From assembly GCF_000024725.1 (NCBI RefSeq), contig NC_013960.1:1324261-1388260 (forward strand): a stretch of DNA of 64,000 nt, read 5' to 3'. Shown piece by piece: positions 1 through 64,000 of the stretch. Both the position numbers and the translations under genes were made by a program. Below the pieces are notes generated by a model. It searched no databases. It saw only the letters and a list, made by a program, of their open reading frames with translations, and was not told the origin of the DNA. This stretch comes from Nitrosococcus halophilus Nc 4. Lineage in GTDB: Bacteria > Pseudomonadota > Gammaproteobacteria > Nitrosococcales > Nitrosococcaceae. Within the stretch, counting starts at the first letter, position 1, and every line of letters starts with the position of its first letter.

Positions 1-234
1 CTTCGTATCGCCGCTGTTGTGGGTTTTCTTATATTACCTGCCGTGCGCTTTCTCGTAGCCGGCTGGGGGTTATTAAATTTAGCAGAATGGATTTCGCTTG
101 GCCTTGCATGCGGGTTCATGTGCAAGCTTACCTGCACCGGAGTATATTCCTCTTCGCATAAATTAATAGCAATAAATTCCTTGCAATCCCCTCAATCGTT
201 CAATGTAAGCTCATCTGCTTCTGGTAATGGGTAA
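1..234 (+). CDS. C-terminal end of an unidentified membrane-like ORF (partial)
   Basis: The reading frame is open from the first base of the window to a TAA at 232-234, so any start codon lies upstream. The first 40 or so residues are hydrophobic (Leu, Val, Ala, Gly rich) and could be one or two membrane helices. The last 35 residues are Ser/Asn rich and look less like conserved protein. It lies just before a polysaccharide cluster on the same strand, so the tail of a polymerase, flippase or other membrane protein of that cluster is possible. I do not recognise it, and it could also be chance open frame. Confidence 0.3.
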   Translation, partial: LRIAAVVGFLILPAVRFLVAGWGLLNLAEWISLGLACGFMCKLTCTGVYSSSHKLIAINSLQSPQSFNVSSSASGNG

Positions 235-321
235 TGGCCGATGTTTTCCATTCTATGGTAATTAGGACCTAAGCCTAGGACCCCTTAAATAGGCAGTCAT
301 GCACAACGGATTTCTATCTTT

Positions 322-1425
322 ATGAGTCGGCGAATTCTAATATACCGCATTGGTAGTATAGGCGATACGGCCGTAGCGCTACCCGCGTTTCGGCTGGTTG
401 CCCAGACGTTTCCCGATGCGGAGCGGCGCGTGCTCACCAATATCCCCGTAAATACAAAAGCGGCACCGCTGGAAGCGGTTCTGAAAAACACCGGATTGGT
501 GCACGGCTATATGGCCTATCCCCTCAGGACGCGAAATTTTCACAAGCTTGTCAAACTGCGGGGTGAGATTTGCACCTGGAGGCCGGATACCTTGATCTAT
601 CTAACCCCACCTCGGGGCCTCTTCAAGGCGTTTCGGGATATGCTCTTCTTCCGGTCTTGTGGGATCAAGAAACTGATTGGCGTTCCTCTGAAACGCGATT
701 TGCAGCAATCCCGGCAATTGGATGGCGGCCATTTTTATGAGCATGAAGCGAGTCGTCTTGGCCGATGCATCTCGACTTTGGGGGAGATTGAACTCGATGA
801 TTCGCAGGGATGGCAGCTCGGCTTGACGGCTCAGGAAAGATCCAAGGCACGGGATGTGCTAATGGCTTGGGAAGGCACTGCATCTTTCGCAGCAGTGAGT
901 ATCGGCACAAAGGCGGATGTAAATGACTGGGGATCTAATAATTGGAAAGCACTTTTCGACCAGCTGAGCAGACGTTATCCGGACTTGGGGCTTGTGTTAA
1001 TCGGTTCGCCAGACGAAGCCGATACAAGCGCTGAGACTGGGCATGCTTGGCAAGGACCCGTCTTGAATTTATGTGGTGGTTTGTCACCGCGGGAAAGCGC
1101 GGCTGTACTCGAGCAGGCTTCCCTGTTTATGGGACATGATAGTGGCCCGATGCACCTTGCAGCCTCGGTTGGAACACCTTGTGTCGCTGTGTTTAGTGCC
1201 CGCAACAAGCCGGGCGAATGGTTTCCTTACGGTAAACAGCATCGAATTATTTATCATCAAATGCCCTGTTTCGGCTGCCGGCTTGTGGTGTGTGAGAAGC
1301 ACGGGAAAAAATGTATTTATTCCATTGAGGTCTCGGAAGTTCTGGCGGCAGTGGAAGAGATTCTTGCTGGGACGAAGCTTAAGAAGCTTGTTTTCGATCC
1401 TGCGCCAATTGAGCTAGTTAAATGA
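322..1425 (+). CDS. Glycosyltransferase family 9 (heptosyltransferase-like)
   Basis: A 367-residue protein of the ADP-heptose:LPS heptosyltransferase (GT9, RfaF/WaaF-like) family, which transfers a sugar from a nucleotide donor to a growing glycan on the cytoplasmic face of the inner membrane. The N-terminus has the family's start, ILIYRIGSIGDTAVALPAF, the loop that opens the first Rossmann-like domain. Near residues 271-290 it has the second-domain donor-site motif HDSGPMHLAASVGTP. Length is normal. Its stop overlaps the ATG of the next glycosyltransferase (ATGA), so the two are translationally coupled. The donor and acceptor cannot be read from sequence. In this context it more likely acts in exopolysaccharide assembly than in the LPS core. 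Confidence 0.85.
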   Translation: MSRRILIYRIGSIGDTAVALPAFRLVAQTFPDAERRVLTNIPVNTKAAPLEAVLKNTGLVHGYMAYPLRTRNFHKLVKLRGEICTWRPDTLIYLTPPRGLFKAFRDMLFFRSCGIKKLIGVPLKRDLQQSRQLDGGHFYEHEASRLGRCISTLGEIELDDSQGWQLGLTAQERSKARDVLMAWEGTASFAAVSIGTKADVNDWGSNNWKALFDQLSRRYPDLGLVLIGSPDEADTSAETGHAWQGPVLNLCGGLSPRESAAVLEQASLFMGHDSGPMHLAASVGTPCVAVFSARNKPGEWFPYGKQHRIIYHQMPCFGCRLVVCEKHGKKCIYSIEVSEVLAAVEEILAGTKLKKLVFDPAPIELVK

Positions 1426-2666
1426 TAACCAAGTCCTTACAATTTTCTGCTATTACTACGCAGTTTCAAGAAGGGGTAGCCGAACCGGCAGTTAAGGTTC
1501 TGCACGTTGTTGCTAATCTGGACAGCAGCTTTGGCGGTCCTGCGAACAGTGTTCCTCTCCTAAGTAAGCATCTCCGCGATCTCGGCGTTGGTTCGCAGCT
1601 CTTTAGCGTTCGGCGTAATCTGCCTGAGAGAAATGAGGTAATCGAGCGTTATAATTTGCCGCACGAAACAGTGCCTGCTCACTTGTTCCCGGGTATTTAT
1701 TTTAGTAGCGTGATGGGACGGCAACTCCGGCTCAATCTACCCGGCACGATACTCCATTTACATAGTATTTGGCCATATCCGGCCTACGCCACGTTCAGAA
1801 CATACCTCCAGCAGGATTTTAAGTTGCTGTGCTCTTTGCGTTCCAATCTATACGGCGCATCACTTAAGCGAAGCAAATGGAAAAAATCGCTGGCTTGGAA
1901 TCTGTTCGTCCGGCGCATGCTGGCTGTATCACACTGTCTCCATGCAACCGAGGAGGGCGAGGTCGAGGCTGTGCGTAGCCTGGGTTTCAAGACACCGGTT
2001 GCAATGATTCCGAACGGTGTCGATCTGGAAGCCTTCAAGGCCATGCCATGGTGTGTAGATGCTAAACAGGCGCTTGGCTTAGATCCCACCCGGCGCTATG
2101 CACTTTTCCTCTCTCGCGTTCATCCCCGCAAGGGACTCGATCGGCTGGTTGAGTCGTTCATTGCCGTTGCCAAGGAGCATTCTGAGTGGGATTTGCTTAT
2201 CGTTGGCCCCCATCAGGACGAGTCCTACTTACGAAAAATCAAGGCGAGAATTGACGCCGCTAGGCTTAGCGCCCGGGTCACCATTAAGGGAGAGTTGGTA
2301 GGGGACGACAAGCTACGCGCCTACGCAAGCGCAGAGTTATTTGTTTTGCCGACGTTGTTTGAAAATTTTGGCGTGGTGATCGCAGAAGCTATGGCCGCAG
2401 GTCGAGCCGTACTTACTACGGTACATACCCCCTGGCCGCAGATTGAACGAGAGCACTGTGGCTGGAGAGTGGAGCTGCAAGGCGGAGAGCTTACTTCGGC
2501 GCTTGGGCAAGCCTTCTCGAAGACTACTGCTGAATTAGATGACATGGGCACCCGGGGAAAGGAGGTAGTGGGGCCCTTCACCTGGCAAGTTCAAGCCGAG
2601 AAAATGCTTGCGGTTTATCAATGGATCCAGGGTCATCGAGAAGCCCCGGACTATGTGGCAAGGTGA
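1422..2666 (+). CDS. Glycosyltransferase family 4 (GT-B, group 1)
   Basis: A 414-residue retaining GT-B glycosyltransferase. The N-terminal acceptor domain begins after about 25 residues with KVLHVVANLDSSFGGPANSV, including the glycine-rich loop. The C-terminal donor domain has LSRVHPRKGLDRLVE and, near residue 312, the E-x7-E signature in ENFGVVIAEAMAAG that binds the nucleotide sugar. The first 25 residues are poorly conserved in appearance, so a later start is possible, but the ATGA overlap with the preceding GT9 gene favours this one. It probably adds one sugar of the polysaccharide repeat unit made by this locus. The sugar is not predictable. Confidence 0.87.
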   Translation: MITKSLQFSAITTQFQEGVAEPAVKVLHVVANLDSSFGGPANSVPLLSKHLRDLGVGSQLFSVRRNLPERNEVIERYNLPHETVPAHLFPGIYFSSVMGRQLRLNLPGTILHLHSIWPYPAYATFRTYLQQDFKLLCSLRSNLYGASLKRSKWKKSLAWNLFVRRMLAVSHCLHATEEGEVEAVRSLGFKTPVAMIPNGVDLEAFKAMPWCVDAKQALGLDPTRRYALFLSRVHPRKGLDRLVESFIAVAKEHSEWDLLIVGPHQDESYLRKIKARIDAARLSARVTIKGELVGDDKLRAYASAELFVLPTLFENFGVVIAEAMAAGRAVLTTVHTPWPQIEREHCGWRVELQGGELTSALGQAFSKTTAELDDMGTRGKEVVGPFTWQVQAEKMLAVYQWIQGHREAPDYVAR

Positions 2667-2703
2667 GGCCTAAATAAACGCCACTACCCCTTATTCTTAA
2701 AGA

Positions 2704-4878
2704 ATGCAAATTTTAAAGAAATATATGATGCCTGATTTTCGACATTCCTTACCAAAGTACGATATAAACATCATCCTCTATTGCCGGAATTTAGCAGTCG
2801 TTGCATTGTGCTTTTTTCTTGCGGCAGGCAGTGTTTCGTCCCAGGTAAAAGAGCAACAAGGCGGGATAGCGGAGGCTGAGGCCCATACGTTTTACGTATC
2901 CCCGGCAGGGAATGACGTATTTTCCGGCCGCCGCCCGGCAACGACAAAAGATAAGTCCGACGGACCTTTTCTGACGATTAAGCGCGCACAGGAAGCTGTT
3001 CGGAAACTGAAGCAGGATAAAGAGCTTATAAAGCCGGTCGTTGTTTATTTGCGGGAAGGGACTTATGAACTCGAACAGCCCCTGCGTTTTACGCCTTTGG
3101 ATTCTGGTACGGCACAATTCCCTACTACTTACACCGCTTATCCTGGGGAACGAGCCGTGATTAGTGGGGGGACGGTGATTAAGGGCTGGAAATCTATGGA
3201 AGGTCCTTTGTGGCGGGCGCCCTTGCCGACCAAGGTATGGGGTGATGTCCCACCGCGGCAACTCTTCGTCGATGGCAGCCGAGCCGTTCGTGCCCGGGAG
3301 CCTGACGACGGTTACTTCTTCTTTGAAGACATAGCAGTTCCCGATAGGCCCGAAGACAAGCTCAACCGTCTTGCCTTTAAGTTCCGAGTGGGACAGTTGC
3401 AAGCGGAATGGTCGGATCTGAAGTCCATAGAAGTTGTGAAATTTTTTGGCTGGGATGAGACGAGAAGGCCGGTTGAGCGGATAGATGAGGAGAGCCGTAT
3501 TATTTATCTGCAAGCGCCGGTTATAAAACGCGCCGATCGCCCTTTAAATTGGTACGGAAAGCGGTTTTATCTCGAAAATTTACATGCGGGCCTGGATGAA
3601 CCCGGTGAGTGGTATTACGACGAGGATAAAGAAAGCCTGCTTTATTACCCAAAGCAAGGGCAGAATCCGGAAGAAATAGCCTTTGTCATTCCCCGGCTAA
3701 CACACCTTGTTATTTTCGAGGGGATTCCAAGTAAGCGCTATGTAGAGTACATTGTCCTACGTAATCTTGCGTTTTCCCACGCGGCGGCAGGGGTTTCACG
3801 AAAAGGATATGCGAGACAGCAATCCAATATATTCGCACCGGCTGCTATCAGTGCACAGGGCGTTCGCCATCTTGTTTTCCGCAATAACGAGGTTGCACAT
3901 ATTGGTCCCTATGGAATAGAAATTGGAGCAGGCTCTAGCCACAATCAGGTTGTTGCAAACCGTTTTTATGACCTTGGTGGGGGCGGTATAAAAGTTGGTC
4001 CCCAAAAATCTTCGAAGAATCTCGCGGAACATTCGAGCCATAATTTGATTACTGACAATACAGTGGAGAATATTGGTCATATATACCTGGCAGCTGCGGG
4101 TATTTGGGTGGGTGACAGTGCCTATAATCGGGTGCTCCATAATGAGGTGACCGCGTTGGCAGGGATGGGGATTTCTGTGGGTTGGCATTGGCACGACAAA
4201 CCGACCGCTACTCATCATAATGAGGTTGCTTATAATCATGTCCACCATATGGGCCGGAAGCTGCTAGGTAGTGGTAGCGGGATTTATACGTTGGGGCGCC
4301 AACCCGGAACGGTGATCCACCACAACCTGGTCCATGATGTGAATCGCTACACGGGGGATGCCGATGAAGAAGGTAAGCATCCCGTCCATCCGGCGTTTGG
4401 ACTTCAGATAGATAATGGTAGCGCAGAAATTACTTTTGAAAACAATGTCATCTATAATGTTCCGGACGCAGCTTATAAGCAACTCGGTGGCCAGTTAGTG
4501 GTGCGTAACAACATCTTTGCTTTCGCGGAGGATTATTTGATCCAGCGCAGAAAAGACCAAGGCTCGATGAGTTTCAAGCGAAATATTGTATATGCTGATA
4601 ACGGCAGGATTTTCGGTGATCAATGGAGCAAGAAGAACGCGGAGATAGATCACAATCTTTACTTCAGTACCGAGCGTCCGCTAGTTTTCGCTGGTAAAAC
4701 TTTTGCGGAGTGGCAAGGGCAGGGCAGGGATCGCAATTCTCTTATGGTCAATCCGCGCTTCACAAACCCCAAGACCGGAGATTTTTCCCTGCCCACGGAC
4801 TCCCCGGCTTTTGATATCGGTTTTGAGCCGATTGATCTCTCAACGGTGGGGCCACGTACCAACGACTTTGATAAGTAG
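2704..4878 (+). CDS. Secreted right-handed parallel beta-helix protein
   Basis: A 724-residue protein with a signal-like hydrophobic stretch at about residues 28-42 (AVVALCFFLAAGSVSS) followed by mature sequence. FYVSPAGNDVFSG and GPFLTIKRAQEAVRKLK are the usual entry of pectate-lyase-like and alginate-epimerase-like right-handed beta-helix proteins. The rest is rich in short repeats of the 'N-x-V-x-x-N-x-F/V' type (for example HNQVVANRFYDLGGGGIKV), typical of helix coils. Such proteins are polysaccharide lyases, epimerases, hydrolases or binding proteins of the periplasm or outside. Between glycosyltransferases and a sulfotransferase it may edit or trim the locus's own polysaccharide. I cannot assign catalytic residues. 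A start at 2728 (MMPDF) is an alternative. Confidence 0.8.
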   Translation: MQILKKYMMPDFRHSLPKYDINIILYCRNLAVVALCFFLAAGSVSSQVKEQQGGIAEAEAHTFYVSPAGNDVFSGRRPATTKDKSDGPFLTIKRAQEAVRKLKQDKELIKPVVVYLREGTYELEQPLRFTPLDSGTAQFPTTYTAYPGERAVISGGTVIKGWKSMEGPLWRAPLPTKVWGDVPPRQLFVDGSRAVRAREPDDGYFFFEDIAVPDRPEDKLNRLAFKFRVGQLQAEWSDLKSIEVVKFFGWDETRRPVERIDEESRIIYLQAPVIKRADRPLNWYGKRFYLENLHAGLDEPGEWYYDEDKESLLYYPKQGQNPEEIAFVIPRLTHLVIFEGIPSKRYVEYIVLRNLAFSHAAAGVSRKGYARQQSNIFAPAAISAQGVRHLVFRNNEVAHIGPYGIEIGAGSSHNQVVANRFYDLGGGGIKVGPQKSSKNLAEHSSHNLITDNTVENIGHIYLAAAGIWVGDSAYNRVLHNEVTALAGMGISVGWHWHDKPTATHHNEVAYNHVHHMGRKLLGSGSGIYTLGRQPGTVIHHNLVHDVNRYTGDADEEGKHPVHPAFGLQIDNGSAEITFENNVIYNVPDAAYKQLGGQLVVRNNIFAFAEDYLIQRRKDQGSMSFKRNIVYADNGRIFGDQWSKKNAEIDHNLYFSTERPLVFAGKTFAEWQGQGRDRNSLMVNPRFTNPKTGDFSLPTDSPAFDIGFEPIDLSTVGPRTNDFDK

Positions 4879-4891
4879 CTGGGGAATATGA

Positions 4892-5761
4892 ATGAGTATT
4901 GCTGTACCTGAATTTTTATCTCCCGCCTACCCCAACTTTATTTATATTGGTCCCGATAAGGCCGGTTCGACTTGGCTTTATAGAATATTAAAAAAGCATA
5001 GCCAAGTTTTTTTGCCGGATGCTAAAGAATTATTTTATTTTGATAAATATTATCACAAGGGGCCAGAGTGGTATTTAAAGCAGTTTAGCACTGCCTCGAG
5101 TGCCCATGTCGTTGTAGGCGAAATTTCCCACGATTACCTTTTTTCTACGGATGCATGTAGGCGTATTGCAAAGGATTTACCACATGCAAAGCTGATGGTG
5201 TGTTTGCGTGAACCCGTAGACCGTGCATTTTCTTCTTATCTTTATATGGTCAGGCAGGGAAGAGTCAAAGAATCATTTGAAACCGCACTGCAACATGTAG
5301 AGGAACTTGTGGATCATGGACGCTATGCCAAGCACCTATCGCACTATTTAGAGCAGTTTTCTCGCGAGCAAATCTATGTGGGCATATTTGATGATTTAAA
5401 GTCGGATCCGTTGGGTTTTATGAATGGTATATATGAGTTTCTAGGTATTGATAATTTCGAGTTGCCAGAAGAACTCACAAAAAAAGTGCTTCCAGCAGCA
5501 AAACCCCGCTCATTTTGGCTGGCCAGGTTTGCTAAACAGACAGCGTTGTGCATACGTGCAATAGGGCTCCCTGCAGTAGTCTCGCGAATAAAGGAATCCC
5601 CCATGGTTTCTCGGATGTTGTATAGCCCCTACACGGAGGAAACTAAGCCCGCTATATCGAATGAAACAAGAAATGAGCTTCGTAATTTATTCTACCCTGA
5701 AGTTCGTCGGCTCGATGAACTGATGGAATCGGATCTGTTATATCGCTGGGGTTATCAATGA
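4892..5761 (+). CDS. Sulfotransferase domain protein
   Basis: A 289-residue PAPS-dependent sulfotransferase. The N-terminal 5'-phosphosulfate loop is GPDKAGSTWLYRILKKH (about residues 18-34), with the Lys and Ser/Thr that hold the sulfate donor. The 3'-phosphate site is REPVDRAFSSYLYMVRQGR (about residues 106-124). Soluble bacterial proteins of this type transfer sulfate from PAPS to sugar hydroxyls or similar acceptors. The gene starts 13 bp after the beta-helix gene with a GGGGAA ribosome-binding site, and its base composition is more AT-rich than its neighbours, a possible sign of separate acquisition. In this locus the natural inference is sulfation of a capsule or exopolysaccharide sugar; the acceptor is not shown by sequence. 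Confidence 0.85.
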   Translation: MSIAVPEFLSPAYPNFIYIGPDKAGSTWLYRILKKHSQVFLPDAKELFYFDKYYHKGPEWYLKQFSTASSAHVVVGEISHDYLFSTDACRRIAKDLPHAKLMVCLREPVDRAFSSYLYMVRQGRVKESFETALQHVEELVDHGRYAKHLSHYLEQFSREQIYVGIFDDLKSDPLGFMNGIYEFLGIDNFELPEELTKKVLPAAKPRSFWLARFAKQTALCIRAIGLPAVVSRIKESPMVSRMLYSPYTEETKPAISNETRNELRNLFYPEVRRLDELMESDLLYRWGYQ

Positions 5762-5851
5762 TGGGTAGTTGTATCTCGTAGGAAAGAATCGGCGATCGCT
5801 AAAAGGAAATGAAGGAAACGTTTGGGATCATGAGCGAGGAAAAAGAAAGGA

Positions 5852-6976
5852 ATGAAAAAGGCATTAATTACCGGGGTTACGGGCCAGGATGGAATGTATC
5901 TGGTCGAGTTTTTGCTGAAAAAAGGTTATGAAATCCATGGTATTAAACGGCGATCTTCTCTTTTTAATACCGACCGCATCGATCACCTTTATCAAGATCC
6001 CCATGAATCAGAACGCTATTTTATTCTGCACTATGGAGATTTAACGGATGCCACTAATCTTATCCGGGTTATCCAGGAGGTTCAGCCGGATGAGATTTAT
6101 AATCTAGCAGCCCAAAGTCATGTGGCGGTTTCCTTTGAAACCCCTGAATACACGGCTAATGCAGATGCCTTAGGGACTCTGAGGTTGTTGGAGGCAATTC
6201 GGATTCTGAGAATGGAAGATAAAGTGCGTTTTTATCAAGCCTCCACCTCTGAGTTGTATGGTAAAGTGCAGTCAGTGCCTCAGAATGAAGAGACACCTTT
6301 CTATCCCCGCTCGCCCTATGCCGCAGCTAAACTATATGCTTACTGGATCACGGTGAACTATCGTGAAGCTTACGGCATGTATGCTTGCAACGGGATTCTT
6401 TTCAATCATGAGTCTCCGGTGCGGGGGGAGACTTTTATCACTCGAAAAATTACCCGCGCCCTGGCGAGAATTGTACTGGGGCTGCAGGATTGCTTATATA
6501 TAGGTAACCTGGAAGCGCGGCGTGATTGGGGCCATGCACGGGACTACGTAAAAGCCCAGTGGCTGATGTTGCAGCAGGAAGCACCTGATGATTATGTAAT
6601 TGCCAGTGGTGAGCAGCATTCGGTGCGGGAGTTCGTAGAGCGGGCAGCACAGATTATAGGATTTTCCTTATGCTGGGAAAGTCGCGGGGGAGCTGATGAA
6701 GTGGGAGTGGTCGCGGCGGTTGAAGGACAAGCTGCGGAGTATGGTTATATCAAGTCTGGAGATATTATTGTCCGTATTGATCCCCGCTATTTTCGCCCTA
6801 CTGAAGTGGAAACTCTGCTAGGAGATCCCAGCAAGGCCAGCAAGAGGTTAGGGTGGGAGCCCCAAGTTACTTTTGATGAGTTGGTGCGGGAAATGATAGC
6901 GGAGGATTTGCAACTGGCCAAACGGGATGCTTTGGTACGACGTGAAGGTTACCGAGCATTTGATTATTACGAGTAA
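5852..6976 (+). CDS. gmd: GDP-mannose 4,6-dehydratase
   Basis: A 374-residue extended short-chain dehydrogenase, the usual length for Gmd. It converts GDP-D-mannose to GDP-4-keto-6-deoxy-D-mannose, the first step to GDP-L-fucose and related deoxysugars. The NADP-binding GxxGxxG is GVTGQDG (residues 8-14). The catalytic Tyr-x3-Lys is YAAAK (about residues 157-161). The family's substrate loops are present ([29 protein letters not shown]). A GAAAGGA ribosome-binding site precedes ATG 5852. It pairs functionally with fcl at 8450, so both GDP-fucose enzymes are in the locus, split by one glycosyltransferase gene. Confidence 0.96.
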
Positions 6977-7081
6977 ATGGTATTTCTTCTTTGCGTAGTT
7001 AAAGCGCGACAGACCAGAAAACATCCTTCCTTTCGTTCAACCAGAACGGCCATTAACCTATAAATTATAAGATTAACATCT

Positions 7082-8308
7082 ATGCGCATTTTAGTGAACG
7101 ACTATGCTGGGCACCCCTTTCCTCTTCAGCTTTCCCGAGAACTCGGTGCTAGGGGTCATAGCGTACTCCATACATACTGTGAGTCTGTGCAGGCGCCTCG
7201 AGGATCTTTTGAGAAAAAATCGGAGGGTACTATTGAAGTGAGTCCGATTCGCCTCCTTAAGGACTTTGACAAATACAGTACGGTGACTCGCTGGTTGCAG
7301 GAAAGGGAGCTGGGGAAAAAACTTGCGGAACGTGTCATTCGATATGCACCGGATGTGGTGGTGTCGGGCAATACGCCCCTTGGTGCCCAATCCCTACTGC
7401 TCCGGGAATGTAGACAACAAGGGATTGGCTTTGTGTTTTGGCTACAAGATGTGCTCGGGGTGGGGTACCGCAAAGCATTGCGGAAAAAGATACCCGTTTT
7501 AGGGGACTTTGTGGGCCAGGCCTTTGAACGTTATGAACAATGGTTACTGGCACGTTCCGATCGGGTAGTTGCCATTACGGATGATTTTATCTCTTATATG
7601 CCAGAGGTGGTTCGACAACGGGATGCGGCCTGTGTGATTGAGAACTGGGCGCCGCTGGACGAACTTCCCCTAGAGCCAAAGCGGAATGACTGGAGCATGG
7701 CTCAAGGTCTTGCATCGACGCGGAATTTTATTTATTCGGGTACCCTGGGCCTTAAGCACAATCCGAGTCTGCTGTATGCTTTAGCTAAGGCGACCGCTAC
7801 TCAGAAAGATGTTCGGGTTGTGGTCATTTCCGAAGGTATCGGCGCGGATTGGTTGGCAGAGAGAAAGCGGGAAGAAGGTTTGAGCAACCTGATCTTACTT
7901 CCTTTCCAACCATTTAGTGTTATGCACAAGGTCTTGGCTGCAGGAGAGGTGTTAGTGGCCCTGCTTGAGAAAGATGCCGGTGCTTTTGCCGTGCCCTCTA
8001 AGGTATTGACTTATCTGTGTGCGAAACGATCGTTGCTGTTGGCAGTGCCTGCCGAAAACCTAGCCGCGCGCATTGTGCAGATGAGTGGCGCGGGGTGGGC
8101 GGTGGAGCCCAATGATAGGGAAGGGTTTGTTACTGCCGGGTTGAAATTACTCGACGACGCCAGGGGACGGGAGCGGATGGCTGCAAAGGGTCGTGCCTAT
8201 GCGGAGCATACCTTTGACATACATAGGATTACAGACCGATTCGAGGCGATTATTGACATGTCCTATCCATCCGCTTCGGTCGGAGGGTTAAGTGAAATAA
8301 GCAGTTAA
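7082..8308 (+). CDS. Glycosyltransferase, WbuB-like (GT4)
   Basis: A 408-residue GT-B glycosyltransferase resembling WbuB/WbvB-type L-fucosamine or fucose transferases. The N-terminus MRILVNDYAGHPFPLQLSRE is characteristic of that subgroup, and the C-terminal half carries FIYSGTLGLKHNPSLLYALA and the donor-site stretch FAVPSKVLTYLCAKRSLLLA, where the subgroup has a P-S-K motif. It sits between gmd and fcl, which supports use of a GDP-deoxysugar or UDP-aminodeoxysugar donor, but the donor is an inference. It should work on the cytoplasmic face on a lipid-linked acceptor. Confidence 0.85.
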   Translation: MRILVNDYAGHPFPLQLSRELGARGHSVLHTYCESVQAPRGSFEKKSEGTIEVSPIRLLKDFDKYSTVTRWLQERELGKKLAERVIRYAPDVVVSGNTPLGAQSLLLRECRQQGIGFVFWLQDVLGVGYRKALRKKIPVLGDFVGQAFERYEQWLLARSDRVVAITDDFISYMPEVVRQRDAACVIENWAPLDELPLEPKRNDWSMAQGLASTRNFIYSGTLGLKHNPSLLYALAKATATQKDVRVVVISEGIGADWLAERKREEGLSNLILLPFQPFSVMHKVLAAGEVLVALLEKDAGAFAVPSKVLTYLCAKRSLLLAVPAENLAARIVQMSGAGWAVEPNDREGFVTAGLKLLDDARGRERMAAKGRAYAEHTFDIHRITDRFEAIIDMSYPSASVGGLSEISS

Positions 8309-8449
8309 AGCGACTTTACCTCCCTGCCGCAGGGGAGAGTTAGGGTTTACTAGGTAAGCAAGCACGGCATGATGGGGTGGAGTATTGGGATTATGAGCAC
8401 ATCATGTTAGATTTTGAAAAAATTTAGAAACTTTATTTGAGCTAATGCT

Positions 8450-9373
8450 ATGCAGCCAGATGAACGAATTTTTGTAGCGGGGCATCGGGGTCTTGTGGGT
8501 GCGGCCATTCTCCGCCAGCTAAAGACCGAGGGGTTTAAAAATCTGATTTTCAGGAGTAGTCGGGAACTGGATCTGCGAGACCGGCGGGCGGTCGAGGCAT
8601 TTTTTGAACAAGAACAGCCGGCCTATGTATTCTTGGCGGCGGCCAAAGTAGGAGGAATTTTGGCCAATAACCGTTATCCCGCCGAGTTCATCTGCGATAA
8701 TCTTCATATTCAGACTAATGTTATCGATGCAGCTTACCGGGGGGGAGTCAAAAAGCTCTTATTTTTAGGCTCTTCTTGTATTTACCCTAAATATGCTCCC
8801 CAGCCCATAAAGGAAGAGTCTCTGCTCACGGGACCTTTGGAACCCACGAACGAGTGGTATGCCGTGGCAAAAATTGCCGGGATTAAGATGAGTCAAGCTT
8901 ACCGCCGTCAGTATGGCTTTAATGCCATTTCCCTCATGCCCACTAACCTTTATGGACCGGGAGATAACTTTGATTTCAAAACTTCCCACGTACTGCCGGC
9001 GCTAATCCGTAAATTTCATGAGGCTAAGGTTGCTTGTGCTCCTGAAGTGGTGGTTTGGGGGAGCGGTACTCCTCGGCGTGAATTTCTGCACGTGGATGAC
9101 CTGGCGGATGCAGCGATTTTTCTGATGCGGCATTATAATGAAGGGGAAATCATTAATGTGGGGACAGGAAAAGATATCACGATTGCAGATCTAGCTCGAT
9201 TAATAAAGGAAATTGTAGATTATTCGGGAGAGATTGTATTCGATACTTCAAAACCCGATGGAACACCGCGCAAGCTATTGGACACAACGAAATTAACCCA
9301 GCTAGGCTGGCAGCCTAAGATAGATTTGCGCGGAGGGATTGCTTCAACTTATAAGTGGTTTCTGGAGAACTAA
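8450..9373 (+). CDS. fcl: GDP-L-fucose synthase
   Basis: A 307-residue NADPH-dependent epimerase-reductase that turns GDP-4-keto-6-deoxymannose into GDP-L-fucose. The Rossmann motif is GHRGLVG at the N-terminus. The catalytic residues known from E. coli Fcl/WcaG are visible at the matching places: Ser near 107 in LGSSCIYP, Tyr136 and Lys140 in NEWYAVAK, and His near 179 in [10 protein letters not shown]. Length is slightly short but complete. Together with gmd it makes GDP-fucose for the locus. Confidence 0.96.
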
Positions 9374-9805
9374 AAGCATCCTCCATCTAAGGGGTTGTAA
9401 GAAGAGATTCCCACCTTTTATCTTCTGTCCTTAGATGGAAGAGGGTGGAGGTAAGAAAGTGCCTTCACTCTAGCCTTCCTCCTCCAAGGGGAAGGAAATC
9501 ATAGAATGATTCCCTTTGTCTTCTATTCCCTCTCCCTTGATGGGAGAGGGGTGAAAAAATTCCTTTACCCTGATCTACCTTCTTTTAATAGTATCCCCCA
9601 AAATCCTTAAATGCGAGTTTGGTTGGCGGATCATAACCTAAAAAACCATATACTTTAGCAACCAACTTTTCGCGAAGAGAAAAGGGATAAAACTGACTAT
9701 TTATTGATGAATACGGGGTTTAGTAGTGCGGTGTTGTGAGTCTTTTGTGTCTCATATTTTACTCTTCATGTTTTTGCTCGCACAATTCAAATTAAAGAGA
9801 GTACC
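9374..9805. repeat. Intergenic region with hairpin repeats (fcl-wza gap)
   Basis: This 430-bp gap has no convincing gene. It contains imperfect inverted segments built on CCTCCATCTAAGG/CCTTAGATGG at about 9379-9441, and a perfect 9-bp stem with a TTGAT loop, CCCTCTCCC at 9528-9536 and GGGAGAGGG at 9542-9550. The last hairpin recurs in reverse orientation at 36642-36664. It could serve as a transcription end for fcl, but it lacks a strong U-tract. The part from about 9600 to 9805 shows nothing beyond a plausible promoter and leader for the export gene. Confidence 0.45.
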
Positions 9806-10630
9806 ATGATGAAAACCAAAAGGAACATTTTTGCAGAGATCTGTTTAGGGATGTCTAGTTGGCATAGGGTGAGAGGGGAATATTGGCGTGTCCTTTGTTT
9901 ATTAGTTATGGGGTTTGTGACAGCCTGTAGTGCCAGTATTCCTTCCCGTGAGGTATCGAGTCAGTTACCAGATTCCACTACAGGTGCGCATTCTGGTTTA
10001 AAAACACAAGCGGTGGAGGAAGATACTTTATCCTTATCGTCTCCTTCAGTAGTGGAGCCGGTGGAGGGAAAGGATGATTATCGGGTTGGTCCTTCTGATT
10101 TACTTCAAATCAATGTCTTTCAAGTGCCAGAGCTTTCCCAGGCGGTTCGGGTTAACTCCCAGGGATTTATTTCCTTACCACTCATCGGGGTGGTACAAGT
10201 GAATGGTTTGACTAGCCAGCAATTGGAAGCGTTGCTAGCAAAGGAATTTGGAGAGAAGTATCTACAGGATCCCCAGGTAAGTGTTTTTATTGAGGAATAT
10301 GCTAGTCAGCGGGTGACAGTAGAAGGAGCCGTTGCAAGACCCGGTATTTATCCCATTCAAGGGCAAACGACTCTATTACAGGCTATTGCCTCTGCTCAGG
10401 GGATAAACGAAGTTGCTGACCAAGAGGAGATAAAGTTATTTCGTTCTAAGGGAGAGGATGAAAAACAAATTTTTTATTATGATATCGAGGCTATCCGGCA
10501 AGGAGTTATGCCCGATCCACAAATCCATGCCGATGATATTATCGTGGTTAGTGAATCTGGGACTAAAGTTTTTTTTCATGAACTTTCTAATTATTTCCGC
10601 ATGTTCCTTAACCCCTTCGTATTTTTCTAA
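9806..10630 (+). CDS. Polysaccharide export lipoprotein (Wza/OtnA-like)
   Basis: A 274-residue outer-membrane auxiliary protein of the Wza family, which forms the export channel for capsule or exopolysaccharide. An N-terminal hydrophobic stretch ends in a lipobox, MGFVTAC, with Cys at about residue 41. The polysaccharide-export domain begins at YRVGPSDLLQINVFQVPELS (about residues 92-111), followed by VRVNSQGFISLPLIGVVQV. One SLBB-like segment follows (VTVEGAVARPGIYPIQGQTT). It is shorter than E. coli Wza (about 380 residues) and has fewer SLBB repeats, common in reduced family members. The long sequence before the lipobox makes the exact start uncertain. No Wzc-type kinase is seen here. Confidence 0.87.
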   Translation: MMKTKRNIFAEICLGMSSWHRVRGEYWRVLCLLVMGFVTACSASIPSREVSSQLPDSTTGAHSGLKTQAVEEDTLSLSSPSVVEPVEGKDDYRVGPSDLLQINVFQVPELSQAVRVNSQGFISLPLIGVVQVNGLTSQQLEALLAKEFGEKYLQDPQVSVFIEEYASQRVTVEGAVARPGIYPIQGQTTLLQAIASAQGINEVADQEEIKLFRSKGEDEKQIFYYDIEAIRQGVMPDPQIHADDIIVVSESGTKVFFHELSNYFRMFLNPFVFF

Positions 10631-10791
10631 TAAAAACATTTAAAACATCTTTTCCTAATCGGTGGATTTAGTCTTCAGGCTTAGACATATTTTGTACTGA
10701 CCTCAGAAATGACGAGGTAGCTCCGAAGTCAAATCACTTCTTCATCCCATTTAATGAAAATATTAGAGAGTTATATAGGGAGTGTATTGCT

Positions 10792-12306
10792 ATGGCCAAT
10801 ATTAAGCTGACCGCCGACACAGCGCTGCCTTTAAGAGTCAAAATTCCTTCCAGGACTCATACTTATGGGGAGTGGCGTAACCAAATATTATTGCTTGGTG
10901 TTGATAGCTTGGTTTTAGTGACGGCTTTCCTAATGGGTCACATAGTCAGTAACTGGTGGTTTAATCGCCCCTTGCTGGAGGATTTTTTCAATGAGGGAGG
11001 AGCTATAGGGCAAATTCGCTTGGCTCTTTACCTTGGCGTAATAGCTGTTGTTCTCATTCGATTTTGGGGCTTGGGGCATTATGCCTATCGTAAATCTTTT
11101 TGGCAGGAATTGCGGGAGATACTGACTATATTATCAATCGCCTCATTGGTGGATATCGCGATTGTTTTTATGGCAGAAGATTCTTTCTCCAGAACTTGGT
11201 TATTGGCTACCTGGTTTCTGGCCTTGTTGTTAGTTCCTCTGATCCGGATATCGGCAAAGCATGCTTTGCGAAAAGCAGGGAAATATGCCAGGCCGACTGT
11301 TATTATTGGAACCGGAAAAAATGCCAGAGAGACTGCGGCAGCACTTCGCAGTGATCCTCTTCTTGGGTTTGATGTAGTTGCTTTTTTAGATCCGGAAAGT
11401 CAAGCTAGTCCACAAAAAAATTATCTAAAATTAGCGGATAAATTCTTTCCAATTTTCCCAATCACAGAAGAACCAGAAATTATGGTTTCTCGATTGGGTC
11501 ATCCTCATGTGGTGGTGGCGATGGAGGCAGAAGATCTCTCTCTTCATCGAGAAATGCTAGAAAGATTATGTTTATGTTGCACGAATCTTAATTTGGCTCC
11601 TGCCATCCGGGGTTTGCCTATCTTCGGTACCGATATAAGCTATTTCTTTAGTCATGAGGTATTATTGCTGCGGGCACGCAATAATTTGGCGCGTTTTGGT
11701 TCCCGCATTTTGAAACGGATTTTTGACATACTTGTTTCCAGCTTGTCTCTTCTCATCCTTTCCCCCTTTTTCACTTATCTTGCTGCTCGTATTCGACTGA
11801 CGGGAGGCAGTGCTTTTTATGGCCACCTTAGGGTTGGAAAAGGGGGGAAGCCGTTCTTCTGCTATAAGTTTAGGTCTATGGTTCCCAATGCGGATCAAGT
11901 TTTAAAAGATCTATTGGCCGCAGATCCTAAAGCCCGGGAGGAGTGGGAGAAGGATTTTAAACTGAAGAAAGACCCCCGAGTTACGTCTATTGGCGCATTT
12001 CTGAGAAAAACTAGTTTGGATGAGTTACCCCAACTATGGAATGTGCTTAAGGGGGAAATGAGTTTGGTAGGTCCTCGCCCTATCATTGAAAGTGAGCTTG
12101 CCCGCTATGGAAAGCAAGCAAAGTATTATCTAGGGGTAAGGCCCGGTATTACTGGACTCTGGCAAATTAGCGGTCGTAATGACGTGGATTATAGTGAAAG
12201 AGTTACCCTGGATGCTTGGTATGTTCGGAATTGGTCTCTATGGTATGACGTTGTTATCCTTCTAAAAACAGTTAGGGTTGTATTGCAGCGAAATGGTGCT
12301 TATTAA
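10792..12306 (+). CDS. Undecaprenyl-phosphate sugar phosphotransferase (WbaP-like)
   Basis: A 504-residue polyisoprenyl-phosphate hexose-1-phosphate transferase that starts repeat-unit synthesis by moving a sugar-phosphate from a UDP-sugar to undecaprenyl phosphate. The N-terminal half has about four or five membrane helices and a central nucleotide-binding-like domain (ARPTVIIGTGKNARETAAAL). The catalytic C-terminal domain begins near residue 307 (KRIFDILVSSLSLLILSPFF) and has the signatures FRSMVPNADQ, LRKTSLDELPQLWNVLKGEM and SLVGPRPI. This architecture matches WbaP (galactose-1-phosphate) more than WecA. A GGGAG ribosome-binding site lies before ATG 10792. It is the last gene of the polysaccharide locus. 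Confidence 0.93.
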   Translation: MANIKLTADTALPLRVKIPSRTHTYGEWRNQILLLGVDSLVLVTAFLMGHIVSNWWFNRPLLEDFFNEGGAIGQIRLALYLGVIAVVLIRFWGLGHYAYRKSFWQELREILTILSIASLVDIAIVFMAEDSFSRTWLLATWFLALLLVPLIRISAKHALRKAGKYARPTVIIGTGKNARETAAALRSDPLLGFDVVAFLDPESQASPQKNYLKLADKFFPIFPITEEPEIMVSRLGHPHVVVAMEAEDLSLHREMLERLCLCCTNLNLAPAIRGLPIFGTDISYFFSHEVLLLRARNNLARFGSRILKRIFDILVSSLSLLILSPFFTYLAARIRLTGGSAFYGHLRVGKGGKPFFCYKFRSMVPNADQVLKDLLAADPKAREEWEKDFKLKKDPRVTSIGAFLRKTSLDELPQLWNVLKGEMSLVGPRPIIESELARYGKQAKYYLGVRPGITGLWQISGRNDVDYSERVTLDAWYVRNWSLWYDVVILLKTVRVVLQRNGAY

Positions 12307-12329
12307 CTGTACCGTGAGTTTCTTTGCTT

Positions 12330-12443
12330 GAGGCCAAACTGGCCTTGAACAATATCACCAAGAAATGGGCTCAACCCATTCGAGACTGGAAGGCCGTGCT
12401 CAATCAATTCGTCATCCTCTTCGCTGAGCGGATGCCCAATTGA
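12330..12443 (+). pseudogene. Remnant of IS256-type transposase (3' end)
   Basis: A 37-codon open stretch ends at TGA 12441-12443. It reads like the extreme C-terminus of IS256/Mutator-family transposases, with KKWAQPIRDWKAVLNQFV followed by ILFAERMP. No upstream part is present. Immediately downstream, 12450-12475 (TTACACAAAAAACTTGACAC and onward) resembles a terminal repeat of such an element. This is a decayed insertion-sequence end abutting the WbaP-like gene. Confidence 0.6.
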
Positions 12444-12478
12444 AAATTAGTTACACAAAAAACTTGACACCCTCCCGC

Positions 12479-12540
12479 ACCGATTCGTCGGAAGCGAATC
12501 GCGACATTCGGAGGATGCCCCCAGGGGGGCGCGCATCAAA
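12479..12540 (+). repeat. REP-like repeat, copy A (partial)
   Basis: The core is an ACCGATTCG...CGAATCG hairpin followed by GACAT-GGAGGA and GGGGGGCGCGCATCAA. It matches longer copies at 33921-34030 and, inverted, 54160-54270. This copy is shorter and diverged after the GCGCATCAA block. It lies just after the IS256 remnant. Confidence 0.65.
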
Positions 12541-12660
12541 CCCTTTTTTCAGGGAGGAAAAACGGGTTTGCAAAGCACTACCCCCTCGCTCCTAAACATC
12601 TCCTATATTTTATTCATAGGTACTTATAGCCTCTTCGTGCTACTTGTCGGTAGGCCACCT

Positions 12661-12755
12661 TATACCAATTTAATCAAAGAATGCATATATTAAAGCATCA
12701 AAGTGGTTGTTTTGACTGAATATATACAATGCAAGAGCACATGAAATTGGTATTA
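12661..12755 (+). repeat. Short inverted-end repeat (MITE-like), copy 1
   Basis: The repeat is bounded by ATACCAATTT (12662-12671) and its reverse complement AAATTGGTAT (12744-12753). The internal sequence matches, in inverted orientation, the repeat at 30525-30620. No coding capacity. The size and terminal inverted repeats fit a non-autonomous mobile element, but no transposase partner is visible in the window. Confidence 0.65.
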
Positions 12756-13196
12756 CTCTCATGCAAATCCTGGGAGTAAGGCCCGGCTATTCCCCTTTCC
12801 CCTCCTTAGTCCTTTCTTAACTTTCCCTTCTCTTCCTTTCTTTCCCCTTTACCCTAAATGTGAACCGCTATCCACCGTGGCAGAGATGAATAAGGAACGC
12901 TACTTTTAGGATAGGCGTTATCGTCCCATAAGGGCAGGTTGCTAAAAACTTTGACTTTTCTAGGAAATAGAATGTTAAAGTAATAAAGGTGGCGAACGAT
13001 ATTTTATTTATTTCATTTACTTAGGCGGACCCTTGTCCCTCGTGTGGAGGGCCTGGCAGGGCTTTTTCCAGGGCAAGAAACCCAGTTATTAAGAAATTTC
13101 CCTTCCGGGGCTAGTTTCTGTCCTTGCCCGCATAAGAAGATGATTTCTTACAGGTAAAAAATAAGAAGAAATAGAAAATAACAGGACCATAAAAAT

Positions 13197-14918
13197 ATGG
13201 CTGATAATGGTGCTTTTGAAGCCGTGGTGGTAGGTAGTGGATTTGGGGGTGCTATCACGGCCTGTCGGCTGTCAAAGAAGTGGCCCGGGAAAGTACTGGT
13301 ATTGGAGCGTGGGAAGCGCTATCCCATGGGTGCTTTTCCGCGGACGCCCCATGAGGTGGGGAGAAATTTCTGGAATCTTTCTTCCGAATCCCGGTCACGG
13401 CCAAAACGCCTTCCCAAGCTTGACTTGCATGGAATGTTTGATATCCGCACTTTCGGTCATATGGATGCTGTGCTCTGCGCGGGCTTGGGGGGTGGCTCAT
13501 TGATTTACGCCAATGTATTCATGGAACCCCCAGACGAAGTGTTCGCGCAGGGGTGGCCTGAAAGTTGCAAGAAGTATACGCTGCGCCCCTATTACCAATT
13601 AGTAAAGGCCGTATTGGGGGCCCGGCCAATCCCGGCAAGTAATGATCCTCGCCGCCGTATCCGCCGGACCAAGCTGTTCCAAAAGCTGGCCAAAGAGCAA
13701 GGAAAAGATTCCCAGTTGGTGGATATTAATGTGTTTTTTGGCAATGATTTTGCCCATCCTACCCCCATTGGCACTCAAGAAAGAAATCGTTATGGGGCTT
13801 TACAGACTTCCTGTGTGTATTGTGCTGAATGTGATGTGGGATGCAATACTCATTCCAAGAATACCCTGGATCTCAACTATTTGTTTGTGGCTGAAAATCG
13901 TTATGAAGCCAAAATTTCCACCGAGCATTTAGTGGAAAAAATTGTTCCTGTGGCCGAAAACGGGGCTGATGATCCCCATGCCGATGGTGATTATGGATAT
14001 CGTGTCTATTACCGAGACCTCAATAGCCAGAAAGAATGCTCTGTATTCACCCGCCGAGTCATTGTTGCCGCCGGTACCTTGGGTTCCAATGAATTATTGT
14101 TACGGTGCCGGGATGTGTTTAAGACTCTGCCAAACATCAATAAAAACTTAGGACAAGGATTTTCTGGCAATGGAGATTTTTTATCCTTTGTGATTGAAGG
14201 TAAGGAGCCTGCTGATCCTAATTATGGCCCCGTCATCACTCAGCGTACCGACTATAATTTGTTTGGTCACTTTGATCGAGAACGGGCTTTTATTCTTGAG
14301 GATGCCAGCTATCCTGCCTTTGCTGCCTGGTATGTAGAAGGCATTCGTCCCCGTTTGTCCCACTTCTCAGCAATCGTAAAGATCATTCAACAGGCCTTTA
14401 GACGCTGGTTCTTGGGTAAATCCATGGGGCGGATTGGGGACACTTTTCATGATCTACTGGGCAATGAGGTCTCTTACCAGAGCAGTGTGCTGTTGTGCAT
14501 GGGGCTGGATCGGGGCAATGGCACAATGACACTTAGTCAGGATGGCTATGTGCAAATACATTGGCCGTACCGGGATAGCCTCTCTTTATATCGAGCAATG
14601 CTGAAAGCAGGGAAGCATTTTCGCAAGCAAGTCGGTGCTAAAGCATTTGTCCCCTTGCCCAACTGGTGGTGGCCCTTTCGTAGAAACATCACGGTCCATC
14701 CTCTGGGCGGTTGTCGGCTGGCAGAAAATCCTGGAGAGGGGGTCACCAGTGCCAAGCCGGAGGAATTGGGCCAAGTTTTCGGCTATAAAGGATTGTACGT
14801 AGCTGACGGCTCGATCGTGCCCACTGCCGTTGGGGCTAATCCCATTGCCACCATATCTGCGTTAGCGGAGCGGGTGGCGGAAGGAATTACGGGTATCAAG
14901 CCTGATCCCGATCTATAG
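13197..14918 (+). CDS. GMC-family flavoprotein oxidoreductase (cholesterol-oxidase-like), copy 1
   Basis: A 573-residue FAD-dependent GMC oxidoreductase. The dinucleotide-binding motif is VVVGSGFGGAITACRLSKK (residues 10-28), followed by LVLERGKRYPMG. LCAGLGGGSLIYANVFMEPP is the FAD-contacting segment typical of the cholesterol oxidase branch. The C-terminus has TVHPLGGC (about residues 498-505) and VADGSIVPTAVGANP. A cysteine cluster, CVYCAECDVGC, before KNTLDLNYL is a feature of this branch. It should oxidise an alcohol or hydroxyl group of a hydrophobic substrate. No signal peptide is seen. A paralogue lies at 28868, and c-type cytochromes in the same run of genes suggest that these, rather than oxygen, could accept electrons (inference). 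Confidence 0.88.
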   Translation: MADNGAFEAVVVGSGFGGAITACRLSKKWPGKVLVLERGKRYPMGAFPRTPHEVGRNFWNLSSESRSRPKRLPKLDLHGMFDIRTFGHMDAVLCAGLGGGSLIYANVFMEPPDEVFAQGWPESCKKYTLRPYYQLVKAVLGARPIPASNDPRRRIRRTKLFQKLAKEQGKDSQLVDINVFFGNDFAHPTPIGTQERNRYGALQTSCVYCAECDVGCNTHSKNTLDLNYLFVAENRYEAKISTEHLVEKIVPVAENGADDPHADGDYGYRVYYRDLNSQKECSVFTRRVIVAAGTLGSNELLLRCRDVFKTLPNINKNLGQGFSGNGDFLSFVIEGKEPADPNYGPVITQRTDYNLFGHFDRERAFILEDASYPAFAAWYVEGIRPRLSHFSAIVKIIQQAFRRWFLGKSMGRIGDTFHDLLGNEVSYQSSVLLCMGLDRGNGTMTLSQDGYVQIHWPYRDSLSLYRAMLKAGKHFRKQVGAKAFVPLPNWWWPFRRNITVHPLGGCRLAENPGEGVTSAKPEELGQVFGYKGLYVADGSIVPTAVGANPIATISALAERVAEGITGIKPDPDL

Positions 14919-15094
14919 AACATTGATGATCTCCTTTTGAGGATATGGTGTTGAAGCATGTTTTGTGATGTTCTTGGGTATGGGTGCATACTCTACGCTT
15001 CTCAAAACGGGTAGTTGTCGAGAAATCAGAAACCTCGCCCGGCTCGGCAGGGTGGAAAATTATTATTATAACGCTGGGACCATAGGGGGCTTTA

Positions 15095-17581
15095 ATGGCT
15101 ATGTTCCAAGGTAAAGGGTTAGGTCGGTCGAGGTCAGATCGATCATTTAAAGGGCCAGTAGCCTGGCTTTTTGGACGTCAGTTGATCGCGGGCCTTAAAT
15201 GGATTGCGATTTACGCCTTTTTTGGGGATAAACTTGACTCTCGGGATTGGATGCGGGCCGAGATTAATGATCGCCATGGGGAGGCGCCCGAGGGGGAGGC
15301 ATTTTGGTTCGATTATCTTGCCGATTCGGGAGATGGACAATGTGCAACCTACAATATTGCCTACTTATGTATGCACGATCTCTGGCTCCCAAACGAGAAT
15401 AGCGCGCCGGATCTCAACAAAGAAACCAAAACGGTTTCTTTAGCCGATGATACGGGAAATGCCTTCAAGTTGCCGCGGGGCGAATTCTTATTTGTGGGGG
15501 GGGATACGGCCTACCACATTGCCGATTACACCACCTTGGCGGAGAGATTTCAGAGACCTTTTAATTGGGCCTATGAAGACATCTTTGGGCCAGAGGTCAC
15601 TCCTGAAGCACGGCGGCCCATTTATGGGATACCGGGGAATCATGATTATTATGATGCCCTGGATGGATTTAATCGTCAGTTCCGCAAACCTTTTAACCTG
15701 GAAAATGTTGATGAGGTTGGAAGCACTCAGCCTCAACTGAAGCTCAAGGGATTCGAACGTACCCAGGAAGCCAGCTATGTGGCATTGAAATTGCCCTATG
15801 GGTGGTGGTTCTGGGGATTGGATGCCCAAGGGGGAAGCATCGATCGACGGCAGGCAACATTTTTTTCGTCTATTTGTAACCCGCAAATTTCTGAAGCCAA
15901 GGCCGAGTCGGTACCGCGAGTGCCCGATAAATTAATCGTGGCTACTCCGGAACCCGCCATCAAGTTTGGGAAGTGGGCTAAAGAAGATGAAAAAATTGTT
16001 GAGACCTTTGAAAAGCTGGGCCTGGAGCCCAGTTTCCTCAAGTCCAAAGGGGGAAGATTATCTCCTACCCAGTGCCGGCTTGATATCTCGGGAGACATTC
16101 ATCATTATGCTCGCTATTGGGGTCAAAACGCTGCCGATCACTCTGAAAATACCCGCTCCAACTATGCCTCAGTGGTGGCCGGTGGCGGCGGAGCTTTTCT
16201 TCATCCGTCACACACAGACGTTGAGGAAGTTGCGGAAAACCAACTCTATCCTTCTCGGCGGGATTCTCATCGGCTTATCACCAAGCGCCTTTTGATGCCC
16301 TGGAATATTTTCCAAGGCGGATATATCTGGCTTGCTGGTGCTATCATTGCGCTAATGACCTACTTCGCAGCGGCCATTCCAGAGAGCAGTTGGTCGATTT
16401 TTAAATTGATTCCTGATGAGCTGAGGCCCCTGCAGAATAATGGTGATTCCTTACTCAGCCGTATTCAAGGGGCGCTAACTATTGAGTGGGGTAGTTTGAC
16501 TTACGAGTATTATTGGGATTTAGGTTATGCCATTGTATTAGTGGCTTTGTTAGTCGCTAGTGCAGTTCGAACCAAAGGATTTTTTGAAGCGGCTATGGAG
16601 AGCGGTCCAGGAGCTTGGATTCGTTGCCATTATCAGTTTATTGGATTCCACTTGGCGCTTTTTGCTCCCATTGGATTTTTTATTTATTGGGGACCCGATG
16701 TTGACCCCCATCCCTTTCTAGCCAGTTTGTTGGTGTTCCTGTTTTTGGTGGCCTCTTTGGTCAGTCTCGTGGCTAGTCGGCGCTATAGCAATGTATTGTT
16801 CGAGCGAGCCAAATCCCACAGGGTCATCCAATGGGATTACACTCCCCTGTGGATTCTGATGCTTTTTGCAGTGGTCAGTATCTGCTATGGTTTGTGGCAT
16901 TATGGTATGTATCCTGTCTCGGTAGTCCTCTCCGATACGCTGACGGCTTTAATCCTGTTGCTTACCCTGGGCGGGTTGATTCTTTTTGCTGCTGTCGTGG
17001 GGGGTAGCCTGCAAGATAAAGTCGGAAAATGGCGGTTTGCAGCATTGGGGGGCTGGCATGCGGTGCTTCAAATTGGGGTTCCCTTTCTGTTGGTTGTCTA
17101 TAGCTCCTGGACAACTATTCTTATGGTTGTTGGCGGGGTTCTCCTTGTCACGTTACTGACCGCCTGGATAATGACACAGCCCCCAATGGGTAATGAAAGT
17201 CTCCTGGACCAGGAAAAGTTGGGTCGCTGGTTGCTACTGCTATGGTTAATTGTGGGGGCTTCTGTCATGGTGGTTGCCGGCTGGGGATCAGCGGTGGAAG
17301 TGAGCTGGGGACGCCTTGCTGCCGCCTTTCTGGTAGGAGGGATATTAAGCTGCGTCTGGTTTGGCTGGTATCTGGCTGTGGCTCTCGCTTTTAATGGCCA
17401 TAACAATGAAGCGGGGGGAGGAGCCCGGTCCGAAAACTATCGGCATTTTATCCGTTTTAGGCTGACGCCAGAAAAATTAACGGGATATGTGATTGGAATT
17501 GACCAGCCCGTGGAATCTTTTCAAGGGGAAAAGGGGGGTCCTAAATTTCGGCTTGTTGATGTCTTCACGATAGGTCTTTAG
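15095..17581 (+). CDS. Membrane-anchored calcineurin-like metallophosphoesterase
   Basis: An 828-residue protein. The N-terminal 380 or so residues hold a metallophosphoesterase: DSGDG, FVGGDTAYH (about residues 131-139), GIPGNHDYYD (about 179-188) and DISGDIHHY (about 329-337) supply the Asp, Asn and His ligands of a two-metal site. From about residue 400 on the protein has roughly eight to ten membrane helices ending in a short soluble tail. This phosphatase-plus-polytopic-membrane arrangement is unusual in length. Substrates of the family range from phospholipid head groups to nucleotides and cannot be inferred. It lies between a GMC oxidoreductase and a cytochrome gene, with an AGGGGG ribosome-binding site before ATG 15095. 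Confidence 0.8.
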   Translation: MAMFQGKGLGRSRSDRSFKGPVAWLFGRQLIAGLKWIAIYAFFGDKLDSRDWMRAEINDRHGEAPEGEAFWFDYLADSGDGQCATYNIAYLCMHDLWLPNENSAPDLNKETKTVSLADDTGNAFKLPRGEFLFVGGDTAYHIADYTTLAERFQRPFNWAYEDIFGPEVTPEARRPIYGIPGNHDYYDALDGFNRQFRKPFNLENVDEVGSTQPQLKLKGFERTQEASYVALKLPYGWWFWGLDAQGGSIDRRQATFFSSICNPQISEAKAESVPRVPDKLIVATPEPAIKFGKWAKEDEKIVETFEKLGLEPSFLKSKGGRLSPTQCRLDISGDIHHYARYWGQNAADHSENTRSNYASVVAGGGGAFLHPSHTDVEEVAENQLYPSRRDSHRLITKRLLMPWNIFQGGYIWLAGAIIALMTYFAAAIPESSWSIFKLIPDELRPLQNNGDSLLSRIQGALTIEWGSLTYEYYWDLGYAIVLVALLVASAVRTKGFFEAAMESGPGAWIRCHYQFIGFHLALFAPIGFFIYWGPDVDPHPFLASLLVFLFLVASLVSLVASRRYSNVLFERAKSHRVIQWDYTPLWILMLFAVVSICYGLWHYGMYPVSVVLSDTLTALILLLTLGGLILFAAVVGGSLQDKVGKWRFAALGGWHAVLQIGVPFLLVVYSSWTTILMVVGGVLLVTLLTAWIMTQPPMGNESLLDQEKLGRWLLLLWLIVGASVMVVAGWGSAVEVSWGRLAAAFLVGGILSCVWFGWYLAVALAFNGHNNEAGGGARSENYRHFIRFRLTPEKLTGYVIGIDQPVESFQGEKGGPKFRLVDVFTIGL

Positions 17582-17685
17582 AAGCCTCTACTTGTTGGGG
17601 TGGTTTTAGCCTTTATGGGCCTTGCTAATAGAAATAAGGCTAATAAAGCGCACCAGATCCCTGTGGTAAAGCTTAAGTAAGTAGA

Positions 17686-17751
17686 AACACGTATTCAATT
17701 CGCCTTTACGGTAGCCAACAATAAATGATAACACGTATTCAATTCACCTTT
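17686..17751 (+). repeat. Two direct repeats, 44-bp period
   Basis: AACACGTATTCAATTC followed by (G/A)CCTTT occurs at 17686-17707 and again at 17730-17751, with one mismatch. Two such repeats 44 bp apart upstream of the cytochrome operon could be a regulator-binding pair or a scar of duplication. Confidence 0.55.
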
Positions 17752-17868
17752 CCTATCACTGAGTTAAACACACATTAAAACTACCTCGTATAAAAAATCA
17801 CGCAGTAATTGTTAAAAAAATTACATCAGGAGAGTGATAGCTGGCCATACAATCCATTATTCAGACAC

Positions 17869-18120
17869 TCAAATAGCTTTGTTCCTTTCCATCTTAGAGA
17901 GGCTGTTTAAGAATAGTAATTTCTTGTCGATAAAAGGAAAATCATGTTCGGGTAATCCAATATGAGAGGGAATATCGGAGTTTTGAAAGGGTATCGCCGG
18001 TAACAAAATAGGTCGTTCAAAGTGCGCGAAGAGTAGCTATCGAGTCAGGTTGCCGGCGGCTCGCTCCCATACCCCATCAGTAAGAGGCATTTCAAATGAA
18101 TTAATAAAGGCCTCGATGAG
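17869..18120 (-). pseudogene. Decayed unidentified reading frame
   Basis: On the minus strand one frame is open from about 18120 to a TGA at 17869-17871, except for a single TAG at 18037-18039. It encodes about 83 residues with protein-like composition, for example EMPLTDGVWERAAGNLT before the stop and HFERPILLPAIPF after it. No family was recognised. It may be a fragment of a mobile-element gene, or chance. Confidence 0.25.
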
Positions 18121-18232
18121 TTAATCTGCAATGCAATAGGTGTGGAGGTACTTTGAGTTAATTGCTTCAGTTGAGTTCCAGTAACACCCTAGATTGACAG
18201 AAATGACGCTTTAGACAAGTGGAGAAGCATCA

Positions 18233-20398
18233 ATGAAAAAGACAAATACGGCACTGTCCTGTCTTATCGTGACTGCCGCCATAATAATCGGTGGATGCGA
18301 TAGTCAGCCTGAACAGAAAGGTTCAACAGAGCCCCAGTATCCTGAACCTTTCAAGCATCGTTTTGCCGGTTACGACAAGGAATGTGGTGGTATTCCAGGT
18401 TATTTGGAACCCTATCATTATGGTTATGACCTCACCCCGGAAGAGCAGCGGGGGGCTTGCACCTGGTATCTATGGGCAGGTGGTGATCCCATGGGGGAGA
18501 ATGCAACCCAGCCCAATGCGGGAGGGAATCCCCATTTTTGGCGTGAGGCTGAGGCCCGTACTTGGAAGATTGCCAAGGTCAGTGGCCTCCAGGTTAATCT
18601 TAATTTCTTGGCCTTTCTGGACACTCGCTTACGGGACGAACGTTTCGAGAAATTTGGGGTACTCAATGACCCCGGTTGTAAAAAAGCAAGCGAGCCCGAT
18701 GCCTACGGTTTATGGTTGGATGAATGCGAAGATCCCTACTCTAGTGGGGTGATGGGACTCCGGTTATTCCCCAATAAAAACTTTGATCCCGAGAAATGGG
18801 ATGCCCAAAAATATCTGGAGGAAGATGCCACCATCGAGCCGCCTTATTTGACGGGGTTAACTTGTGGTATTTGCCATATTGCGTTCAATCCGGTTAATCC
18901 GCCCGAAGATCCCGAGCATCCTGAATGGGAGAACCTTGCCGGGGCGTTTGGCAATCAATACATCCGAGAAGGGGCTCTGTTTGGACAGGGTTTAAGTGAG
19001 GAAGATTTTCTCTACTGGGTCTATGCCAAACAGCCCGCAGGAACTTCCGATACTTCCCGTATCAGCATGGATTTTATCGATAACCCCAATGCGATTAATT
19101 CTATTTTTTACATCACCTCAGCTCGGCCTACTTATGAGGAAGTGATGAATGATGGTACCACCGAGAAGGTCCCCCATATTCTTAAAGATGGTGCCGATTC
19201 CATTGGGGCAGGCGGTGCAGCACTGCGGGTCTATGTCAATATTGGAACTTGCGGCGACTATCGGATGAGCGTTGACGATACTTTCCTTGGTATCAAACCC
19301 CAACGTCCCTTCGATCTTGAGAAGGCAGAGGCTGAATGTGAGGATTGGCGTCTGACTGCCGAGCGTATGGATGATGCCGCCGCCTTCTTGGATTCTCCTC
19401 CCCCCTTTAAGCTCCAAGATGCGCCGGGTGGTGATCAGTACCTGACTAAAGACGAAGAAAAATTGAATTTAGGGAAGGAGGTTTTTGCTCAATACTGTGC
19501 CCGTTGCCATTCCAGCAAATTGCCGGAAGGCTATAGCCACGAAGGGAGGGAGAAGCATGCTGAAGAGGCGAGGAAAGACTGGCTGAAATTGGTCATGCAG
19601 GATGATTTTCTGGAAAATAACTTCCTCTCCGATGACCGGCGTTATCCTCTCTATTCCGACGATCCTAGTATTGCCATTGGCACCAACGCTGCCCGGGCAG
19701 TGGCTTCCAATGCCCTCGAGGGTCATGTTTGGCAGAATTTCTCATCCCAGACCTATAAAGAGCTGCCGTCGGTCGGCAAAGTGGCCTTTTACAATCCCTT
19801 TAATCCCGATAATGCCATCGAATATGAGTTCCCGGCCGGCGGTCGCGGCTATTACCGTACCCCCTCCTTGATCAGCGTGTGGGCCACAGCGCCGCTCTTA
19901 CACAACAACATGCTGGGAATCTACAATCATGATCCTTCGGTTAAAGGGCGGGTCGAAGCCTTTATGGATGCGGCTGAAAAATTACTCTGGCCGGAGAAGC
20001 GTCTAGGTCCGGACTCCATTAAGGTGACCCCGAGGGATACCTATCTGCGGTTCCGTTCCCTAGAGGTTCGGGTTCCGAAGGGCACTCCCATTAAGCTTCT
20101 GGCCAATATTGATTTAAGCAAAGCGTTCGACAAAAAAGAACTGCTCAATGATTTGAAAGAGGCTTTAAAGGATCCAGCCCGCCTGGTCAGGTTGGTGAAA
20201 GCCCTCAAGGGCGAGGAGCAATTTGACGATGAATTGAAGAAGTTGGTTCCCAAGTTGCTGACCTATAATCAGATCCCTGACTTTATTGAGGATAAGGGAC
20301 ACAACACCCACATTTGCCGAGATTTCTCCGATGAAAACATCTCTTGTCTTTCTGACGAGCAGAAGTGGGCATTAATCGAGTACCTGAAGCTGCTATAA
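18233..20398 (+). CDS. Large diheme c-type cytochrome lipoprotein
   Basis: A 721-residue exported cytochrome. An N-terminal lipoprotein signal (LIVTAAIIIGGC, Cys at about residue 22) predicts membrane attachment after export. Two haem c sites are present: CGICH (about residue 210) and CARCH (about residue 422). The C-terminal region, with RTPSLISVWATAPLLHNNML, resembles the MauG/cytochrome-c-peroxidase and RoxA type of diheme domains, where a downstream Met can be a haem ligand. It is longer than ordinary cytochrome c peroxidases (about 330-350 residues), with a long N-terminal extension. The OYE gene follows after 13 bp. It likely carries electrons in the periplasm or oxidises a substrate through high-valent haem; which one is unknown. 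Confidence 0.8.
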   Translation: MKKTNTALSCLIVTAAIIIGGCDSQPEQKGSTEPQYPEPFKHRFAGYDKECGGIPGYLEPYHYGYDLTPEEQRGACTWYLWAGGDPMGENATQPNAGGNPHFWREAEARTWKIAKVSGLQVNLNFLAFLDTRLRDERFEKFGVLNDPGCKKASEPDAYGLWLDECEDPYSSGVMGLRLFPNKNFDPEKWDAQKYLEEDATIEPPYLTGLTCGICHIAFNPVNPPEDPEHPEWENLAGAFGNQYIREGALFGQGLSEEDFLYWVYAKQPAGTSDTSRISMDFIDNPNAINSIFYITSARPTYEEVMNDGTTEKVPHILKDGADSIGAGGAALRVYVNIGTCGDYRMSVDDTFLGIKPQRPFDLEKAEAECEDWRLTAERMDDAAAFLDSPPPFKLQDAPGGDQYLTKDEEKLNLGKEVFAQYCARCHSSKLPEGYSHEGREKHAEEARKDWLKLVMQDDFLENNFLSDDRRYPLYSDDPSIAIGTNAARAVASNALEGHVWQNFSSQTYKELPSVGKVAFYNPFNPDNAIEYEFPAGGRGYYRTPSLISVWATAPLLHNNMLGIYNHDPSVKGRVEAFMDAAEKLLWPEKRLGPDSIKVTPRDTYLRFRSLEVRVPKGTPIKLLANIDLSKAFDKKELLNDLKEALKDPARLVRLVKALKGEEQFDDELKKLVPKLLTYNQIPDFIEDKGHNTHICRDFSDENISCLSDEQKWALIEYLKLL

Positions 20399-20411
20399 GG
20401 GGGCCTGGATC

Positions 20412-21737
20412 GTGGAAAATGACCTTATTTTTCAACCTTTAGAGTTTAAGAATTTAACCGTCAAGAACCGGATCTTCCGCTCCAGTATTTCCGGCCGCTG
20501 GGATAACTACGATGGATCGGGAACCCAGGCCCGTATTAACTGGGAAGAAAAGTTTGCCCGGGGAGGGGTGGGTGCCATCATCTCCTCCTTCGTGCCCATT
20601 CATGTGCGGGGCCGGATCATGCCCAATTACGCCATGATTGATGATGACGACAAGATTCCCTTTTGGCGTAAGGTGGCTGAGAAAGTCCATGAGTATGACA
20701 GCAAGTTTATCATGCAGCTGAGTCACTCTGGACGCCAGCGGGATGTTCCGGGGGTTGAGAACTTGATGAATAAGGGACTTTCATCAACCAGCAAGATGGA
20801 TACGTTTCATGGCCTGCTCTGTCAGGCCATGACCCTGGGGGAAATTAAACAGACTATCCAGCAATTTGTCGATGGCGCTCGTCGGGCCCGGGAAGCAGGG
20901 CTCGACGGGGTGGAATTACATGCTTCCCATGGTTATCTCTTTACTCAGTTTTTAAGCTCTGGGATTAATGACCGTAAGGATGAATATGGCGGCTCATTAG
21001 AGAACCGGGCCCGTTTCTTGTTAGACGTTATTCATGGGATCCGCAAGGAAGTGGGTGACGATTATCACCTCCAGGTCAAAATCAATATTGTTGATGAAAA
21101 CAATGCCCTCTATCCCTGGGAAAAATGGGGAAACAAACCGGAAGAGTATGTTCAAATTTGTAAATGGGTAGAGGAGGCCGGCGCGGATGGATTGCATGTT
21201 TCGGCGGGGAGTCTCTTTCCCCATCCTTTAGTTCCGCCAGGGGGATTCCCTCTGGATGAGGCCAATTGGTGGTATGGCAGTATGGCCTCCAGCGGTGTGC
21301 GTGGTTACATGAATTATACGGTTTTCCATTTCAAGGTCTTGAGGCCACTATTTCTTTGGCTCTGGAACCGCACTAAGAAAAAATATCCCATTGAGGGAGT
21401 CAGTGCTGAACTTTGTAAGAAAGTTAAAGAAAGCGTCAATATTCCAGTCCTCAATACCGGGGGTTATCAGGATGGCAAGTTGATCCGGAAGGTGATTTCT
21501 GAGGGGTACTGTGATGGGGTGGCCATTGCCCGTCCTTTGATTGCTAATAATGATCTGGCCAAGATACTTGAGCAGGGTAAGGATCTGCCTGATAAACCTT
21601 GCTCATTTTGCAACCGATGCCTCCTTAATGCGCCTGCTAATCCATTGGGCTGCTACGATTTGCGTCGCTATGACAACGATCATGATGCCATGATTAGGGA
21701 GGTGATGACTGTTTATGATCCTCCACCTTTTCGTTAG
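20412..21737 (+). CDS. NADH:flavin oxidoreductase / Old Yellow Enzyme family
   Basis: A 441-residue FMN-dependent TIM-barrel enzyme, starting at GTG 20412 with an AGGGGGCC ribosome-binding site. Family marks are FQPLEFKNLTVKNRIFRSSI at the N-terminus, FIMQLSHSGRQ, ELHASHGYLFTQFLS (about residues 169-183, with the His pair that binds the substrate oxygen) and YGGSLENRARFLL. At the C-terminus CSFCNRCLL (about residues 397-405) resembles part of the cysteine cluster of the 2,4-dienoyl-CoA reductase branch, although the large FAD/NAD domain of that branch is absent. It likely reduces an activated C=C bond. It is embedded among cytochrome genes, so reduced cofactor may link to the same pathway. 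Confidence 0.88.
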   Translation: MENDLIFQPLEFKNLTVKNRIFRSSISGRWDNYDGSGTQARINWEEKFARGGVGAIISSFVPIHVRGRIMPNYAMIDDDDKIPFWRKVAEKVHEYDSKFIMQLSHSGRQRDVPGVENLMNKGLSSTSKMDTFHGLLCQAMTLGEIKQTIQQFVDGARRAREAGLDGVELHASHGYLFTQFLSSGINDRKDEYGGSLENRARFLLDVIHGIRKEVGDDYHLQVKINIVDENNALYPWEKWGNKPEEYVQICKWVEEAGADGLHVSAGSLFPHPLVPPGGFPLDEANWWYGSMASSGVRGYMNYTVFHFKVLRPLFLWLWNRTKKKYPIEGVSAELCKKVKESVNIPVLNTGGYQDGKLIRKVISEGYCDGVAIARPLIANNDLAKILEQGKDLPDKPCSFCNRCLLNAPANPLGCYDLRRYDNDHDAMIREVMTVYDPPPFR

Positions 21738-21798
21738 TTCAAATATCTTTTCGATATGATGATCTAAATAGCATTTTAATTTTATAAAAGGGTTGCAA

Positions 21799-21966
21799 AT
21801 GAATAACACTGAAACCCAAACCGTCCAAACCGTAGCAAAGGATCAAACGATTGAGGATGTGGTTCTTGAGAGTCCTGTCGACCAACATGAATTAAAAGTC
21901 CGGAAGCGGCTAATGATCATTATCCCGGCTGTTATCCTTTTTTTGCTACTGATCGCCTTACTTTGA
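21799..21966 (+). CDS. Small single-span membrane protein (55 aa)
   Basis: A 55-codon gene from ATG 21799 to TGA 21964-21966. The first 35 residues are polar and acidic (for example KDQTIEDVVLESPVDQHELK). They are followed by basic KVRKR and a single hydrophobic helix to the C-terminus (LMIIIPAVILFLLLIALL). The start follows a purine-rich AAAAGGG about 8 bp upstream, and a cytochrome gene begins 25 bp after the stop, so it fits the operon well. The tail-anchored form suggests a small partner of the membrane-bound cytochromes. No known family recognised. Confidence 0.6.
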   Translation: MNNTETQTVQTVAKDQTIEDVVLESPVDQHELKVRKRLMIIIPAVILFLLLIALL

Positions 21967-21990
21967 TCCTGTCACGGAGTATCGATTGAC

Positions 21991-23511
21991 ATGGCTACGC
22001 AACAGAAGCAGTCAGCGGCTAAATCGGAAAAGCCTAGGAAGTCGCGACCTATCTTCACTATCTTGGTAATCGCTATTATCGTTGTAATTGGCGGTTATCT
22101 CATCGCTCGTTTTGTGCCTGAAAAGCCGGTGGACTATGAAGCCATTGATGAACATTTTAAATACGGTTCCATTGGTAGCGAACCGGTAAGTGGCCTGCCC
22201 TATTGGATATGGAAAGTCCTTCCAGAAATGTTTCCAGAGAAGTTTCCAGGGAAGGGAGGATATGCTTCATTCGGATTCATTTACGAGGAAGGGCGGGATT
22301 TGCCAATTGGGGTATCACAACGTCGGGTGACGGGGATCGATCGGGTTTGGTTGAACTGTGCAGTTTGTCATACGGGTACCCTACGGGAAACAAAAGATAG
22401 CGAGCCCCAGATCTTCTTGGGAATGCCTGCAAACGACTTCAAATTGTACCAATTCATCCAGTTTTTGAGAGAGGTTGCCTTAGATAACCGCTTTACCTCA
22501 GAAAATGTGATGGCAACGATTGAGGAAATGGGGGGTGATCTTGATCCTATCGAGAAGCTTATCTATCGCTACTTCGTTGTTGATCAGGTGAGAACCTCCC
22601 TCTTTGATCTGCGTGACCAATTGGCTTTTCTTGACCGCCAATATCCTTGGGGACCAGGCCGGGTGGATACCTTTAACCCTTATAAGGCCATCCAGTTTAA
22701 TTTCCCTATGGACCAGTTGCCTGAAGAGGAGTTAATTGGCCCGGCCGATTACCCTTCAATTTGGGATCAGCGGCCACGGGAAGGGATGTACTTACATTGG
22801 GATGGCAATAATCCCTCCGTCAAGGAGCGTAATAAAAGCGCCGCCTTGGGGGCGGGCGTTACGCCGGTCACCATTGACTTGGAGCGGCTCGGGCGTATTG
22901 AAGATTGGTTATGGGATTTTAAGCCTCCGGCTTATCCTAAGGAGATTGATCAGCCTAAAGCGGCTGAAGGCAAGCAGCTTTATGTCCAATATTGCGCCGA
23001 ATGCCATGGCATGAAGGAAGGGGATCAGTACCTGTTTGATACCGATCGATTCGCTCGCCTAGGAAGGGTGGAGTCCATAGAGGAGATCGGTACCGATCCG
23101 GGACGGCTCAACTCCTATACCGAAGTGTTATCCGTCAACCAAAATACCCTTTATGTGGGCTATCCTTGGCGTTTCAATCATTTCCGAAAAACCAATGGCT
23201 ATGCCAACATGCCCTTGGATGGTATCTGGCTACGGGCTCCCTATTTGCACAACGGTTCGGTGCCGACGCTGCGCGATCTGCTGGAGCCGGCAGAAAACCG
23301 GCCGAAGGTGTTTTATCGGGGTTATAACGTCTATGACTGGGAAAAGGTGGGGTTTGTCTCCGAGGTTGCCGAAGAGGGTGGTCGCCCCTTCTTTAAGTTC
23401 GATACCCAGGTGGAGGGGAACTCCAATGCTGGCCATGAAGGCGAGGCTTACGGCACCTATCTAAGCGGAGCACAGAAGGAAGCCATCGTCGAATATATGA
23501 AGACCTTTTAG
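21991..23511 (+). CDS. Membrane-anchored diheme cytochrome c, RoxA/MauG-like, paralogue 1
   Basis: A 506-residue protein with an N-terminal membrane anchor (IFTILVIAIIVVIGGYLIAR, about residues 22-41) and a periplasmic body. Haem c sites are CAVCH (about residue 123) and CAECH (about residue 335). Marked stretches are FKYGSIGSEPVSGLPYWIW, WGPGRVDTFNPYK and LDGIWLRAPYLHNGSVPTL. The last two resemble rubber-oxygenase (RoxA)-like diheme cytochromes; this relation is from memory of the family. It is paralogous to the next gene over nearly its whole length. It may be an electron acceptor for the GMC or OYE enzymes or an oxygenase on its own. Confidence 0.82.
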   Translation: MATQQKQSAAKSEKPRKSRPIFTILVIAIIVVIGGYLIARFVPEKPVDYEAIDEHFKYGSIGSEPVSGLPYWIWKVLPEMFPEKFPGKGGYASFGFIYEEGRDLPIGVSQRRVTGIDRVWLNCAVCHTGTLRETKDSEPQIFLGMPANDFKLYQFIQFLREVALDNRFTSENVMATIEEMGGDLDPIEKLIYRYFVVDQVRTSLFDLRDQLAFLDRQYPWGPGRVDTFNPYKAIQFNFPMDQLPEEELIGPADYPSIWDQRPREGMYLHWDGNNPSVKERNKSAALGAGVTPVTIDLERLGRIEDWLWDFKPPAYPKEIDQPKAAEGKQLYVQYCAECHGMKEGDQYLFDTDRFARLGRVESIEEIGTDPGRLNSYTEVLSVNQNTLYVGYPWRFNHFRKTNGYANMPLDGIWLRAPYLHNGSVPTLRDLLEPAENRPKVFYRGYNVYDWEKVGFVSEVAEEGGRPFFKFDTQVEGNSNAGHEGEAYGTYLSGAQKEAIVEYMKTF

Positions 23512-23545
23512 AAAAAATCAGTGGATCAGCAGAAGGAATTAAAAA

Positions 23546-23608
23546 ATGAGTCGTTATGCTGTTTGGAACGGCCGCGGAGTACGGTTTGGAATCATCTTAT
23601 GGCGATGA
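23546..23608 (+). CDS. Possible 20-codon leader ORF
   Basis: A tiny ORF, ATG 23546 to TGA 23606-23608, preceded by AAGGAA. It sits between the two paralogous cytochrome genes and ends 19 bp before the next start. It may be chance, or a coupling/leader peptide. Confidence 0.15.
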   Translation: MSRYAVWNGRGVRFGIILWR

Positions 23609-23627
23609 AATAGGAGGACCAGAGCTA

Positions 23628-25079
23628 ATGCAGTCAAAAGTAGTTCGCTGGATCATTGTACTGTTGGCGTTAGCCCTGGTGATTGGGGCCGTTGGCTGGT
23701 ACAAACTTTTTCGCGAAGTTGAACAAACCTCTCTGCAAGAGGCTTCGGATGAAGAGTGGTTTAAATATGGTTCAATTGGCAGCGAGGCGGAGCAAGGCGT
23801 TCCCTATTGGATTTGGCGCGTCTTGCCTAAGATGTTTCCTGAGTATCTGCCTGGGCCTGGTGGTTATGCTGCGCTTGGTGTTCCCTGGGAGCAAGGTCAG
23901 GAATTACCAGTGGGGTTCTCCAAAAAAACCGTGGGGTTTTCCCGGGTGTCTTTCAACTGCGCCTTTTGCCACTCGGCAAGGTATCGCCTGGAAAAAGATA
24001 GCCAGCCTATTATTGTGGTTCCTGGACCGGGAAATACCGTCAGGCCCCAAGATTATGCCCGTTTTCTAGCCGCTGCGGCCAATGATGCCAGGTTCAATCC
24101 AGACAACATTATGGAGCAGATCGGTTTGATTTACGAATTGCCGTGGTTGGACAAATTGCTCTATCGTTACTTGATTATTCCCGCGACCAAAAAAGCGCTT
24201 ATCCAATACGGGCAAGATTTTGCGTGGTCTCAGGAAAGACCACCGTGGGGGACGGGGCGGATTGATCCTTTTAATCCCATTAAGTTCGGGATTCTGCAAA
24301 TGGGAATCGATTCAACCATTGGCAATGCGGATATGATGCCTCTCTGGAACATGAAAGTCCGTGAAGGGGATGCCCTCCACTGGGATGGTCTAAATACTAA
24401 TCTTCATGAGGTGGTGATCAGTTCCGCCATTGGCGATGGCATGACTTACAAAGCCATTGCCCATGATAGCCTGGATCGTATTGAGGCCTGGTTACAGGAA
24501 GTACCGCCGCCTGATTCACCCTTTGATGCCAATGAAGATCCCGCTTCTCCATACCATTTGGATGAACAACTGGCAGCAACGGGTAAAGAAATTTATGAGC
24601 AGCATTGCGCTAAATGCCATGCGCCGGGAGGGGAGCGACATAGGACGGTAATCCCGGTTGAGGAAGTGGGTACTGATCGCCACCGGGTGGATATGTGGAC
24701 GGCTGAAGCGGCTAAGCGCTACAACGCCTATCAGGAAGATTACGATTGGGGAATGCGTCACTTTAGGGACGTGGACGGCTATGTGGCGGTGTCCCACGAT
24801 GGCCTATGGTTGCGGGGTCCTTATCTTCATAATGGTTCCGTACCTACTCTGCGGGATATGCTGAAAAAACCGGAAGAACGACCCAAAGTCTTTTACCGGG
24901 GTTACGATCTTTTCGATCCTATCAATGTGGGGTTCGTGTCCCAAGGGGAAGAAGCGGAGCGTATCGGTTTCCGCTATGACACTCGGGTTCCCGGTAACAG
25001 CAATCAAGGACATTTGTTTGGTACCGAGCTTCCGGAAGAGCAAAAAGAAGCCTTGTTTGAGTACTTAAAGACACTTTGA
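23628..25079 (+). CDS. Membrane-anchored diheme cytochrome c, RoxA/MauG-like, paralogue 2
   Basis: A 483-residue protein. ATG 23628 is chosen over an upstream in-frame ATG at 23556 because AGGAGGA lies at 23612-23618 and the protein then begins with a clean anchor (WIIVLLALALVIGAVGWYKL). Haem sites are CAFCH (about residue 111) and CAKCH (about residue 327). It shares with the preceding gene FKYGSIGSE, VPYWIWRVLPKMFPE, WGTGRIDPFNPIK, LHWDGLNTN and LWLRGPYLHNGSVPTLRDML. The pair arose by tandem duplication and has diverged clearly, which suggests two distinct but linked roles, for example sequential electron carriers or a heteromeric oxidase. Confidence 0.83.
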   Translation: MQSKVVRWIIVLLALALVIGAVGWYKLFREVEQTSLQEASDEEWFKYGSIGSEAEQGVPYWIWRVLPKMFPEYLPGPGGYAALGVPWEQGQELPVGFSKKTVGFSRVSFNCAFCHSARYRLEKDSQPIIVVPGPGNTVRPQDYARFLAAAANDARFNPDNIMEQIGLIYELPWLDKLLYRYLIIPATKKALIQYGQDFAWSQERPPWGTGRIDPFNPIKFGILQMGIDSTIGNADMMPLWNMKVREGDALHWDGLNTNLHEVVISSAIGDGMTYKAIAHDSLDRIEAWLQEVPPPDSPFDANEDPASPYHLDEQLAATGKEIYEQHCAKCHAPGGERHRTVIPVEEVGTDRHRVDMWTAEAAKRYNAYQEDYDWGMRHFRDVDGYVAVSHDGLWLRGPYLHNGSVPTLRDMLKKPEERPKVFYRGYDLFDPINVGFVSQGEEAERIGFRYDTRVPGNSNQGHLFGTELPEEQKEALFEYLKTL

Positions 25080-25096
25080 TAAAGTAGGAGTCGAAT

Positions 25097-27127
25097 TTGA
25101 ATCACCTATCAGAGAGTCAAGATTCAGAAAGCCGTTCTCCTGTTTTGACAGAGCAGCAGATGCTGAAACAGGAGCATGAGCGCCTCCAGGAAAGGCGTCG
25201 TCAGGCGGGGCTTCCTTCAGGTCATCCGGAAAAAGATGCGGTTGGCCTTGCTTTCTCGGGTGGCGGGATTCGTTCCGCCACCTTTAATTTAGGGCTGTCA
25301 CAGGCGATGCATCGTTATGGCTTCCTCAAGCATGTGGATTATCTCTCCACTGTTTCAGGCGGAGGTTATATTGGCAGTTCCCTGACTTGGTTCATGTCTT
25401 ATCTCAAGCAAGATTTTCCTTTCGGGACTTCCCGCCGCCACAATACCGAAACACCCGGCGCTGTGGTGGGTTGGTTGCGTGAGCATGCTTCTTACCTAAC
25501 TCCTGGTGAGGGTGTCGATCTTTGGGCATTATCGGCGGCGGTTATCCGGGGCACCTTAGTCAACCTGCTGGTGATTATCCCGATTCTTTTTGCTGTAACC
25601 GTATTCCTGGTTTGGTTGCCCGGTCCGGTGATTATTGCAGGCTATCCCCATAATGGTTTTACCGCACTGCTGCTGGGGGGACTTGCCTCTCTAGCTTTGC
25701 TCGGTGTCACTTCCATTTTCTATGCCCTGTTATCTAGCTTTCCCAGCTTACAGCGATTTCGTTTACGGCACCGAGCTAACTTCTGGATGGGGCGGATGCT
25801 GTTATTCGGGGCTGGGTTAATAGTGCTCGGTATGATCCCCTTATTACATGGTTATATTGATTTGTATTTTGAGCACCTGATTGAAGAGTTTAATACTTCT
25901 TTTTCTGTGGCAGGGGTGGCGTCCCTGGTTGGTGGTTGGATGGGCCGGGACTCGGGAAAGGAGATCCAGGGATATCGCAAAATTTTATTGAATATAGGGC
26001 TGGCCTTGGCAGCCTATGGCCTGCTGCAATGGATGTATCATGGTGCCGATGCCATTGTGAATAATGGCGATGTTTTGCGAGATGAACTACTGCGTGGGGG
26101 CGTAGTTTTATCCCTTCTCATTGGGGCGTTGGCCAATATTAACTACGTTTCTATCCATCGTTATTACCGTGACCGGCTGATGCAGGCGTTTATGCCGCCA
26201 CCGGATTTCACTGATTTTAGCCAACCCAGTCAATGCCTATTGAAGGACATTCCCCAGACCAAAGCCCCTTATCAAATCATTAATACCCTGATGATGACTT
26301 GGAATTCTTCGACCCCCAAACTGCGCATCAGGGGAGGCGATAATTTCATTTTCACTCCTTTATTTTGTGGTGCCCCGTCGACAGGCTATGCTCGCAGCGC
26401 CGAGTACTTAGGGGGCACAATGGATCTGAGCACAGCTTTTAGTATTTCGGGAGCGGCTATAGATCCGAATACAGGAGTGACTCGATCCCGGCCCTTGTCT
26501 TTTATGATGACCTTGTTGAACTTGCGGCTGGGTTATTGGGTTCGCAACCCGAAGCGGCCGGCCAAAATTATGAAAGGATGGTCGCGCCCCTATTGGCTCA
26601 TCTATTCCTTGCGGGAAATGTTCGGCCTCAAGATGGCTGAGAACCAGATGCATGTCTATTTATCCGACGGGGGGCATTTCGAGAACTTGGGTCTTTATGA
26701 ACTCATAAGACGCCGTTGCCGTTATATTGTGCTTTGCGATGGGACTGAGGATCAGGATTGGGAATTCGACGATTTGGGAAATGCTTTGGAGAAAGTCCGG
26801 GTGGATTTTGGCGTTGCTATCGATATGGATACCCAAATGCTACAACCTCAGGGCCCTAATCGATTTTCGCCTCAACCTTGGGTGTTAGGAGATATTCATT
26901 ATGCAGATGGCAGCCGAGGTACTTTACTCTATATCAAGGCCTCGATTTTTTCCGGCCTTCCGGAGGATGTGTATGCTTACCGTCGAGCCAATCCTAAGTT
27001 TCCCGACCAAAGTACAACTGATCAATTTTTCGATGAAGCCCAGTTCGAAGCCTATCGGGAGCTTGGTTTTCAAATAGGCAAGCGAGTATTTGAGAATAAA
27101 AAACTCCATAGAGTTTTTGGCCGCTAA
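25097..27127 (+). CDS. Membrane patatin-like phospholipase
   Basis: A 676-residue protein starting at TTG 25097, supported by AGGAG about 8 bp upstream. The patatin catalytic parts are split by a membrane block: the oxyanion loop LAFSGGGIRSATFNLGL (about residues 51-67), the nucleophile Ser in LSTVSGGGYIGSS (about residue 84), and the Asp of the dyad in SDGGHFENLGLYEL (about residue 522). Between them are about six to eight hydrophobic helices (roughly residues 155-340). The family hydrolyses acyl esters of lipids. Inside this redox operon it could release acyl chains or a lipid substrate for the GMC and cytochrome enzymes (inference). Confidence 0.85.
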   Translation: MNHLSESQDSESRSPVLTEQQMLKQEHERLQERRRQAGLPSGHPEKDAVGLAFSGGGIRSATFNLGLSQAMHRYGFLKHVDYLSTVSGGGYIGSSLTWFMSYLKQDFPFGTSRRHNTETPGAVVGWLREHASYLTPGEGVDLWALSAAVIRGTLVNLLVIIPILFAVTVFLVWLPGPVIIAGYPHNGFTALLLGGLASLALLGVTSIFYALLSSFPSLQRFRLRHRANFWMGRMLLFGAGLIVLGMIPLLHGYIDLYFEHLIEEFNTSFSVAGVASLVGGWMGRDSGKEIQGYRKILLNIGLALAAYGLLQWMYHGADAIVNNGDVLRDELLRGGVVLSLLIGALANINYVSIHRYYRDRLMQAFMPPPDFTDFSQPSQCLLKDIPQTKAPYQIINTLMMTWNSSTPKLRIRGGDNFIFTPLFCGAPSTGYARSAEYLGGTMDLSTAFSISGAAIDPNTGVTRSRPLSFMMTLLNLRLGYWVRNPKRPAKIMKGWSRPYWLIYSLREMFGLKMAENQMHVYLSDGGHFENLGLYELIRRRCRYIVLCDGTEDQDWEFDDLGNALEKVRVDFGVAIDMDTQMLQPQGPNRFSPQPWVLGDIHYADGSRGTLLYIKASIFSGLPEDVYAYRRANPKFPDQSTTDQFFDEAQFEAYRELGFQIGKRVFENKKLHRVFGR

Positions 27128-27167
27128 ATAGGTAAAACCCTCCCATTTATATATTCGGAGCTTTGCA

Positions 27168-28871
27168 ATGAATAAACAAGCTGTCTGGTTCCGTCGTGCT
27201 GTTTGGCTCGGTATTCTGGCCGACTGGATTCTTGGCATTCCAACCATCTTTGCCCCCGAGTGGGTGTTGGGGTTGTTGGGTTTCCGTCCCACCGGTGACC
27301 CTGTATGGACCTCCTTCGCCGCTCTGCTGGTAGTTCTGCTATCTCTGTTCTACATCCCCGGTGCCAACAATCCGTACCGTTATCGCCTAAGCGCTTGGTT
27401 CGCTGTTTTCGCTCGGCCGCCAGGCGTGATTTTCTTTCTTTTCCTAAATCCAGGAACCTACCCGGCTTTTGGATGGTTGGACGGCTTCCTGTTTCTCATC
27501 CAATTCCCCTTGCTGATCTTAACTATGCGTCATGCGCCGGCCTATGAGGATAAGGAAGGGGCAACTTTACAGGCGGAGCCAGAGCAACGTAACCATGCCA
27601 CCACCTGGCTGCGCCGGACCTTGTGGGTGGGGATCATCGCCGACTTCGTGTTGGGTATCCCCGCCATCTTTGCTCCTCAGTGGGTGCTAGGGCTGTTGGG
27701 TTTTCGCCCCACTGATGACCCCGTATGGACCTCCTTCGCCGCCCTTATTCTGGTGCTGTTAGCGATCTTCTACATTCCTGGTGCCAACAAGCCCTATCGT
27801 TATCGCTTTAACGCTTGGATGGCGGTGCTGGCGCGGCCGCCTGGGGTGATCTTTTTCTTTCTCCTTTGGCCTGGTTTCTACCCGGCTTTCGGATGGTTAG
27901 ACGGTTTCCTGTTTCTCATCCAATTCCCATTCCTGGTGAAAGTGATGCAACTCATTCCCAACCGCCGCTTCTGGGATACCCAGGTGGGCGAGTATCGGGG
28001 CACCACCTTCCGCTACGTCAAGGAGGCCGCTTTCCGTGGACCCTATGACGACCACAACCTGCCATATCATAAGGGTTTAGGACTGACTACTTTCCTCCAG
28101 TTCATCAACGATAGCTCCCGGAACATGCACGACAAGCGGGATATCCGGCCGGTCTATAATAAATTAATCCACTCTAACGGAGTCTGTTACGCAGGGACTT
28201 GGAAGATTGACCAAGAAACCCCCTATTCGGGTTACTTCGCTACGGGTTCAGAGGGATTGCTCGTTGCCCGCGCCTCGGTGGCTGGCCCACTCATCTGGCA
28301 GGGCGCCAAGCGTGCCTTTGGCATTGCGGGTAAGGTTTTCCCAACGATGGACCCGGATGAGTGGGTGTGGCCGGGCAATTTTGTGACTGTCAGCCACCTA
28401 AGCGGCTCCAAGGCGAAGCATGTACTGGACATTGAAATACTCAATTACCCGACTATTGGTCTGGACCCGGTCGCCAACCTTATTAACCGGATGCTGTTTC
28501 GCCTGATGGATACTCGACCTGGCTATCGCCAGCTCTTTCCTATCTCTACCCTGGGAGTCAAACCTGGGGACCCAGTGGTGACCCCCGACTTGCTGCGCCT
28601 GATGCCGATGGAGGGAACACCACGGGTAGATGCTAAGGATTTCCGGGACGAGATCCGGCTGCGAAACTATCCGGATGGGAAGTTAGTTTATGATATCCAG
28701 GTCAAGAACTTCGGCGACGCGGAGTGGACCCGTATCGGTTCCATTACCTTCACTGAGGACGTGGTCTCCGAGGGCAGTGATAAGCAGCTCCATTTTTGGA
28801 TTCCGCGGGATGTGCCCAATGTGCCTCAGCCTGTGCCCAACGAGGCGGGTTATAGCGAGGTGCGGCAATGA
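27168..28871 (+). CDS. Protein with duplicated membrane module and soluble C-terminal domain
   Basis: A 567-residue protein of unknown function. Residues about 8-120 and 148-260 are near-identical repeats, each with about three hydrophobic segments; both contain WVLGLLGFRPT, DPVWTSFAAL, FYIPGAN and PAFGWLDGFLFLIQFP. The DNA repeats with a 420-bp period. The C-terminal 300 residues are soluble; WTRIGSITFTEDVVS and GTWKI-type stretches weakly recall the heme catalase superfamily fold, but I cannot point to a haem ligand with confidence. The stop overlaps the next GMC gene start (ATGA), so the two proteins are probably made together and may act as a pair, for example as membrane anchor or electron-transfer partner of GMC copy 2. 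Confidence 0.75.
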   Translation: MNKQAVWFRRAVWLGILADWILGIPTIFAPEWVLGLLGFRPTGDPVWTSFAALLVVLLSLFYIPGANNPYRYRLSAWFAVFARPPGVIFFLFLNPGTYPAFGWLDGFLFLIQFPLLILTMRHAPAYEDKEGATLQAEPEQRNHATTWLRRTLWVGIIADFVLGIPAIFAPQWVLGLLGFRPTDDPVWTSFAALILVLLAIFYIPGANKPYRYRFNAWMAVLARPPGVIFFFLLWPGFYPAFGWLDGFLFLIQFPFLVKVMQLIPNRRFWDTQVGEYRGTTFRYVKEAAFRGPYDDHNLPYHKGLGLTTFLQFINDSSRNMHDKRDIRPVYNKLIHSNGVCYAGTWKIDQETPYSGYFATGSEGLLVARASVAGPLIWQGAKRAFGIAGKVFPTMDPDEWVWPGNFVTVSHLSGSKAKHVLDIEILNYPTIGLDPVANLINRMLFRLMDTRPGYRQLFPISTLGVKPGDPVVTPDLLRLMPMEGTPRVDAKDFRDEIRLRNYPDGKLVYDIQVKNFGDAEWTRIGSITFTEDVVSEGSDKQLHFWIPRDVPNVPQPVPNEAGYSEVRQ

Positions 28872-30445
28872 GTGCGCACTTCGATGCTATTGTGGTCGGC
28901 ACGGGCTTTGGTGGCGCCATCACCGCCTGCCGTTTGGCTCAGGCAGGCGCACGCGTATTGGTGCTGGAGCGCGGTCGACGCTGGACTCCAGAGACCTATC
29001 CTCGGAAACTCCAAGATCCCTGGTTTTACCACCCAAGCCATCCCCAGAAACACAGCGGTTGGTTAGACCTGCGCTTCTTCCGGGGCATGGCGGTAGCCCA
29101 GGGCGCCGGTGTTGGCGGGGGGTCACTATGCTACTCCAGCGTGGTGATGGAAGCGGACGCTGACTGTTTTATGGAGGGGTGGCCGCCGGAGATTACTTAC
29201 GAAGAACTCCGTCCTTACTATGATAAGGTGCGCCGCATGCTTGCCCTGGGCTCAATCCCAGAAGGGCAGCACACCCACCGTTTTCAGTTGTTGCGGCGGG
29301 CGGCGGAGGAACTGGGCTACAGGGATCGCTTTGAGGCGGTCCCCTTGGCTATCTCTTTTGATCCAGAATATAGCTACGATTTACCTAACCCCATCGATGC
29401 GAAGCATTCCAAGTCTTTTGTCAATTCCCAGGGGGTTCGTCAGGGCACTTGTGTGCACCTAGGCAACTGCGATATTGGATGTGATGTTAAGGCCAAAAAT
29501 ACGCTCGATCTCAATTATGTGCCGGAAGCGGAGCAGCACGGGGCCGAGGTACGGCCACTGCACCTGGTTCGCCATGTGGAGCCTGCCGGGACGGGTTACC
29601 GGGTAGTGTGGGATGAAGTACGGGATGGAAAATTGGTGCGTGGTTCGGCGGAAGCCGACCGGGTGGTATTAGCCGCTGGTTCTTTAGGTTCTACCGAAAT
29701 CTTATTGCGCAGTCGCGATGAGGCCAAAACTCTGCCTGCAGTGAGCCGGCAATTGGGTGTCGACTGGAGCGCCAACGCCAATTTTCTGACCCCCGCTATT
29801 TATCCAAAGGGAGTGGATGTCAATCAGGGGATTGGGCCAACTATCTCTGCTGGTCTCCGCTTTATGGATAGCGAGGTGAACGGGCAGCGTTTCTATATCG
29901 AAGACGATGGCTTTCCCAACTTGTTGCTCAATGCTGCTGCTTCCCGGTTAGGCAGCGGCTTCTTGGGGAGACTGTTGCACAACCTTCTAAGGCGTGGTCT
30001 GGACGAGAAAAATCCTACCGCTCAGGTGATGGTGTGGCTGGGTGAAGGTCTGGATGCCGCTGATGGTCGACTCCACCTAGGACGCTCCTGGCTCAAGCCT
30101 TGGCAGCGGAAACTTAAGTTGGACTGGGAGGTGGAGGAGTCGCGGGCGGTCATTGATGCCATCATCGACATCCATCGGCAGTTATCGGAAGTGGATGGTG
30201 GCCGGCTCAAGGTTCCCTTCTACTGGCGGGTGTTGCGCAATCTAGTTACCGTTCACCCCCTGGGAGGATGCCGTATTGGCGGCAGTGCAGAGGATGGAGT
30301 GGTAGATCATCGGGGTCAGGTGTTTGGTTATCCCAATCTTTATGTTGTCGACGGCGCTCTCCTGCCAAAACCCACAGGCCGCAATCCCTCAATGACCATT
30401 GGTGCTCTAGCGGAGCGAATGGCGGACTTGATGACCCAAAACTAA
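28868..30445 (+). CDS. GMC-family flavoprotein oxidoreductase (cholesterol-oxidase-like), copy 2
   Basis: A 525-residue FAD enzyme, paralogue of the gene at 13197. It shows VVGTGFGGAITACRLAQAG (about residues 9-27), VLERGRRWTPETYPR, AQGAGVGGGSLCYSSVV, the cysteine segment GTCVHLGNCDIGCDVKAK, KNTLDLNYV, VHPLGGCRIGG (about residues 461-471) and VVDGALLPKPTGRNPSMTIG at the C-terminus. The His of HPLGGC and the Asn of GRNPS are the catalytic region in GMC enzymes. It starts in an ATGA overlap with the preceding gene. It likely oxidises a hydroxyl group; acceptor and substrate are unknown. Confidence 0.88.
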   Translation: MSAHFDAIVVGTGFGGAITACRLAQAGARVLVLERGRRWTPETYPRKLQDPWFYHPSHPQKHSGWLDLRFFRGMAVAQGAGVGGGSLCYSSVVMEADADCFMEGWPPEITYEELRPYYDKVRRMLALGSIPEGQHTHRFQLLRRAAEELGYRDRFEAVPLAISFDPEYSYDLPNPIDAKHSKSFVNSQGVRQGTCVHLGNCDIGCDVKAKNTLDLNYVPEAEQHGAEVRPLHLVRHVEPAGTGYRVVWDEVRDGKLVRGSAEADRVVLAAGSLGSTEILLRSRDEAKTLPAVSRQLGVDWSANANFLTPAIYPKGVDVNQGIGPTISAGLRFMDSEVNGQRFYIEDDGFPNLLLNAAASRLGSGFLGRLLHNLLRRGLDEKNPTAQVMVWLGEGLDAADGRLHLGRSWLKPWQRKLKLDWEVEESRAVIDAIIDIHRQLSEVDGGRLKVPFYWRVLRNLVTVHPLGGCRIGGSAEDGVVDHRGQVFGYPNLYVVDGALLPKPTGRNPSMTIGALAERMADLMTQN

Positions 30446-30514
30446 CAACTTTTTCCCTTTAAACTTATGGGCCGCCAAGGTGGTAGCTCAGACTAAAAAT
30501 TCATTCTACATTAG

Positions 30515-30670
30515 AGGGCACCTCTAATACCAATTTCATGTGATTTTGCATTGTGTAGATTCAGCCTAAACAACCACTTGAAGCCTTAATAGATTGCATT
30601 CTTTGGTTAAATTGGTATAAAAACTCATGAATTGATGTAGGTCGTTTCTAGGTATTTTTAGAGGTGCCCT
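30515..30670. mobile_element. 156-bp MITE-like element with 4-bp target duplication
   Basis: Perfect 13-bp inverted ends: AGGGCACCTCTAA at 30515-30527 and TTAGAGGTGCCCT at 30658-30670. TTAG flanks both sides (30511-30514 and 30671-30674), which fits a 4-bp target-site duplication of the YTAR type known for IS5-group elements. It has no coding capacity. Confidence 0.65.
30525..30620 (-). repeat. Short inverted-end repeat (MITE-like), copy 2
   Basis: Bounded by ATACCAATTT (30527-30536) and AAATTGGTAT (30609-30618). Its interior is the reverse complement of the repeat at 12661-12755 with scattered differences, for example TGCATTGTGTAGATTCAG here against CTGAATATATACAATGCA there. It fills most of the 156-bp element above. 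Confidence 0.65.
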
Positions 30671-30907
30671 TTAGTTATTTATTTTTCCTTCCATTTTTAT
30701 ATCAGAAGCTGTAAGTAAAACAGTCGCGACCTTCCTTTCCAATAGTGCCCCTAGAAGCTCCAATACACTCTTTAATAGATCAAAGGAAAATCTCCTGTCT
30801 TCAACCCCGAGGTTATAGGCACGCCCATAAAAAATTTTGATGGCAAGGTACGGAGACAGTCACTAAGCTTTATTGGGTATCCCTAGTAAAGAATAGAGGA
30901 AGTTAAA

Positions 30908-32317
30908 ATGGGACCCATCAATATTAGGCCTTGTTGTTTAGGGTTGTTTTTTCCGATACGTGCCGGGTTTTTCTTTATTATTTTTTTGCTTCTAGCGGCA
31001 TGTGAATCTAAGCCTCCTGATTTTCCTAAACCCTCTCCACCTACACCCGAAGAAAAACTTATCGATAAAGGAAGGGATATCTTTTTTAATGAGACATTTA
31101 ACGGCAATGGCCGGACCTGTAGCACCTGTCATAGAGCAGAAGCAAATTTTACAATTGATCCTGAATTTATTAGCACATTACCAGACAGCGATCCTTTGTT
31201 CGTGGCCGAGTTTAACCCTAACCTGAGTGAGAATTTTGAAAATCCAAAGCTCATGCGCCAGTTCGGATTGATTGTCGAGAACCTAGATGGCTTTGGGGAT
31301 TTAGAAAATGTCTTCGTATTACGGGGGGCACTTCCTACGCTGGCGCTACCTACTTCAGTAGAAAGTCCAGAGGGACCTCGTTTGGGTTGGTCCGGTGATG
31401 GTTCACCTAGGGAGGGGACCCTGAAGCTATTTGCGATTGGAGCGGTGATTCAGCATTTTACTAAGACTTTAAATAGAACTCCGGATATTGATTTTCGTCT
31501 TCCAACTGAAGACGAGCTTGTTGCCTTAGAAGCATTTCAACGCGCCCTGGGGCGGCAAAAGGATTTATCATTACCCCTGCCTTTAAAAGGGACAGTGGCA
31601 AATCGCGGACAGGAAATATTCTTAGACGACACAGTTGGAAAGTGTAACATTTGCCACCAGAATGCAGGGGCCAATGCCCGTTTAGGTGGACAGGATGTAG
31701 GTAATGCCAATTTTAATACGGGTGTTGAAAGTTTTACTGATAGAGAAGCAACTTATGGCGATGAATTGGTGCCGCCTGATGATGGGTTTGGGACCCCGGG
31801 AGATGGTACTTTCAATACCCCACCTTTGGTCGAGGCGGCAGATACAGCTCCTTTTTTCCATAATCATGTGATTGATACCCTTGAAGGCGCAGTCGCTTTT
31901 TATAACAGTGAAGCTTTTAATAATTCTCCGGCAGGCCAGATACTTGCCAGTCGCGATCCTAAGGGGGTCGGTATTCAATTAAATGGAAATCAGGTGGTTG
32001 CTGTTTCTGCTTTCCTTCGGGTTATAAATGCTTTGGAAAATATTCGCTTGAGCATTGAATTGATTGAAGGAGCAATGGGTAGGCATTTTGCGATATTTGG
32101 AGATTTTGATGAGCAACTGAGGATCGCTAACTTTGAGATTGAAGATGCGGTTATGGTATTGGCGGAAAGTGATTTGCATCCGCAGGCAGTTGCCGATCTT
32201 AACTCAGCCTATAATTTAATCGAACAAGTAAGAGGTAATGCTGCCTTAAAGCATCTTATGGTAGATGCGATTGGTGAGTTAAGGGACGCACGTGACGATC
32301 TTGCTAGATCCTATTAG
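30908..32317 (+). CDS. Diheme cytochrome c peroxidase-like lipoprotein
   Basis: A 469-residue exported protein with a lipobox (IFLLLAAC, Cys at about residue 34). Two haem c motifs, CSTCH (about residue 71) and CNICH (about residue 246), are spaced about 175 residues apart as in the bacterial cytochrome c peroxidase/MauG family. Supporting stretches are RGRDIFFNETFNGNGRTC-like entry sequence (GRDIFFNETFNGNGRT), FNTPPLVEAADTAPFFHNHV before the second haem's ligand region, and a helical C-terminal extension of about 120 residues not usual in CcpA. It is probably a periplasmic peroxidase or electron-transfer protein. Sequence type differs from the two RoxA-like paralogues upstream. The small secreted protein that follows after 46 bp may be in the same operon. 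Confidence 0.8.
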   Translation: MGPINIRPCCLGLFFPIRAGFFFIIFLLLAACESKPPDFPKPSPPTPEEKLIDKGRDIFFNETFNGNGRTCSTCHRAEANFTIDPEFISTLPDSDPLFVAEFNPNLSENFENPKLMRQFGLIVENLDGFGDLENVFVLRGALPTLALPTSVESPEGPRLGWSGDGSPREGTLKLFAIGAVIQHFTKTLNRTPDIDFRLPTEDELVALEAFQRALGRQKDLSLPLPLKGTVANRGQEIFLDDTVGKCNICHQNAGANARLGGQDVGNANFNTGVESFTDREATYGDELVPPDDGFGTPGDGTFNTPPLVEAADTAPFFHNHVIDTLEGAVAFYNSEAFNNSPAGQILASRDPKGVGIQLNGNQVVAVSAFLRVINALENIRLSIELIEGAMGRHFAIFGDFDEQLRIANFEIEDAVMVLAESDLHPQAVADLNSAYNLIEQVRGNAALKHLMVDAIGELRDARDDLARSY

Positions 32318-32363
32318 GCCCCTCATACAGACAAGCGACACACTATAACTGGAGCATCAAGCT

Positions 32364-32750
32364 ATGCTTAACAAGCCATCATGTTTTGGAATCGCTATAT
32401 TCCTAATATTCTCTATTCCCCTTGTTCATGGGGATAGCCATGAGAGATATGAAAAGTTTATTCCTCTGGGCTATTCTCCAGGATTAAGTGAAAAATATAC
32501 GACTATCGGCAGCATTGTTGCCACTGACGAAGATGAAAAAACCGTTACTGTTAGTACGGATTCCGAAAGCCATATTTATAGAGTGAACGAGAATACTAAA
32601 ATATGGTTAGACCGGTCGCAAATCAAGGCTAGAAACTTAGATGGATCTTTCACCGATCTTAAGGAAGGTTTGAATGTCGAGATAAGAACTGACCCTGCTG
32701 AGGATAAAGCTGTAGCTAAGTGGATCAAGGTGCAGATAACAAATCACTAA
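32364..32750 (+). CDS. Small exported protein, DUF5666-like
   Basis: A 128-residue protein with a signal peptide (FGIAIFLIFSIPLVHG, cleavage likely near residue 23). The mature part has a beta-rich pattern, TTIGSIVATDEDEKTVTVS followed by YRVNENTKIWLD and LKEGLNVEIRTDPAEDKAVA. This resembles OB-like periplasmic domains of the DUF5666 type, where a short 'value to be expected in effect of' repeat is common. A GGAG ribosome-binding site precedes ATG 32364. Function unknown. It probably is cotranscribed with the cytochrome upstream. Confidence 0.6.
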   Translation: MLNKPSCFGIAIFLIFSIPLVHGDSHERYEKFIPLGYSPGLSEKYTTIGSIVATDEDEKTVTVSTDSESHIYRVNENTKIWLDRSQIKARNLDGSFTDLKEGLNVEIRTDPAEDKAVAKWIKVQITNH

Positions 32751-32848
32751 TCCAGATTGACAATCTTTTTCTCCTTTCTAATCTATAACGTAATATTTTG
32801 TTCTATGATTTTGGCATTTCTTGATGATTAAAGCTGGAGGTAAACTTA

Positions 32849-33898
32849 ATGATTGACATCGAAACCCTTTTGGGCGAAGAGATGGAATCCTTATTGGGCT
32901 ATCGGTGTCAGGGTATTGACAAAAGTGCTCTGCATCTACCGGGCCCAGATTTCCTCGATACTGTGGTGACCCAAACGGACCGAAAACCACGGGTGTTACG
33001 CAGTCTTCAGACCTTGTTCAATCATGGCCGCCTGGCAGGTACCGGCTATTTATCTATCCTGCCTGTAGATCAAGGGGTGGAGCATTCAGGCGGCGCTTCA
33101 TTTGCACCCAATCCCCTCTATTTCGACCCAGAAAATATTGTTCGTCTAGCGATAGAAGGGGGCTGTAACGCGGTCGCCTCCACCTTAGGCGTATTGGGTG
33201 CCGTATCCCGCAAGTATGCCCACCGCATCCCCTTTTTGGTAAAGCTTAATCACAATGAACTACTCACCTATCCAAACCGGTATGAGCAAACCCTGTTCGG
33301 TAGTGTCGATCAGGCTTTTGATATGGGGGCAGTGGCGGTTGGGGCGACCGTTTATTATGGTTCTGAAGATTCCCGACGTGAAATCCAGGAAATCACCGAG
33401 GTCTTTCAGCATGCCCATGAGCTGGGCATGGCGACGGTACTCTGGGCCTATCTGCGTAACTCAGCCTTTAAGCATGAAGGAACCGATTACCATACTGCCG
33501 CAGACCTTACCGGTCAGGCTAACCACTTGGCGGCTACCATAGAGGCGGATATTGTGAAGCAAAAGCAAGCGCTGACCAACGGGGGTTATAGGGCCATTGG
33601 TTTTGGTAAAACCGATCCTCGCGTTTATGAGCAACTCACTTCTGATCATCCCATCGATCTAGTGCGCTACCAGGTCGCCAATTGCTATATGGGTCGGGTG
33701 GGCCTTATCAACTCTGGAGGTCCCTCTGGCAAAGATGACCTTCATCAAGCCGTGCGGACCGCAGTTATTAATAAACGGGCTGGAGGCATGGGGGTGATTT
33801 CTGGTCGTAAGGCTTTCCAGAAACCCATGAAAGAGGGTATCGAGTTATTAAATGCCATTCAGGATGTCTATTTATCAGAGAAAGTCACTGTGGCCTGA
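32849..33898 (+). CDS. fbaB: Class I fructose-bisphosphate aldolase
   Basis: A 349-residue aldolase of the DhnA/FbaB type, collinear with E. coli FbaB (350 residues). It cleaves fructose 1,6-bisphosphate to dihydroxyacetone phosphate and glyceraldehyde 3-phosphate through a Schiff base, and probably serves gluconeogenesis. Signatures are [20 protein letters not shown] (about residues 67-86), [24 protein letters not shown] and the Lys-containing ADIVKQK (about residues 233-239), where Lys237 aligns with the Schiff-base lysine. INSGG near residue 288 binds phosphate. GGAGG lies upstream of ATG 32849. A REP-like repeat follows the stop. Confidence 0.95.
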
Positions 33899-33920
33899 AA
33901 CCAGACCTACAGGGTGGAAA

Positions 33921-34030
33921 GTAGGCCGGACCGATTCGCTGGGAGCGAATCGGGACATCCGCAGGAGGCCCGAAGGGGGCGCGCCAGGGAGGGCGCGCAT
34001 CAATAAAGTCTTGGGCCGTTTCCGGCAAGA
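33921..34030 (+). repeat. REP-like repeat, copy B
   Basis: The copy begins GTAGGCCGGACCGATTCG, forms a hairpin (GATTCG/CGAATC), runs through GGAGGCCCGAAGGGGGCGCG and a second GCGCGCC/GGGCGCGC hairpin, then GCATCAATAA and GGCCGTTTCCGGCAAG. Copy C at 54160-54270 is the same in reverse, and copy A at 12479-12540 is partial. It lies between fbaB and hypF. Confidence 0.75.
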
Positions 34031-34135
34031 TTTTGTTGTCAGTTCTCTGCCTTTTGGCATCCAAGCCTTTAAAGAGAAATTTAGGTCCAATGAAGCGATT
34101 TAAGGGGGGGACGAAATACCAGGGTTACTCTAATC

Positions 34136-36505
34136 GTGTCGAAATCTAAGCCATGCCCTGTGGGGGAAACAATTCGCCTCCGAGGCTTGGTTCAGGGGGT
34201 TGGTTTGCGTCCCACTGTCTGGCGTTTAGCGAAAGAATGTGGACTTTGGGGTGAGGTGCGCAATGACAGTGAAGGGGTCTTAATCCGCGCCTGGGGTCAG
34301 GTAGAGGCTTTGGAAGCTTTTGTCCGCAAACTAAAATCCCAGGCCCCGCCCCTGGCCCGTATTGACACGGTTGAGCGCCAACCACTGGAGATCACCCCCC
34401 CAAATTCTGAATTTCGCATCTTCCACAGTTCTCAAGGTGAAGTGCGGACAGGGGTGATGCCCGATGCTGCTGTTTGCGCGTCCTGCCTAACGGAAATTTT
34501 TGATCCTACCCGCCGGCGCTATCGTTATCCGTTTACCAACTGTACCCATTGTGGACCGCGCTTTTCTATCATTGCGGAGATTCCCTACGATCGCTCCAAT
34601 ACTAGCATGGCACCCTTTGCCATGTGTCCAGCATGTCAGGCGGAGTATGAAGATCCTAATGATCGACGCTTTCATGCTCAGCCTAATGCCTGTCCCCTAT
34701 GCGGGCCCCAGGTTTGGCTGGAAGATGCGACCGCTCAAGAAATTCCCCCAACCGCCCTGGGCTGTGCCGATCCCATTGCCGCCGCGGCACAGCTGTTACT
34801 TAAAGGGGCTATTATGGCGATCAAAGGGCTGGGAGGATTTCATTTGGCCTGTGATGGCACCCAGTTTGAAGCGGTGGCCAGGCTCCGTTCAAACAAGCGC
34901 CGCTATGAGAAGCCTTTGGCCCTGATGGCTCGGGATTTGGAGATGATTCGGCGCTATTGCCAGGTGACCGAGGAAGCCGCGCAGCTGTTGCAGAGTCCGG
35001 CAGCCCCCATTGTGCTGCTGCCAAGGGAAGGAAAAGGGAGGGTAGCGGAAAATGTAGCGCCGGAGCAGCAGTATCTGGGATTCATGCTCCCTTACACCCC
35101 CTTGCACCATTTGCTGTGTGCCGAATTGGATCAGCCCCTGGTGATGACTAGCGGGAATCTTTCCGAAGAACCTCCCTGTCTTCATAATCCGGTTGCCCGC
35201 TCCAAGCTGGCGGGGATCGCCGATTATTTTTTACTCCATAATCGGGATATCATTAACCGGGTGGATGATTCGGTGGTTCGGATCATGGCGGGACGGCCCA
35301 GATGGCTGCGCCGCGCCCGGGGCTATGCGCCAGCCCCCCTCGCGCTGCCGCCAGGTTTTGAAGCCGCGCCGCCGTTACTCGCCCTAGGGGGGGAGCTTAA
35401 GAACACTTTCTGTTTGCTCAAGGGGGGGCAGTGCCTTCCCTCCCAGCACTTGGGGGATTTGGAGGAAGCGAAGACTTTCGCGGATTATCAACAAAACCTC
35501 TCCCTCTATCGCCGCTTGTATCAGCAGACCCCCAAGATGTTGGTGGTGGATCGACACCCTGAATATTTGTCCGCCAAGCTGGGGCGGGAATGGGCCGCCC
35601 GGGAAGGGTTGCCCTTACTGGAAGTGCAGCACCACCATGCCCATATTGCCAGTTGCATGGCCGAAAATGGACTGCCGTTGGAGACTTCGCCGGTGCTAGG
35701 GGTGGCCTTGGACGGCCTAGGCTATGGGGAGGGGGGCACTCTATGGGGAGGGGAATTTCTCCGCGCCGATTATCGAAGTTTTGAACGTCTGGCCACTTTT
35801 AAACCTGCTCCCCTGATAGGTGGGGTCCAGGCCATCCGGGAACCCTGGCGTAGCACCTACGCCCATATTCTCACCGGCTTGGGATGGGACAGGTTTCAGG
35901 AGGAGTATGGGGCTCTAGAACTATTTCAATATCTCAATACTAAACCTTTGGCCACCTTGAACGCCATGGTGAAACGGGGGCTAAACTGCCCCCAGACCAG
36001 CTCTTGCGGACGATTATTTGATGGGGTGGCCGCAGCCTTGGGCGGACATCGGGGGAAAGTGAGTTTCGAGGGTCAGGCCGCCATGGCCCTGGAGACTTGG
36101 GCGGAAGCAGGATGGCCGCAAAAAGACCGCTGCCTGCCCTATCCTTTTGCCCTTAGCATGGGGGATAACAGCAGATTGCCTTGGATTGATCCCACCCCCC
36201 TGTGGCAAAGGCTCTTGGACGATCTTAACCGAGGCGAGTCCAGGGAAAAAATGGCGGTTTGTTTTCATCTCGGACTGGTGGAAGTACTGGTGGCCATGGT
36301 CAGACATCTTGGGAAGGCACAGGGCATGGGGACCGTGGCCCTTTCTGGCGGGGTGTTTCAGAACCGGTTGCTGCTAGAGGGAATGATCTCAAGACTAGAG
36401 GCTGAAGGGTTGACTGTGCTTTCGCACCGCTATTTGCCTACCAATGATGGGGGGCTTTCGGTGGGACAGGCCGTGGTGGGGGCGGCCTGGGCATTGGGCG
36501 GCTAA
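34136..36505 (+). CDS. hypF: Carbamoyltransferase HypF, [NiFe]-hydrogenase maturation
   Basis: A 789-residue protein starting at GTG 34136. HypF uses carbamoyl phosphate and ATP to make the thiocarbamate on HypE that becomes the CN ligands of the hydrogenase iron. Domains in order: acylphosphatase (LRGLVQGVGLRPTVWRLAKE, about 13-32), two zinc-finger pairs (CASCLTE and CTHCGPRF, then CPACQAEYEDPNDRRFH and CPLCGP), a YrdC-like domain (KGLGGFHLACDG; LVMTSGNLSEEP) and a Kae1-like C-terminal domain (HHAHIASCMAENG; VALSGGVFQNRLLLEGM). Length is usual. It lies about 5.4 kb from hypABCDE. The ribosome-binding site is weak, so the GTG start is likely but not certain. Confidence 0.95.
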   Translation: MSKSKPCPVGETIRLRGLVQGVGLRPTVWRLAKECGLWGEVRNDSEGVLIRAWGQVEALEAFVRKLKSQAPPLARIDTVERQPLEITPPNSEFRIFHSSQGEVRTGVMPDAAVCASCLTEIFDPTRRRYRYPFTNCTHCGPRFSIIAEIPYDRSNTSMAPFAMCPACQAEYEDPNDRRFHAQPNACPLCGPQVWLEDATAQEIPPTALGCADPIAAAAQLLLKGAIMAIKGLGGFHLACDGTQFEAVARLRSNKRRYEKPLALMARDLEMIRRYCQVTEEAAQLLQSPAAPIVLLPREGKGRVAENVAPEQQYLGFMLPYTPLHHLLCAELDQPLVMTSGNLSEEPPCLHNPVARSKLAGIADYFLLHNRDIINRVDDSVVRIMAGRPRWLRRARGYAPAPLALPPGFEAAPPLLALGGELKNTFCLLKGGQCLPSQHLGDLEEAKTFADYQQNLSLYRRLYQQTPKMLVVDRHPEYLSAKLGREWAAREGLPLLEVQHHHAHIASCMAENGLPLETSPVLGVALDGLGYGEGGTLWGGEFLRADYRSFERLATFKPAPLIGGVQAIREPWRSTYAHILTGLGWDRFQEEYGALELFQYLNTKPLATLNAMVKRGLNCPQTSSCGRLFDGVAAALGGHRGKVSFEGQAAMALETWAEAGWPQKDRCLPYPFALSMGDNSRLPWIDPTPLWQRLLDDLNRGESREKMAVCFHLGLVEVLVAMVRHLGKAQGMGTVALSGGVFQNRLLLEGMISRLEAEGLTVLSHRYLPTNDGGLSVGQAVVGAAWALGG

Positions 36506-36641
36506 TGAACTTTATAATTAAGGGTTTCTATGCCTGAGTCTACCCGTTTCCTTATTTAGGCGATTTCCGGAACAGAGTCCTCCTTGTTTATCCCCCCCTT
36601 AGGGGGAAATTGAGAATCTCAAGCATTCACCCCCACCCTTT

Positions 36642-36664
36642 CCCTCCCCCATCAAGGGGGAGGG
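36642..36664. terminator. Hairpin between convergent hypF and maeB
   Basis: CCCTCCCCC (36642-36650), loop ATCAA, GGGGGAGGG (36656-36664), a perfect 9-bp stem. It has the reverse-complement loop of the hairpin at 9528-9550. A second stem, AGCCCA/TGGGCT, lies at 36681-36695. Both genes end here, so a bidirectional transcription stop is plausible, though neither strand has a good U-run. Confidence 0.4.
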
Positions 36665-36717
36665 GATGTTATATTTGGGCTAGCCCATGCTGGGCTTGTC
36701 AAAAACCTGTAGATCGT

Positions 36718-39057
36718 TCAGGCGGAGCGGGCCTGAAGCTCGATTTCTTGGGCTTGCACGGCGGCAATGGCGGCAATATTCACAATGGCATCCACGGAAG
36801 CGTCCCGTTGCAGGACATGATAGGGCTTGGATAGCCCCATCAGGATAGGTCCAATGGCTTCGGCGCCCCCCAGTTCTACCAGCAATTTATAAGCAATGTT
36901 CCCCGAGGTCAGATCGGGGAAGATCAGGACGTTAGCGCCCTCCTTCAGCCGGCTGAAGGGGTAGGTGGAATGGAGAATGGCTTCATTGGTGGCCGTATCC
37001 GCCTGCATTTCCCCATCGATGACCAAATCCGGACGCCGGCGGTGGACCATTTCCACCGCTTCTTGAACCAAATCCACCAGGGCGTGCTTCACTGAGCCGA
37101 AATTGGAGAAGGAAAGCAGGGCGATCCGAGGTTCAATATCGAAACGGCGCGCCGTATCCGCCGCCGACAGGGCAATTTCAGCCAAGGTTTCCGCATCGGG
37201 GGTGATGTTGACCGTGGTATCGGCACAAAAAATGATCTGGTTTTTGAACAGAAGCATATAAAGCCCGGAGGCATGACGGATTCCTTTGTCCAGGGGAAGG
37301 ATTTGAAGGGCAGGGCGGATGGAATCCGGATAATGGTAAGTTTCGCCACAGACTACTGCATCCATCTCCCCTCGAAGCAATAGCATGGGGGCATAGTAAT
37401 GACGACGCAGCATATGGCGACGCGCTTCGGCTAAGGTGACCCCTCTGCGGGCCCGCATGGCAAAGAACTGCCGGGCGAGATCCTCCCGTAGGGGATGAGT
37501 TTGGGGATCAAGCAGTTCAATTTGCTGCAAATTAACCCTTAGCTGCTTCGCTTTTACCTGGATCTCATGGAAATTGCCAAAAAGCACCGGTTCACCGATA
37601 CCTTCTTCCACAATACGGCTCGCGGCGCGAATAATGCGCTCATCATCTCCCTCGGGAAAAGCAATCCGAATGGGGCCGAGGGAGGCTGGTTTTTCTGTTT
37701 CAAGGCTTTGGATGGCCAGTTGGGAGCGGCGTTTGGCCTTATTAATGACCTGCCGCATGACTTCTTTGGAGCGTCCTAGGCGGCGCTCCAACTGTTCCCG
37801 GTAGACTTCAAAGTCTTGGATGGGCGCACGGGCTGCCCCGGATTCGGCTGCCGCTTTGGCCACCGCGATGGTCACCTGCAACAGTACCCGGGGATCGAAG
37901 GGTTTGGGAATTAGATATTCCCGGCCAAACTCAATTTTCTCCATGCCATAGGCGCGGCAGACGGTTTCCGGAACCCCTTCTTTGGCCAAGGCCGCCAGAG
38001 CCTGGGCCGCAGCAATTTTCATGGCTTCATTGATGGTGTGGGCACGGACATCTAGGGCGCCTCGGAAGATGAAAGGAAAGCCGAGCACATTGTTGACTTG
38101 ATTGGGATAGTCGCTGCGGCCTGTGGCCATAATCACATCGGGGCGGGCGGCGAGGGCATCCGGATAGGTGATTTCCGGGTCGGGATTGGCCATGGCGAAA
38201 ATAATGGGGTTGTTGCCCATGGACCGCACCATCTCGGGAGTGACCACATTGGGGATGGACAATCCACAGAAGACATCGGCCCCCACCAGGGCTTCTTCTA
38301 AAGTATGGGCTTGGCTGGGCCGGATAAATTGGGCCTTGTAGGGGTTATAACGGGGGTGGTCTGGTGCCAAATCCTGGCGTCCTTCGTAGAGCACTCCCTT
38401 GCTGTCGCAGAGCAGTAGATTTTTCGGGTTCACCCCCAGGGTGAGGTAAAATTTGGCGCAGGCGATACCCGCCGCACCGGCGCCATTGATGACCAGTTTG
38501 ATTTCATCCAGCTCTTTGCCCACCAATTCACAGGCATTGAGCAGGGCCGCCCCCGAGATAATGGCTGTGCCGTGTTGATCGTCATGGAAGACGGGGATAG
38601 CTAGGGTCTCTTTTAACTGTTCTTCAATATAGAAACAATCGGGGGCCGCGATATCCTCTAGATTAATGCCGCCGAAAGTGGGTTCGAGCAGGCGGCAGGC
38701 TTGAATCACCCCATCGGCGGTGGGGGCGTTGAGTTCCAGATCAAACACATCGATGTCGGCAAAGCGCTTGAATAAGACCCCTTTGCCTTCCATTACCGGT
38801 TTGCTGGCTAAAGGCCCCAGAGGTCCCAAACCGAGCACCGCGCTGCCGTTGGTCACCACGGCCACCAAATTGCTTTTGCCGGTATAGAGATAGACATCAT
38901 CGGGAGTTTGATAGATTTCCCGGCAGGGTTCGGCCACCCCGGGGGAATAGGCCAACGCCAGGTCGCGCTGGGTGAGGCAAGGTTTGCTGGGGGTGACTTC
39001 CAGCTTGCCAGGCCGCCCCCGGCGATGGTATTCGAGTGCTTCGTCACGGGAAATCAT
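36718..39057 (-). CDS. maeB: NADP-dependent malic enzyme with phosphotransacetylase-like domain
   Basis: A 779-residue MaeB-type enzyme that decarboxylates malate to pyruvate. ATG 39057 is preferred to an in-frame TTG at 39105 because family members start close to the [16 protein letters not shown] segment. The malic enzyme part (about residues 1-420) has [31 protein letters not shown] and [10 protein letters not shown], and a Rossmann motif [14 protein letters not shown]. The C-terminal third (from about residue 450) is a phosphate-acetyltransferase-like domain ([33 protein letters not shown]), which in MaeB proteins is regulatory and binds acetyl-CoA. The gene is divergent from the oxygenase-like gene at 39218. 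Confidence 0.95.
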
Positions 39058-39111
39058 GAATTCTATTGTATTTCTATGTTGCCGATGTTGTCGAATTGTG
39101 ATCAAGCATAG

Positions 39112-39140
39112 TTGACAAAGAGGGCTATCTAACCCCTAAT
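39112..39140 (+). promoter_or_regulatory. Possible sigma70-type promoter for the 39218 gene
   Basis: TTGACA at 39112-39117 and CCTAAT at 39135-39140 are separated by 17 bp, on the strand of the oxygenase-like gene about 80 bp upstream of its start. The -10 match is only moderate. Confidence 0.35.
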
Positions 39141-39217
39141 GGGATCATAGAGTAAAGGGGATATTTCGGTTATAAAGGTGGGTTTGGTTCTTAACCGTGA
39201 AGATTGAAGGAGTCTCC

Positions 39218-39973
39218 ATGAGCCATTTGACGGAGGAGCAGATTGAAGCTTTTGAGCGTGATGGTTTTGTTGTGGTGCGGGGGTTTTATGATGACCAGGA
39301 AATGGCGCAGATTAAGCACTGGGTAGAGGAGGTCCAAGCCTATCCCGATGCCCCCGGCAAATATCAGCGTTATTATGAGGATTCCCTTGCCGAGCCTGGT
39401 CAGCGGCTGTTAAATCGCATGGAGAATTTTTCCCCCTATCATAGGGGGTTTGCCCAGCTGTTTCATAACAGTAAGCTTCAAGAGGCTATCTCCGAACTCT
39501 TCGGTGAGCCGGCGGTCCTTTTCAAGGAAAAAATCAACTTCAAATTCCCCGGTGGCGATGGTTTCAAGCCCCATCAAGACCACCAGGCGGGATGGTGGAA
39601 ATACAATAACCTTTGTATTACCGCGCTTATTTGCATTGATGAGGCCAACCAGGAAAATGGTTGCCTAGAGATTGCCCCAGGAAAGCATAAGAGTGGCATG
39701 TTCAAGGGGTGGACTCCCCTGAGCGAAGAGGAGATGAAAGAGATGGAATTCATTTCTTGTCCGACTCAACCAGGGGATATGATTTTATTTGATTCTTTTA
39801 CTCCCCATGGATCTCAGCCTAACCTTACAGATAAGCAGCGTCGGCTTTTGTTTATCACCTACAATCGCCTCTCGGAAGGAGATACCCGCGAGCAGTATTA
39901 TGAGGACAAGCGTAAGAGTTATCCCCAGGACTGCGAGCGAGAGGAAGGGAAGGAATATGTATTCCGGGTTTAG
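39218..39973 (+). CDS. Phytanoyl-CoA dioxygenase (PhyH) family protein
   Basis: A 251-residue Fe(II)/2-oxoglutarate-dependent oxygenase of the PhyH family. ATG 39218 is chosen because AGGAG lies just upstream at 39209-39213; a GTG at 39197 in the same frame is less likely. The N-terminus HLTEEQIEAFERDGFVVVRG is typical. The metal-binding HxD is in FKPHQDHQAGWW (about residues 115-126) and the distal His in FTPHGSQPN (about 197-205), followed by the 2-oxoglutarate-binding Arg region RRLLFITYNR. Substrates of the family are diverse hydroxylations (lipids, ectoine and others), and this one cannot be named. It stands alone before the DnaA-box module. Confidence 0.85.
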   Translation: MSHLTEEQIEAFERDGFVVVRGFYDDQEMAQIKHWVEEVQAYPDAPGKYQRYYEDSLAEPGQRLLNRMENFSPYHRGFAQLFHNSKLQEAISELFGEPAVLFKEKINFKFPGGDGFKPHQDHQAGWWKYNNLCITALICIDEANQENGCLEIAPGKHKSGMFKGWTPLSEEEMKEMEFISCPTQPGDMILFDSFTPHGSQPNLTDKQRRLLFITYNRLSEGDTREQYYEDKRKSYPQDCEREEGKEYVFRV

Positions 39974-40024
39974 GGGGCGGCTTATTTTTCCATAGCTTAG
40001 CGGCAATATCTGGGTTAGGGAAGG

Positions 40025-40170
40025 TTATCCACAATTTCTGTGGATAACTATGTGGATAAGATGGAATTTAAGGGCTGCAGGTCCCATGCTAGCGGGCATC
40101 ATGACAAGTTGATGACAAAATGAGCAATTCATTTAATGTTTATAAAAATCAAAAACTTATAAAAATTATT
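40025..40170 (+). promoter_or_regulatory. DnaA-box trio plus AT-rich/IHF-like module, copy 1
   Basis: Three perfect 9-bp DnaA boxes: TTATCCACA at 40025-40033, then TGTGGATAA at 40039-40047 and 40051-40059. The first two face each other and the third repeats the second's orientation. About 50 bp further a conserved tract begins (TTGATGACAAAAT, 40109-40121). At 40147-40159 the sequence AATCAAAAACTTA fits the IHF consensus WATCAANNNNTTR exactly, running into TTATAAAAATT at 40157-40167. The same arrangement recurs at 41600-41741. It may be a DnaA-regulating or replication-related locus. Confidence 0.7.
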
Positions 40171-40253
40171 TCAGAGTTGGTAAGCACTGGATGGCGGCAT
40201 TAATGAGAAATGACCTCGGTCAATTTGTCAACTGTTGAAAATATTATGTCTAT

Positions 40254-41393
40254 ATGAGCCCCAAAGAGGATGATCTTGCCTTAGTGATGAGCGGTGGGGG
40301 GGCCCGCGCTGCTTATCAGATCGGTTTTCTCAATTGCCTTGCTCGGCTTTATCCCGAACTAAAGATACCGATTTTGACCGGAGTCTCTGCCGGTGCTATC
40401 AATGCCGCCTATCTGGCCAATCAACCTGGCAATTTTGGGGAAAGAGTTGAGGGTTTGACCCGGGTATGGGCGGGGCTTAATGCCGAACAGGTGTTTCGGG
40501 TTGATTTGCTCTCCATTTTTTGTAATGTCATCCGCTGGGGGTTTCGCCTGCTGTTAGGGGGGGCCTCCCGTGCCATTGAAGCCCGCAGCCTATTGGATAC
40601 TACGCCCTTAGAGGCCCTCTTAGAACAGGTTTTTGAGCCCAGTGGCGGCTATCTAGCCGGCATTCAGCGCAATCTAGGGGGAGGGGAGCTTAAGGCCATT
40701 GCCATCACCGCTTCCAATTATTCCACTGGCCAGTCTGTGAGTTGGGTGCAAGGGAGGGAATTACGACGCTGGGAGCGGGCCCATCGAAAGGGTATCCACT
40801 GCGCCCTTAAGCTTAAGCATGTTCTGGCCTCGGTTTCTTTGCCCATTTTTTTTCCAGCGGTGGAAATTGACGGCTGCTGGTACGGAGATGGGGGTATCCG
40901 TATGACCGCCCCTTTATCACCTGCTATTCACCTGGGGGCAAGCCGGATATTGGCTATCTCGACCCACTACGCCCCCAGCTACGAGGAAGATAATTTTCCT
41001 AATATTGATCATTATCCTCCGCCGATACAAATTGCCGGTGCTCTTTTCGATTCCATCTTCCTGGATGTGTTTGATAACGATGCCTTGCGTTTGGGGCGGA
41101 TCAACCGGCTGATAGCCAGACTGCCTGAAAGGCAGCGCTACGGCTTGCGTCCCGTTAAACTGTTGCTGTTGCGGCCATCCCAGGATTTAGGCAAGCTGGC
41201 CAACGAATATGAACCGGCGCTGCCGCGTTCCTTCCGCTTTATGACTCGAGGGTTGGGCACCCGAGAAACCCGCAGCAATGATGTCTTGAGCTTGCTCATG
41301 TTCCAGCCGGACTATCTCCATCGCCTCATGGAACTGGGTTGCCACGATGCCCAAAAGCGAAGTGACGAGATTCGCAAGTTCTTGGAAGGGTAA
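40254..41393 (+). CDS. Patatin-like phospholipase family protein
   Basis: A 379-residue patatin-domain protein. The glycine-rich oxyanion loop is LVMSGGGARAAYQIGFL (about residues 10-26), the nucleophile Ser is in the GxSxG of TGVSAGAINAAY (about residue 47), and the Asp of the Ser-Asp dyad is in YGDGGIRMTAPLS (about residue 220). It hydrolyses acyl esters of lipids, probably on the inner face of the cytoplasmic membrane; no signal peptide is seen. Unlike the membrane patatin at 25097 it has no helix block in the middle. It is the only intact gene between two DnaA-box modules. Its 3' end abuts the remnant of a higA-like antitoxin on the other strand. Confidence 0.88.
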   Translation: MSPKEDDLALVMSGGGARAAYQIGFLNCLARLYPELKIPILTGVSAGAINAAYLANQPGNFGERVEGLTRVWAGLNAEQVFRVDLLSIFCNVIRWGFRLLLGGASRAIEARSLLDTTPLEALLEQVFEPSGGYLAGIQRNLGGGELKAIAITASNYSTGQSVSWVQGRELRRWERAHRKGIHCALKLKHVLASVSLPIFFPAVEIDGCWYGDGGIRMTAPLSPAIHLGASRILAISTHYAPSYEEDNFPNIDHYPPPIQIAGALFDSIFLDVFDNDALRLGRINRLIARLPERQRYGLRPVKLLLLRPSQDLGKLANEYEPALPRSFRFMTRGLGTRETRSNDVLSLLMFQPDYLHRLMELGCHDAQKRSDEIRKFLEG

Positions 41394-41540
41394 ATCTTCT
41401 TTTCCTTCCATTCTTATTATGATTTGGGTAATGTGATTGACCGGAACATGAATTTGCCGGGCGAGTTCCGCCGCTGACAGGGCACGGGCCTCCAGCTCAT
41501 CGCTCAGAACCTCGCCGGGATGGATAGCTGATCTTGCCAT
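41394..41540 (-). pseudogene. Truncated HigA-like antitoxin fragment
   Basis: Reading from ATG 41540, the first 46 or so residues match the start of HigA-type antitoxins (XRE helix-turn-helix): ARSAIHPGEVLSDELEAR, then LSAAELARQIHVPVNHITQ. After about 41405 the frame runs into the patatin gene's 3' end and no longer looks like HigA, so the helix-turn-helix second half is missing. No HigB toxin gene is adjacent. It is most likely a decayed toxin-antitoxin remnant. The frame stays open to 41187 over the patatin gene, but that part looks fortuitous. Confidence 0.5.
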
Positions 41541-41911
41541 ATTTCCTGCGCTTCCTCTTGATTAATGATAGTCCGTTATCTCTACATAAAGAATCATACT
41601 TATCCACAATTTTTGTGGATAAGTATGTGGATAAGGTGGGGGTAGTATCTCGTTAAGCCCCAACCGTCAGGCCTTTGTTTCAAATTGGTGATAAAATAAC
41701 CAATCTAAAAGTTGTTTAAAAATCAGTAATTTATAAAAATTTTCTTAAATGACCAAGAGTTAGCGTCTCTATAAAAGGGGGCGTTCCCGGAGTCAAGGCC
41801 TGCCTGTTGAAAACTTTTTCGTGAAGAAGGTTAGAAGAGCCAAAAATTTTGGAATTGTCAAGCCCCGAGTGATAGAGTGGAACCTCTTAGAATTGTTGTC
41901 CAAAATTAAAA
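41541..41911. other. Intergenic region before hypA
   Basis: This 370-bp gap has the second DnaA-box module (41600-41741). The rest, from 41750 to the hypA start, holds an AT-rich stretch that may carry the hyp promoter, though I see no clear -24/-12 or -35/-10 site, and the ribosome-binding site of hypA is weak. Confidence 0.5.
41600..41745 (+). promoter_or_regulatory. DnaA-box trio plus AT-rich/IHF-like module, copy 2
   Basis: TTATCCACA at 41600-41608, TGTGGATAA at 41614-41622 and 41626-41634, with the same 14- and 12-bp start-to-start spacing as copy 1. TTGGTGATAAAAT begins at 41685, 51 bp after the trio (50 bp in copy 1). AATCAGTAATTTA at 41721-41733 is an IHF-consensus match with one mismatch, running into TTATAAAAATT at 41731-41741. 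The sequence between boxes and tract is diverged, so only the functional-looking elements are kept. Confidence 0.7.
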
Positions 41912-42253
41912 ATGCACGAGCTTTCTCTCTGTGAAGGGGTGGTGCAAATATTGGAGGAGCAGGCCGGGATTCAGTCTTATTCCCAGGTCAAGGCGGTATG
42001 GTTGGAGGTTGGGATTCTGGCGGGCGTGGAGTTAGAATCTTTGCGGTTTAGTTTTGATGCGGTTACTCGCGGTACCTTGGCCGAGGGGGCGCGATTAGAG
42101 ATCATTTCCGTCCCTGGCCGTGCTAAGTGTTTGTCCTGTGGGGAAACCGTTGTCCTCAATGAACGGTTTTCCCCTTGCCCCCGGTGCGGCGGCTACCCGC
42201 TTCAGGTGACAAGCGGTGAGGAGTTGCGGATCAAAGAACTGGAGGTAGAGTGA
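41912..42253 (+). CDS. hypA: Hydrogenase nickel-incorporation protein HypA
   Basis: A 113-residue HypA. It delivers nickel to the large subunit of [NiFe]-hydrogenase together with HypB. The N-terminal nickel site is MHELS (His2). Zinc is bound by two CxxC pairs, CLSCG (about residue 73) and CPRCG (about residue 89). Length is normal. The stop overlaps the HypB start in TGATG. The ribosome-binding site is poor, so expression may be low or leader-dependent. Confidence 0.95.
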
Positions 42254-43107
42254 TGTGTACGGTATGTGGTTGCGGTGAAGGTGAAGTGACAATGGAGGGG
42301 GAGGCGCACTCTCACCACCCTCATCATGGGCATCATCCCCCTAATTCAGGGGATTTCACCTCAGGCCCGATTTGGGTCCATGCCCCCGGTTTGTCTCAAA
42401 AGCGGATGGTCCAAATCGAACAAGATATCCTGAGTAAGAATGACCGTTATGCCCAGGAAAATCGCCACTATTTTCAGGCCCATGGGATTTTGGCATTAAA
42501 CTTGGTTTCCAGCCCCGGTGCTGGCAAAACGACCCTGTTGGTCCGCACGATTGAAGAACTCAGGGCCCAGGGGCCGCTGGCGGTGATTGAGGGGGATCAG
42601 CAAACCAGCAACGATGTGGAGCGTATTCGCGCTACCGGTGTCCCTGCGTTGCAGATCAATACCGGCAAGGGCTGTCACCTGGATGCCCACATGGTGGGGC
42701 ATGCCCTGGAGTGTCTACGCCCCCCCAAGGACAGCTTGCTGTTTATTGAGAATGTGGGCAATTTGGTTTGTCCTGCCGCCTTTGACTTGGGGGAAGCCCA
42801 CAAGGTTGTGGTCCTTTCGGTCACCGAAGGGGAAGACAAGCCTCTCAAATATCCCGATATGTTTCATGCCGCCCGTCTCATGATCCTCAATAAGGTCGAT
42901 CTCTTGCCTTATTTGGAATTTGATGTGGCCCGTTGCCTGGAATATGCCCGCCGGGTTAATCCCCAGATGGAAGTCATCCAGCTTTCCGCCCAGATTGGCG
43001 AGGGCTTAGCCGACTGGTACGCTTGGATTGGGCGGCAACAGCAGGCGCTGCTGGGTCAACAGTCGGGGAAACCCGTGGCAGCAGTGGAGGATCCCCTAGC
43101 TGTCTAG
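42253..43107 (+). CDS. hypB: Hydrogenase nickel-incorporation GTPase HypB
   Basis: A 284-residue HypB. ATG 42253 is preferred to the overlapping GTG 42250 because HypB proteins begin with MCTVCGCG, a CxxCGC nickel-binding motif. A His-rich stretch follows ([12 protein letters not shown], about residues 17-28), a likely nickel store. The SIMIBI-class GTPase has the P-loop [11 protein letters not shown] (about residues 85-95), Walker-B-like region and switch ([14 protein letters not shown]), [18 protein letters not shown] and the guanine-specific NKVD. It acts with HypA in nickel insertion. Confidence 0.96.
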
Positions 43108-43168
43108 TTGGGCGCCCTCTATTTTTCCTGGCCCTGAGCTAAGCGCAGATTAGCGCAGGAGGTGCGCG

Positions 43169-43465
43169 ATGTGTTTGGGTATCCCGGCTCAGATTGTAAA
43201 CATTACCGATGCTGAGAACTTGCTTGCCGTGGTCAGTGTTGGCGGCGTTAAGCGGGAAATTAGCTTGGCCTGTGTCATAGAAGGCGACTCGCCCTTAGAG
43301 GCTTGGGTGGGAGAGTGGGTCTTGGTGCATGTGGGTTTTGCCATGAGCCGCATTGACCCGGAGGAGGCGGATAAGACTTTGAAATTGCTTGAGGAGTTGG
43401 GTGAACTCCAAGTTAAAATGGAAGATCAAGAGGGGCTAACCCCCGAGGACGAACAGCATGGATGA
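43169..43465 (+). CDS. hypC: Hydrogenase maturation chaperone HypC
   Basis: A 98-residue HypC/HupF-family protein beginning MCLGIPAQIV, in which Cys2 coordinates the Fe(CN)2CO unit shared with HypD. HVGFAMSRIDPEEA is the conserved C-terminal part of the OB-like barrel. A ribosome-binding AGGAGG lies before ATG 43169. Its last codons overlap the start of the next gene by 8 bp. Confidence 0.94.
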   Translation: MCLGIPAQIVNITDAENLLAVVSVGGVKREISLACVIEGDSPLEAWVGEWVLVHVGFAMSRIDPEEADKTLKLLEELGELQVKMEDQEGLTPEDEQHG

Positions 43466-44153
43466 GGATCCACTCCACTCCCTTTATCCCTTTCTCCAGG
43501 AGGGGCGGAAAGCACCCGAGGAAGGAGATGGTGCGTTATTGGAATCGGTGCGCCAAAAAGCCGCGGATAGTCTCTCGGTAAAGCAGGCCTTTTTTGACGC
43601 TCACCTTCACCAAATGGTGGCGGTGGCCCATACTCTGGCTACCGTCTACCGGGGAGGAGGGCGCCTATTTACCATGGGGAATGGAGGCTCTAGTTGTGAT
43701 GCGGCCCACATTGCCGTGGAATTCCAGCATCCGGTGACCGCAGGCCGGCCTGCTCTTCCTGCCACCCACCTAGGTGCAGATACTGCTTTAATGACGGCAT
43801 TGGGCAATGATATTGGTTTTAAGCATGTTTTTGTGCGGCAGCTATTGGCCCACGCCAAGGCCGGGGATGGGCTCATTGGTATTTCCACCAGCGGTAATTC
43901 GGAGAACCTGATGGCTGCTTTTGCCAAGGCCAAGGAGCAGGGGTTGGCCACCATCGGATTAACCGGCATGAGTGGCGGGGCGATGGCAAAGAGTCCTTTC
44001 CTTGACCACTGCTTGATTGTGCCTACTGACAGCATCCACCGGATTCAAGAATGTCATGTCGTCATTTATCATATTCTCTGGGATTTGGTGCACACCTTGC
44101 TTGCCGATGATCGGGGGAAGTCCGTCACCTATCAAGGGAACTCCGTCCCATGA
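43458..44153 (+). CDS. SIS-domain protein, GmhA-like (phosphoheptose isomerase family), in the hyp operon
   Basis: A 231-residue sugar isomerase (SIS) protein of the GmhA family. GmhA converts sedoheptulose 7-phosphate to heptose 7-phosphate for LPS. The sugar-phosphate site is FTMGNGGSSCDAAHIAVEF (about residues 72-90), with ISTSGNSENLMAAFAKAKEQ and HRIQECHVVIYHILWDLVH carrying the family's helical parts. It begins inside hypC and overlaps hypD in ATGA, so it is fully inside a hydrogenase maturation operon. An LPS role is possible, but the gene placement suggests a function tied to maturation. Such SIS genes near hyp genes are known to occur; the role is not settled to my knowledge. Confidence 0.85.
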   Translation: MDEDPLHSLYPFLQEGRKAPEEGDGALLESVRQKAADSLSVKQAFFDAHLHQMVAVAHTLATVYRGGGRLFTMGNGGSSCDAAHIAVEFQHPVTAGRPALPATHLGADTALMTALGNDIGFKHVFVRQLLAHAKAGDGLIGISTSGNSENLMAAFAKAKEQGLATIGLTGMSGGAMAKSPFLDHCLIVPTDSIHRIQECHVVIYHILWDLVHTLLADDRGKSVTYQGNSVP

Positions 44154-45304
44154 AATATGTGGATGAATTTCGGGATCCGGCGAAGGCCCGTTATTTGCTC
44201 GGGGAAATCAACCGCCAAATAGAACAAATTGCCACCTGCCAAGTCCGCCCATTGCAACTGATGGAGGTCTGTGGCGGCCATACCCATGCCCTGTTTAAAT
44301 ACGGGATTGAGACCCTGTTGCCCGAGGCTATCGAGCTGGTCCATGGGCCCGGTTGTCCGGTGTGTGTATTGCCCATGGGGCGGGTTGATGATTGTGTTGC
44401 CCTTGCCGAGCAAGGGGGAGTGATTTTCACTACCTTCGGGGATCCCATGCGGGTGCCGGGTTCCCGCAAGAGCTTGGCCCAGGCCAAAGCCGAGGGAGCC
44501 GATATTCGGATGGTCTACTCGCCTCTGGATGCCTTAAAGCTGGCTCGCCAGCACCCGGAGCGGGAAGTGGTGTTTTTCGGCTTAGGCTTTGAGACCACTA
44601 TTCCCAGTACCGCCTTCACCGTGCTTCAGGCCGAGCGCGAAGGGATCAACAATTTCTCGGTTTTTTGTAATCACATCACCATTATTCCCACCATTAAAGC
44701 CATTCTGGACTCCCCGGATATGCAGCTGGACGGCTTTCTGGGACCGGGCCATGTGAGTATGGTGATTGGCACCCGTCCCTATGGTTTCATCGCGGAGCGT
44801 TACCATAAACCGGTGGTGATTGCCGGCTTTGAGCCCCTTGACGTGTTGCAAGCGGTAGCCATGGTCCTGCGGCAGATTGCCGGAGGACGGGCAGAGGTGG
44901 AAAATCAGTATGGCCGGGTAGTCCCTCAGGAGGGTAATCGGGCGGCGCTGACAGCCCTTAGTCAGGTTTTTGAGGTGCGGGAATATTTTGAATGGCGAGG
45001 GCTCGGCTCCATTGATTATTCCGGGGTGCGGCTGCGGGAGCGCTATGCCCGTTATGATGCAGAGCGGCGTTTTTCTCTCCCTAACCTTAAAATCGCCGAT
45101 CCTAAAGCCTGTCAATGTGGGGAGGTTCTCAAGGGGATTCTCAAGCCCAGGGAATGCAAGGTTTTTGGCACCGCTTGTACTCCTGAAACCCCCTTAGGGG
45201 CCTTGATGGTGTCTTCTGAAGGGGCTTGCGCCGCTTACTACCGGTTTGGTCGCCTCCAGCAGCAAACACCGGCTCACCCCCAAGATATGATGGATCGAAC
45301 TTAA
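44150..45304 (+). CDS. hypD: Hydrogenase maturation protein HypD
   Basis: A 384-residue HypD, the scaffold on which the Fe(CN)2CO cluster is assembled with HypC and receives cyanide from HypE. It has the family's LMEVCGGHTHALFKYG near residues 39-54 and GPGCPVCVLP (about 66-75) with the active cysteines. FFGLGFETT, FCNHITIIP and the C-terminal 4Fe-4S cysteines in ACQCGEVLKG and CKVFGTACTP follow. Length is typical. It is coupled by ATGA overlap to the GmhA-like gene. Confidence 0.96.
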   Translation: MKYVDEFRDPAKARYLLGEINRQIEQIATCQVRPLQLMEVCGGHTHALFKYGIETLLPEAIELVHGPGCPVCVLPMGRVDDCVALAEQGGVIFTTFGDPMRVPGSRKSLAQAKAEGADIRMVYSPLDALKLARQHPEREVVFFGLGFETTIPSTAFTVLQAEREGINNFSVFCNHITIIPTIKAILDSPDMQLDGFLGPGHVSMVIGTRPYGFIAERYHKPVVIAGFEPLDVLQAVAMVLRQIAGGRAEVENQYGRVVPQEGNRAALTALSQVFEVREYFEWRGLGSIDYSGVRLRERYARYDAERRFSLPNLKIADPKACQCGEVLKGILKPRECKVFGTACTPETPLGALMVSSEGACAAYYRFGRLQQQTPAHPQDMMDRT

Positions 45305-45307
45305 GGG

Positions 45308-46345
45308 ATGAACAGTCACCAGGGGAGTCGGCATATCACCTTGGCCCATGGCGGTGGCGGCAAGGCCATGCGTGATCTCATCGAGACTCTCTTTGTCCGT
45401 CATTTTCATAATCCTTGGCTGACTCCCCTGGAAGATCAGGCCCGGATCGGGCTTGGGGAATTGTCACCAGGGGGAAATCGGCTTGCCTTTACCACTGATT
45501 CTTTTGTGGTTGATCCGTTATTTTTTCCCGGCGGCGACATCGGTACCCTGGCGGTCAACGGCACTGTCAATGATCTTGCCATGAGCGGCGCTCAGCCCCT
45601 ATACCTAAGCTGTGGGATGATTCTGGAGGAAGGCCTTTCCATAACCCTTCTGGAGGAGGTGGTGGAGAGCATGGGCCGTGCCGCCGATGCTGCCGGGGTG
45701 AGTATCGTTACCGGCGACATCAAGGTGGTGCCCCGGGGAGCGGTGGATAAGCTGTTTATTAACACCACCGGTCTAGGCGTGATTCCGGAAGGTGTTCATA
45801 TTGCCAGCCACCGGGCCCAACCTGGGGATGCTATTTTGGTCAATGGCTTTATGGGGGATCATGGGGCCGCCATCGTGGATGCCCGTGGGGATCTAGCCTT
45901 GGACAATCCGGTGGAAAGCGATTGTCAGCCCCTCCATGGGCTAGTGGCAGCGATGCTGGCGGCCTGTCCTGATATCCACTGTTTGCGGGATGCCACCCGG
46001 GGTGGAGTGGCCACGGTGCTCAACGAATTTGTCCAAGCGGCCCAGGTGGGGATGCGTCTTGAAGAAGCCTCACTGCCAGTGCGAGAGACGGTCCGGGGCG
46101 TCTGTGAAATCCTGGGACTGGATCCCCTCTACTTGGCTAATGAAGGAAAGCTGGTGGCGATAGTGCCCGCTGAGGCAGCGGAAGCTGTTTTAGCCGCCAT
46201 GCGCTCCCACCCCGCCGGTCGGGAGGGGGCGATAATTGGCGAAGTGACGGCGGTCCCTGAGGGAAGGGTGGTGCTGGCGACCGCTCTAGGGGGGGAGCGC
46301 ATTGTGGATATGCTAGTGGGAGAGCAATTGCCTCGCATCTGCTAA
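45308..46345 (+). CDS. hypE: Hydrogenase maturation protein HypE
   Basis: A 345-residue HypE (PurM/AIR-synthase-like fold). It dehydrates the C-terminal thiocarbamate to a thiocyanate, the source of CN ligands. The N-terminal ATP-binding segment LAHGGGGKAMRDLIETLF (about residues 11-28) is typical. The family's required C-terminal cysteine is present: the protein ends EQLPRIC. DATRGGVATVLNEF (about residues 229-242) is the PurM-like core. It starts 3 bp after hypD and is the last gene of the operon. Confidence 0.96.
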   Translation: MNSHQGSRHITLAHGGGGKAMRDLIETLFVRHFHNPWLTPLEDQARIGLGELSPGGNRLAFTTDSFVVDPLFFPGGDIGTLAVNGTVNDLAMSGAQPLYLSCGMILEEGLSITLLEEVVESMGRAADAAGVSIVTGDIKVVPRGAVDKLFINTTGLGVIPEGVHIASHRAQPGDAILVNGFMGDHGAAIVDARGDLALDNPVESDCQPLHGLVAAMLAACPDIHCLRDATRGGVATVLNEFVQAAQVGMRLEEASLPVRETVRGVCEILGLDPLYLANEGKLVAIVPAEAAEAVLAAMRSHPAGREGAIIGEVTAVPEGRVVLATALGGERIVDMLVGEQLPRIC

Positions 46346-46363
46346 TGGCTGGGATAAACAGCA

Positions 46364-46972
46364 TCACTCATGGGGGGCCTTACCCTGGGTGATGAACCAG
46401 TGGTGGGGTAAGTGGTGTTCTCCATAGGCCATGAGACCGGCATACCCTAAGCCCCTGATCTTGTCGACCTCCTGGGGATTGTCGGTGGTGATGGTAAGGC
46501 CATAGATGCCGTTTTCTTGCGCCACCGCCATATTCCAGCCCGTTTCCTGTTTCAACACTGCCGGGTGCGCTCCAGGCGCCAGTACGCGGGCCAGGGTTTC
46601 TTGGGCCGGGGCGCTTAGGGGGCGAACTTTAATATGAACTCCTTCTGCTGTAGAGGTTTGGGCAATCACTTCAACATTGGTCATGAAATGATACATGTCC
46701 ACCAGATGGCGTCGAAAAGCTTCCAAATCCACTTGAGACCAATTGGTTTTGGGGTCGGCTTCAAGTTGAGCAATCGCTTCCTTAATGGCGGCAAAAATGG
46801 CATTACCGGGTTCTGTGAGAGGAATTTTTTCCATAGCGGACATGGAATGCAGACCATGTTCCATTCTATGGTGTTCAGCTTTTTGTTCAGTTTCCGGCCA
46901 TACTATTGAAATAGACAGAAGCGATAATAACAAGGTGGCCGGCAGGAAAACACGAGGGGTGATTTTGGACAT
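46364..46972 (-). CDS. Exported protein of unknown function
   Basis: A 202-residue protein. ATG 46972 is preferred over ATG 46990 because AAAGGAA lies about 8 bp upstream. A signal peptide is likely (FLPATLLLSLLSISIVW, about residues 8-24), and a His/Met-rich stretch follows (HHRMEHGLHSMSAMEK), which could bind a metal. The rest contains VDLEAFRRHLVDMYHFM and GLTITTDNPQEVDKIRGLGYAG. I do not recognise the family. It lies convergent to hypE, separated by 18 bp. Confidence 0.6.
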   Translation of the reverse strand: MSKITPRVFLPATLLLSLLSISIVWPETEQKAEHHRMEHGLHSMSAMEKIPLTEPGNAIFAAIKEAIAQLEADPKTNWSQVDLEAFRRHLVDMYHFMTNVEVIAQTSTAEGVHIKVRPLSAPAQETLARVLAPGAHPAVLKQETGWNMAVAQENGIYGLTITTDNPQEVDKIRGLGYAGLMAYGEHHLPHHWFITQGKAPHE

Positions 46973-47201
46973 GGATTTTTCCTTTGGCATGGTCAGCGCC
47001 TATTATTCTTAAAATGTAGTTTACTAATAGGACTAAGGTGAAAACAAAGGTATTTGAGAAGCGGAATGCCCCTATTTTCAGGAATATTGACTCCCACCCT
47101 CTAGAAGTCATTGGGCTATACGATATTGGCTGCAACGAGTTTTCGGTGGAAAGGAGTGATTAACTAGTTGGCAAAACACTACCAAATAGTACCATTCTCT
47201 C

Positions 47202-47882
47202 ATGAAATTGGTACCTTTAAGAAAAGCCGTGCAAGCGCTCGGTTTATCCAAGAACACCCTGAGAAAGTATGCAGACCAGGGAAGTATTAATGTTATCCGA
47301 ACCCCGAGCGGGCAACGGCTCTTTGATTTGGACAGTTTCACTGGACAACTCACTAAACAAACAGCCGTCGCCTACGCTCGGGTCAGCTCAAAAGGGCAAA
47401 AGCCGGACTTAGAGTGCCAGGTGGAATATCTAAGCGAATACGCAAGCGAGGTGGTGCGTGATGTCGGCAGTGGTCTCAACTATAAACGAAAAGGCTTACG
47501 CGCCTTACTGGAACGCGCAGTATGCGGAGAGCGTCTCAAAATTGTGGTTGCCTCACGAGACCGTATTGCACGGTTTGGCTGGGAACTCGTGGACTTTATC
47601 GTCCAAAAACCCGGCGGCGAAATCGTGGTTCTCGATCAACGTGTGGGAAGCGCAGAAGAAGAGCTCACCCAAGACCTCTTGCATATCCTCCACGTTTTCT
47701 CTTGCCGAATGTATGGGCGACGAAAGTATAAAAGTAATCAGGTCGAAGAAGATCCGGTTCTATCCTACTACAGCGCAGAAGAACTTGTTCAGGCGTTGGT
47801 TCGGCGTATCGAGAAGGATTTACAACAAGACGGTCGAACACTTAGCTACTCCAGGGACGATAGCGGACTGGAAAGCGATTAA
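47202..47882 (+). CDS. tnpA: IS607-family serine recombinase TnpA
   Basis: A 226-residue IS607-type transposase. The N-terminal MerR-like helix-turn-helix (KLVPLRKAVQALGLSKNTLR, with RKYADQG) is followed by a serine-recombinase catalytic domain: AYARVSSKGQKPDLECQVEY contains the nucleophile Ser, and VVASRDRIARFGWELVDF has the active arginines. The C-terminal HVFSCRMYGRRKYK is usual for the family. Its 3' end overlaps the tnpB gene by about 170 bp in another frame. IS607 elements transpose without terminal repeats. It looks intact. Confidence 0.92.
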   Translation: MKLVPLRKAVQALGLSKNTLRKYADQGSINVIRTPSGQRLFDLDSFTGQLTKQTAVAYARVSSKGQKPDLECQVEYLSEYASEVVRDVGSGLNYKRKGLRALLERAVCGERLKIVVASRDRIARFGWELVDFIVQKPGGEIVVLDQRVGSAEEELTQDLLHILHVFSCRMYGRRKYKSNQVEEDPVLSYYSAEELVQALVRRIEKDLQQDGRTLSYSRDDSGLESD

Positions 47883-48855
47883 GCAATGGCTGATTCCGGC
47901 TCAACCTGAGTATACCTTTGAGGTTCCGCGAGCTATTCGTGATGGTGCGGTCATGGACGCTTGCCGGGCCGTTAAGGCGGCCAAGGTAAAGACCAAGCAA
48001 ACTGGCAACCCCCATAAAGTACGCTTCCGCTCAAAGCGGGAACCCACGCAAACTCTCTTTATCCGCAATGACATGATTCGGAAAGGGACTGTGTACCCTA
48101 CCAAATTGGGGGTGCTGTCCTTTTCCGAATCATTGCCTGAACACCCACGGGATTCTCGGATCACGTGGGAAAACGGACGGTGGTTTATGTGCGTGCCCCA
48201 TGAAATCACCTTATCGCCGGGGGCGAGAACCAAGCCCTATTATGCTGTAGGGGTCGATCCTGGGGTGCGCACTTTCCTCAGTTTTTATACCGATGGCGCA
48301 GTTGGGGATTTAGGCGAAGGCGATTTTGGGCGGATTGCCCGCTTGTGTGCCTATTTGGACGATTTAATGTCCCGTCTTGACCCGAAGCGCAAGGAAAACC
48401 GAGTCAATGCGGCTAAGCGTCAACGTATGCGCAAGGCAGCCAATAGGCTTCGGTGGAAGATTAAAGACTTAATCCGTGAAGTACATTGGAAGTGCGCCCG
48501 TTTTCTTTGTGAAAACTTTGAAGTCGTGTTTATCCCCGACTTTGAAACGCAGCAAATGGCTTCACGGACCAAGCGAAAGCTGAGGAAAAAATCGGTTCGC
48601 GCCATGCTCACGTGGTCCCACTACCAGTTTCGTCAGCGCTTGGAATGGATGGCAAAAAAACTAGGGACCACTGTAATTTCTGTCAACGAATCCTACACCA
48701 GCAAGACCGTGAACTGGACGGGCGAAGTCAACCATAAACTGGGTGGCGCTCGGATAGTGAAGGGTTCGGACGGAAACTCCATGAAGCGAGACCACAATGG
48801 CGCCCTTGGGATTTATCTCAAGGGCTTTGTCGGATACGGCCTAACGAAATGTTAG
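47713..48855 (+). CDS. tnpB: TnpB-family RNA-guided nuclease homologue (IS607 type), no zinc-ribbon cysteines
   Basis: A 380-residue TnpB, with ATG 47713 chosen because family homology begins there (IRSKKIRFYPTTAQKNLFRR); the frame is open further upstream inside tnpA. RuvC-like residues are seen: Asp in AVGVDPGVRTFLSFYTDG (about residues 178-195), the acidic pair in VFIPDFETQQM (about residues 272-282) and the Asp in KRDHNGALGI near the C-terminus. YTSKT and NHKLGGARI, the zinc-ribbon segment, are present, but the usual two CxxC pairs are replaced (KTVNWTGEVNHK; IVKGSDGNSM). This is a known variant pattern in some IS607 relatives to my recollection. The nuclease may therefore be catalytically competent with an altered target-end domain, or be degenerate. 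Confidence 0.85.
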   Translation: MGDESIKVIRSKKIRFYPTTAQKNLFRRWFGVSRRIYNKTVEHLATPGTIADWKAIKQWLIPAQPEYTFEVPRAIRDGAVMDACRAVKAAKVKTKQTGNPHKVRFRSKREPTQTLFIRNDMIRKGTVYPTKLGVLSFSESLPEHPRDSRITWENGRWFMCVPHEITLSPGARTKPYYAVGVDPGVRTFLSFYTDGAVGDLGEGDFGRIARLCAYLDDLMSRLDPKRKENRVNAAKRQRMRKAANRLRWKIKDLIREVHWKCARFLCENFEVVFIPDFETQQMASRTKRKLRKKSVRAMLTWSHYQFRQRLEWMAKKLGTTVISVNESYTSKTVNWTGEVNHKLGGARIVKGSDGNSMKRDHNGALGIYLKGFVGYGLTKC

Positions 48856-48880
48856 CACTTGGTAGCTAAACGTTACCAAG
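48841..48880 (+). ncRNA. Possible guide-RNA (reRNA/omega-RNA) end of the IS607 element
   Basis: Two hairpins overlap the tnpB stop: CTAAC (48841-48845) with GTTAG (48851-48855), then CTTGGTA (48858-48864) with TACCAAG (48874-48880). TnpB guide RNAs normally span the end of tnpB and the element's right end, with the guide beyond the boundary. The position and structure fit, but no sequence-level consensus is available to me. Confidence 0.3.
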
Positions 48881-48893
48881 AAAGGATCAGGTT

Positions 48894-49628
48894 ATGGTGA
48901 GTAGAATCGTTTTACTGCGTCATGGTGAAAGCGTATGGAATTTGGAAAATCGATTTACGGGCTGGACCGATGTTGATCTTTCTGCAAATGGTATTGAAGA
49001 AGCCCGCCTTGCAGGCAAGATATTGAAAAATGAGGGGTACCAATTTGATAAGGCCTACACTTCAGTGCTTAAGCGGGCCATTCGTACCCTGTGGATTGTA
49101 GAAGAAGTCATGGACTTGATGTGGCTTCCCATAGAAAAACGGTGGGAGTTGAATGAACGCCATTATGGCAGTTTACAAGGACTGAACAAAGCTGAAATGG
49201 CCAAACAATATGGTGCGGAGCTGGTGCATCAATGGCGCCGGGGCTATGCGATTGAACCGCCTCCATTGGATGATTCCGATCCCCGCCATCCGCGTTTTGA
49301 TAGGCGTTATGCCCACTTAGCTTCCGAGAAAGTCCCGGCCTCGGAATCCCTTGAGAAGACGCTTCAGCGGGTTATTCCCTGTTGGGAGAAAGATATCTTA
49401 CCGGATATTGCCGCGGGCAAGGAGCTGATTATTGTCGCCCATGGCAATTCTTTGCGGGCTTTATACAAGCATCTTGAGGGGTTGTCCGATCAGGAAGTCA
49501 TGGAGCTTAATATCCCGACCGGTATCCCCTTGGTGTTTGAACTAGATGAGGCTTTCCGGCCAACCGCCCATTATTACCTTGCCGACTCGGAAAAGGGTCA
49601 GGTGGCTGTCGATGGGATGGCCCATTAG
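48894..49628 (+). CDS. gpmA: 2,3-bisphosphoglycerate-dependent phosphoglycerate mutase
   Basis: A 244-residue dPGM, interconverting 3- and 2-phosphoglycerate in glycolysis and gluconeogenesis. The phospho-accepting His10 is in [37 protein letters not shown] (about residues 84-102) has the acid and substrate residues, and [17 protein letters not shown] contains the second catalytic His near 180. The IS607 element ends just upstream, so its transcription may now depend on the element or a short remaining leader. A strong terminator follows. Confidence 0.95.
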
Positions 49629-49646
49629 GCTAGGCTGTTTGTCGAT

Positions 49647-49680
49647 ACCCTTTGCCATCGGCAGGCAAAGGGTTTTTTAA
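49647..49680 (+). terminator. Rho-independent terminator of gpmA
   Basis: ACCCTTTGCC (49647-49656) pairs with GGCAAAGGGT (49664-49673) over 10 bp with a 7-nt loop, followed by a run of T. This is a clear intrinsic terminator 18 bp after the gpmA stop. The minus-strand gene at 49696-50286 also ends near here. Confidence 0.85.
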
Positions 49681-49695
49681 CGGCATACCGAAGCT

Positions 49696-50286
49696 TCAGC
49701 TCAGAAATTCACGGACATTCAAGATGACCTCGGGAAAGCATTGGGGCGCCAGTTGGCCTTCGGTGACTGCTTGAACAGTTTGGTAGCAGGCGTTTTCCGG
49801 TTCGGGCTCGAAATAGACCTCGATGAATTGCCCTGGGAGGTTAATGAGCCAGTATTCTGGGATTCCGTGCCGTGCATAGAGGGGTCCTTTGATCTCCCGG
49901 TCATAATGCACCGTGGTATCGGCGATTTCCACCACCAGCAGCACGTCGGTGGCCGCCGGTAAAATGTGCCGGTATCGGTGCGGCTGGTAGCGTAGTAATG
50001 CGAAGTCGGGTTGCGGTTCGGAATAAGGTGCGAGTTGAATGGGATTCTGTATCCAGGCGATAGCGCGGCCGATAAGCCGGGGGGTCAAGTACTCATTCAG
50101 CGTACTCGTCAGGCTGGCGTGCAAGTGGCCGATGGGCGCCATATCAATCAGTTCTCCCTCGATGAGCTCCACCCGATCATCCTCGCGCAAGATGCCCGCC
50201 TCGCCCATGCGATGGTATTCAGCCACGGTTAATTTGCGATGGGGCGCCATGATGATTGGGGGTGAATCCGTCGACGCAGTGGTCAT
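49696..50286 (-). CDS. Uma2-family (DUF820) putative restriction-endonuclease-like protein
   Basis: A 196-residue Uma2 domain protein with a PD-(D/E)xK-like fold. RKLTVAEYHRMGEAGILRED and RVELIEGELIDMAPIG open the family; EPQPDFALLRY (about residues 91-101) and LLVVEIADTTVHYDREIK (about 114-131) carry the Asp, Glu and Lys expected in the active site, followed by ARHGIPEYWLINL. The family is common in cyanobacteria and proteobacteria; its function is not established, and nuclease activity is inferred from the fold. AAGGA lies upstream of ATG 50286. Confidence 0.85.
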   Translation of the reverse strand: MTTASTDSPPIIMAPHRKLTVAEYHRMGEAGILREDDRVELIEGELIDMAPIGHLHASLTSTLNEYLTPRLIGRAIAWIQNPIQLAPYSEPQPDFALLRYQPHRYRHILPAATDVLLVVEIADTTVHYDREIKGPLYARHGIPEYWLINLPGQFIEVYFEPEPENACYQTVQAVTEGQLAPQCFPEVILNVREFLS

Positions 50287-50529
50287 CGGTTCTCATCCTT
50301 AGGGTTCGGTGATTGCTAGTATATCATCGCAGGGTTGGTCGGGTGTGTCCTTTTCGAGCAAAAAATCATTAGTCACTGATTTTGGAACGGTTCCGATTCC
50401 ATCCCCGGCACCCATTACTCTAGCCGGACCGCCCTCTCATTTCCCCTGCACTGATAATCATGGTGGGTATTTTAGGGCCTAGCAAGGTAAACTAATAAGT
50501 TTAAGCAGTTATTGAGCAATTGGTTTTTG

Positions 50530-53500
50530 ATGAGAGAAAGGATGGCAGCAGACGATGCATTGACGCTAGAGGATATCGCCTTCTCTGAGCTGTTCCAGGT
50601 CACCGGGCTGGAAGTTTTGGATAAGGGGTTTTTAGACTTATTAAAGTACCGGGATTCCGAGCTTTATCGGCACGTTATCAGCTACCGACAGGCTTCCGAA
50701 CCCTTGCCGCCGGTGGCGGAAAGTGAATTACTCTTGGCTTTGGCCCCCCATCTAGAAGATTTTTTGGCGCGCTTCTTTGGGATTGAAGGAGAATTGGCCG
50801 CCAGTGGCAATGCCACCCTGAGCCATGATCCGGTGATGGTCTTTAAAAAAGAATGGGTGCAGCGCCGAGGACGGCGCTATCGGAAACCCATTGCGCGATC
50901 TTTTTATACCCTAGATCGGTGGTTGAGCGAACAACTCCAGCAAGCTGGGTTAGCGGAGGCCGACCGGGAACAGGCGGTTGCCCAATGGGCCCAGGGCCTG
51001 CATCAAGCTGAAGCGGTCCCTGGGGAGGTCACTGAGGCCTTAATCCAATGGTGCGCCTTGGCGTTGACCGATCCGGATGGGCAGCGGGCGGTCGCCGGTT
51101 GGACCAGTTTTCATCTGCCGCGAAAAGTGGACCATGCCCGCTTGGTGCCCCTTGAACACCTGGAAGGGGATTCGCTCCACCGGCTCCAGGCCAATCCAGC
51201 CACCTTTCGGCGGCGCGATGGGTTCAAGCTCACCGATCCCCGCATGTCGGCCCGGGCGGTGCAGGGAGAAGTGCATTACTGCATTTACTGTCATGACCAT
51301 AATGGAGATTTCTGCTCCAAGGGTTTTCCGGAGAAGAAGAACCAGCCGGAACTGGGGTTTAAAGCCGATCCTTTGGGGGTTACTCTGACCGGATGCCCGG
51401 TGGAGGAGAAAATCTCCGAGATGCACGCCCTCAAGCGGGAGGGCCGCACGATAGCAGCTTTGGCCGTTGCCATGGTGGACAACCCCATGGTGCCGGCCAC
51501 GGGGCATCGCATTTGCAATGACTGCATGAAATCCTGCATTTATCAGAAACAGGAACCGGTGAACATTCCCCAGATCGAGACCCGGGTGCTGACGGATGTC
51601 TTAGACTTGCCTTGGGGAGTGGAGATTTATGATCTTCTCACCCGCTGGAACCCCCTACGGCAGCGGCAATTTTTACTTCAACCCTATAACGGCTACAAGG
51701 TCTTGGTATCCGGGATGGGGCCGGCCGGTTTCACCATGGCCCACCACCTGACCATGGAGGGGTGCGCCGTGGTGGGTATTGATGGGCTCAAGATGGAACC
51801 TTTGCCGGAAGCGTTGTTGAAACAGCCTGTCCGGGAGTGGTCAGCCCTCAAGGAATCCCTAGACGAACGTATTTTACTGGGGTTTGGGGGAGTCGCTGAG
51901 TATGGGATCACCGTACGCTGGGATAAAAACTTCTTGAAGCTCATTTATCTCAGTTTGCTTCGGCGCCCCCTGTTCCAGGCTTTTGGTGGGGTTCGTTTAG
52001 GCGGGACCATGACCTTGGAGGATGCCTGGAAGCTGGGATTTGATCATGCTTGCATTGCCACCGGCACCGGGTTGCCCCGGGTCATTCCCATGGGCAATAG
52101 CTTGGCTCGGGGAATGCGGCAGGCGAGCGATTTTCTAATGGCCCTACAGCTCACCGGCGCGGGCAAGGAAAGCAGCCTCGCCAACCTGCAAGTGCGGTTG
52201 CCTGCGGTGGTCATAGGCGGTGGCCTCACGGCCATTGACACGGCCACGGAAGTTCAAGCCTATTACATTAAGCAAGTGGAAAAAATGCTCACCCGCTATG
52301 AGAAGCTGGTGGCAGCCCAGGGCAAGGCGCAAGTGCGGGCAGGTTTGAGCGAAGAAGATGAGGAAATCCTAGAAGAATTTCTGGCCCATGGACGTTTGGT
52401 AAGAGCCGAGCGTCAACGGGCCGCTCAGGCAGGAGAGGCACCGGATTTTATTCCCCTGCTGCGCGCTTGGGGCGGCGTTACCCTGGCCTACCGCAAGGGA
52501 CTCAATGCTTCTCCGGCCTATCAGCGTAATCATGAAGAAGTCCTCAAGGCCATGGAGGAGGGGCTTTATTACGCGGAGGGCCTGGAACCTCTTCGGGCGG
52601 AGCTGGATAAATACGGCCATGTGAAAGCGCTGGTGTGTCGGCGCATGAGGCAGGAAGAGGGGCGTTGGCTTGGCACGCGGGAGGAGATCACCTTGCCCGC
52701 CCGCGCCGTGTTTATTGCCGCCGGTGCTAAGCCTAATACTATCTATGAGCATGAATATCCTGGCAGTATTGAGTTAGAAGGTGATCACTTCTTACCCCAT
52801 GTGGAGCATCCCGATGGTTTGCAGCCGGTTCAGGTGGCTGAAGATTGCAAGTCGTCGGAGTTTGGTCCCTTTACTTCTTACCACCGGGAAGGGCATATGG
52901 TCACTTTTGTGGGGGATACCCATCCGGTATTCCAGGGCAGTGTGGTCAAGGCGATTGCCTCAAGTAAGCGTAGCTATCCCCAGGTCATGGCCGCTTTGGC
53001 GCTGCACCCGCCGGCGAGTAAAGAGGACTATAACGACTTTCGAGCGCAAATGGCCGACTTATTGACCCCGCGAGTAAGTCAAGTCAACCGCAGTAATCCT
53101 GGGATAGTAGAAGTGTGGGTGCGGGCTCCTCTTGCCGCCCGTAATTTCCGTCCCGGACAATTTTTTCGTTTGCAGAGTTTTGAGTCCAATAGCCCCGAAG
53201 TGGAAGGGACCCGTTTGCAAATACCGCTGCTCACCGTCAGCGGCACGGGAGTCCAGGACGATCAAATTCGGTTGATGGTATTGCAGTGGGGGGCTGGACC
53301 CCGTTTGGTCGGCCGTTTGCAGCCTGGAGATCCCCTGGTGCTTATGGGGCCGACCGGGGCGCCTACTGAGATCCCCCAGGGAGAGACGGTGCTGGTCGTG
53401 GCAGGCCGCTGGGGGGCGGCGGCAATGCTTGATCTGGGTCCTGCCCTCCGGGCGGCGGGCAATCGGGTTCTCTATGTGGCTGCTTTTGGCTCGGCCGCTG

Positions 53501-54042
53501 AATTAGACCGCCAAGATGAGCTTGAAATGGCGGCCGATCAGCTCATTTGGAGCACGGCTCGGGAGCCGAAAATTACTCCCCGTCGGCCCCAGGACTTGAG
53601 CGTAGTGGAAACGGACATGGTTGCCCTGCTACAGCGCTACGGGGCGGGGGAATTAGGGAGCCCTGAGGGCAGTGGACGTCTTCCTTTGAGGTCGGTAAAT
53701 CGATTTCTGGTGATGGGGTCTACAGGGCTATTGCACGGTTTCCAAGGGGCTTTGAAAGGGCCCCTGAAAGACGTTTTTCGCTCCGATCTCAAAGCCATCG
53801 GCATGGTGGGAAGTCCCATGCAGTGCATGCTAAAGGGCGTTTGCGCCCAGTGTTTGCAGTGGCAGATTGACCCGGAGACGGGAAAACGCACCCGTGCTGT
53901 CTTTTCTTGCGCCGAGCAGGACCAGCCTTTAAGTTGGATCGATATCGATAATCTGGTGGCGCGTCAGCTCCAGAATCGTCTTCCGGACCGGCTCACTTCC
54001 CAGTGGTTGGATTATGTCTTATCTCAAACCCATCCTAGCTAA
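50530..54042 (+). CDS. Very large FAD/NAD(P)-dependent oxidoreductase with GltD-like and PyrK-like parts
   Basis: About 1170 residues. The start is uncertain: ATG 50530 is listed, but TTG 50512 and ATG 50542 in the same frame are possible, and none has a good ribosome-binding site. Domains in order: an N-terminal region of about 240 residues not recognised; a Cys-rich GltD-like entry (CIYCHDHNGDFCSKGFP, about 250-266; ICNDCMKSCIYQK); a FAD-binding GMGPAG (about 395-400) and an NAD(P)-binding VVIGGGLTAIDTATEV (about 558-573); then a ferredoxin-reductase-like FAD part (FRPGQFFRLQS). At the C-terminus a PyrK-like 2Fe-2S motif, CMLKGVCAQC, is followed by VFSC. It may bridge NAD(P)H to a quinone or cytochrome. 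Partner unknown. Confidence 0.8.
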   Translation: MRERMAADDALTLEDIAFSELFQVTGLEVLDKGFLDLLKYRDSELYRHVISYRQASEPLPPVAESELLLALAPHLEDFLARFFGIEGELAASGNATLSHDPVMVFKKEWVQRRGRRYRKPIARSFYTLDRWLSEQLQQAGLAEADREQAVAQWAQGLHQAEAVPGEVTEALIQWCALALTDPDGQRAVAGWTSFHLPRKVDHARLVPLEHLEGDSLHRLQANPATFRRRDGFKLTDPRMSARAVQGEVHYCIYCHDHNGDFCSKGFPEKKNQPELGFKADPLGVTLTGCPVEEKISEMHALKREGRTIAALAVAMVDNPMVPATGHRICNDCMKSCIYQKQEPVNIPQIETRVLTDVLDLPWGVEIYDLLTRWNPLRQRQFLLQPYNGYKVLVSGMGPAGFTMAHHLTMEGCAVVGIDGLKMEPLPEALLKQPVREWSALKESLDERILLGFGGVAEYGITVRWDKNFLKLIYLSLLRRPLFQAFGGVRLGGTMTLEDAWKLGFDHACIATGTGLPRVIPMGNSLARGMRQASDFLMALQLTGAGKESSLANLQVRLPAVVIGGGLTAIDTATEVQAYYIKQVEKMLTRYEKLVAAQGKAQVRAGLSEEDEEILEEFLAHGRLVRAERQRAAQAGEAPDFIPLLRAWGGVTLAYRKGLNASPAYQRNHEEVLKAMEEGLYYAEGLEPLRAELDKYGHVKALVCRRMRQEEGRWLGTREEITLPARAVFIAAGAKPNTIYEHEYPGSIELEGDHFLPHVEHPDGLQPVQVAEDCKSSEFGPFTSYHREGHMVTFVGDTHPVFQGSVVKAIASSKRSYPQVMAALALHPPASKEDYNDFRAQMADLLTPRVSQVNRSNPGIVEVWVRAPLAARNFRPGQFFRLQSFESNSPEVEGTRLQIPLLTVSGTGVQDDQIRLMVLQWGAGPRLVGRLQPGDPLVLMGPTGAPTEIPQGETVLVVAGRWGAAAMLDLGPALRAAGNRVLYVAAFGSAAELDRQDELEMAADQLIWSTAREPKITPRRPQDLSVVETDMVALLQRYGAGELGSPEGSGRLPLRSVNRFLVMGSTGLLHGFQGALKGPLKDVFRSDLKAIGMVGSPMQCMLKGVCAQCLQWQIDPETGKRTRAVFSCAEQDQPLSWIDIDNLVARQLQNRLPDRLTSQWLDYVLSQTHPS

Positions 54043-54359
54043 CGGCGGTTCTGGATAGCTCAGGTTCTTGTAGACGCCACAAACGAAAGTCGTCGTGTTT
54101 TAAATGGGGAGAATTGAGCAAATGAAGGGAAGGCTAAGCCTATCGGTTTCGGGCAATGACCTTGCCGGAAACGGCCTCAAGGCCTTATTGATGCGCCCCT
54201 CCCTGGCGCGCGCCCTTCGGGCCTCCTGCAGGAGGTCCCGATTCGCTCCCGGCGAATCGGTCCGGCCTACTAGGAGGCGCTCATAAACCGCCCGTAGGCC
54301 GGATTAAGCGTTACGTATCCGGCAAAACAATACCAAGGTGAACCGAGAGAGCAGGGAGA
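54043..54359. other. Intergenic region with REP-like repeat
   Basis: Mainly the inverted REP-like copy C (54160-54270). A small open frame across it is a by-product of the GC-rich repeat and is not a gene. The right end (54300-54359) probably holds the promoter of the next gene. Confidence 0.6.
54160..54270 (-). repeat. REP-like repeat, copy C (inverted)
   Basis: Reverse complement of copy B (33921-34030) over about 110 bp. It shares the GTAGGCCGGACCGATTCG end, the GATTCG/CGAATC hairpin, GGAGGCCCGAAGGG, the GCGCATCAATAAGGCC segment and the terminal GGCCGTTTCCGGCAAG. Confidence 0.75.
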
Positions 54360-56141
54360 ATGGAGCGCCAAGAGTTAATGATTACTCTCCCAAGCGAGGA
54401 AAAGAGACTTCGCCGTCAGTTTTGGATCGGTTTGCTTCTCTCCATGCCCGTTCTGTTCTATAGTCCGCCATTCCAGGAGTGGCTTCCGTTCTCTTTACCG
54501 GCATTTATGGTCCGCTCCTGGATAGCGCCGCTTTTTGCGCTCCTTGTTTTTAGCTATGGCGGCTTGCCTTTTTTGCGCCTAGCAGCTAAAGAACTTCACT
54601 CCTCTCACTGGGGAATGATGGCGTTTCTTTCTCTGCTGGTCATTGGGGCTATTAGTGCTTCCCTCGCCTTTCTGATCTTGGCTTTCCTGGTTTCAGCGCC
54701 GATAGGGGGGTCTCTGTGGATAGGGGTCGTCCTGATGGATGGACTGCTCCTTGGCCAATGGGTGGGGGGGCGTCGCTTGCGTCAGGTCACTACTCCTCTG
54801 CAGCGAATAATTAGCTTGCTGCCTGAAACAGTCGAGCGGATCACCCAAAAAGACCAGAGGGAAACCGTGCCAGTGGGCGAGCTGAAAAGGGGGGATCTCG
54901 TGCTTATGCGACTGGAAAGCCGCACCCTGCCTGCCCAGAGTCATCTCCTGAAAAAAACGGAAATGGCGTCTCATGAAGACCGTGATTATGGGGCCATGGT
55001 AGCCGATTTCGCCCGTCGTTTCCGGACTCCGCTGATTCTGGTGGCCTTGACCCTGATGGCGGTAACTGTGGCTTACCTTTTGAGCAAGAGGGAAGCGGTG
55101 AATGTTCTCAATTTCGAGGCGCTTGGGCTTGGGGCCACAATAGCCATCTTTGCAGGAGCGTCTTTAGTGATCGGGGTGGCGGGAACTTATCTCACCCGCT
55201 CAGCGGATCTTTTCGCGGATCTCACGGGGATTGGTGAGGCGTTAGTGGGGGCGGTGCTGCTGGGTGCGGTCACCTCCTTAGCGGGTGTCGTCACTTCCCT
55301 GACGGCAGCGGCTGAAGGTCATCCCGTGCTGTCGGTAAGCAATGCCATTGGGGGTATCGCGGCCCAGACGGCTTTCCTTGCTGTGGCGGACTTGTTTTAC
55401 CGGGGGGCCAATCTCGAGCATGCCGCCGCTTCCCTCCAAAATTTAATGCAAAGTGTGATTTTGATTAGCCTACTCATGGTATTGCTGGCCGTGATTACGA
55501 CCCCCCAAGTTACCGTCTTTGGGGTTCATCCCGCGTCTCCTGTCATCATTGTCGCCTATCTCGCAGCCGTTAAACTCGTCTCCAGATCCAGTAAGATGCC
55601 CATGTGGGCGCCCCGGAAAACGGCTCAGACCGTGCTGGATGAACCTGATGAAAAGGGGATTCAGCACACCAGCTTAGCCAAGGTCTCTGTGAGCCTTCTG
55701 GTCAATGGGATAGCGGTTGCCATCGCCGGTTACCTCGTTGCTCAATCCGGGATTGCGTTATCCGCCAAGACTGGGCTTTCCGAGACCTTCGTTGGCAGCT
55801 TATTCACAGCAGTGGCCACTTCCTTGCCTGAATTAGTGGTTTCGGTAAGTGCAGTAAAGCAGGGAGCACTGACCTTGGCGGTCGGTAACATTGTAGGAGG
55901 CAATTCATTCGAAGTCCTGGTCGTTGCCGCAGCCGATTTCGTCTATCTTGACGGTTCACTCCTGCACGCTACCACGGAGAGCCAGACCTTTATTATTGCC
56001 TTGACCGCCTTATTAATGGGAGTTTTGCTCTTGGGGCTATTGTATCGCCAACGTCAGGGGATTGCGGGAATTGGCTGGGAGAGCTTTTTAATCCTGTTGT
56101 TGTTTCTCGGAGGCTATGGGGTGTTGTACCTCATGGGTTGA
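54360..56141 (+). CDS. Chimeric membrane protein: P1B-ATPase-like transmembrane half fused to a CaCA-type cation exchanger
   Basis: A 593-residue polytopic protein. Residues about 20-190 look like the first four helices and the start of the actuator domain of heavy-metal (P1B, CopB-like) ATPases (RRQFWIGLLLSMPVLFYSP; FSYGGLPFLR; LLPETVERITQK; VGELKRGDLVLMR). The TGE actuator motif and the DKTGT phosphorylation domain are absent. From about residue 250 it resembles the calcium:cation antiporter family, with two alpha repeats: GAVTSLAGVVTSLTAAAEGH (about 298-317; acidic residue missing) and FTAVATSLPELVVSVSAVKQG (about 481-501; SLPEL retained) with GNIVGGNSFEVLVV. It may be an exchanger with an extra membrane domain. 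Confidence 0.75.
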   Translation: MERQELMITLPSEEKRLRRQFWIGLLLSMPVLFYSPPFQEWLPFSLPAFMVRSWIAPLFALLVFSYGGLPFLRLAAKELHSSHWGMMAFLSLLVIGAISASLAFLILAFLVSAPIGGSLWIGVVLMDGLLLGQWVGGRRLRQVTTPLQRIISLLPETVERITQKDQRETVPVGELKRGDLVLMRLESRTLPAQSHLLKKTEMASHEDRDYGAMVADFARRFRTPLILVALTLMAVTVAYLLSKREAVNVLNFEALGLGATIAIFAGASLVIGVAGTYLTRSADLFADLTGIGEALVGAVLLGAVTSLAGVVTSLTAAAEGHPVLSVSNAIGGIAAQTAFLAVADLFYRGANLEHAAASLQNLMQSVILISLLMVLLAVITTPQVTVFGVHPASPVIIVAYLAAVKLVSRSSKMPMWAPRKTAQTVLDEPDEKGIQHTSLAKVSVSLLVNGIAVAIAGYLVAQSGIALSAKTGLSETFVGSLFTAVATSLPELVVSVSAVKQGALTLAVGNIVGGNSFEVLVVAAADFVYLDGSLLHATTESQTFIIALTALLMGVLLLGLLYRQRQGIAGIGWESFLILLLFLGGYGVLYLMG

Positions 56142-56154
56142 TTGGATGTAATTT

Positions 56155-56925
56155 TTACTTCGGTGCCGCAAAGTTAATCGTGACGATATGGGTTTTATCC
56201 CCCAGGTTGAGGCCAAGGCGTATTGAATTTGCCGATTGGGCTTCTTCCTTGCCCGGAAAAAAGAGATAGCCATAGGCCAACTCTCCGGGGCGAATCCGTT
56301 CATTCCGCAGAGATTCTCGAAGTAAATCCTGGCGAATCTGTTGGTCAAGCTCGTCATAGCGCTTGGTTCCGCCAAAGAGCGCGCCGGCGGCGGCCCCTGC
56401 TGCAGCCCCTTTGGCGGTAATTTCACCCACATTTTCTCCGGTGACAATTCCAACCGCCATGCCCGCCAGGGCGCCGGCGGCGCCGAGAAGGACGGCGGGT
56501 TTGCCGGTTCCTTTTGCGGTTTCTCCCAGTTCCACATGGCTGCGGACGCGTTGATAGGCTTGTTCGGCGGTTAACAAGGGCCAGGCCTGTCCTTGAGCGT
56601 CGATAAGGAAAGTCTGGTCGGCCCTGACCCGGGTTGTTGACAGGCTTTGGTTGTCGATAACAAAGCGAATGGGGAAGAGGCCCGCACCGCGGATATCAAA
56701 GCCAAAGGCTTTATTGGCTTCTTTATCGCTGGCGAAGGCCCGGGCGACCACTTTTGCGCCGTCCACATCCACGTGGTCCGATTGGGCCTCTGGAAAGGGG
56801 ACCGGTGCTACCCGTTCTCCGTAAGTGGCACAGGCGAACAGGAGGGTGAGCAGGCCGAGGAGGAGCCCTAAACGGGCTCCAACGACCCAGGCAGGAGAGC
56901 CTGATTTTTTAACTTTTTTTGTCAT
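56155..56925 (-). CDS. Lipoprotein of unknown function with glycine-zipper-like segment
   Basis: A 256-residue protein when started at ATG 56925 (MTKKVKK), which gives a normal lipoprotein signal; an earlier ATG at 56982 in frame would put 19 extra residues before it. The lipobox is LTLLFAC. A hydrophobic Gly/Ala-rich stretch at about residues 142-182 (LLGAAGALAGMAVGIVTGEN; AAAGAAAGALFGG) resembles glycine-zipper membrane segments seen in outer-membrane and inner-membrane lipoproteins. YGYLFFPGKEEAQ and RLGLNLGD lie near the C-terminus. It is convergent with the exchanger gene, the two stops 14 bp apart. No known function. Confidence 0.65.
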   Translation of the reverse strand: MTKKVKKSGSPAWVVGARLGLLLGLLTLLFACATYGERVAPVPFPEAQSDHVDVDGAKVVARAFASDKEANKAFGFDIRGAGLFPIRFVIDNQSLSTTRVRADQTFLIDAQGQAWPLLTAEQAYQRVRSHVELGETAKGTGKPAVLLGAAGALAGMAVGIVTGENVGEITAKGAAAGAAAGALFGGTKRYDELDQQIRQDLLRESLRNERIRPGELAYGYLFFPGKEEAQSANSIRLGLNLGDKTHIVTINFAAPK

Positions 56926-57052
56926 CGGTAAGCTAGAGGTTTTGGAATTTGAGGATTGACAGTCCCAAGAGTCATTGAACATAGTGGTTTTTAATAATTA
57001 TAAATTCGATACCCATTCAAAAGAAAGGTTCACCTATAGTTTGGAGTGATTG

Positions 57053-58699
57053 ATGAGTAGTGCTTTAAAAGAATATCTAAGAGAAATGATACATGGAATG
57101 TACGAACCTATTTTGAGGGGCAGTGAAGCTCCACCGTCGATTCGTTCCGCACAGCCATCGCGCGTGGGGGAAGGAGTTATTGATGAATCTACATTCCAGG
57201 TGATAGAAGCGGACAGGCTTTTCGATGCGTTAAATGGCGCCAATACAGTGGTGGGGCAGACCGCACTGTATCGCTCCGTAGCCCAGCCTTTACATTCCGC
57301 CAAACTTATCAAGGCTAAGCAGGAGGCATTGCAGGAACTGGCGTCAAATGGGAGCCTTCGAGAAAAGATCGAAGCGCTGCTGCAAAAAGCTTCACAGCGG
57401 GAACAAGATTTTTATCGTTTACTTTTTAGTAAATTTACCGGTTTCTTTGGTAGCTCGAGAGGGGATAGTGAAATCGAAGGCTACGGCTATGCCACTTATA
57501 AAAAGGGCACTGCTTTTATGCTCGACTTGGTCAAGGATGTCCGTGCATTACCTACACCGGAGAGCGATTATCTCAGAGTTTTGGTCGATGATATCAAGCA
57601 ATTTGGCTCTACAAAAATTTACTCTTTGATGCAAGGACCTGTCTATTTAACAGAAGGTGGAATTAAATCCAGAGAAGAGAAAAAAAGATTTGTTCCCGCG
57701 GCAAGATTTAGGCCCACCCTCTTTAAGCCCTTTTTTATCCTGGCAGTATTGCTCATCATTGTTGTTCTAACGACCTATGGCCCTATGGTGCTCGGCATCT
57801 CCTTTTCCATGACGCCCATGTTCATGTTGTTTTTCGTGCCCGTGCTGCTACTGTCTTATATGCCGGCGGTGGGGACATTTGACCGGGATAGTTGCATTTA
57901 TCCCTTGCGGAAGCGCTACAAAGATTCGGAAGAAGTCCACACCGCACTGGAAGCCTTGGGGAAGATAGATGAACTCCTTTCTTTTCATCACTATGGGAAG
58001 TCCTTTGGCAGTCCCACCTCATTACCAAGAGTTATCGAAGCAAAGACCCATACTTTGGTATTGAGGGAGGCGAGGAATCCTATCCTGGGCAAAGGCAATC
58101 CCAGTTATGTTCCCAATGACCTTGACCTGGACGGGCAGAAGTTAACCTTTATTACCGGTCCGAATAGTGGGGGCAAAACAGCTCTTTGTAAAACGATTGC
58201 CCAAATTCAATTGCTTTCTCAAATAGGTTGCTATGTGCCTGCAGAAGACGCTGAAGCCTCCGTTGCCGACCGGATCTTTTACCAAGTTCCAGAGATCAGC
58301 TCCCTAGAGGATGTAGAAGGGCGATTCGGAAAGGAGCTTAAACGGACAAAGGATATGTTTTTGGTGACCACCCCACAGAGCTTGATTATTTTAGACGAGT
58401 TGTCGGAAGGAACGACTCATGATGAAAAATTAGAGACCTCTTTTCATGTGCTCAATGGGTTTTACAAAATAGGAAATAATACCGTCCTGGTGACTCATAA
58501 CTATGAGCTGGCTGAGCGATTTAAGGAAAATAATCTTGGACGGCATTTTCAGATGCAGTTTGTAGGGGAAGCTCCCACTCACAAAATCGTAGAGGGAATC
58601 TCAAAAGTAAGCCATGCGGATCGAGTAGCAAGGAAAGTAGGATTTGCGAAAGAGGATATAGAAAGATATTTAAAGGAAAGAGGTTTTATCAGTGGATAA
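57053..58699 (+). CDS. Membrane-embedded MutS-like ATPase
   Basis: A 548-residue protein; ATG 57053 is preferred to TTG 57050 because GGAG lies upstream. The C-terminal part is a MutS-type ABC ATPase: Walker A GPNSGGKTALCKTIA (about residues 369-383), IILDELSEGTTHDEKLE as Walker B and signature region, and VLVTHNYELAERF. The N-terminal part resembles the MutS core/lever (VIEADRLFDALNGANTVVGQ). Between them, about residues 220-275, are two hydrophobic helices (FFILAVLLIIVVLTTYG and FMLFFVPVLLLSYMPAV). The mismatch-binding domains of MutS are absent. This matches a poorly known MutS-related family; a role in DNA mismatch repair is not implied. Confidence 0.8.
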   Translation: MSSALKEYLREMIHGMYEPILRGSEAPPSIRSAQPSRVGEGVIDESTFQVIEADRLFDALNGANTVVGQTALYRSVAQPLHSAKLIKAKQEALQELASNGSLREKIEALLQKASQREQDFYRLLFSKFTGFFGSSRGDSEIEGYGYATYKKGTAFMLDLVKDVRALPTPESDYLRVLVDDIKQFGSTKIYSLMQGPVYLTEGGIKSREEKKRFVPAARFRPTLFKPFFILAVLLIIVVLTTYGPMVLGISFSMTPMFMLFFVPVLLLSYMPAVGTFDRDSCIYPLRKRYKDSEEVHTALEALGKIDELLSFHHYGKSFGSPTSLPRVIEAKTHTLVLREARNPILGKGNPSYVPNDLDLDGQKLTFITGPNSGGKTALCKTIAQIQLLSQIGCYVPAEDAEASVADRIFYQVPEISSLEDVEGRFGKELKRTKDMFLVTTPQSLIILDELSEGTTHDEKLETSFHVLNGFYKIGNNTVLVTHNYELAERFKENNLGRHFQMQFVGEAPTHKIVEGISKVSHADRVARKVGFAKEDIERYLKERGFISG

Positions 58700-58743
58700 A
58701 CACTCCTATTACTTGGTTTAATAAGTATAAAAAGCTAATGGGG

Positions 58744-58763
58744 AGTCGCCAGGGAAGGCGACT
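58744..58763. terminator. Possible bidirectional terminator
   Basis: AGTCGCC (58744-58750) pairs with GGCGACT (58757-58763) between the convergent MutS-like and reductase genes. The U-run is weak on both strands. Confidence 0.4.
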
Positions 58764-58783
58764 AACCACATTTTGTAAATATC

Positions 58784-59449
58784 TTATTTTTCAAACACCA
58801 GTGTATTAGGAGCAGCGCCAAGCTCGATCAGTGCGCTGTTAATGTCTTTGACAAATTGTGGTGGCCCGCAAGTATAAAAACGCTGACTAAAGTCAGAGAT
58901 TTTCTCTTGTAAGAATTCTTTGTTGATAAACCGGTTGTCATAGCCTGCCCCATTAGTCTCGGTACAAGTCAAAAGACAATTTTCATCAAAATAATAACGG
59001 AATTCCTTCTCGCAAATAACGTCTGCCGGCGTCTTATTGGAAAAGATCAGCATATGATCAGCAAGCTGACCCTCACGGGCAAGTTGGCGAATGATGGCGA
59101 TAAAAGGCGTTATTCCAGCGCCGCCGGCAATGAAAACCCCGGGCCCTTGATGGGTAATGGTGCCAAAGGCTTCGGATAGGAGTAGTTCTTCACCTGGCCG
59201 CAAAGCATGCAGTTTTTCCGTGACGCCGTGATGGTCCGGATATTCTTTGATAATGAATTCCAAAACCTTATCTTCTTCTAGGGAAGTCGGCGTGAAGGGC
59301 CGCCCTTGGTCTTTCCACTCCGGCTGATTAATGGCCAACTCAACACCTTGGCCAGGTTGATACTCAAACCCAGGCGGCCGACTTACCAGGAAGCGCTTAA
59401 CATCATGGGTAACGAACTCCGTCATTAATAAGGTCACGGTATAGGACAT
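58784..59449 (-). CDS. Ferredoxin/flavodoxin-NADP reductase-like protein
   Basis: A 221-residue FNR-type flavoprotein. FEYQPGQGVELAI is the entry of the FAD-binding barrel; RPFTPTSLEED (about residues 50-60) is close to the FAD-contacting R-x-Y/F-T/S motif. FIAGGAGITPFIAI (about 106-119) is the NAD(P)-binding GxGxxP-like region, and YTCGPPQFVKDI (about 192-203) is the CGPP motif. There is no 2Fe-2S domain. AGGGGA lies upstream of ATG 59449. The electron partner is unknown. Confidence 0.85.
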   Translation of the reverse strand: MSYTVTLLMTEFVTHDVKRFLVSRPPGFEYQPGQGVELAINQPEWKDQGRPFTPTSLEEDKVLEFIIKEYPDHHGVTEKLHALRPGEELLLSEAFGTITHQGPGVFIAGGAGITPFIAIIRQLAREGQLADHMLIFSNKTPADVICEKEFRYYFDENCLLTCTETNGAGYDNRFINKEFLQEKISDFSQRFYTCGPPQFVKDINSALIELGAAPNTLVFEK

Positions 59450-59603
59450 TGGATAGCATCCCCTAAAAGTGTATTAACCATGTTTTTTAGTCTATATCAA
59501 ATAATAGAGCTGTCATAAAGAACAAAACAGTATTTTCAAAGTCTAGTCTGCGGGGCCGGAGCAAGGCAACCGCTGAGGGCAAAAAGCTGCGGGGTGAAGA
59601 CTG

Positions 59604-60779
59604 ATGAGCATGGTAGCGCAGGTTGAGCCAATTTTTCCCAGAATGGTGGAGCTAAGGAGGATTTTCCACCAATATCCAGAACTTGCCTTTGAGGAAAAGC
59701 GAACTGCTGCGGTCATTATGGAGGAATTGCAGCGTCTCGATATTGCTTTTGAATATGGCGGGGTCGGCGGTGGGGTCGTCGCCCAGATTACCGGCAAAGA
59801 GGAGGGTCCAACCGTGGCCTTGCGGGCTGACATGGATGCTCTTCCCGGGGAGGAGATGACCGGACTTCCTTTTGCTTCATCGAATAAAGGCAAGATGCAT
59901 GCCTGCGGCCATGATGGCCACATGGCAATGCTGTTGGGAGCAGCCGCCTTGCTAAAGGAAAACCCCCCGCCCGGCAAGGTAAGACTTATCTTTCAGCCGG
60001 CAGAGGAGCGAGGGGCCGGGGCTAAAGTCATGATCAAAGCCGGAGCCCTCAAGGGAGTCAAAGCCATTTTCGGTGGCCATGTGATGCGCCAATTTAAAGT
60101 TGGTGAGTTCATGGTGGCCCATGGCCTGATTACCGCCCACTCCGACAAATTTACCATTCGGGTGCAGGGACGGGGAGGGCATGGAGCCAGACCCCATGAG
60201 GCAGTGGATGCCATCGTGGTGACGGGGCTGCTCATCATGGCGATACAAACCTTGATATCCAGGGAAATTAATCCGTTCCATCCTTCAGTGGTCACCATTG
60301 GTCAGGTGCAAGCAGGCAGTGCACCCAATGTGATTGCAGAGGGCGCTTTGCTCCAAGGGACCATCAGGACGACCGAACCTGCCGTGAGAAACCATATTCT
60401 CCATGGGCTAAAGCGTATGGCCAAAGCCACCGGTGAGCTTCATAATGCTATGGTAGACATAGAAATTACGGAAGGTTACCCCCCCGTCATCAATACTGAT
60501 CGAGAAGCGGAGATTGCCCGCCAAGCCGCACTCAAAGTGGTGGGGGAGAAGGGATTGATCCCCATTGAGTACCCCAGCATGGGTTCAGAAGACTTTTCCT
60601 TTTACCTTCGAGAAGCGCCGGGCTGTTATGTCCGGATAGGTGCTTGCCGTGAGGGATGGAAAAATATTCCTTTGCATAGTCCTGCTTTCGATTTCGATGA
60701 AGAAGCTTTAAGGATGGGGGCAGCCTTCTTTGATCAGGTGGCGCGGGAAGCCATAGCTGAGTATGCGAAAGAGCCATAA
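59604..60779 (+). CDS. M20D-family amidohydrolase
   Basis: A 391-residue metal-dependent hydrolase of the hippurate/IAA-amino-acid hydrolase and N-acyl-amino-acid amidohydrolase group. ELRRIFHQYPELAFEEKRTA (about 14-33) opens the family, and the metal site includes HACGHDGHMAMLLGAA (about residues 98-113) and EERGAGAKVMIKAGAL. The C-terminal segment YPSMGSEDFSFYLREAPG has the last metal ligand region. It removes an acyl group from an N-acyl amino acid or similar. Its stop is overlapped by 17 bp by the next gene, so the two are coupled. Confidence 0.9.
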   Translation: MSMVAQVEPIFPRMVELRRIFHQYPELAFEEKRTAAVIMEELQRLDIAFEYGGVGGGVVAQITGKEEGPTVALRADMDALPGEEMTGLPFASSNKGKMHACGHDGHMAMLLGAAALLKENPPPGKVRLIFQPAEERGAGAKVMIKAGALKGVKAIFGGHVMRQFKVGEFMVAHGLITAHSDKFTIRVQGRGGHGARPHEAVDAIVVTGLLIMAIQTLISREINPFHPSVVTIGQVQAGSAPNVIAEGALLQGTIRTTEPAVRNHILHGLKRMAKATGELHNAMVDIEITEGYPPVINTDREAEIARQAALKVVGEKGLIPIEYPSMGSEDFSFYLREAPGCYVRIGACREGWKNIPLHSPAFDFDEEALRMGAAFFDQVAREAIAEYAKEP

Positions 60780-61902
60780 GCATTTGGAGTTTAAAGGTTC
60801 TAGGAAGGCTTCTTTAGGGATAGAAATAGAATTTCAACTCCTGGATAAGGAAGGATTGGATCTAGCAGATGGGATCTTACCCCTTATCGAAAACTATCCC
60901 GAGACGCCTTATATCAAGCCGGAGATGAGTCAATGCACTGTGGAGATCAACTCCAAAGTGTGCGCCAACCTCCAGGAGTTAGAAACCGATATTATCGCGG
61001 TTATTGAAACTTTAGCAGCCCGTTGTCAACAGCAGAAACTGGTCCTGTGTGGTGCCGGGACTCATCCTTTCTCGGTACGTCCTGCCACCATTACGCCCCT
61101 CCCCCGGTATCGGGAGATGGAAAAACGGGTGGGCTATTTAGCCCACATTTTCAAGACTTTTGCATTACACGTTCATGTGGGCATGCCTTCAGGGGACACG
61201 ACCCTTGCGGTCATGGCCATGTTGAAACCTTATTTGCCTATTCTCTTAGCCCTGTCCGCCAGCTCCCCTTTTTGGGAAGGGCACTCGACGGGATTTGCCT
61301 CTTTTCGCCAACGGGTGTTGGCCATTATGCGGGATTATGGGGTGCCGCCTACTTTTCATAAATGGAAAGATTTTGTGACGTTTTTTGAGAATACTCAAAC
61401 GGCTGGGGTCTATGGCATTATTCGCGACATTCACTGGGATTTGCGCCCCCGTCCCCAGCTAGGAACTTTAGAAGTCAGGGTCATGGATACTCAGCCAACG
61501 ATTAAGGAGACGATGATGTTGACGGCGCTAGTCCATACCCTGATTGTTTATCTCCAACGTTGTTGCGAGCAAAAGGAATGTGGTTATTTGTTAATGCCAC
61601 ACCATTGGTGGATGGAAAAGATGAATCATTTCAGAAGTTCCCACCAAGGGGTCGAGGCAAATTATATTATTGATGACCAGGGCCACAGCAAGCCAATGAG
61701 AGCTATCATTCAAGAGCTTCTGACAACCTTGGCGCCCACTGCTGAAAAGCTAGGAACAGCCTCCTATTTGAAGCGCTTGGAAACACATCTGGAAGAGGGA
61801 CCTAGCTATATCCGGCAGCGGGAAGTCTTCAAAAGAACCGGTTCTTTAAAAAAGGTCGCTGCTGCGCTGGCTCAAGAATTGGAGCAAGAAATTACCCAGT
61901 GA
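60763..61902 (+). CDS. Carboxylate-amine ligase (GCS2/YbdK family)
   Basis: A 379-residue member of the glutamate-cysteine ligase family 2 (YbdK type). LGIEIEFQLLDKEGLDLADG (about residues 18-37) and SQCTVEINSKVC are the family's N-terminal motifs. FALHVHVGMPSGDTT (about 128-142) and LGTLEVRVMDTQPT lie in the active-site region. Such enzymes ligate a carboxylate to an amine using ATP; weak glutamate-cysteine ligase activity is known for YbdK. The ATG start lies inside the preceding amidohydrolase gene (17-bp overlap). The true substrate is unknown; the pairing with an amide hydrolase is notable. Confidence 0.9.
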   Translation: MRKSHKHLEFKGSRKASLGIEIEFQLLDKEGLDLADGILPLIENYPETPYIKPEMSQCTVEINSKVCANLQELETDIIAVIETLAARCQQQKLVLCGAGTHPFSVRPATITPLPRYREMEKRVGYLAHIFKTFALHVHVGMPSGDTTLAVMAMLKPYLPILLALSASSPFWEGHSTGFASFRQRVLAIMRDYGVPPTFHKWKDFVTFFENTQTAGVYGIIRDIHWDLRPRPQLGTLEVRVMDTQPTIKETMMLTALVHTLIVYLQRCCEQKECGYLLMPHHWWMEKMNHFRSSHQGVEANYIIDDQGHSKPMRAIIQELLTTLAPTAEKLGTASYLKRLETHLEEGPSYIRQREVFKRTGSLKKVAAALAQELEQEITQ

Positions 61903-62173
61903 AGCTGTGGTCCAAAATGCATTTGTTGCTCTTTATCAAACAGTAGCTTGGTTTATGTTGGGTTGTCGCTAGAGTTTAGAGATCATGGCATTCTCGAAGT
62001 CGTGGCCTAAAGAGAAATATATACTTATTTATTCAATAACTTGTTGTTTTTTACGAGAACTCCATCACAATTGGCATAGGGTGTGCAGCGAGAGGGTTGA
62101 GCATAAAAGGCTCAGCAAATTTTAAATTTTAGCCTAACGAATATTTTTAGCTTGAAGAGGAGGATCCTAGAAG
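61903..62173. other. Gap before the small leader-peptide gene
   Basis: No gene was recognised in these 270 bp. The middle part is AT-rich and probably holds a promoter. The end has the strong ribosome-binding site AGAGGAGG (62156-62163), 10 nt before ATG 62174. Confidence 0.5.
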
Positions 62174-62416
62174 ATGGCTATTCTCGTACTTAAAGATCTG
62201 CCTGAGGCGCGGGAGCTCAGCCCCGAGGCCCGCGCTGCTGTGGTGGGTGGTTTCCAATTACCCAGCTTAAGCTTAAGTGAGCGAATGCAAGCTCACCCGC
62301 TCTGGCCATTAACCCCTTCCCCGGAAGTGGTCCCCATGTCCACGAATAGGGAAACCCAGAGTCGGACCCAGCATCATTCGTTATCGAACACGGTATCCCA
62401 AACTCTCAGTTATTAA
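62174..62416 (+). CDS. Small protein with double-glycine-type leader (possible secreted peptide precursor)
   Basis: An 80-residue protein with a strong ribosome-binding site. The N-terminus LVLKDLPEARELSPEARAA followed by VVGG is of the type 'xxDLPE-x-ELs-x-AxxA(I/V)xGG' found in small proteobacterial proteins with a GG-ending leader. The sequence after the GG has 54 residues, is Ser/Thr/Gln-rich, lacks Cys, and has SLSLSERMQAHPLWPLTPSP at its start. The leader suggests processing and export by a peptidase-containing transporter, as with bacteriocins, but no such transporter or maturation enzyme lies within the window. A terminator-like hairpin follows the stop. Confidence 0.65.
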   Translation: MAILVLKDLPEARELSPEARAAVVGGFQLPSLSLSERMQAHPLWPLTPSPEVVPMSTNRETQSRTQHHSLSNTVSQTLSY

Positions 62417-62428
62417 TCTCTACTGGTC

Positions 62429-62455
62429 AGGCGATGGGGTTTAGTTTCATCGCCT
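62429..62455 (+). terminator. Terminator-like hairpin after the small peptide gene
   Basis: AGGCGATG (62429-62436) pairs with CATCGCCT (62448-62455) over 8 bp. ACCTTTTC follows, a weak U-tract. Its position 13 bp after the stop supports an independent small transcription unit. Confidence 0.45.
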
Positions 62456-62629
62456 ACCTTTTCAAAGTTAATTTTTAAGGCTATCTTGAGCCCCAGAACG
62501 CTCTTGAAGAGTTCGCTTTATGGTAATAGGCTTCTCTTCGTGCGCACAGCGCACGCTACTTGTCGGCTCGTAGGGGCGGTTAAGCTGCGTGAAACCGATC
62601 CCATTGTAATAGGCGCTAAGGGGACAAAA

Positions 62630-64000
62630 ATGAGAAAAACTTTTTCTTTCTTTTCAGGGGGTATAGTCGTTTTCTTTTTGACCTTACTCCTGTTTTTCGT
62701 AGGTGTCCAAGAGACGCGAGCAGCAGAAAATAATACCGACTGGGATGCATTCGTTCACAATTTCATCGAAGAATATTTTGTTGTCAATCCTGACTTTGCC
62801 GTTCGTGCGGGTCGGCATGAGTTTGATGGCAAGCTGCCTGATTGGAGTCCAGAAGCGCTTGCCAAAGAGGTCAAGCGCCTGCGGTCGGAACGCCAACGGG
62901 CCCTTGCTTTTGATTCAGATTCCTTAACGGCAAGTCAGCGTTTTGAGCGTGATTATTTAATTGCCTGGATTGATAAGGATCTCTTCTGGTTGGAGACTTC
63001 GGAATGGCCTTATAAAAATCCAGCATTCTATACTCAAGAGCTTGATCCCAATGTTTACCTTAGCCGCCCCTATGCTCCGCTAGAAGAACGTATGCGAGCT
63101 TATATTGCTTACACCAGAGCCATTCCCACCGCAGCCAAACAAATTCGCCATAACCTGAGGACGCCGCTGCCACGAACCTATGTGGACATTGGCGAGAAGG
63201 TATTCGGAGGTCTCGCCGCTTACTATGAAAAAGATGCGCTGGCCATTTTCAGCGCCGTGGATAACGCGCAGTTGCAGAGAAAATTTCGGGCGGCCAATAA
63301 GCGAGCTATTGAAGCGATGAGGGAACTGCAACAGTGGATGCAGGCACAACGAGACAATGCCACCGATGACTTTGCTTTAGGTGCGCCTCTTTTTCGGGCC
63401 CTGTTGCGGGAGACCGAGCGGGTAAAAGTGCCTATTGAGCGGTTAGAGAAAATAGGGCGTCAAGATCTTGAGCGCAATCTTGCGGCATTGCAGAAGGCGT
63501 GCGGAGATTATGCCCCTGGCAAGACAATACCGGAGTGCATTGAAAAAGCCCAGGCGGTAAAACCTGAAAAGGGTCCTGTTGAGGAAGCACGCCGCCAGCT
63601 CCAGGAACTTAAGGCCTTTGTCATTGCTAAAGATCTAGTCACGATTCCAGGCACTGAGCAAGCTCAGGTGGAGCCTTCCCCCCCTTATATGCAATGGAAT
63701 TTTGCCTATATCGACATTCCTGGTCCTTTTGATAAAGCGTTACCTTCTGTTTACTATGTGGCGCCGCCTGATCCGTCCTGGTCTAAGGAAGAACAAGAAG
63801 CCTACATTCCGGATAAGGCAGACCTATTGTTTGTCTCGGTCCATGAAGTTTGGCCGGGCCATTTTTTACAGTTCTTACACTCCAACCGGGTGGCTTCCCC
63901 AGTGGGAAAACTTTTTGTGGGTTACGGCTTTGCTGAAGGTTGGGCCCACTATGCGGAGGAACTGATGTGGGAAGCCGGGTTAGGTAATGGCGATCCAGAA
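62630..64000 (+). CDS. DUF885 family putative exported metallopeptidase (5' part, cut by window end)
   Basis: The gene begins at ATG 62630 with AAGGGG upstream. The open frame runs 457 codons to the end of the window with no stop, so the 3' part is missing. A signal peptide is likely (IVVFFLTLLLFFVGVQETRA, about residues 12-31). The body has DWDAFVHNFIEEYFVVNPDF and AVRAGRHEFDG, an opening typical of DUF885 proteins. HEVWPGHFLQFLHSNR (about residues 405-420) is a HExxxGH-like metal site, followed by FVGYGFAEGWAHYAEELM, typical of this family. DUF885 proteins are thought to be metal-dependent exopeptidases; activity here is inferred. Confidence 0.87.
   Translation, partial: MRKTFSFFSGGIVVFFLTLLLFFVGVQETRAAENNTDWDAFVHNFIEEYFVVNPDFAVRAGRHEFDGKLPDWSPEALAKEVKRLRSERQRALAFDSDSLTASQRFERDYLIAWIDKDLFWLETSEWPYKNPAFYTQELDPNVYLSRPYAPLEERMRAYIAYTRAIPTAAKQIRHNLRTPLPRTYVDIGEKVFGGLAAYYEKDALAIFSAVDNAQLQRKFRAANKRAIEAMRELQQWMQAQRDNATDDFALGAPLFRALLRETERVKVPIERLEKIGRQDLERNLAALQKACGDYAPGKTIPECIEKAQAVKPEKGPVEEARRQLQELKAFVIAKDLVTIPGTEQAQVEPSPPYMQWNFAYIDIPGPFDKALPSVYYVAPPDPSWSKEEQEAYIPDKADLLFVSVHEVWPGHFLQFLHSNRVASPVGKLFVGYGFAEGWAHYAEELMWEAGLGNGDPE

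Follow-up and report, generated by a model that had tools for sequence, protein, structure and literature searches.

In P1B-ATPases the helices MA through M2 form a separate bundle that moves as a single unit and provides a docking platform for CopZ (PMC9433437). In CaCA proteins the loop between TM5 and TM6 is cytosolic (PMC9820601), and in the family member NCX_Mj transport depends on E54, E213, S51, S77, T209 and D240 (PMC8366772). A literature search for fusions between a P1B-ATPase and a CaCA exchanger found nothing relevant. Within the 64,000-nucleotide stretch of the Nitrosococcus halophilus Nc 4 genome that we analysed (the window), one open reading frame of 593 codons, stop-free throughout, is a genuine three-piece chimera in which the leading portion of a CopB gene is followed by the beginning of another CopB gene and then by a CaCA exchanger (Table 1). 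An earlier note on this DNA had described the frame as a P1B-ATPase membrane part without catalytic domains joined to a CaCA exchanger, intact and no simple frameshift scar; sequence and fold both support the fusion, and the uninterrupted translation agrees with the second point.

Table 1. Features of the chimeric gene and its surroundings (window positions)
Feature	Position	Strand	Basis
Insertion missing from three congeners	54073..56143	.	comparison of flanking genes
Dispersed repeat immediately before the gene; full and partial copies in the genome	54092..54333	+	47 genome matches
Chimeric ORF (593 aa) made of a CopB fragment, the start of another CopB and a CaCA exchanger	54360..56141	+	homology searches
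CopB/P1B-ATPase MA, MB, M1, M2 and first actuator strands (residues 15-193)	54402..54938	+	CopB identity, LpCopA match, AlphaFold/PDB matches
Joint between first CopB fragment and second CopB start (residues 187-204); actuator domain cut before TGE	54918..54971	+	alignment
Second CopB start, HxxxxxGAMVADFxRRFxxxLIL (residues 205-231), then hydrophobic helix to 242	54972..55052	+	N-terminus profile, DNA match
Fifth TM helix (residues 222-242), putative topology adaptor	55023..55085	+	hydropathy, models, loop charges
In-frame GTG preceded by GAGGGAA at the point where free-standing relatives start; may be an ancestral or secondary start	55098..55100	+	anti-SD energy
Complete 10-helix CaCA exchanger (residues 247-593)	55098..56138	+	Na_Ca_ex, free-standing relatives, NCX_Mj fold
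Alpha-1 repeat; NCX_Mj E54 position is G309 (nt 55284-55286)	55233..55379	+	alignment
Alpha-2 repeat; E491 (NCX_Mj E213), E518 (NCX_Mj D240)	55782..55934	+	alignment

Profile searches, which had been proposed as a check, returned heavy-metal and copper ATPase models for the N-terminal half (NCBIfam ATPase-IB_hvy, E 1.4e-6; ATPase-IB1_Cu, E 4e-4) and Na_Ca_ex for the C-terminal 344 residues (E 5e-24, in two stretches), while no Pfam model scored above its own cutoff on the N-terminal part. A phmmer search of PDB sequences with residues 1-249 matched LpCopA as its sole hit (E 1.4e-6, residues 13-185). An intact 672-aa CopB-like ATPase encoded in the same genome (L002), which carries TGE, DKTGT and CPH, is 45% identical to residues 12-196 of the chimera (E 4e-41), and a second CopB-like ATPase of this genome (L003) is 35% identical to the N-terminal part. 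The fragment sits on a long branch, being 45% identical to L002, whereas L002 is 53-57% identical to other CopBs. When the N-terminal part was modelled alone with AlphaFold (mean pLDDT 80.7, about 90 over residues 15-193), its fold matches at E <0.1 were exclusively copper P1B-ATPases (4bbj, 3rfu, 7r0g).

Alignment with 26 P1B-ATPases showed that MA, MB, M1, M2 and the first actuator strands are kept, including the class-specific MA-MB helices with their GG platform, and that the ATPase sequence ends at the IPADG region, ahead of TGE. Unlike CopB-type P1B-ATPases (P1B-3; compared with LpCopA 3rfu/4bbj and AfCopA 7r0g), the chimera lacks the P- and N-domains and M3-M6, and it has a secondary transporter attached. 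The DKTGT phosphorylation motif is absent from the 593-aa translation, and both the actuator TGE and the CPC/CPH metal-binding helix (core M4, TMH6 of eight) are missing from translation and alignment alike; the loss of TGE and DKTGT had been correctly called from the sequence. The His-rich CopB leader is absent as well. Of the three residues proposed for the copper-ATPase entry site, the Met alone is retained (LpCopA M148), the M2 Glu (LpCopA E205) has become Gly, and the M3 Asp is gone. Among 34 CopB-invariant positions the N-terminal half keeps 19 and has lost 15 (44% altered); each of 23 intact CopBs keeps 89-100%. The ATPase part is best explained as unable to hydrolyse ATP or to bind the transported metal.

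The earlier note had extended this ATPase piece to about residue 240. Its ATPase nature stands by sequence and fold, but the contiguous part ends near residue 193. Residues 205-231 read HEDRDYGAMVADFARRFRTPLIL, the signature of a CopB N-terminus ('GAMVADFxRRF'), and score 17.6 bits with a profile of CopB N-termini versus 4.1 bits with a profile of the M3 region; we therefore dropped an initial assignment of residues 206-240 as ATPase helix M3. At the DNA level, 39 bp of this region are 79% identical to the beginning of a congener's CopB gene (locus L015). Residues 222-242 are hydrophobic (hydropathy 2.2) and helical in both the full-length and the N-part models.

The remainder of the protein is an exchanger that begins at about residue 247, which is where all free-standing relatives start, and it is 45-57% identical to those relatives. 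NCX_Mj matches it by sequence (E about 1e-5) and by fold (Foldseek). With characterized CaCA exchangers (NCX_Mj, YfkE, VCX1) it shares ten helices, two alpha repeats, E213, P212, an acidic residue at the D240 position and a short TM5-TM6 loop of 28 residues. The claim that both alpha repeats are present holds for the two Na_Ca_ex stretches and the NCX_Mj fold, but alpha-1 lacks the canonical Glu54, reading TSLAG in place of the TSLPE motif, while alpha-2 retains the G/A-TSLPE motif with E213 as ATSLPEL. We compared these positions across 111 related exchangers (L006-L055, L109-L188). At the E54 position 99 have Gly, 10 Asp and 2 Glu; the E213 position is Glu in all 111; D240 is Asp in 100 and Glu, as in the chimera, in 2; N81 is Gln in 101, as here; and S51 and T50 are kept. 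Since Gly in place of E54 is a trait of the subfamily, membership in the CaCA superfamily stands, and Na+/Ca2+ exchange of the NCX kind is not to be assumed. Judged by its sequence, the exchanger is as intact as its relatives. NCBIfam TIGR00367 scored below its cutoff on it, and no conserved neighbours that might name its function were found. The E54-less subfamily itself is widespread, occurring in Bacteroidota, Cyanobacteriota, Pseudomonadota, Nitrospirota and others, and no curated NCBIfam model matches it above cutoff.

In the full-length AlphaFold model (mean pLDDT 72.7), four ATPase helices are followed by a short strand unit, the fifth helix and the exchanger fold, with the junction weakly modelled (pLDDT <50 across most of residues 187-224). 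Foldseek assigned the C-terminal part of this model to NCX_Mj, YfkE and VCX1 and the N-terminal part to LpCopA/AfCopA. The five-helix extension belongs to the chimera alone and occurs in no CaCA relative; members in every other genome searched start at the equivalent of residue ~250. The N-terminal half, ATPase by sequence and fold, is thus not made of the exchanger family's own helices.

Comparison with three congeners showed that the genes flanking the locus are syntenic and lie 78-86 bp apart in those genomes, with ~2.07 kb inserted here; no congener has the exchanger. No convincing repeats were found at the insertion ends, and no sigma-70 type promoter matched upstream of the ORF. The dispersed repeat preceding the gene (~240 bp), which lies within the insertion, has about nine near-full copies in the genome and many partial ones, and its inner part is also found alone; one copy of that inner part precedes the L003 CopB match by ~30 bp (G000:C2:1727704-1727778). 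In a tree of exchangers the chimera's exchanger groups with Bacteroidota (support 100/99), not with Gammaproteobacteria, which suggests horizontal acquisition. Elsewhere in the window, a SIS-domain gene is followed by HypD and by an AIR-synthase family gene resembling HypE (43458-46345); these are hydrogenase maturation genes in a host that is probably an ammonia oxidiser. At 47202-48855 a MerR/resolvase gene overlaps the 465-aa ORF that comes after it; judged by the resolvase, the pair looks like an IS607-type element.

Of the genomes surveyed (59 at order level, 369 at class level and 399 at phylum level, in sets that overlap; ~820 in all), none carried the same fusion, and it did not occur in a plasmid collection either. 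A contig scan with the exchanger alignment located 80 further exchanger loci, none with an ATPase piece upstream, and a scan with the full-length protein as query returned nothing; the related exchangers in these genomes and loci are free-standing. One of them (L035, G303:C6:57753-58775) appears as a 766-aa open frame in the genome search and as a 349-aa frame with a stop just upstream in the locus sequence. A CopB gene beside free-standing exchangers was considered as the source of the fusion and none was found; three distant P-type ATPases lie near such exchangers by chance. That the fusion is recent and local follows from the free-standing state of its relatives and from the 2-kb insertion.

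The reading that we favour, with modest confidence, is a working exchanger behind a catalytically dead, passive leader that sets its topology. On this view the two CopB pieces would have become joined to a CaCA gene acquired horizontally, and the resulting gene would now be translated as one 15-helix membrane protein. Its exchanger part would perform the transport, moving Ca2+ or a similar cation, as expected from the family, against Na+ or H+, while the ATPase part, with MA-M2 as a self-contained helix bundle, would serve as a passive membrane leader. Because the TM5-TM6 loop is cytosolic, CaCA TM1 must begin outside. Five preceding helices place the exchanger N-terminus outside, and the four ATPase helices alone would fail to do so. 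The CopB-start piece probably supplies the fifth helix, which would make the preceding helix count odd and let the first exchanger helix start outside, as in all CaCA proteins; we propose this as the reason why the second CopB scrap is present. For an N-in protein with five helices and then an N-out exchanger, the Lys and Arg residues of the loops divide into 27 predicted inner and 3 outer, in keeping with the positive-inside rule.

The N-terminal half could instead be debris upstream of a live gene, with the exchanger alone made from GTG 55098 or nearby, a possibility that we regard as somewhat doubtful. This GTG, with GAGGGAA before it, sits exactly at the start of the free-standing exchangers, and the loss of ATPase-specific residues also favours debris. 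Its anti-SD energy is -6.3 (34 other starts have a median of -5.45), within a broad in-ORF background where many positions are similar. Ribosome-binding strength at 54360 is ordinary, however, and codon-position GC is normal in both halves (0.61/0.42/0.59 in the N-terminal and 0.60/0.44/0.60 in the C-terminal half). Debris would also have to account for about 245 codons free of stops and frameshifts despite heavy divergence. In simulations of neutral drift of similar size, which begin from a paralogue and not the ancestor of a chimera known from one sequence, a 180-codon stretch stayed stop-free in 2-3% of runs, and the hydropathy of the four helices fell from 1.17 to 0.77 (sd 0.23); in the chimera they score 1.46, which is at the upper end of the values for working ATPases, so that helix hydrophobicity has been kept or raised against the neutral expectation. 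A stop-free frame with ATPase-level hydrophobicity is seldom given by simulated neutral decay, and the N-terminal half thus looks like a retained, translated membrane module rather than a decaying pseudogene. The simple reading is that ATPase constraint was lost and membrane-domain constraint retained.

The apparent maintenance of the membrane bundle would also suit a regulatory or sensor fusion, in which MA-M2 and its platform dock a copper chaperone, bind metal or lipid, or gate the exchanger. We consider this unlikely. The GG platform and the entry-site Met are retained, and the bundle is the part that acts in P1B-ATPases as the CopZ docking platform. Against such a role stand the exchange of E205 for Gly, the missing M3 Asp, CPH helix and His-rich leader, an actuator cut before TGE, the 15 lost invariant positions and an architecture conserved in no other genome searched. 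The same losses tell against the earlier note's suggestion that the ATPase part provides metal- or lipid-binding regulation or a new ion path. That the retained bundle regulates or tethers the exchanger, for instance as a copper-chaperone docking site or a dimer interface, is to our mind likewise unlikely. An assembly or cloning chimera of unrelated genes is very improbable: the fusion comes from a single genome of one isolate, but that genome is 99.98% complete and consists of one chromosome-sized and one plasmid-sized contig (4,079,427 and 65,833 bases), the flanking genes are syntenic with congeners, and neither half has an identical copy elsewhere in the genome (the best match is 45%), which leaves the ORF without an internal repeat that could be mis-joined.

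The product of this ORF is an unusual species-specific chimera, a CaCA exchanger variant that is neither a working P1B-ATPase nor a demonstrated new transport mechanism. Were the MA-M2 bundle to regulate or tether the exchanger, it would represent a new kind of composite transporter, in which a secondary exchanger is combined with the membrane part of a primary pump. The gene gives an example from nature of an ATP-driven pump whose front helix bundle was cut from its motor, diverged and survives as the N-terminus of an unrelated antiporter, a scrap of a second pump probably supplying the odd helix that topology demands. The chimera makes it possible to test whether the MA-M2 bundle of a P1B-ATPase folds alone and whether membrane topology constrains which fusions survive, and it points to a widespread CaCA subfamily that lacks the alpha-1 member of the pair of central glutamates.
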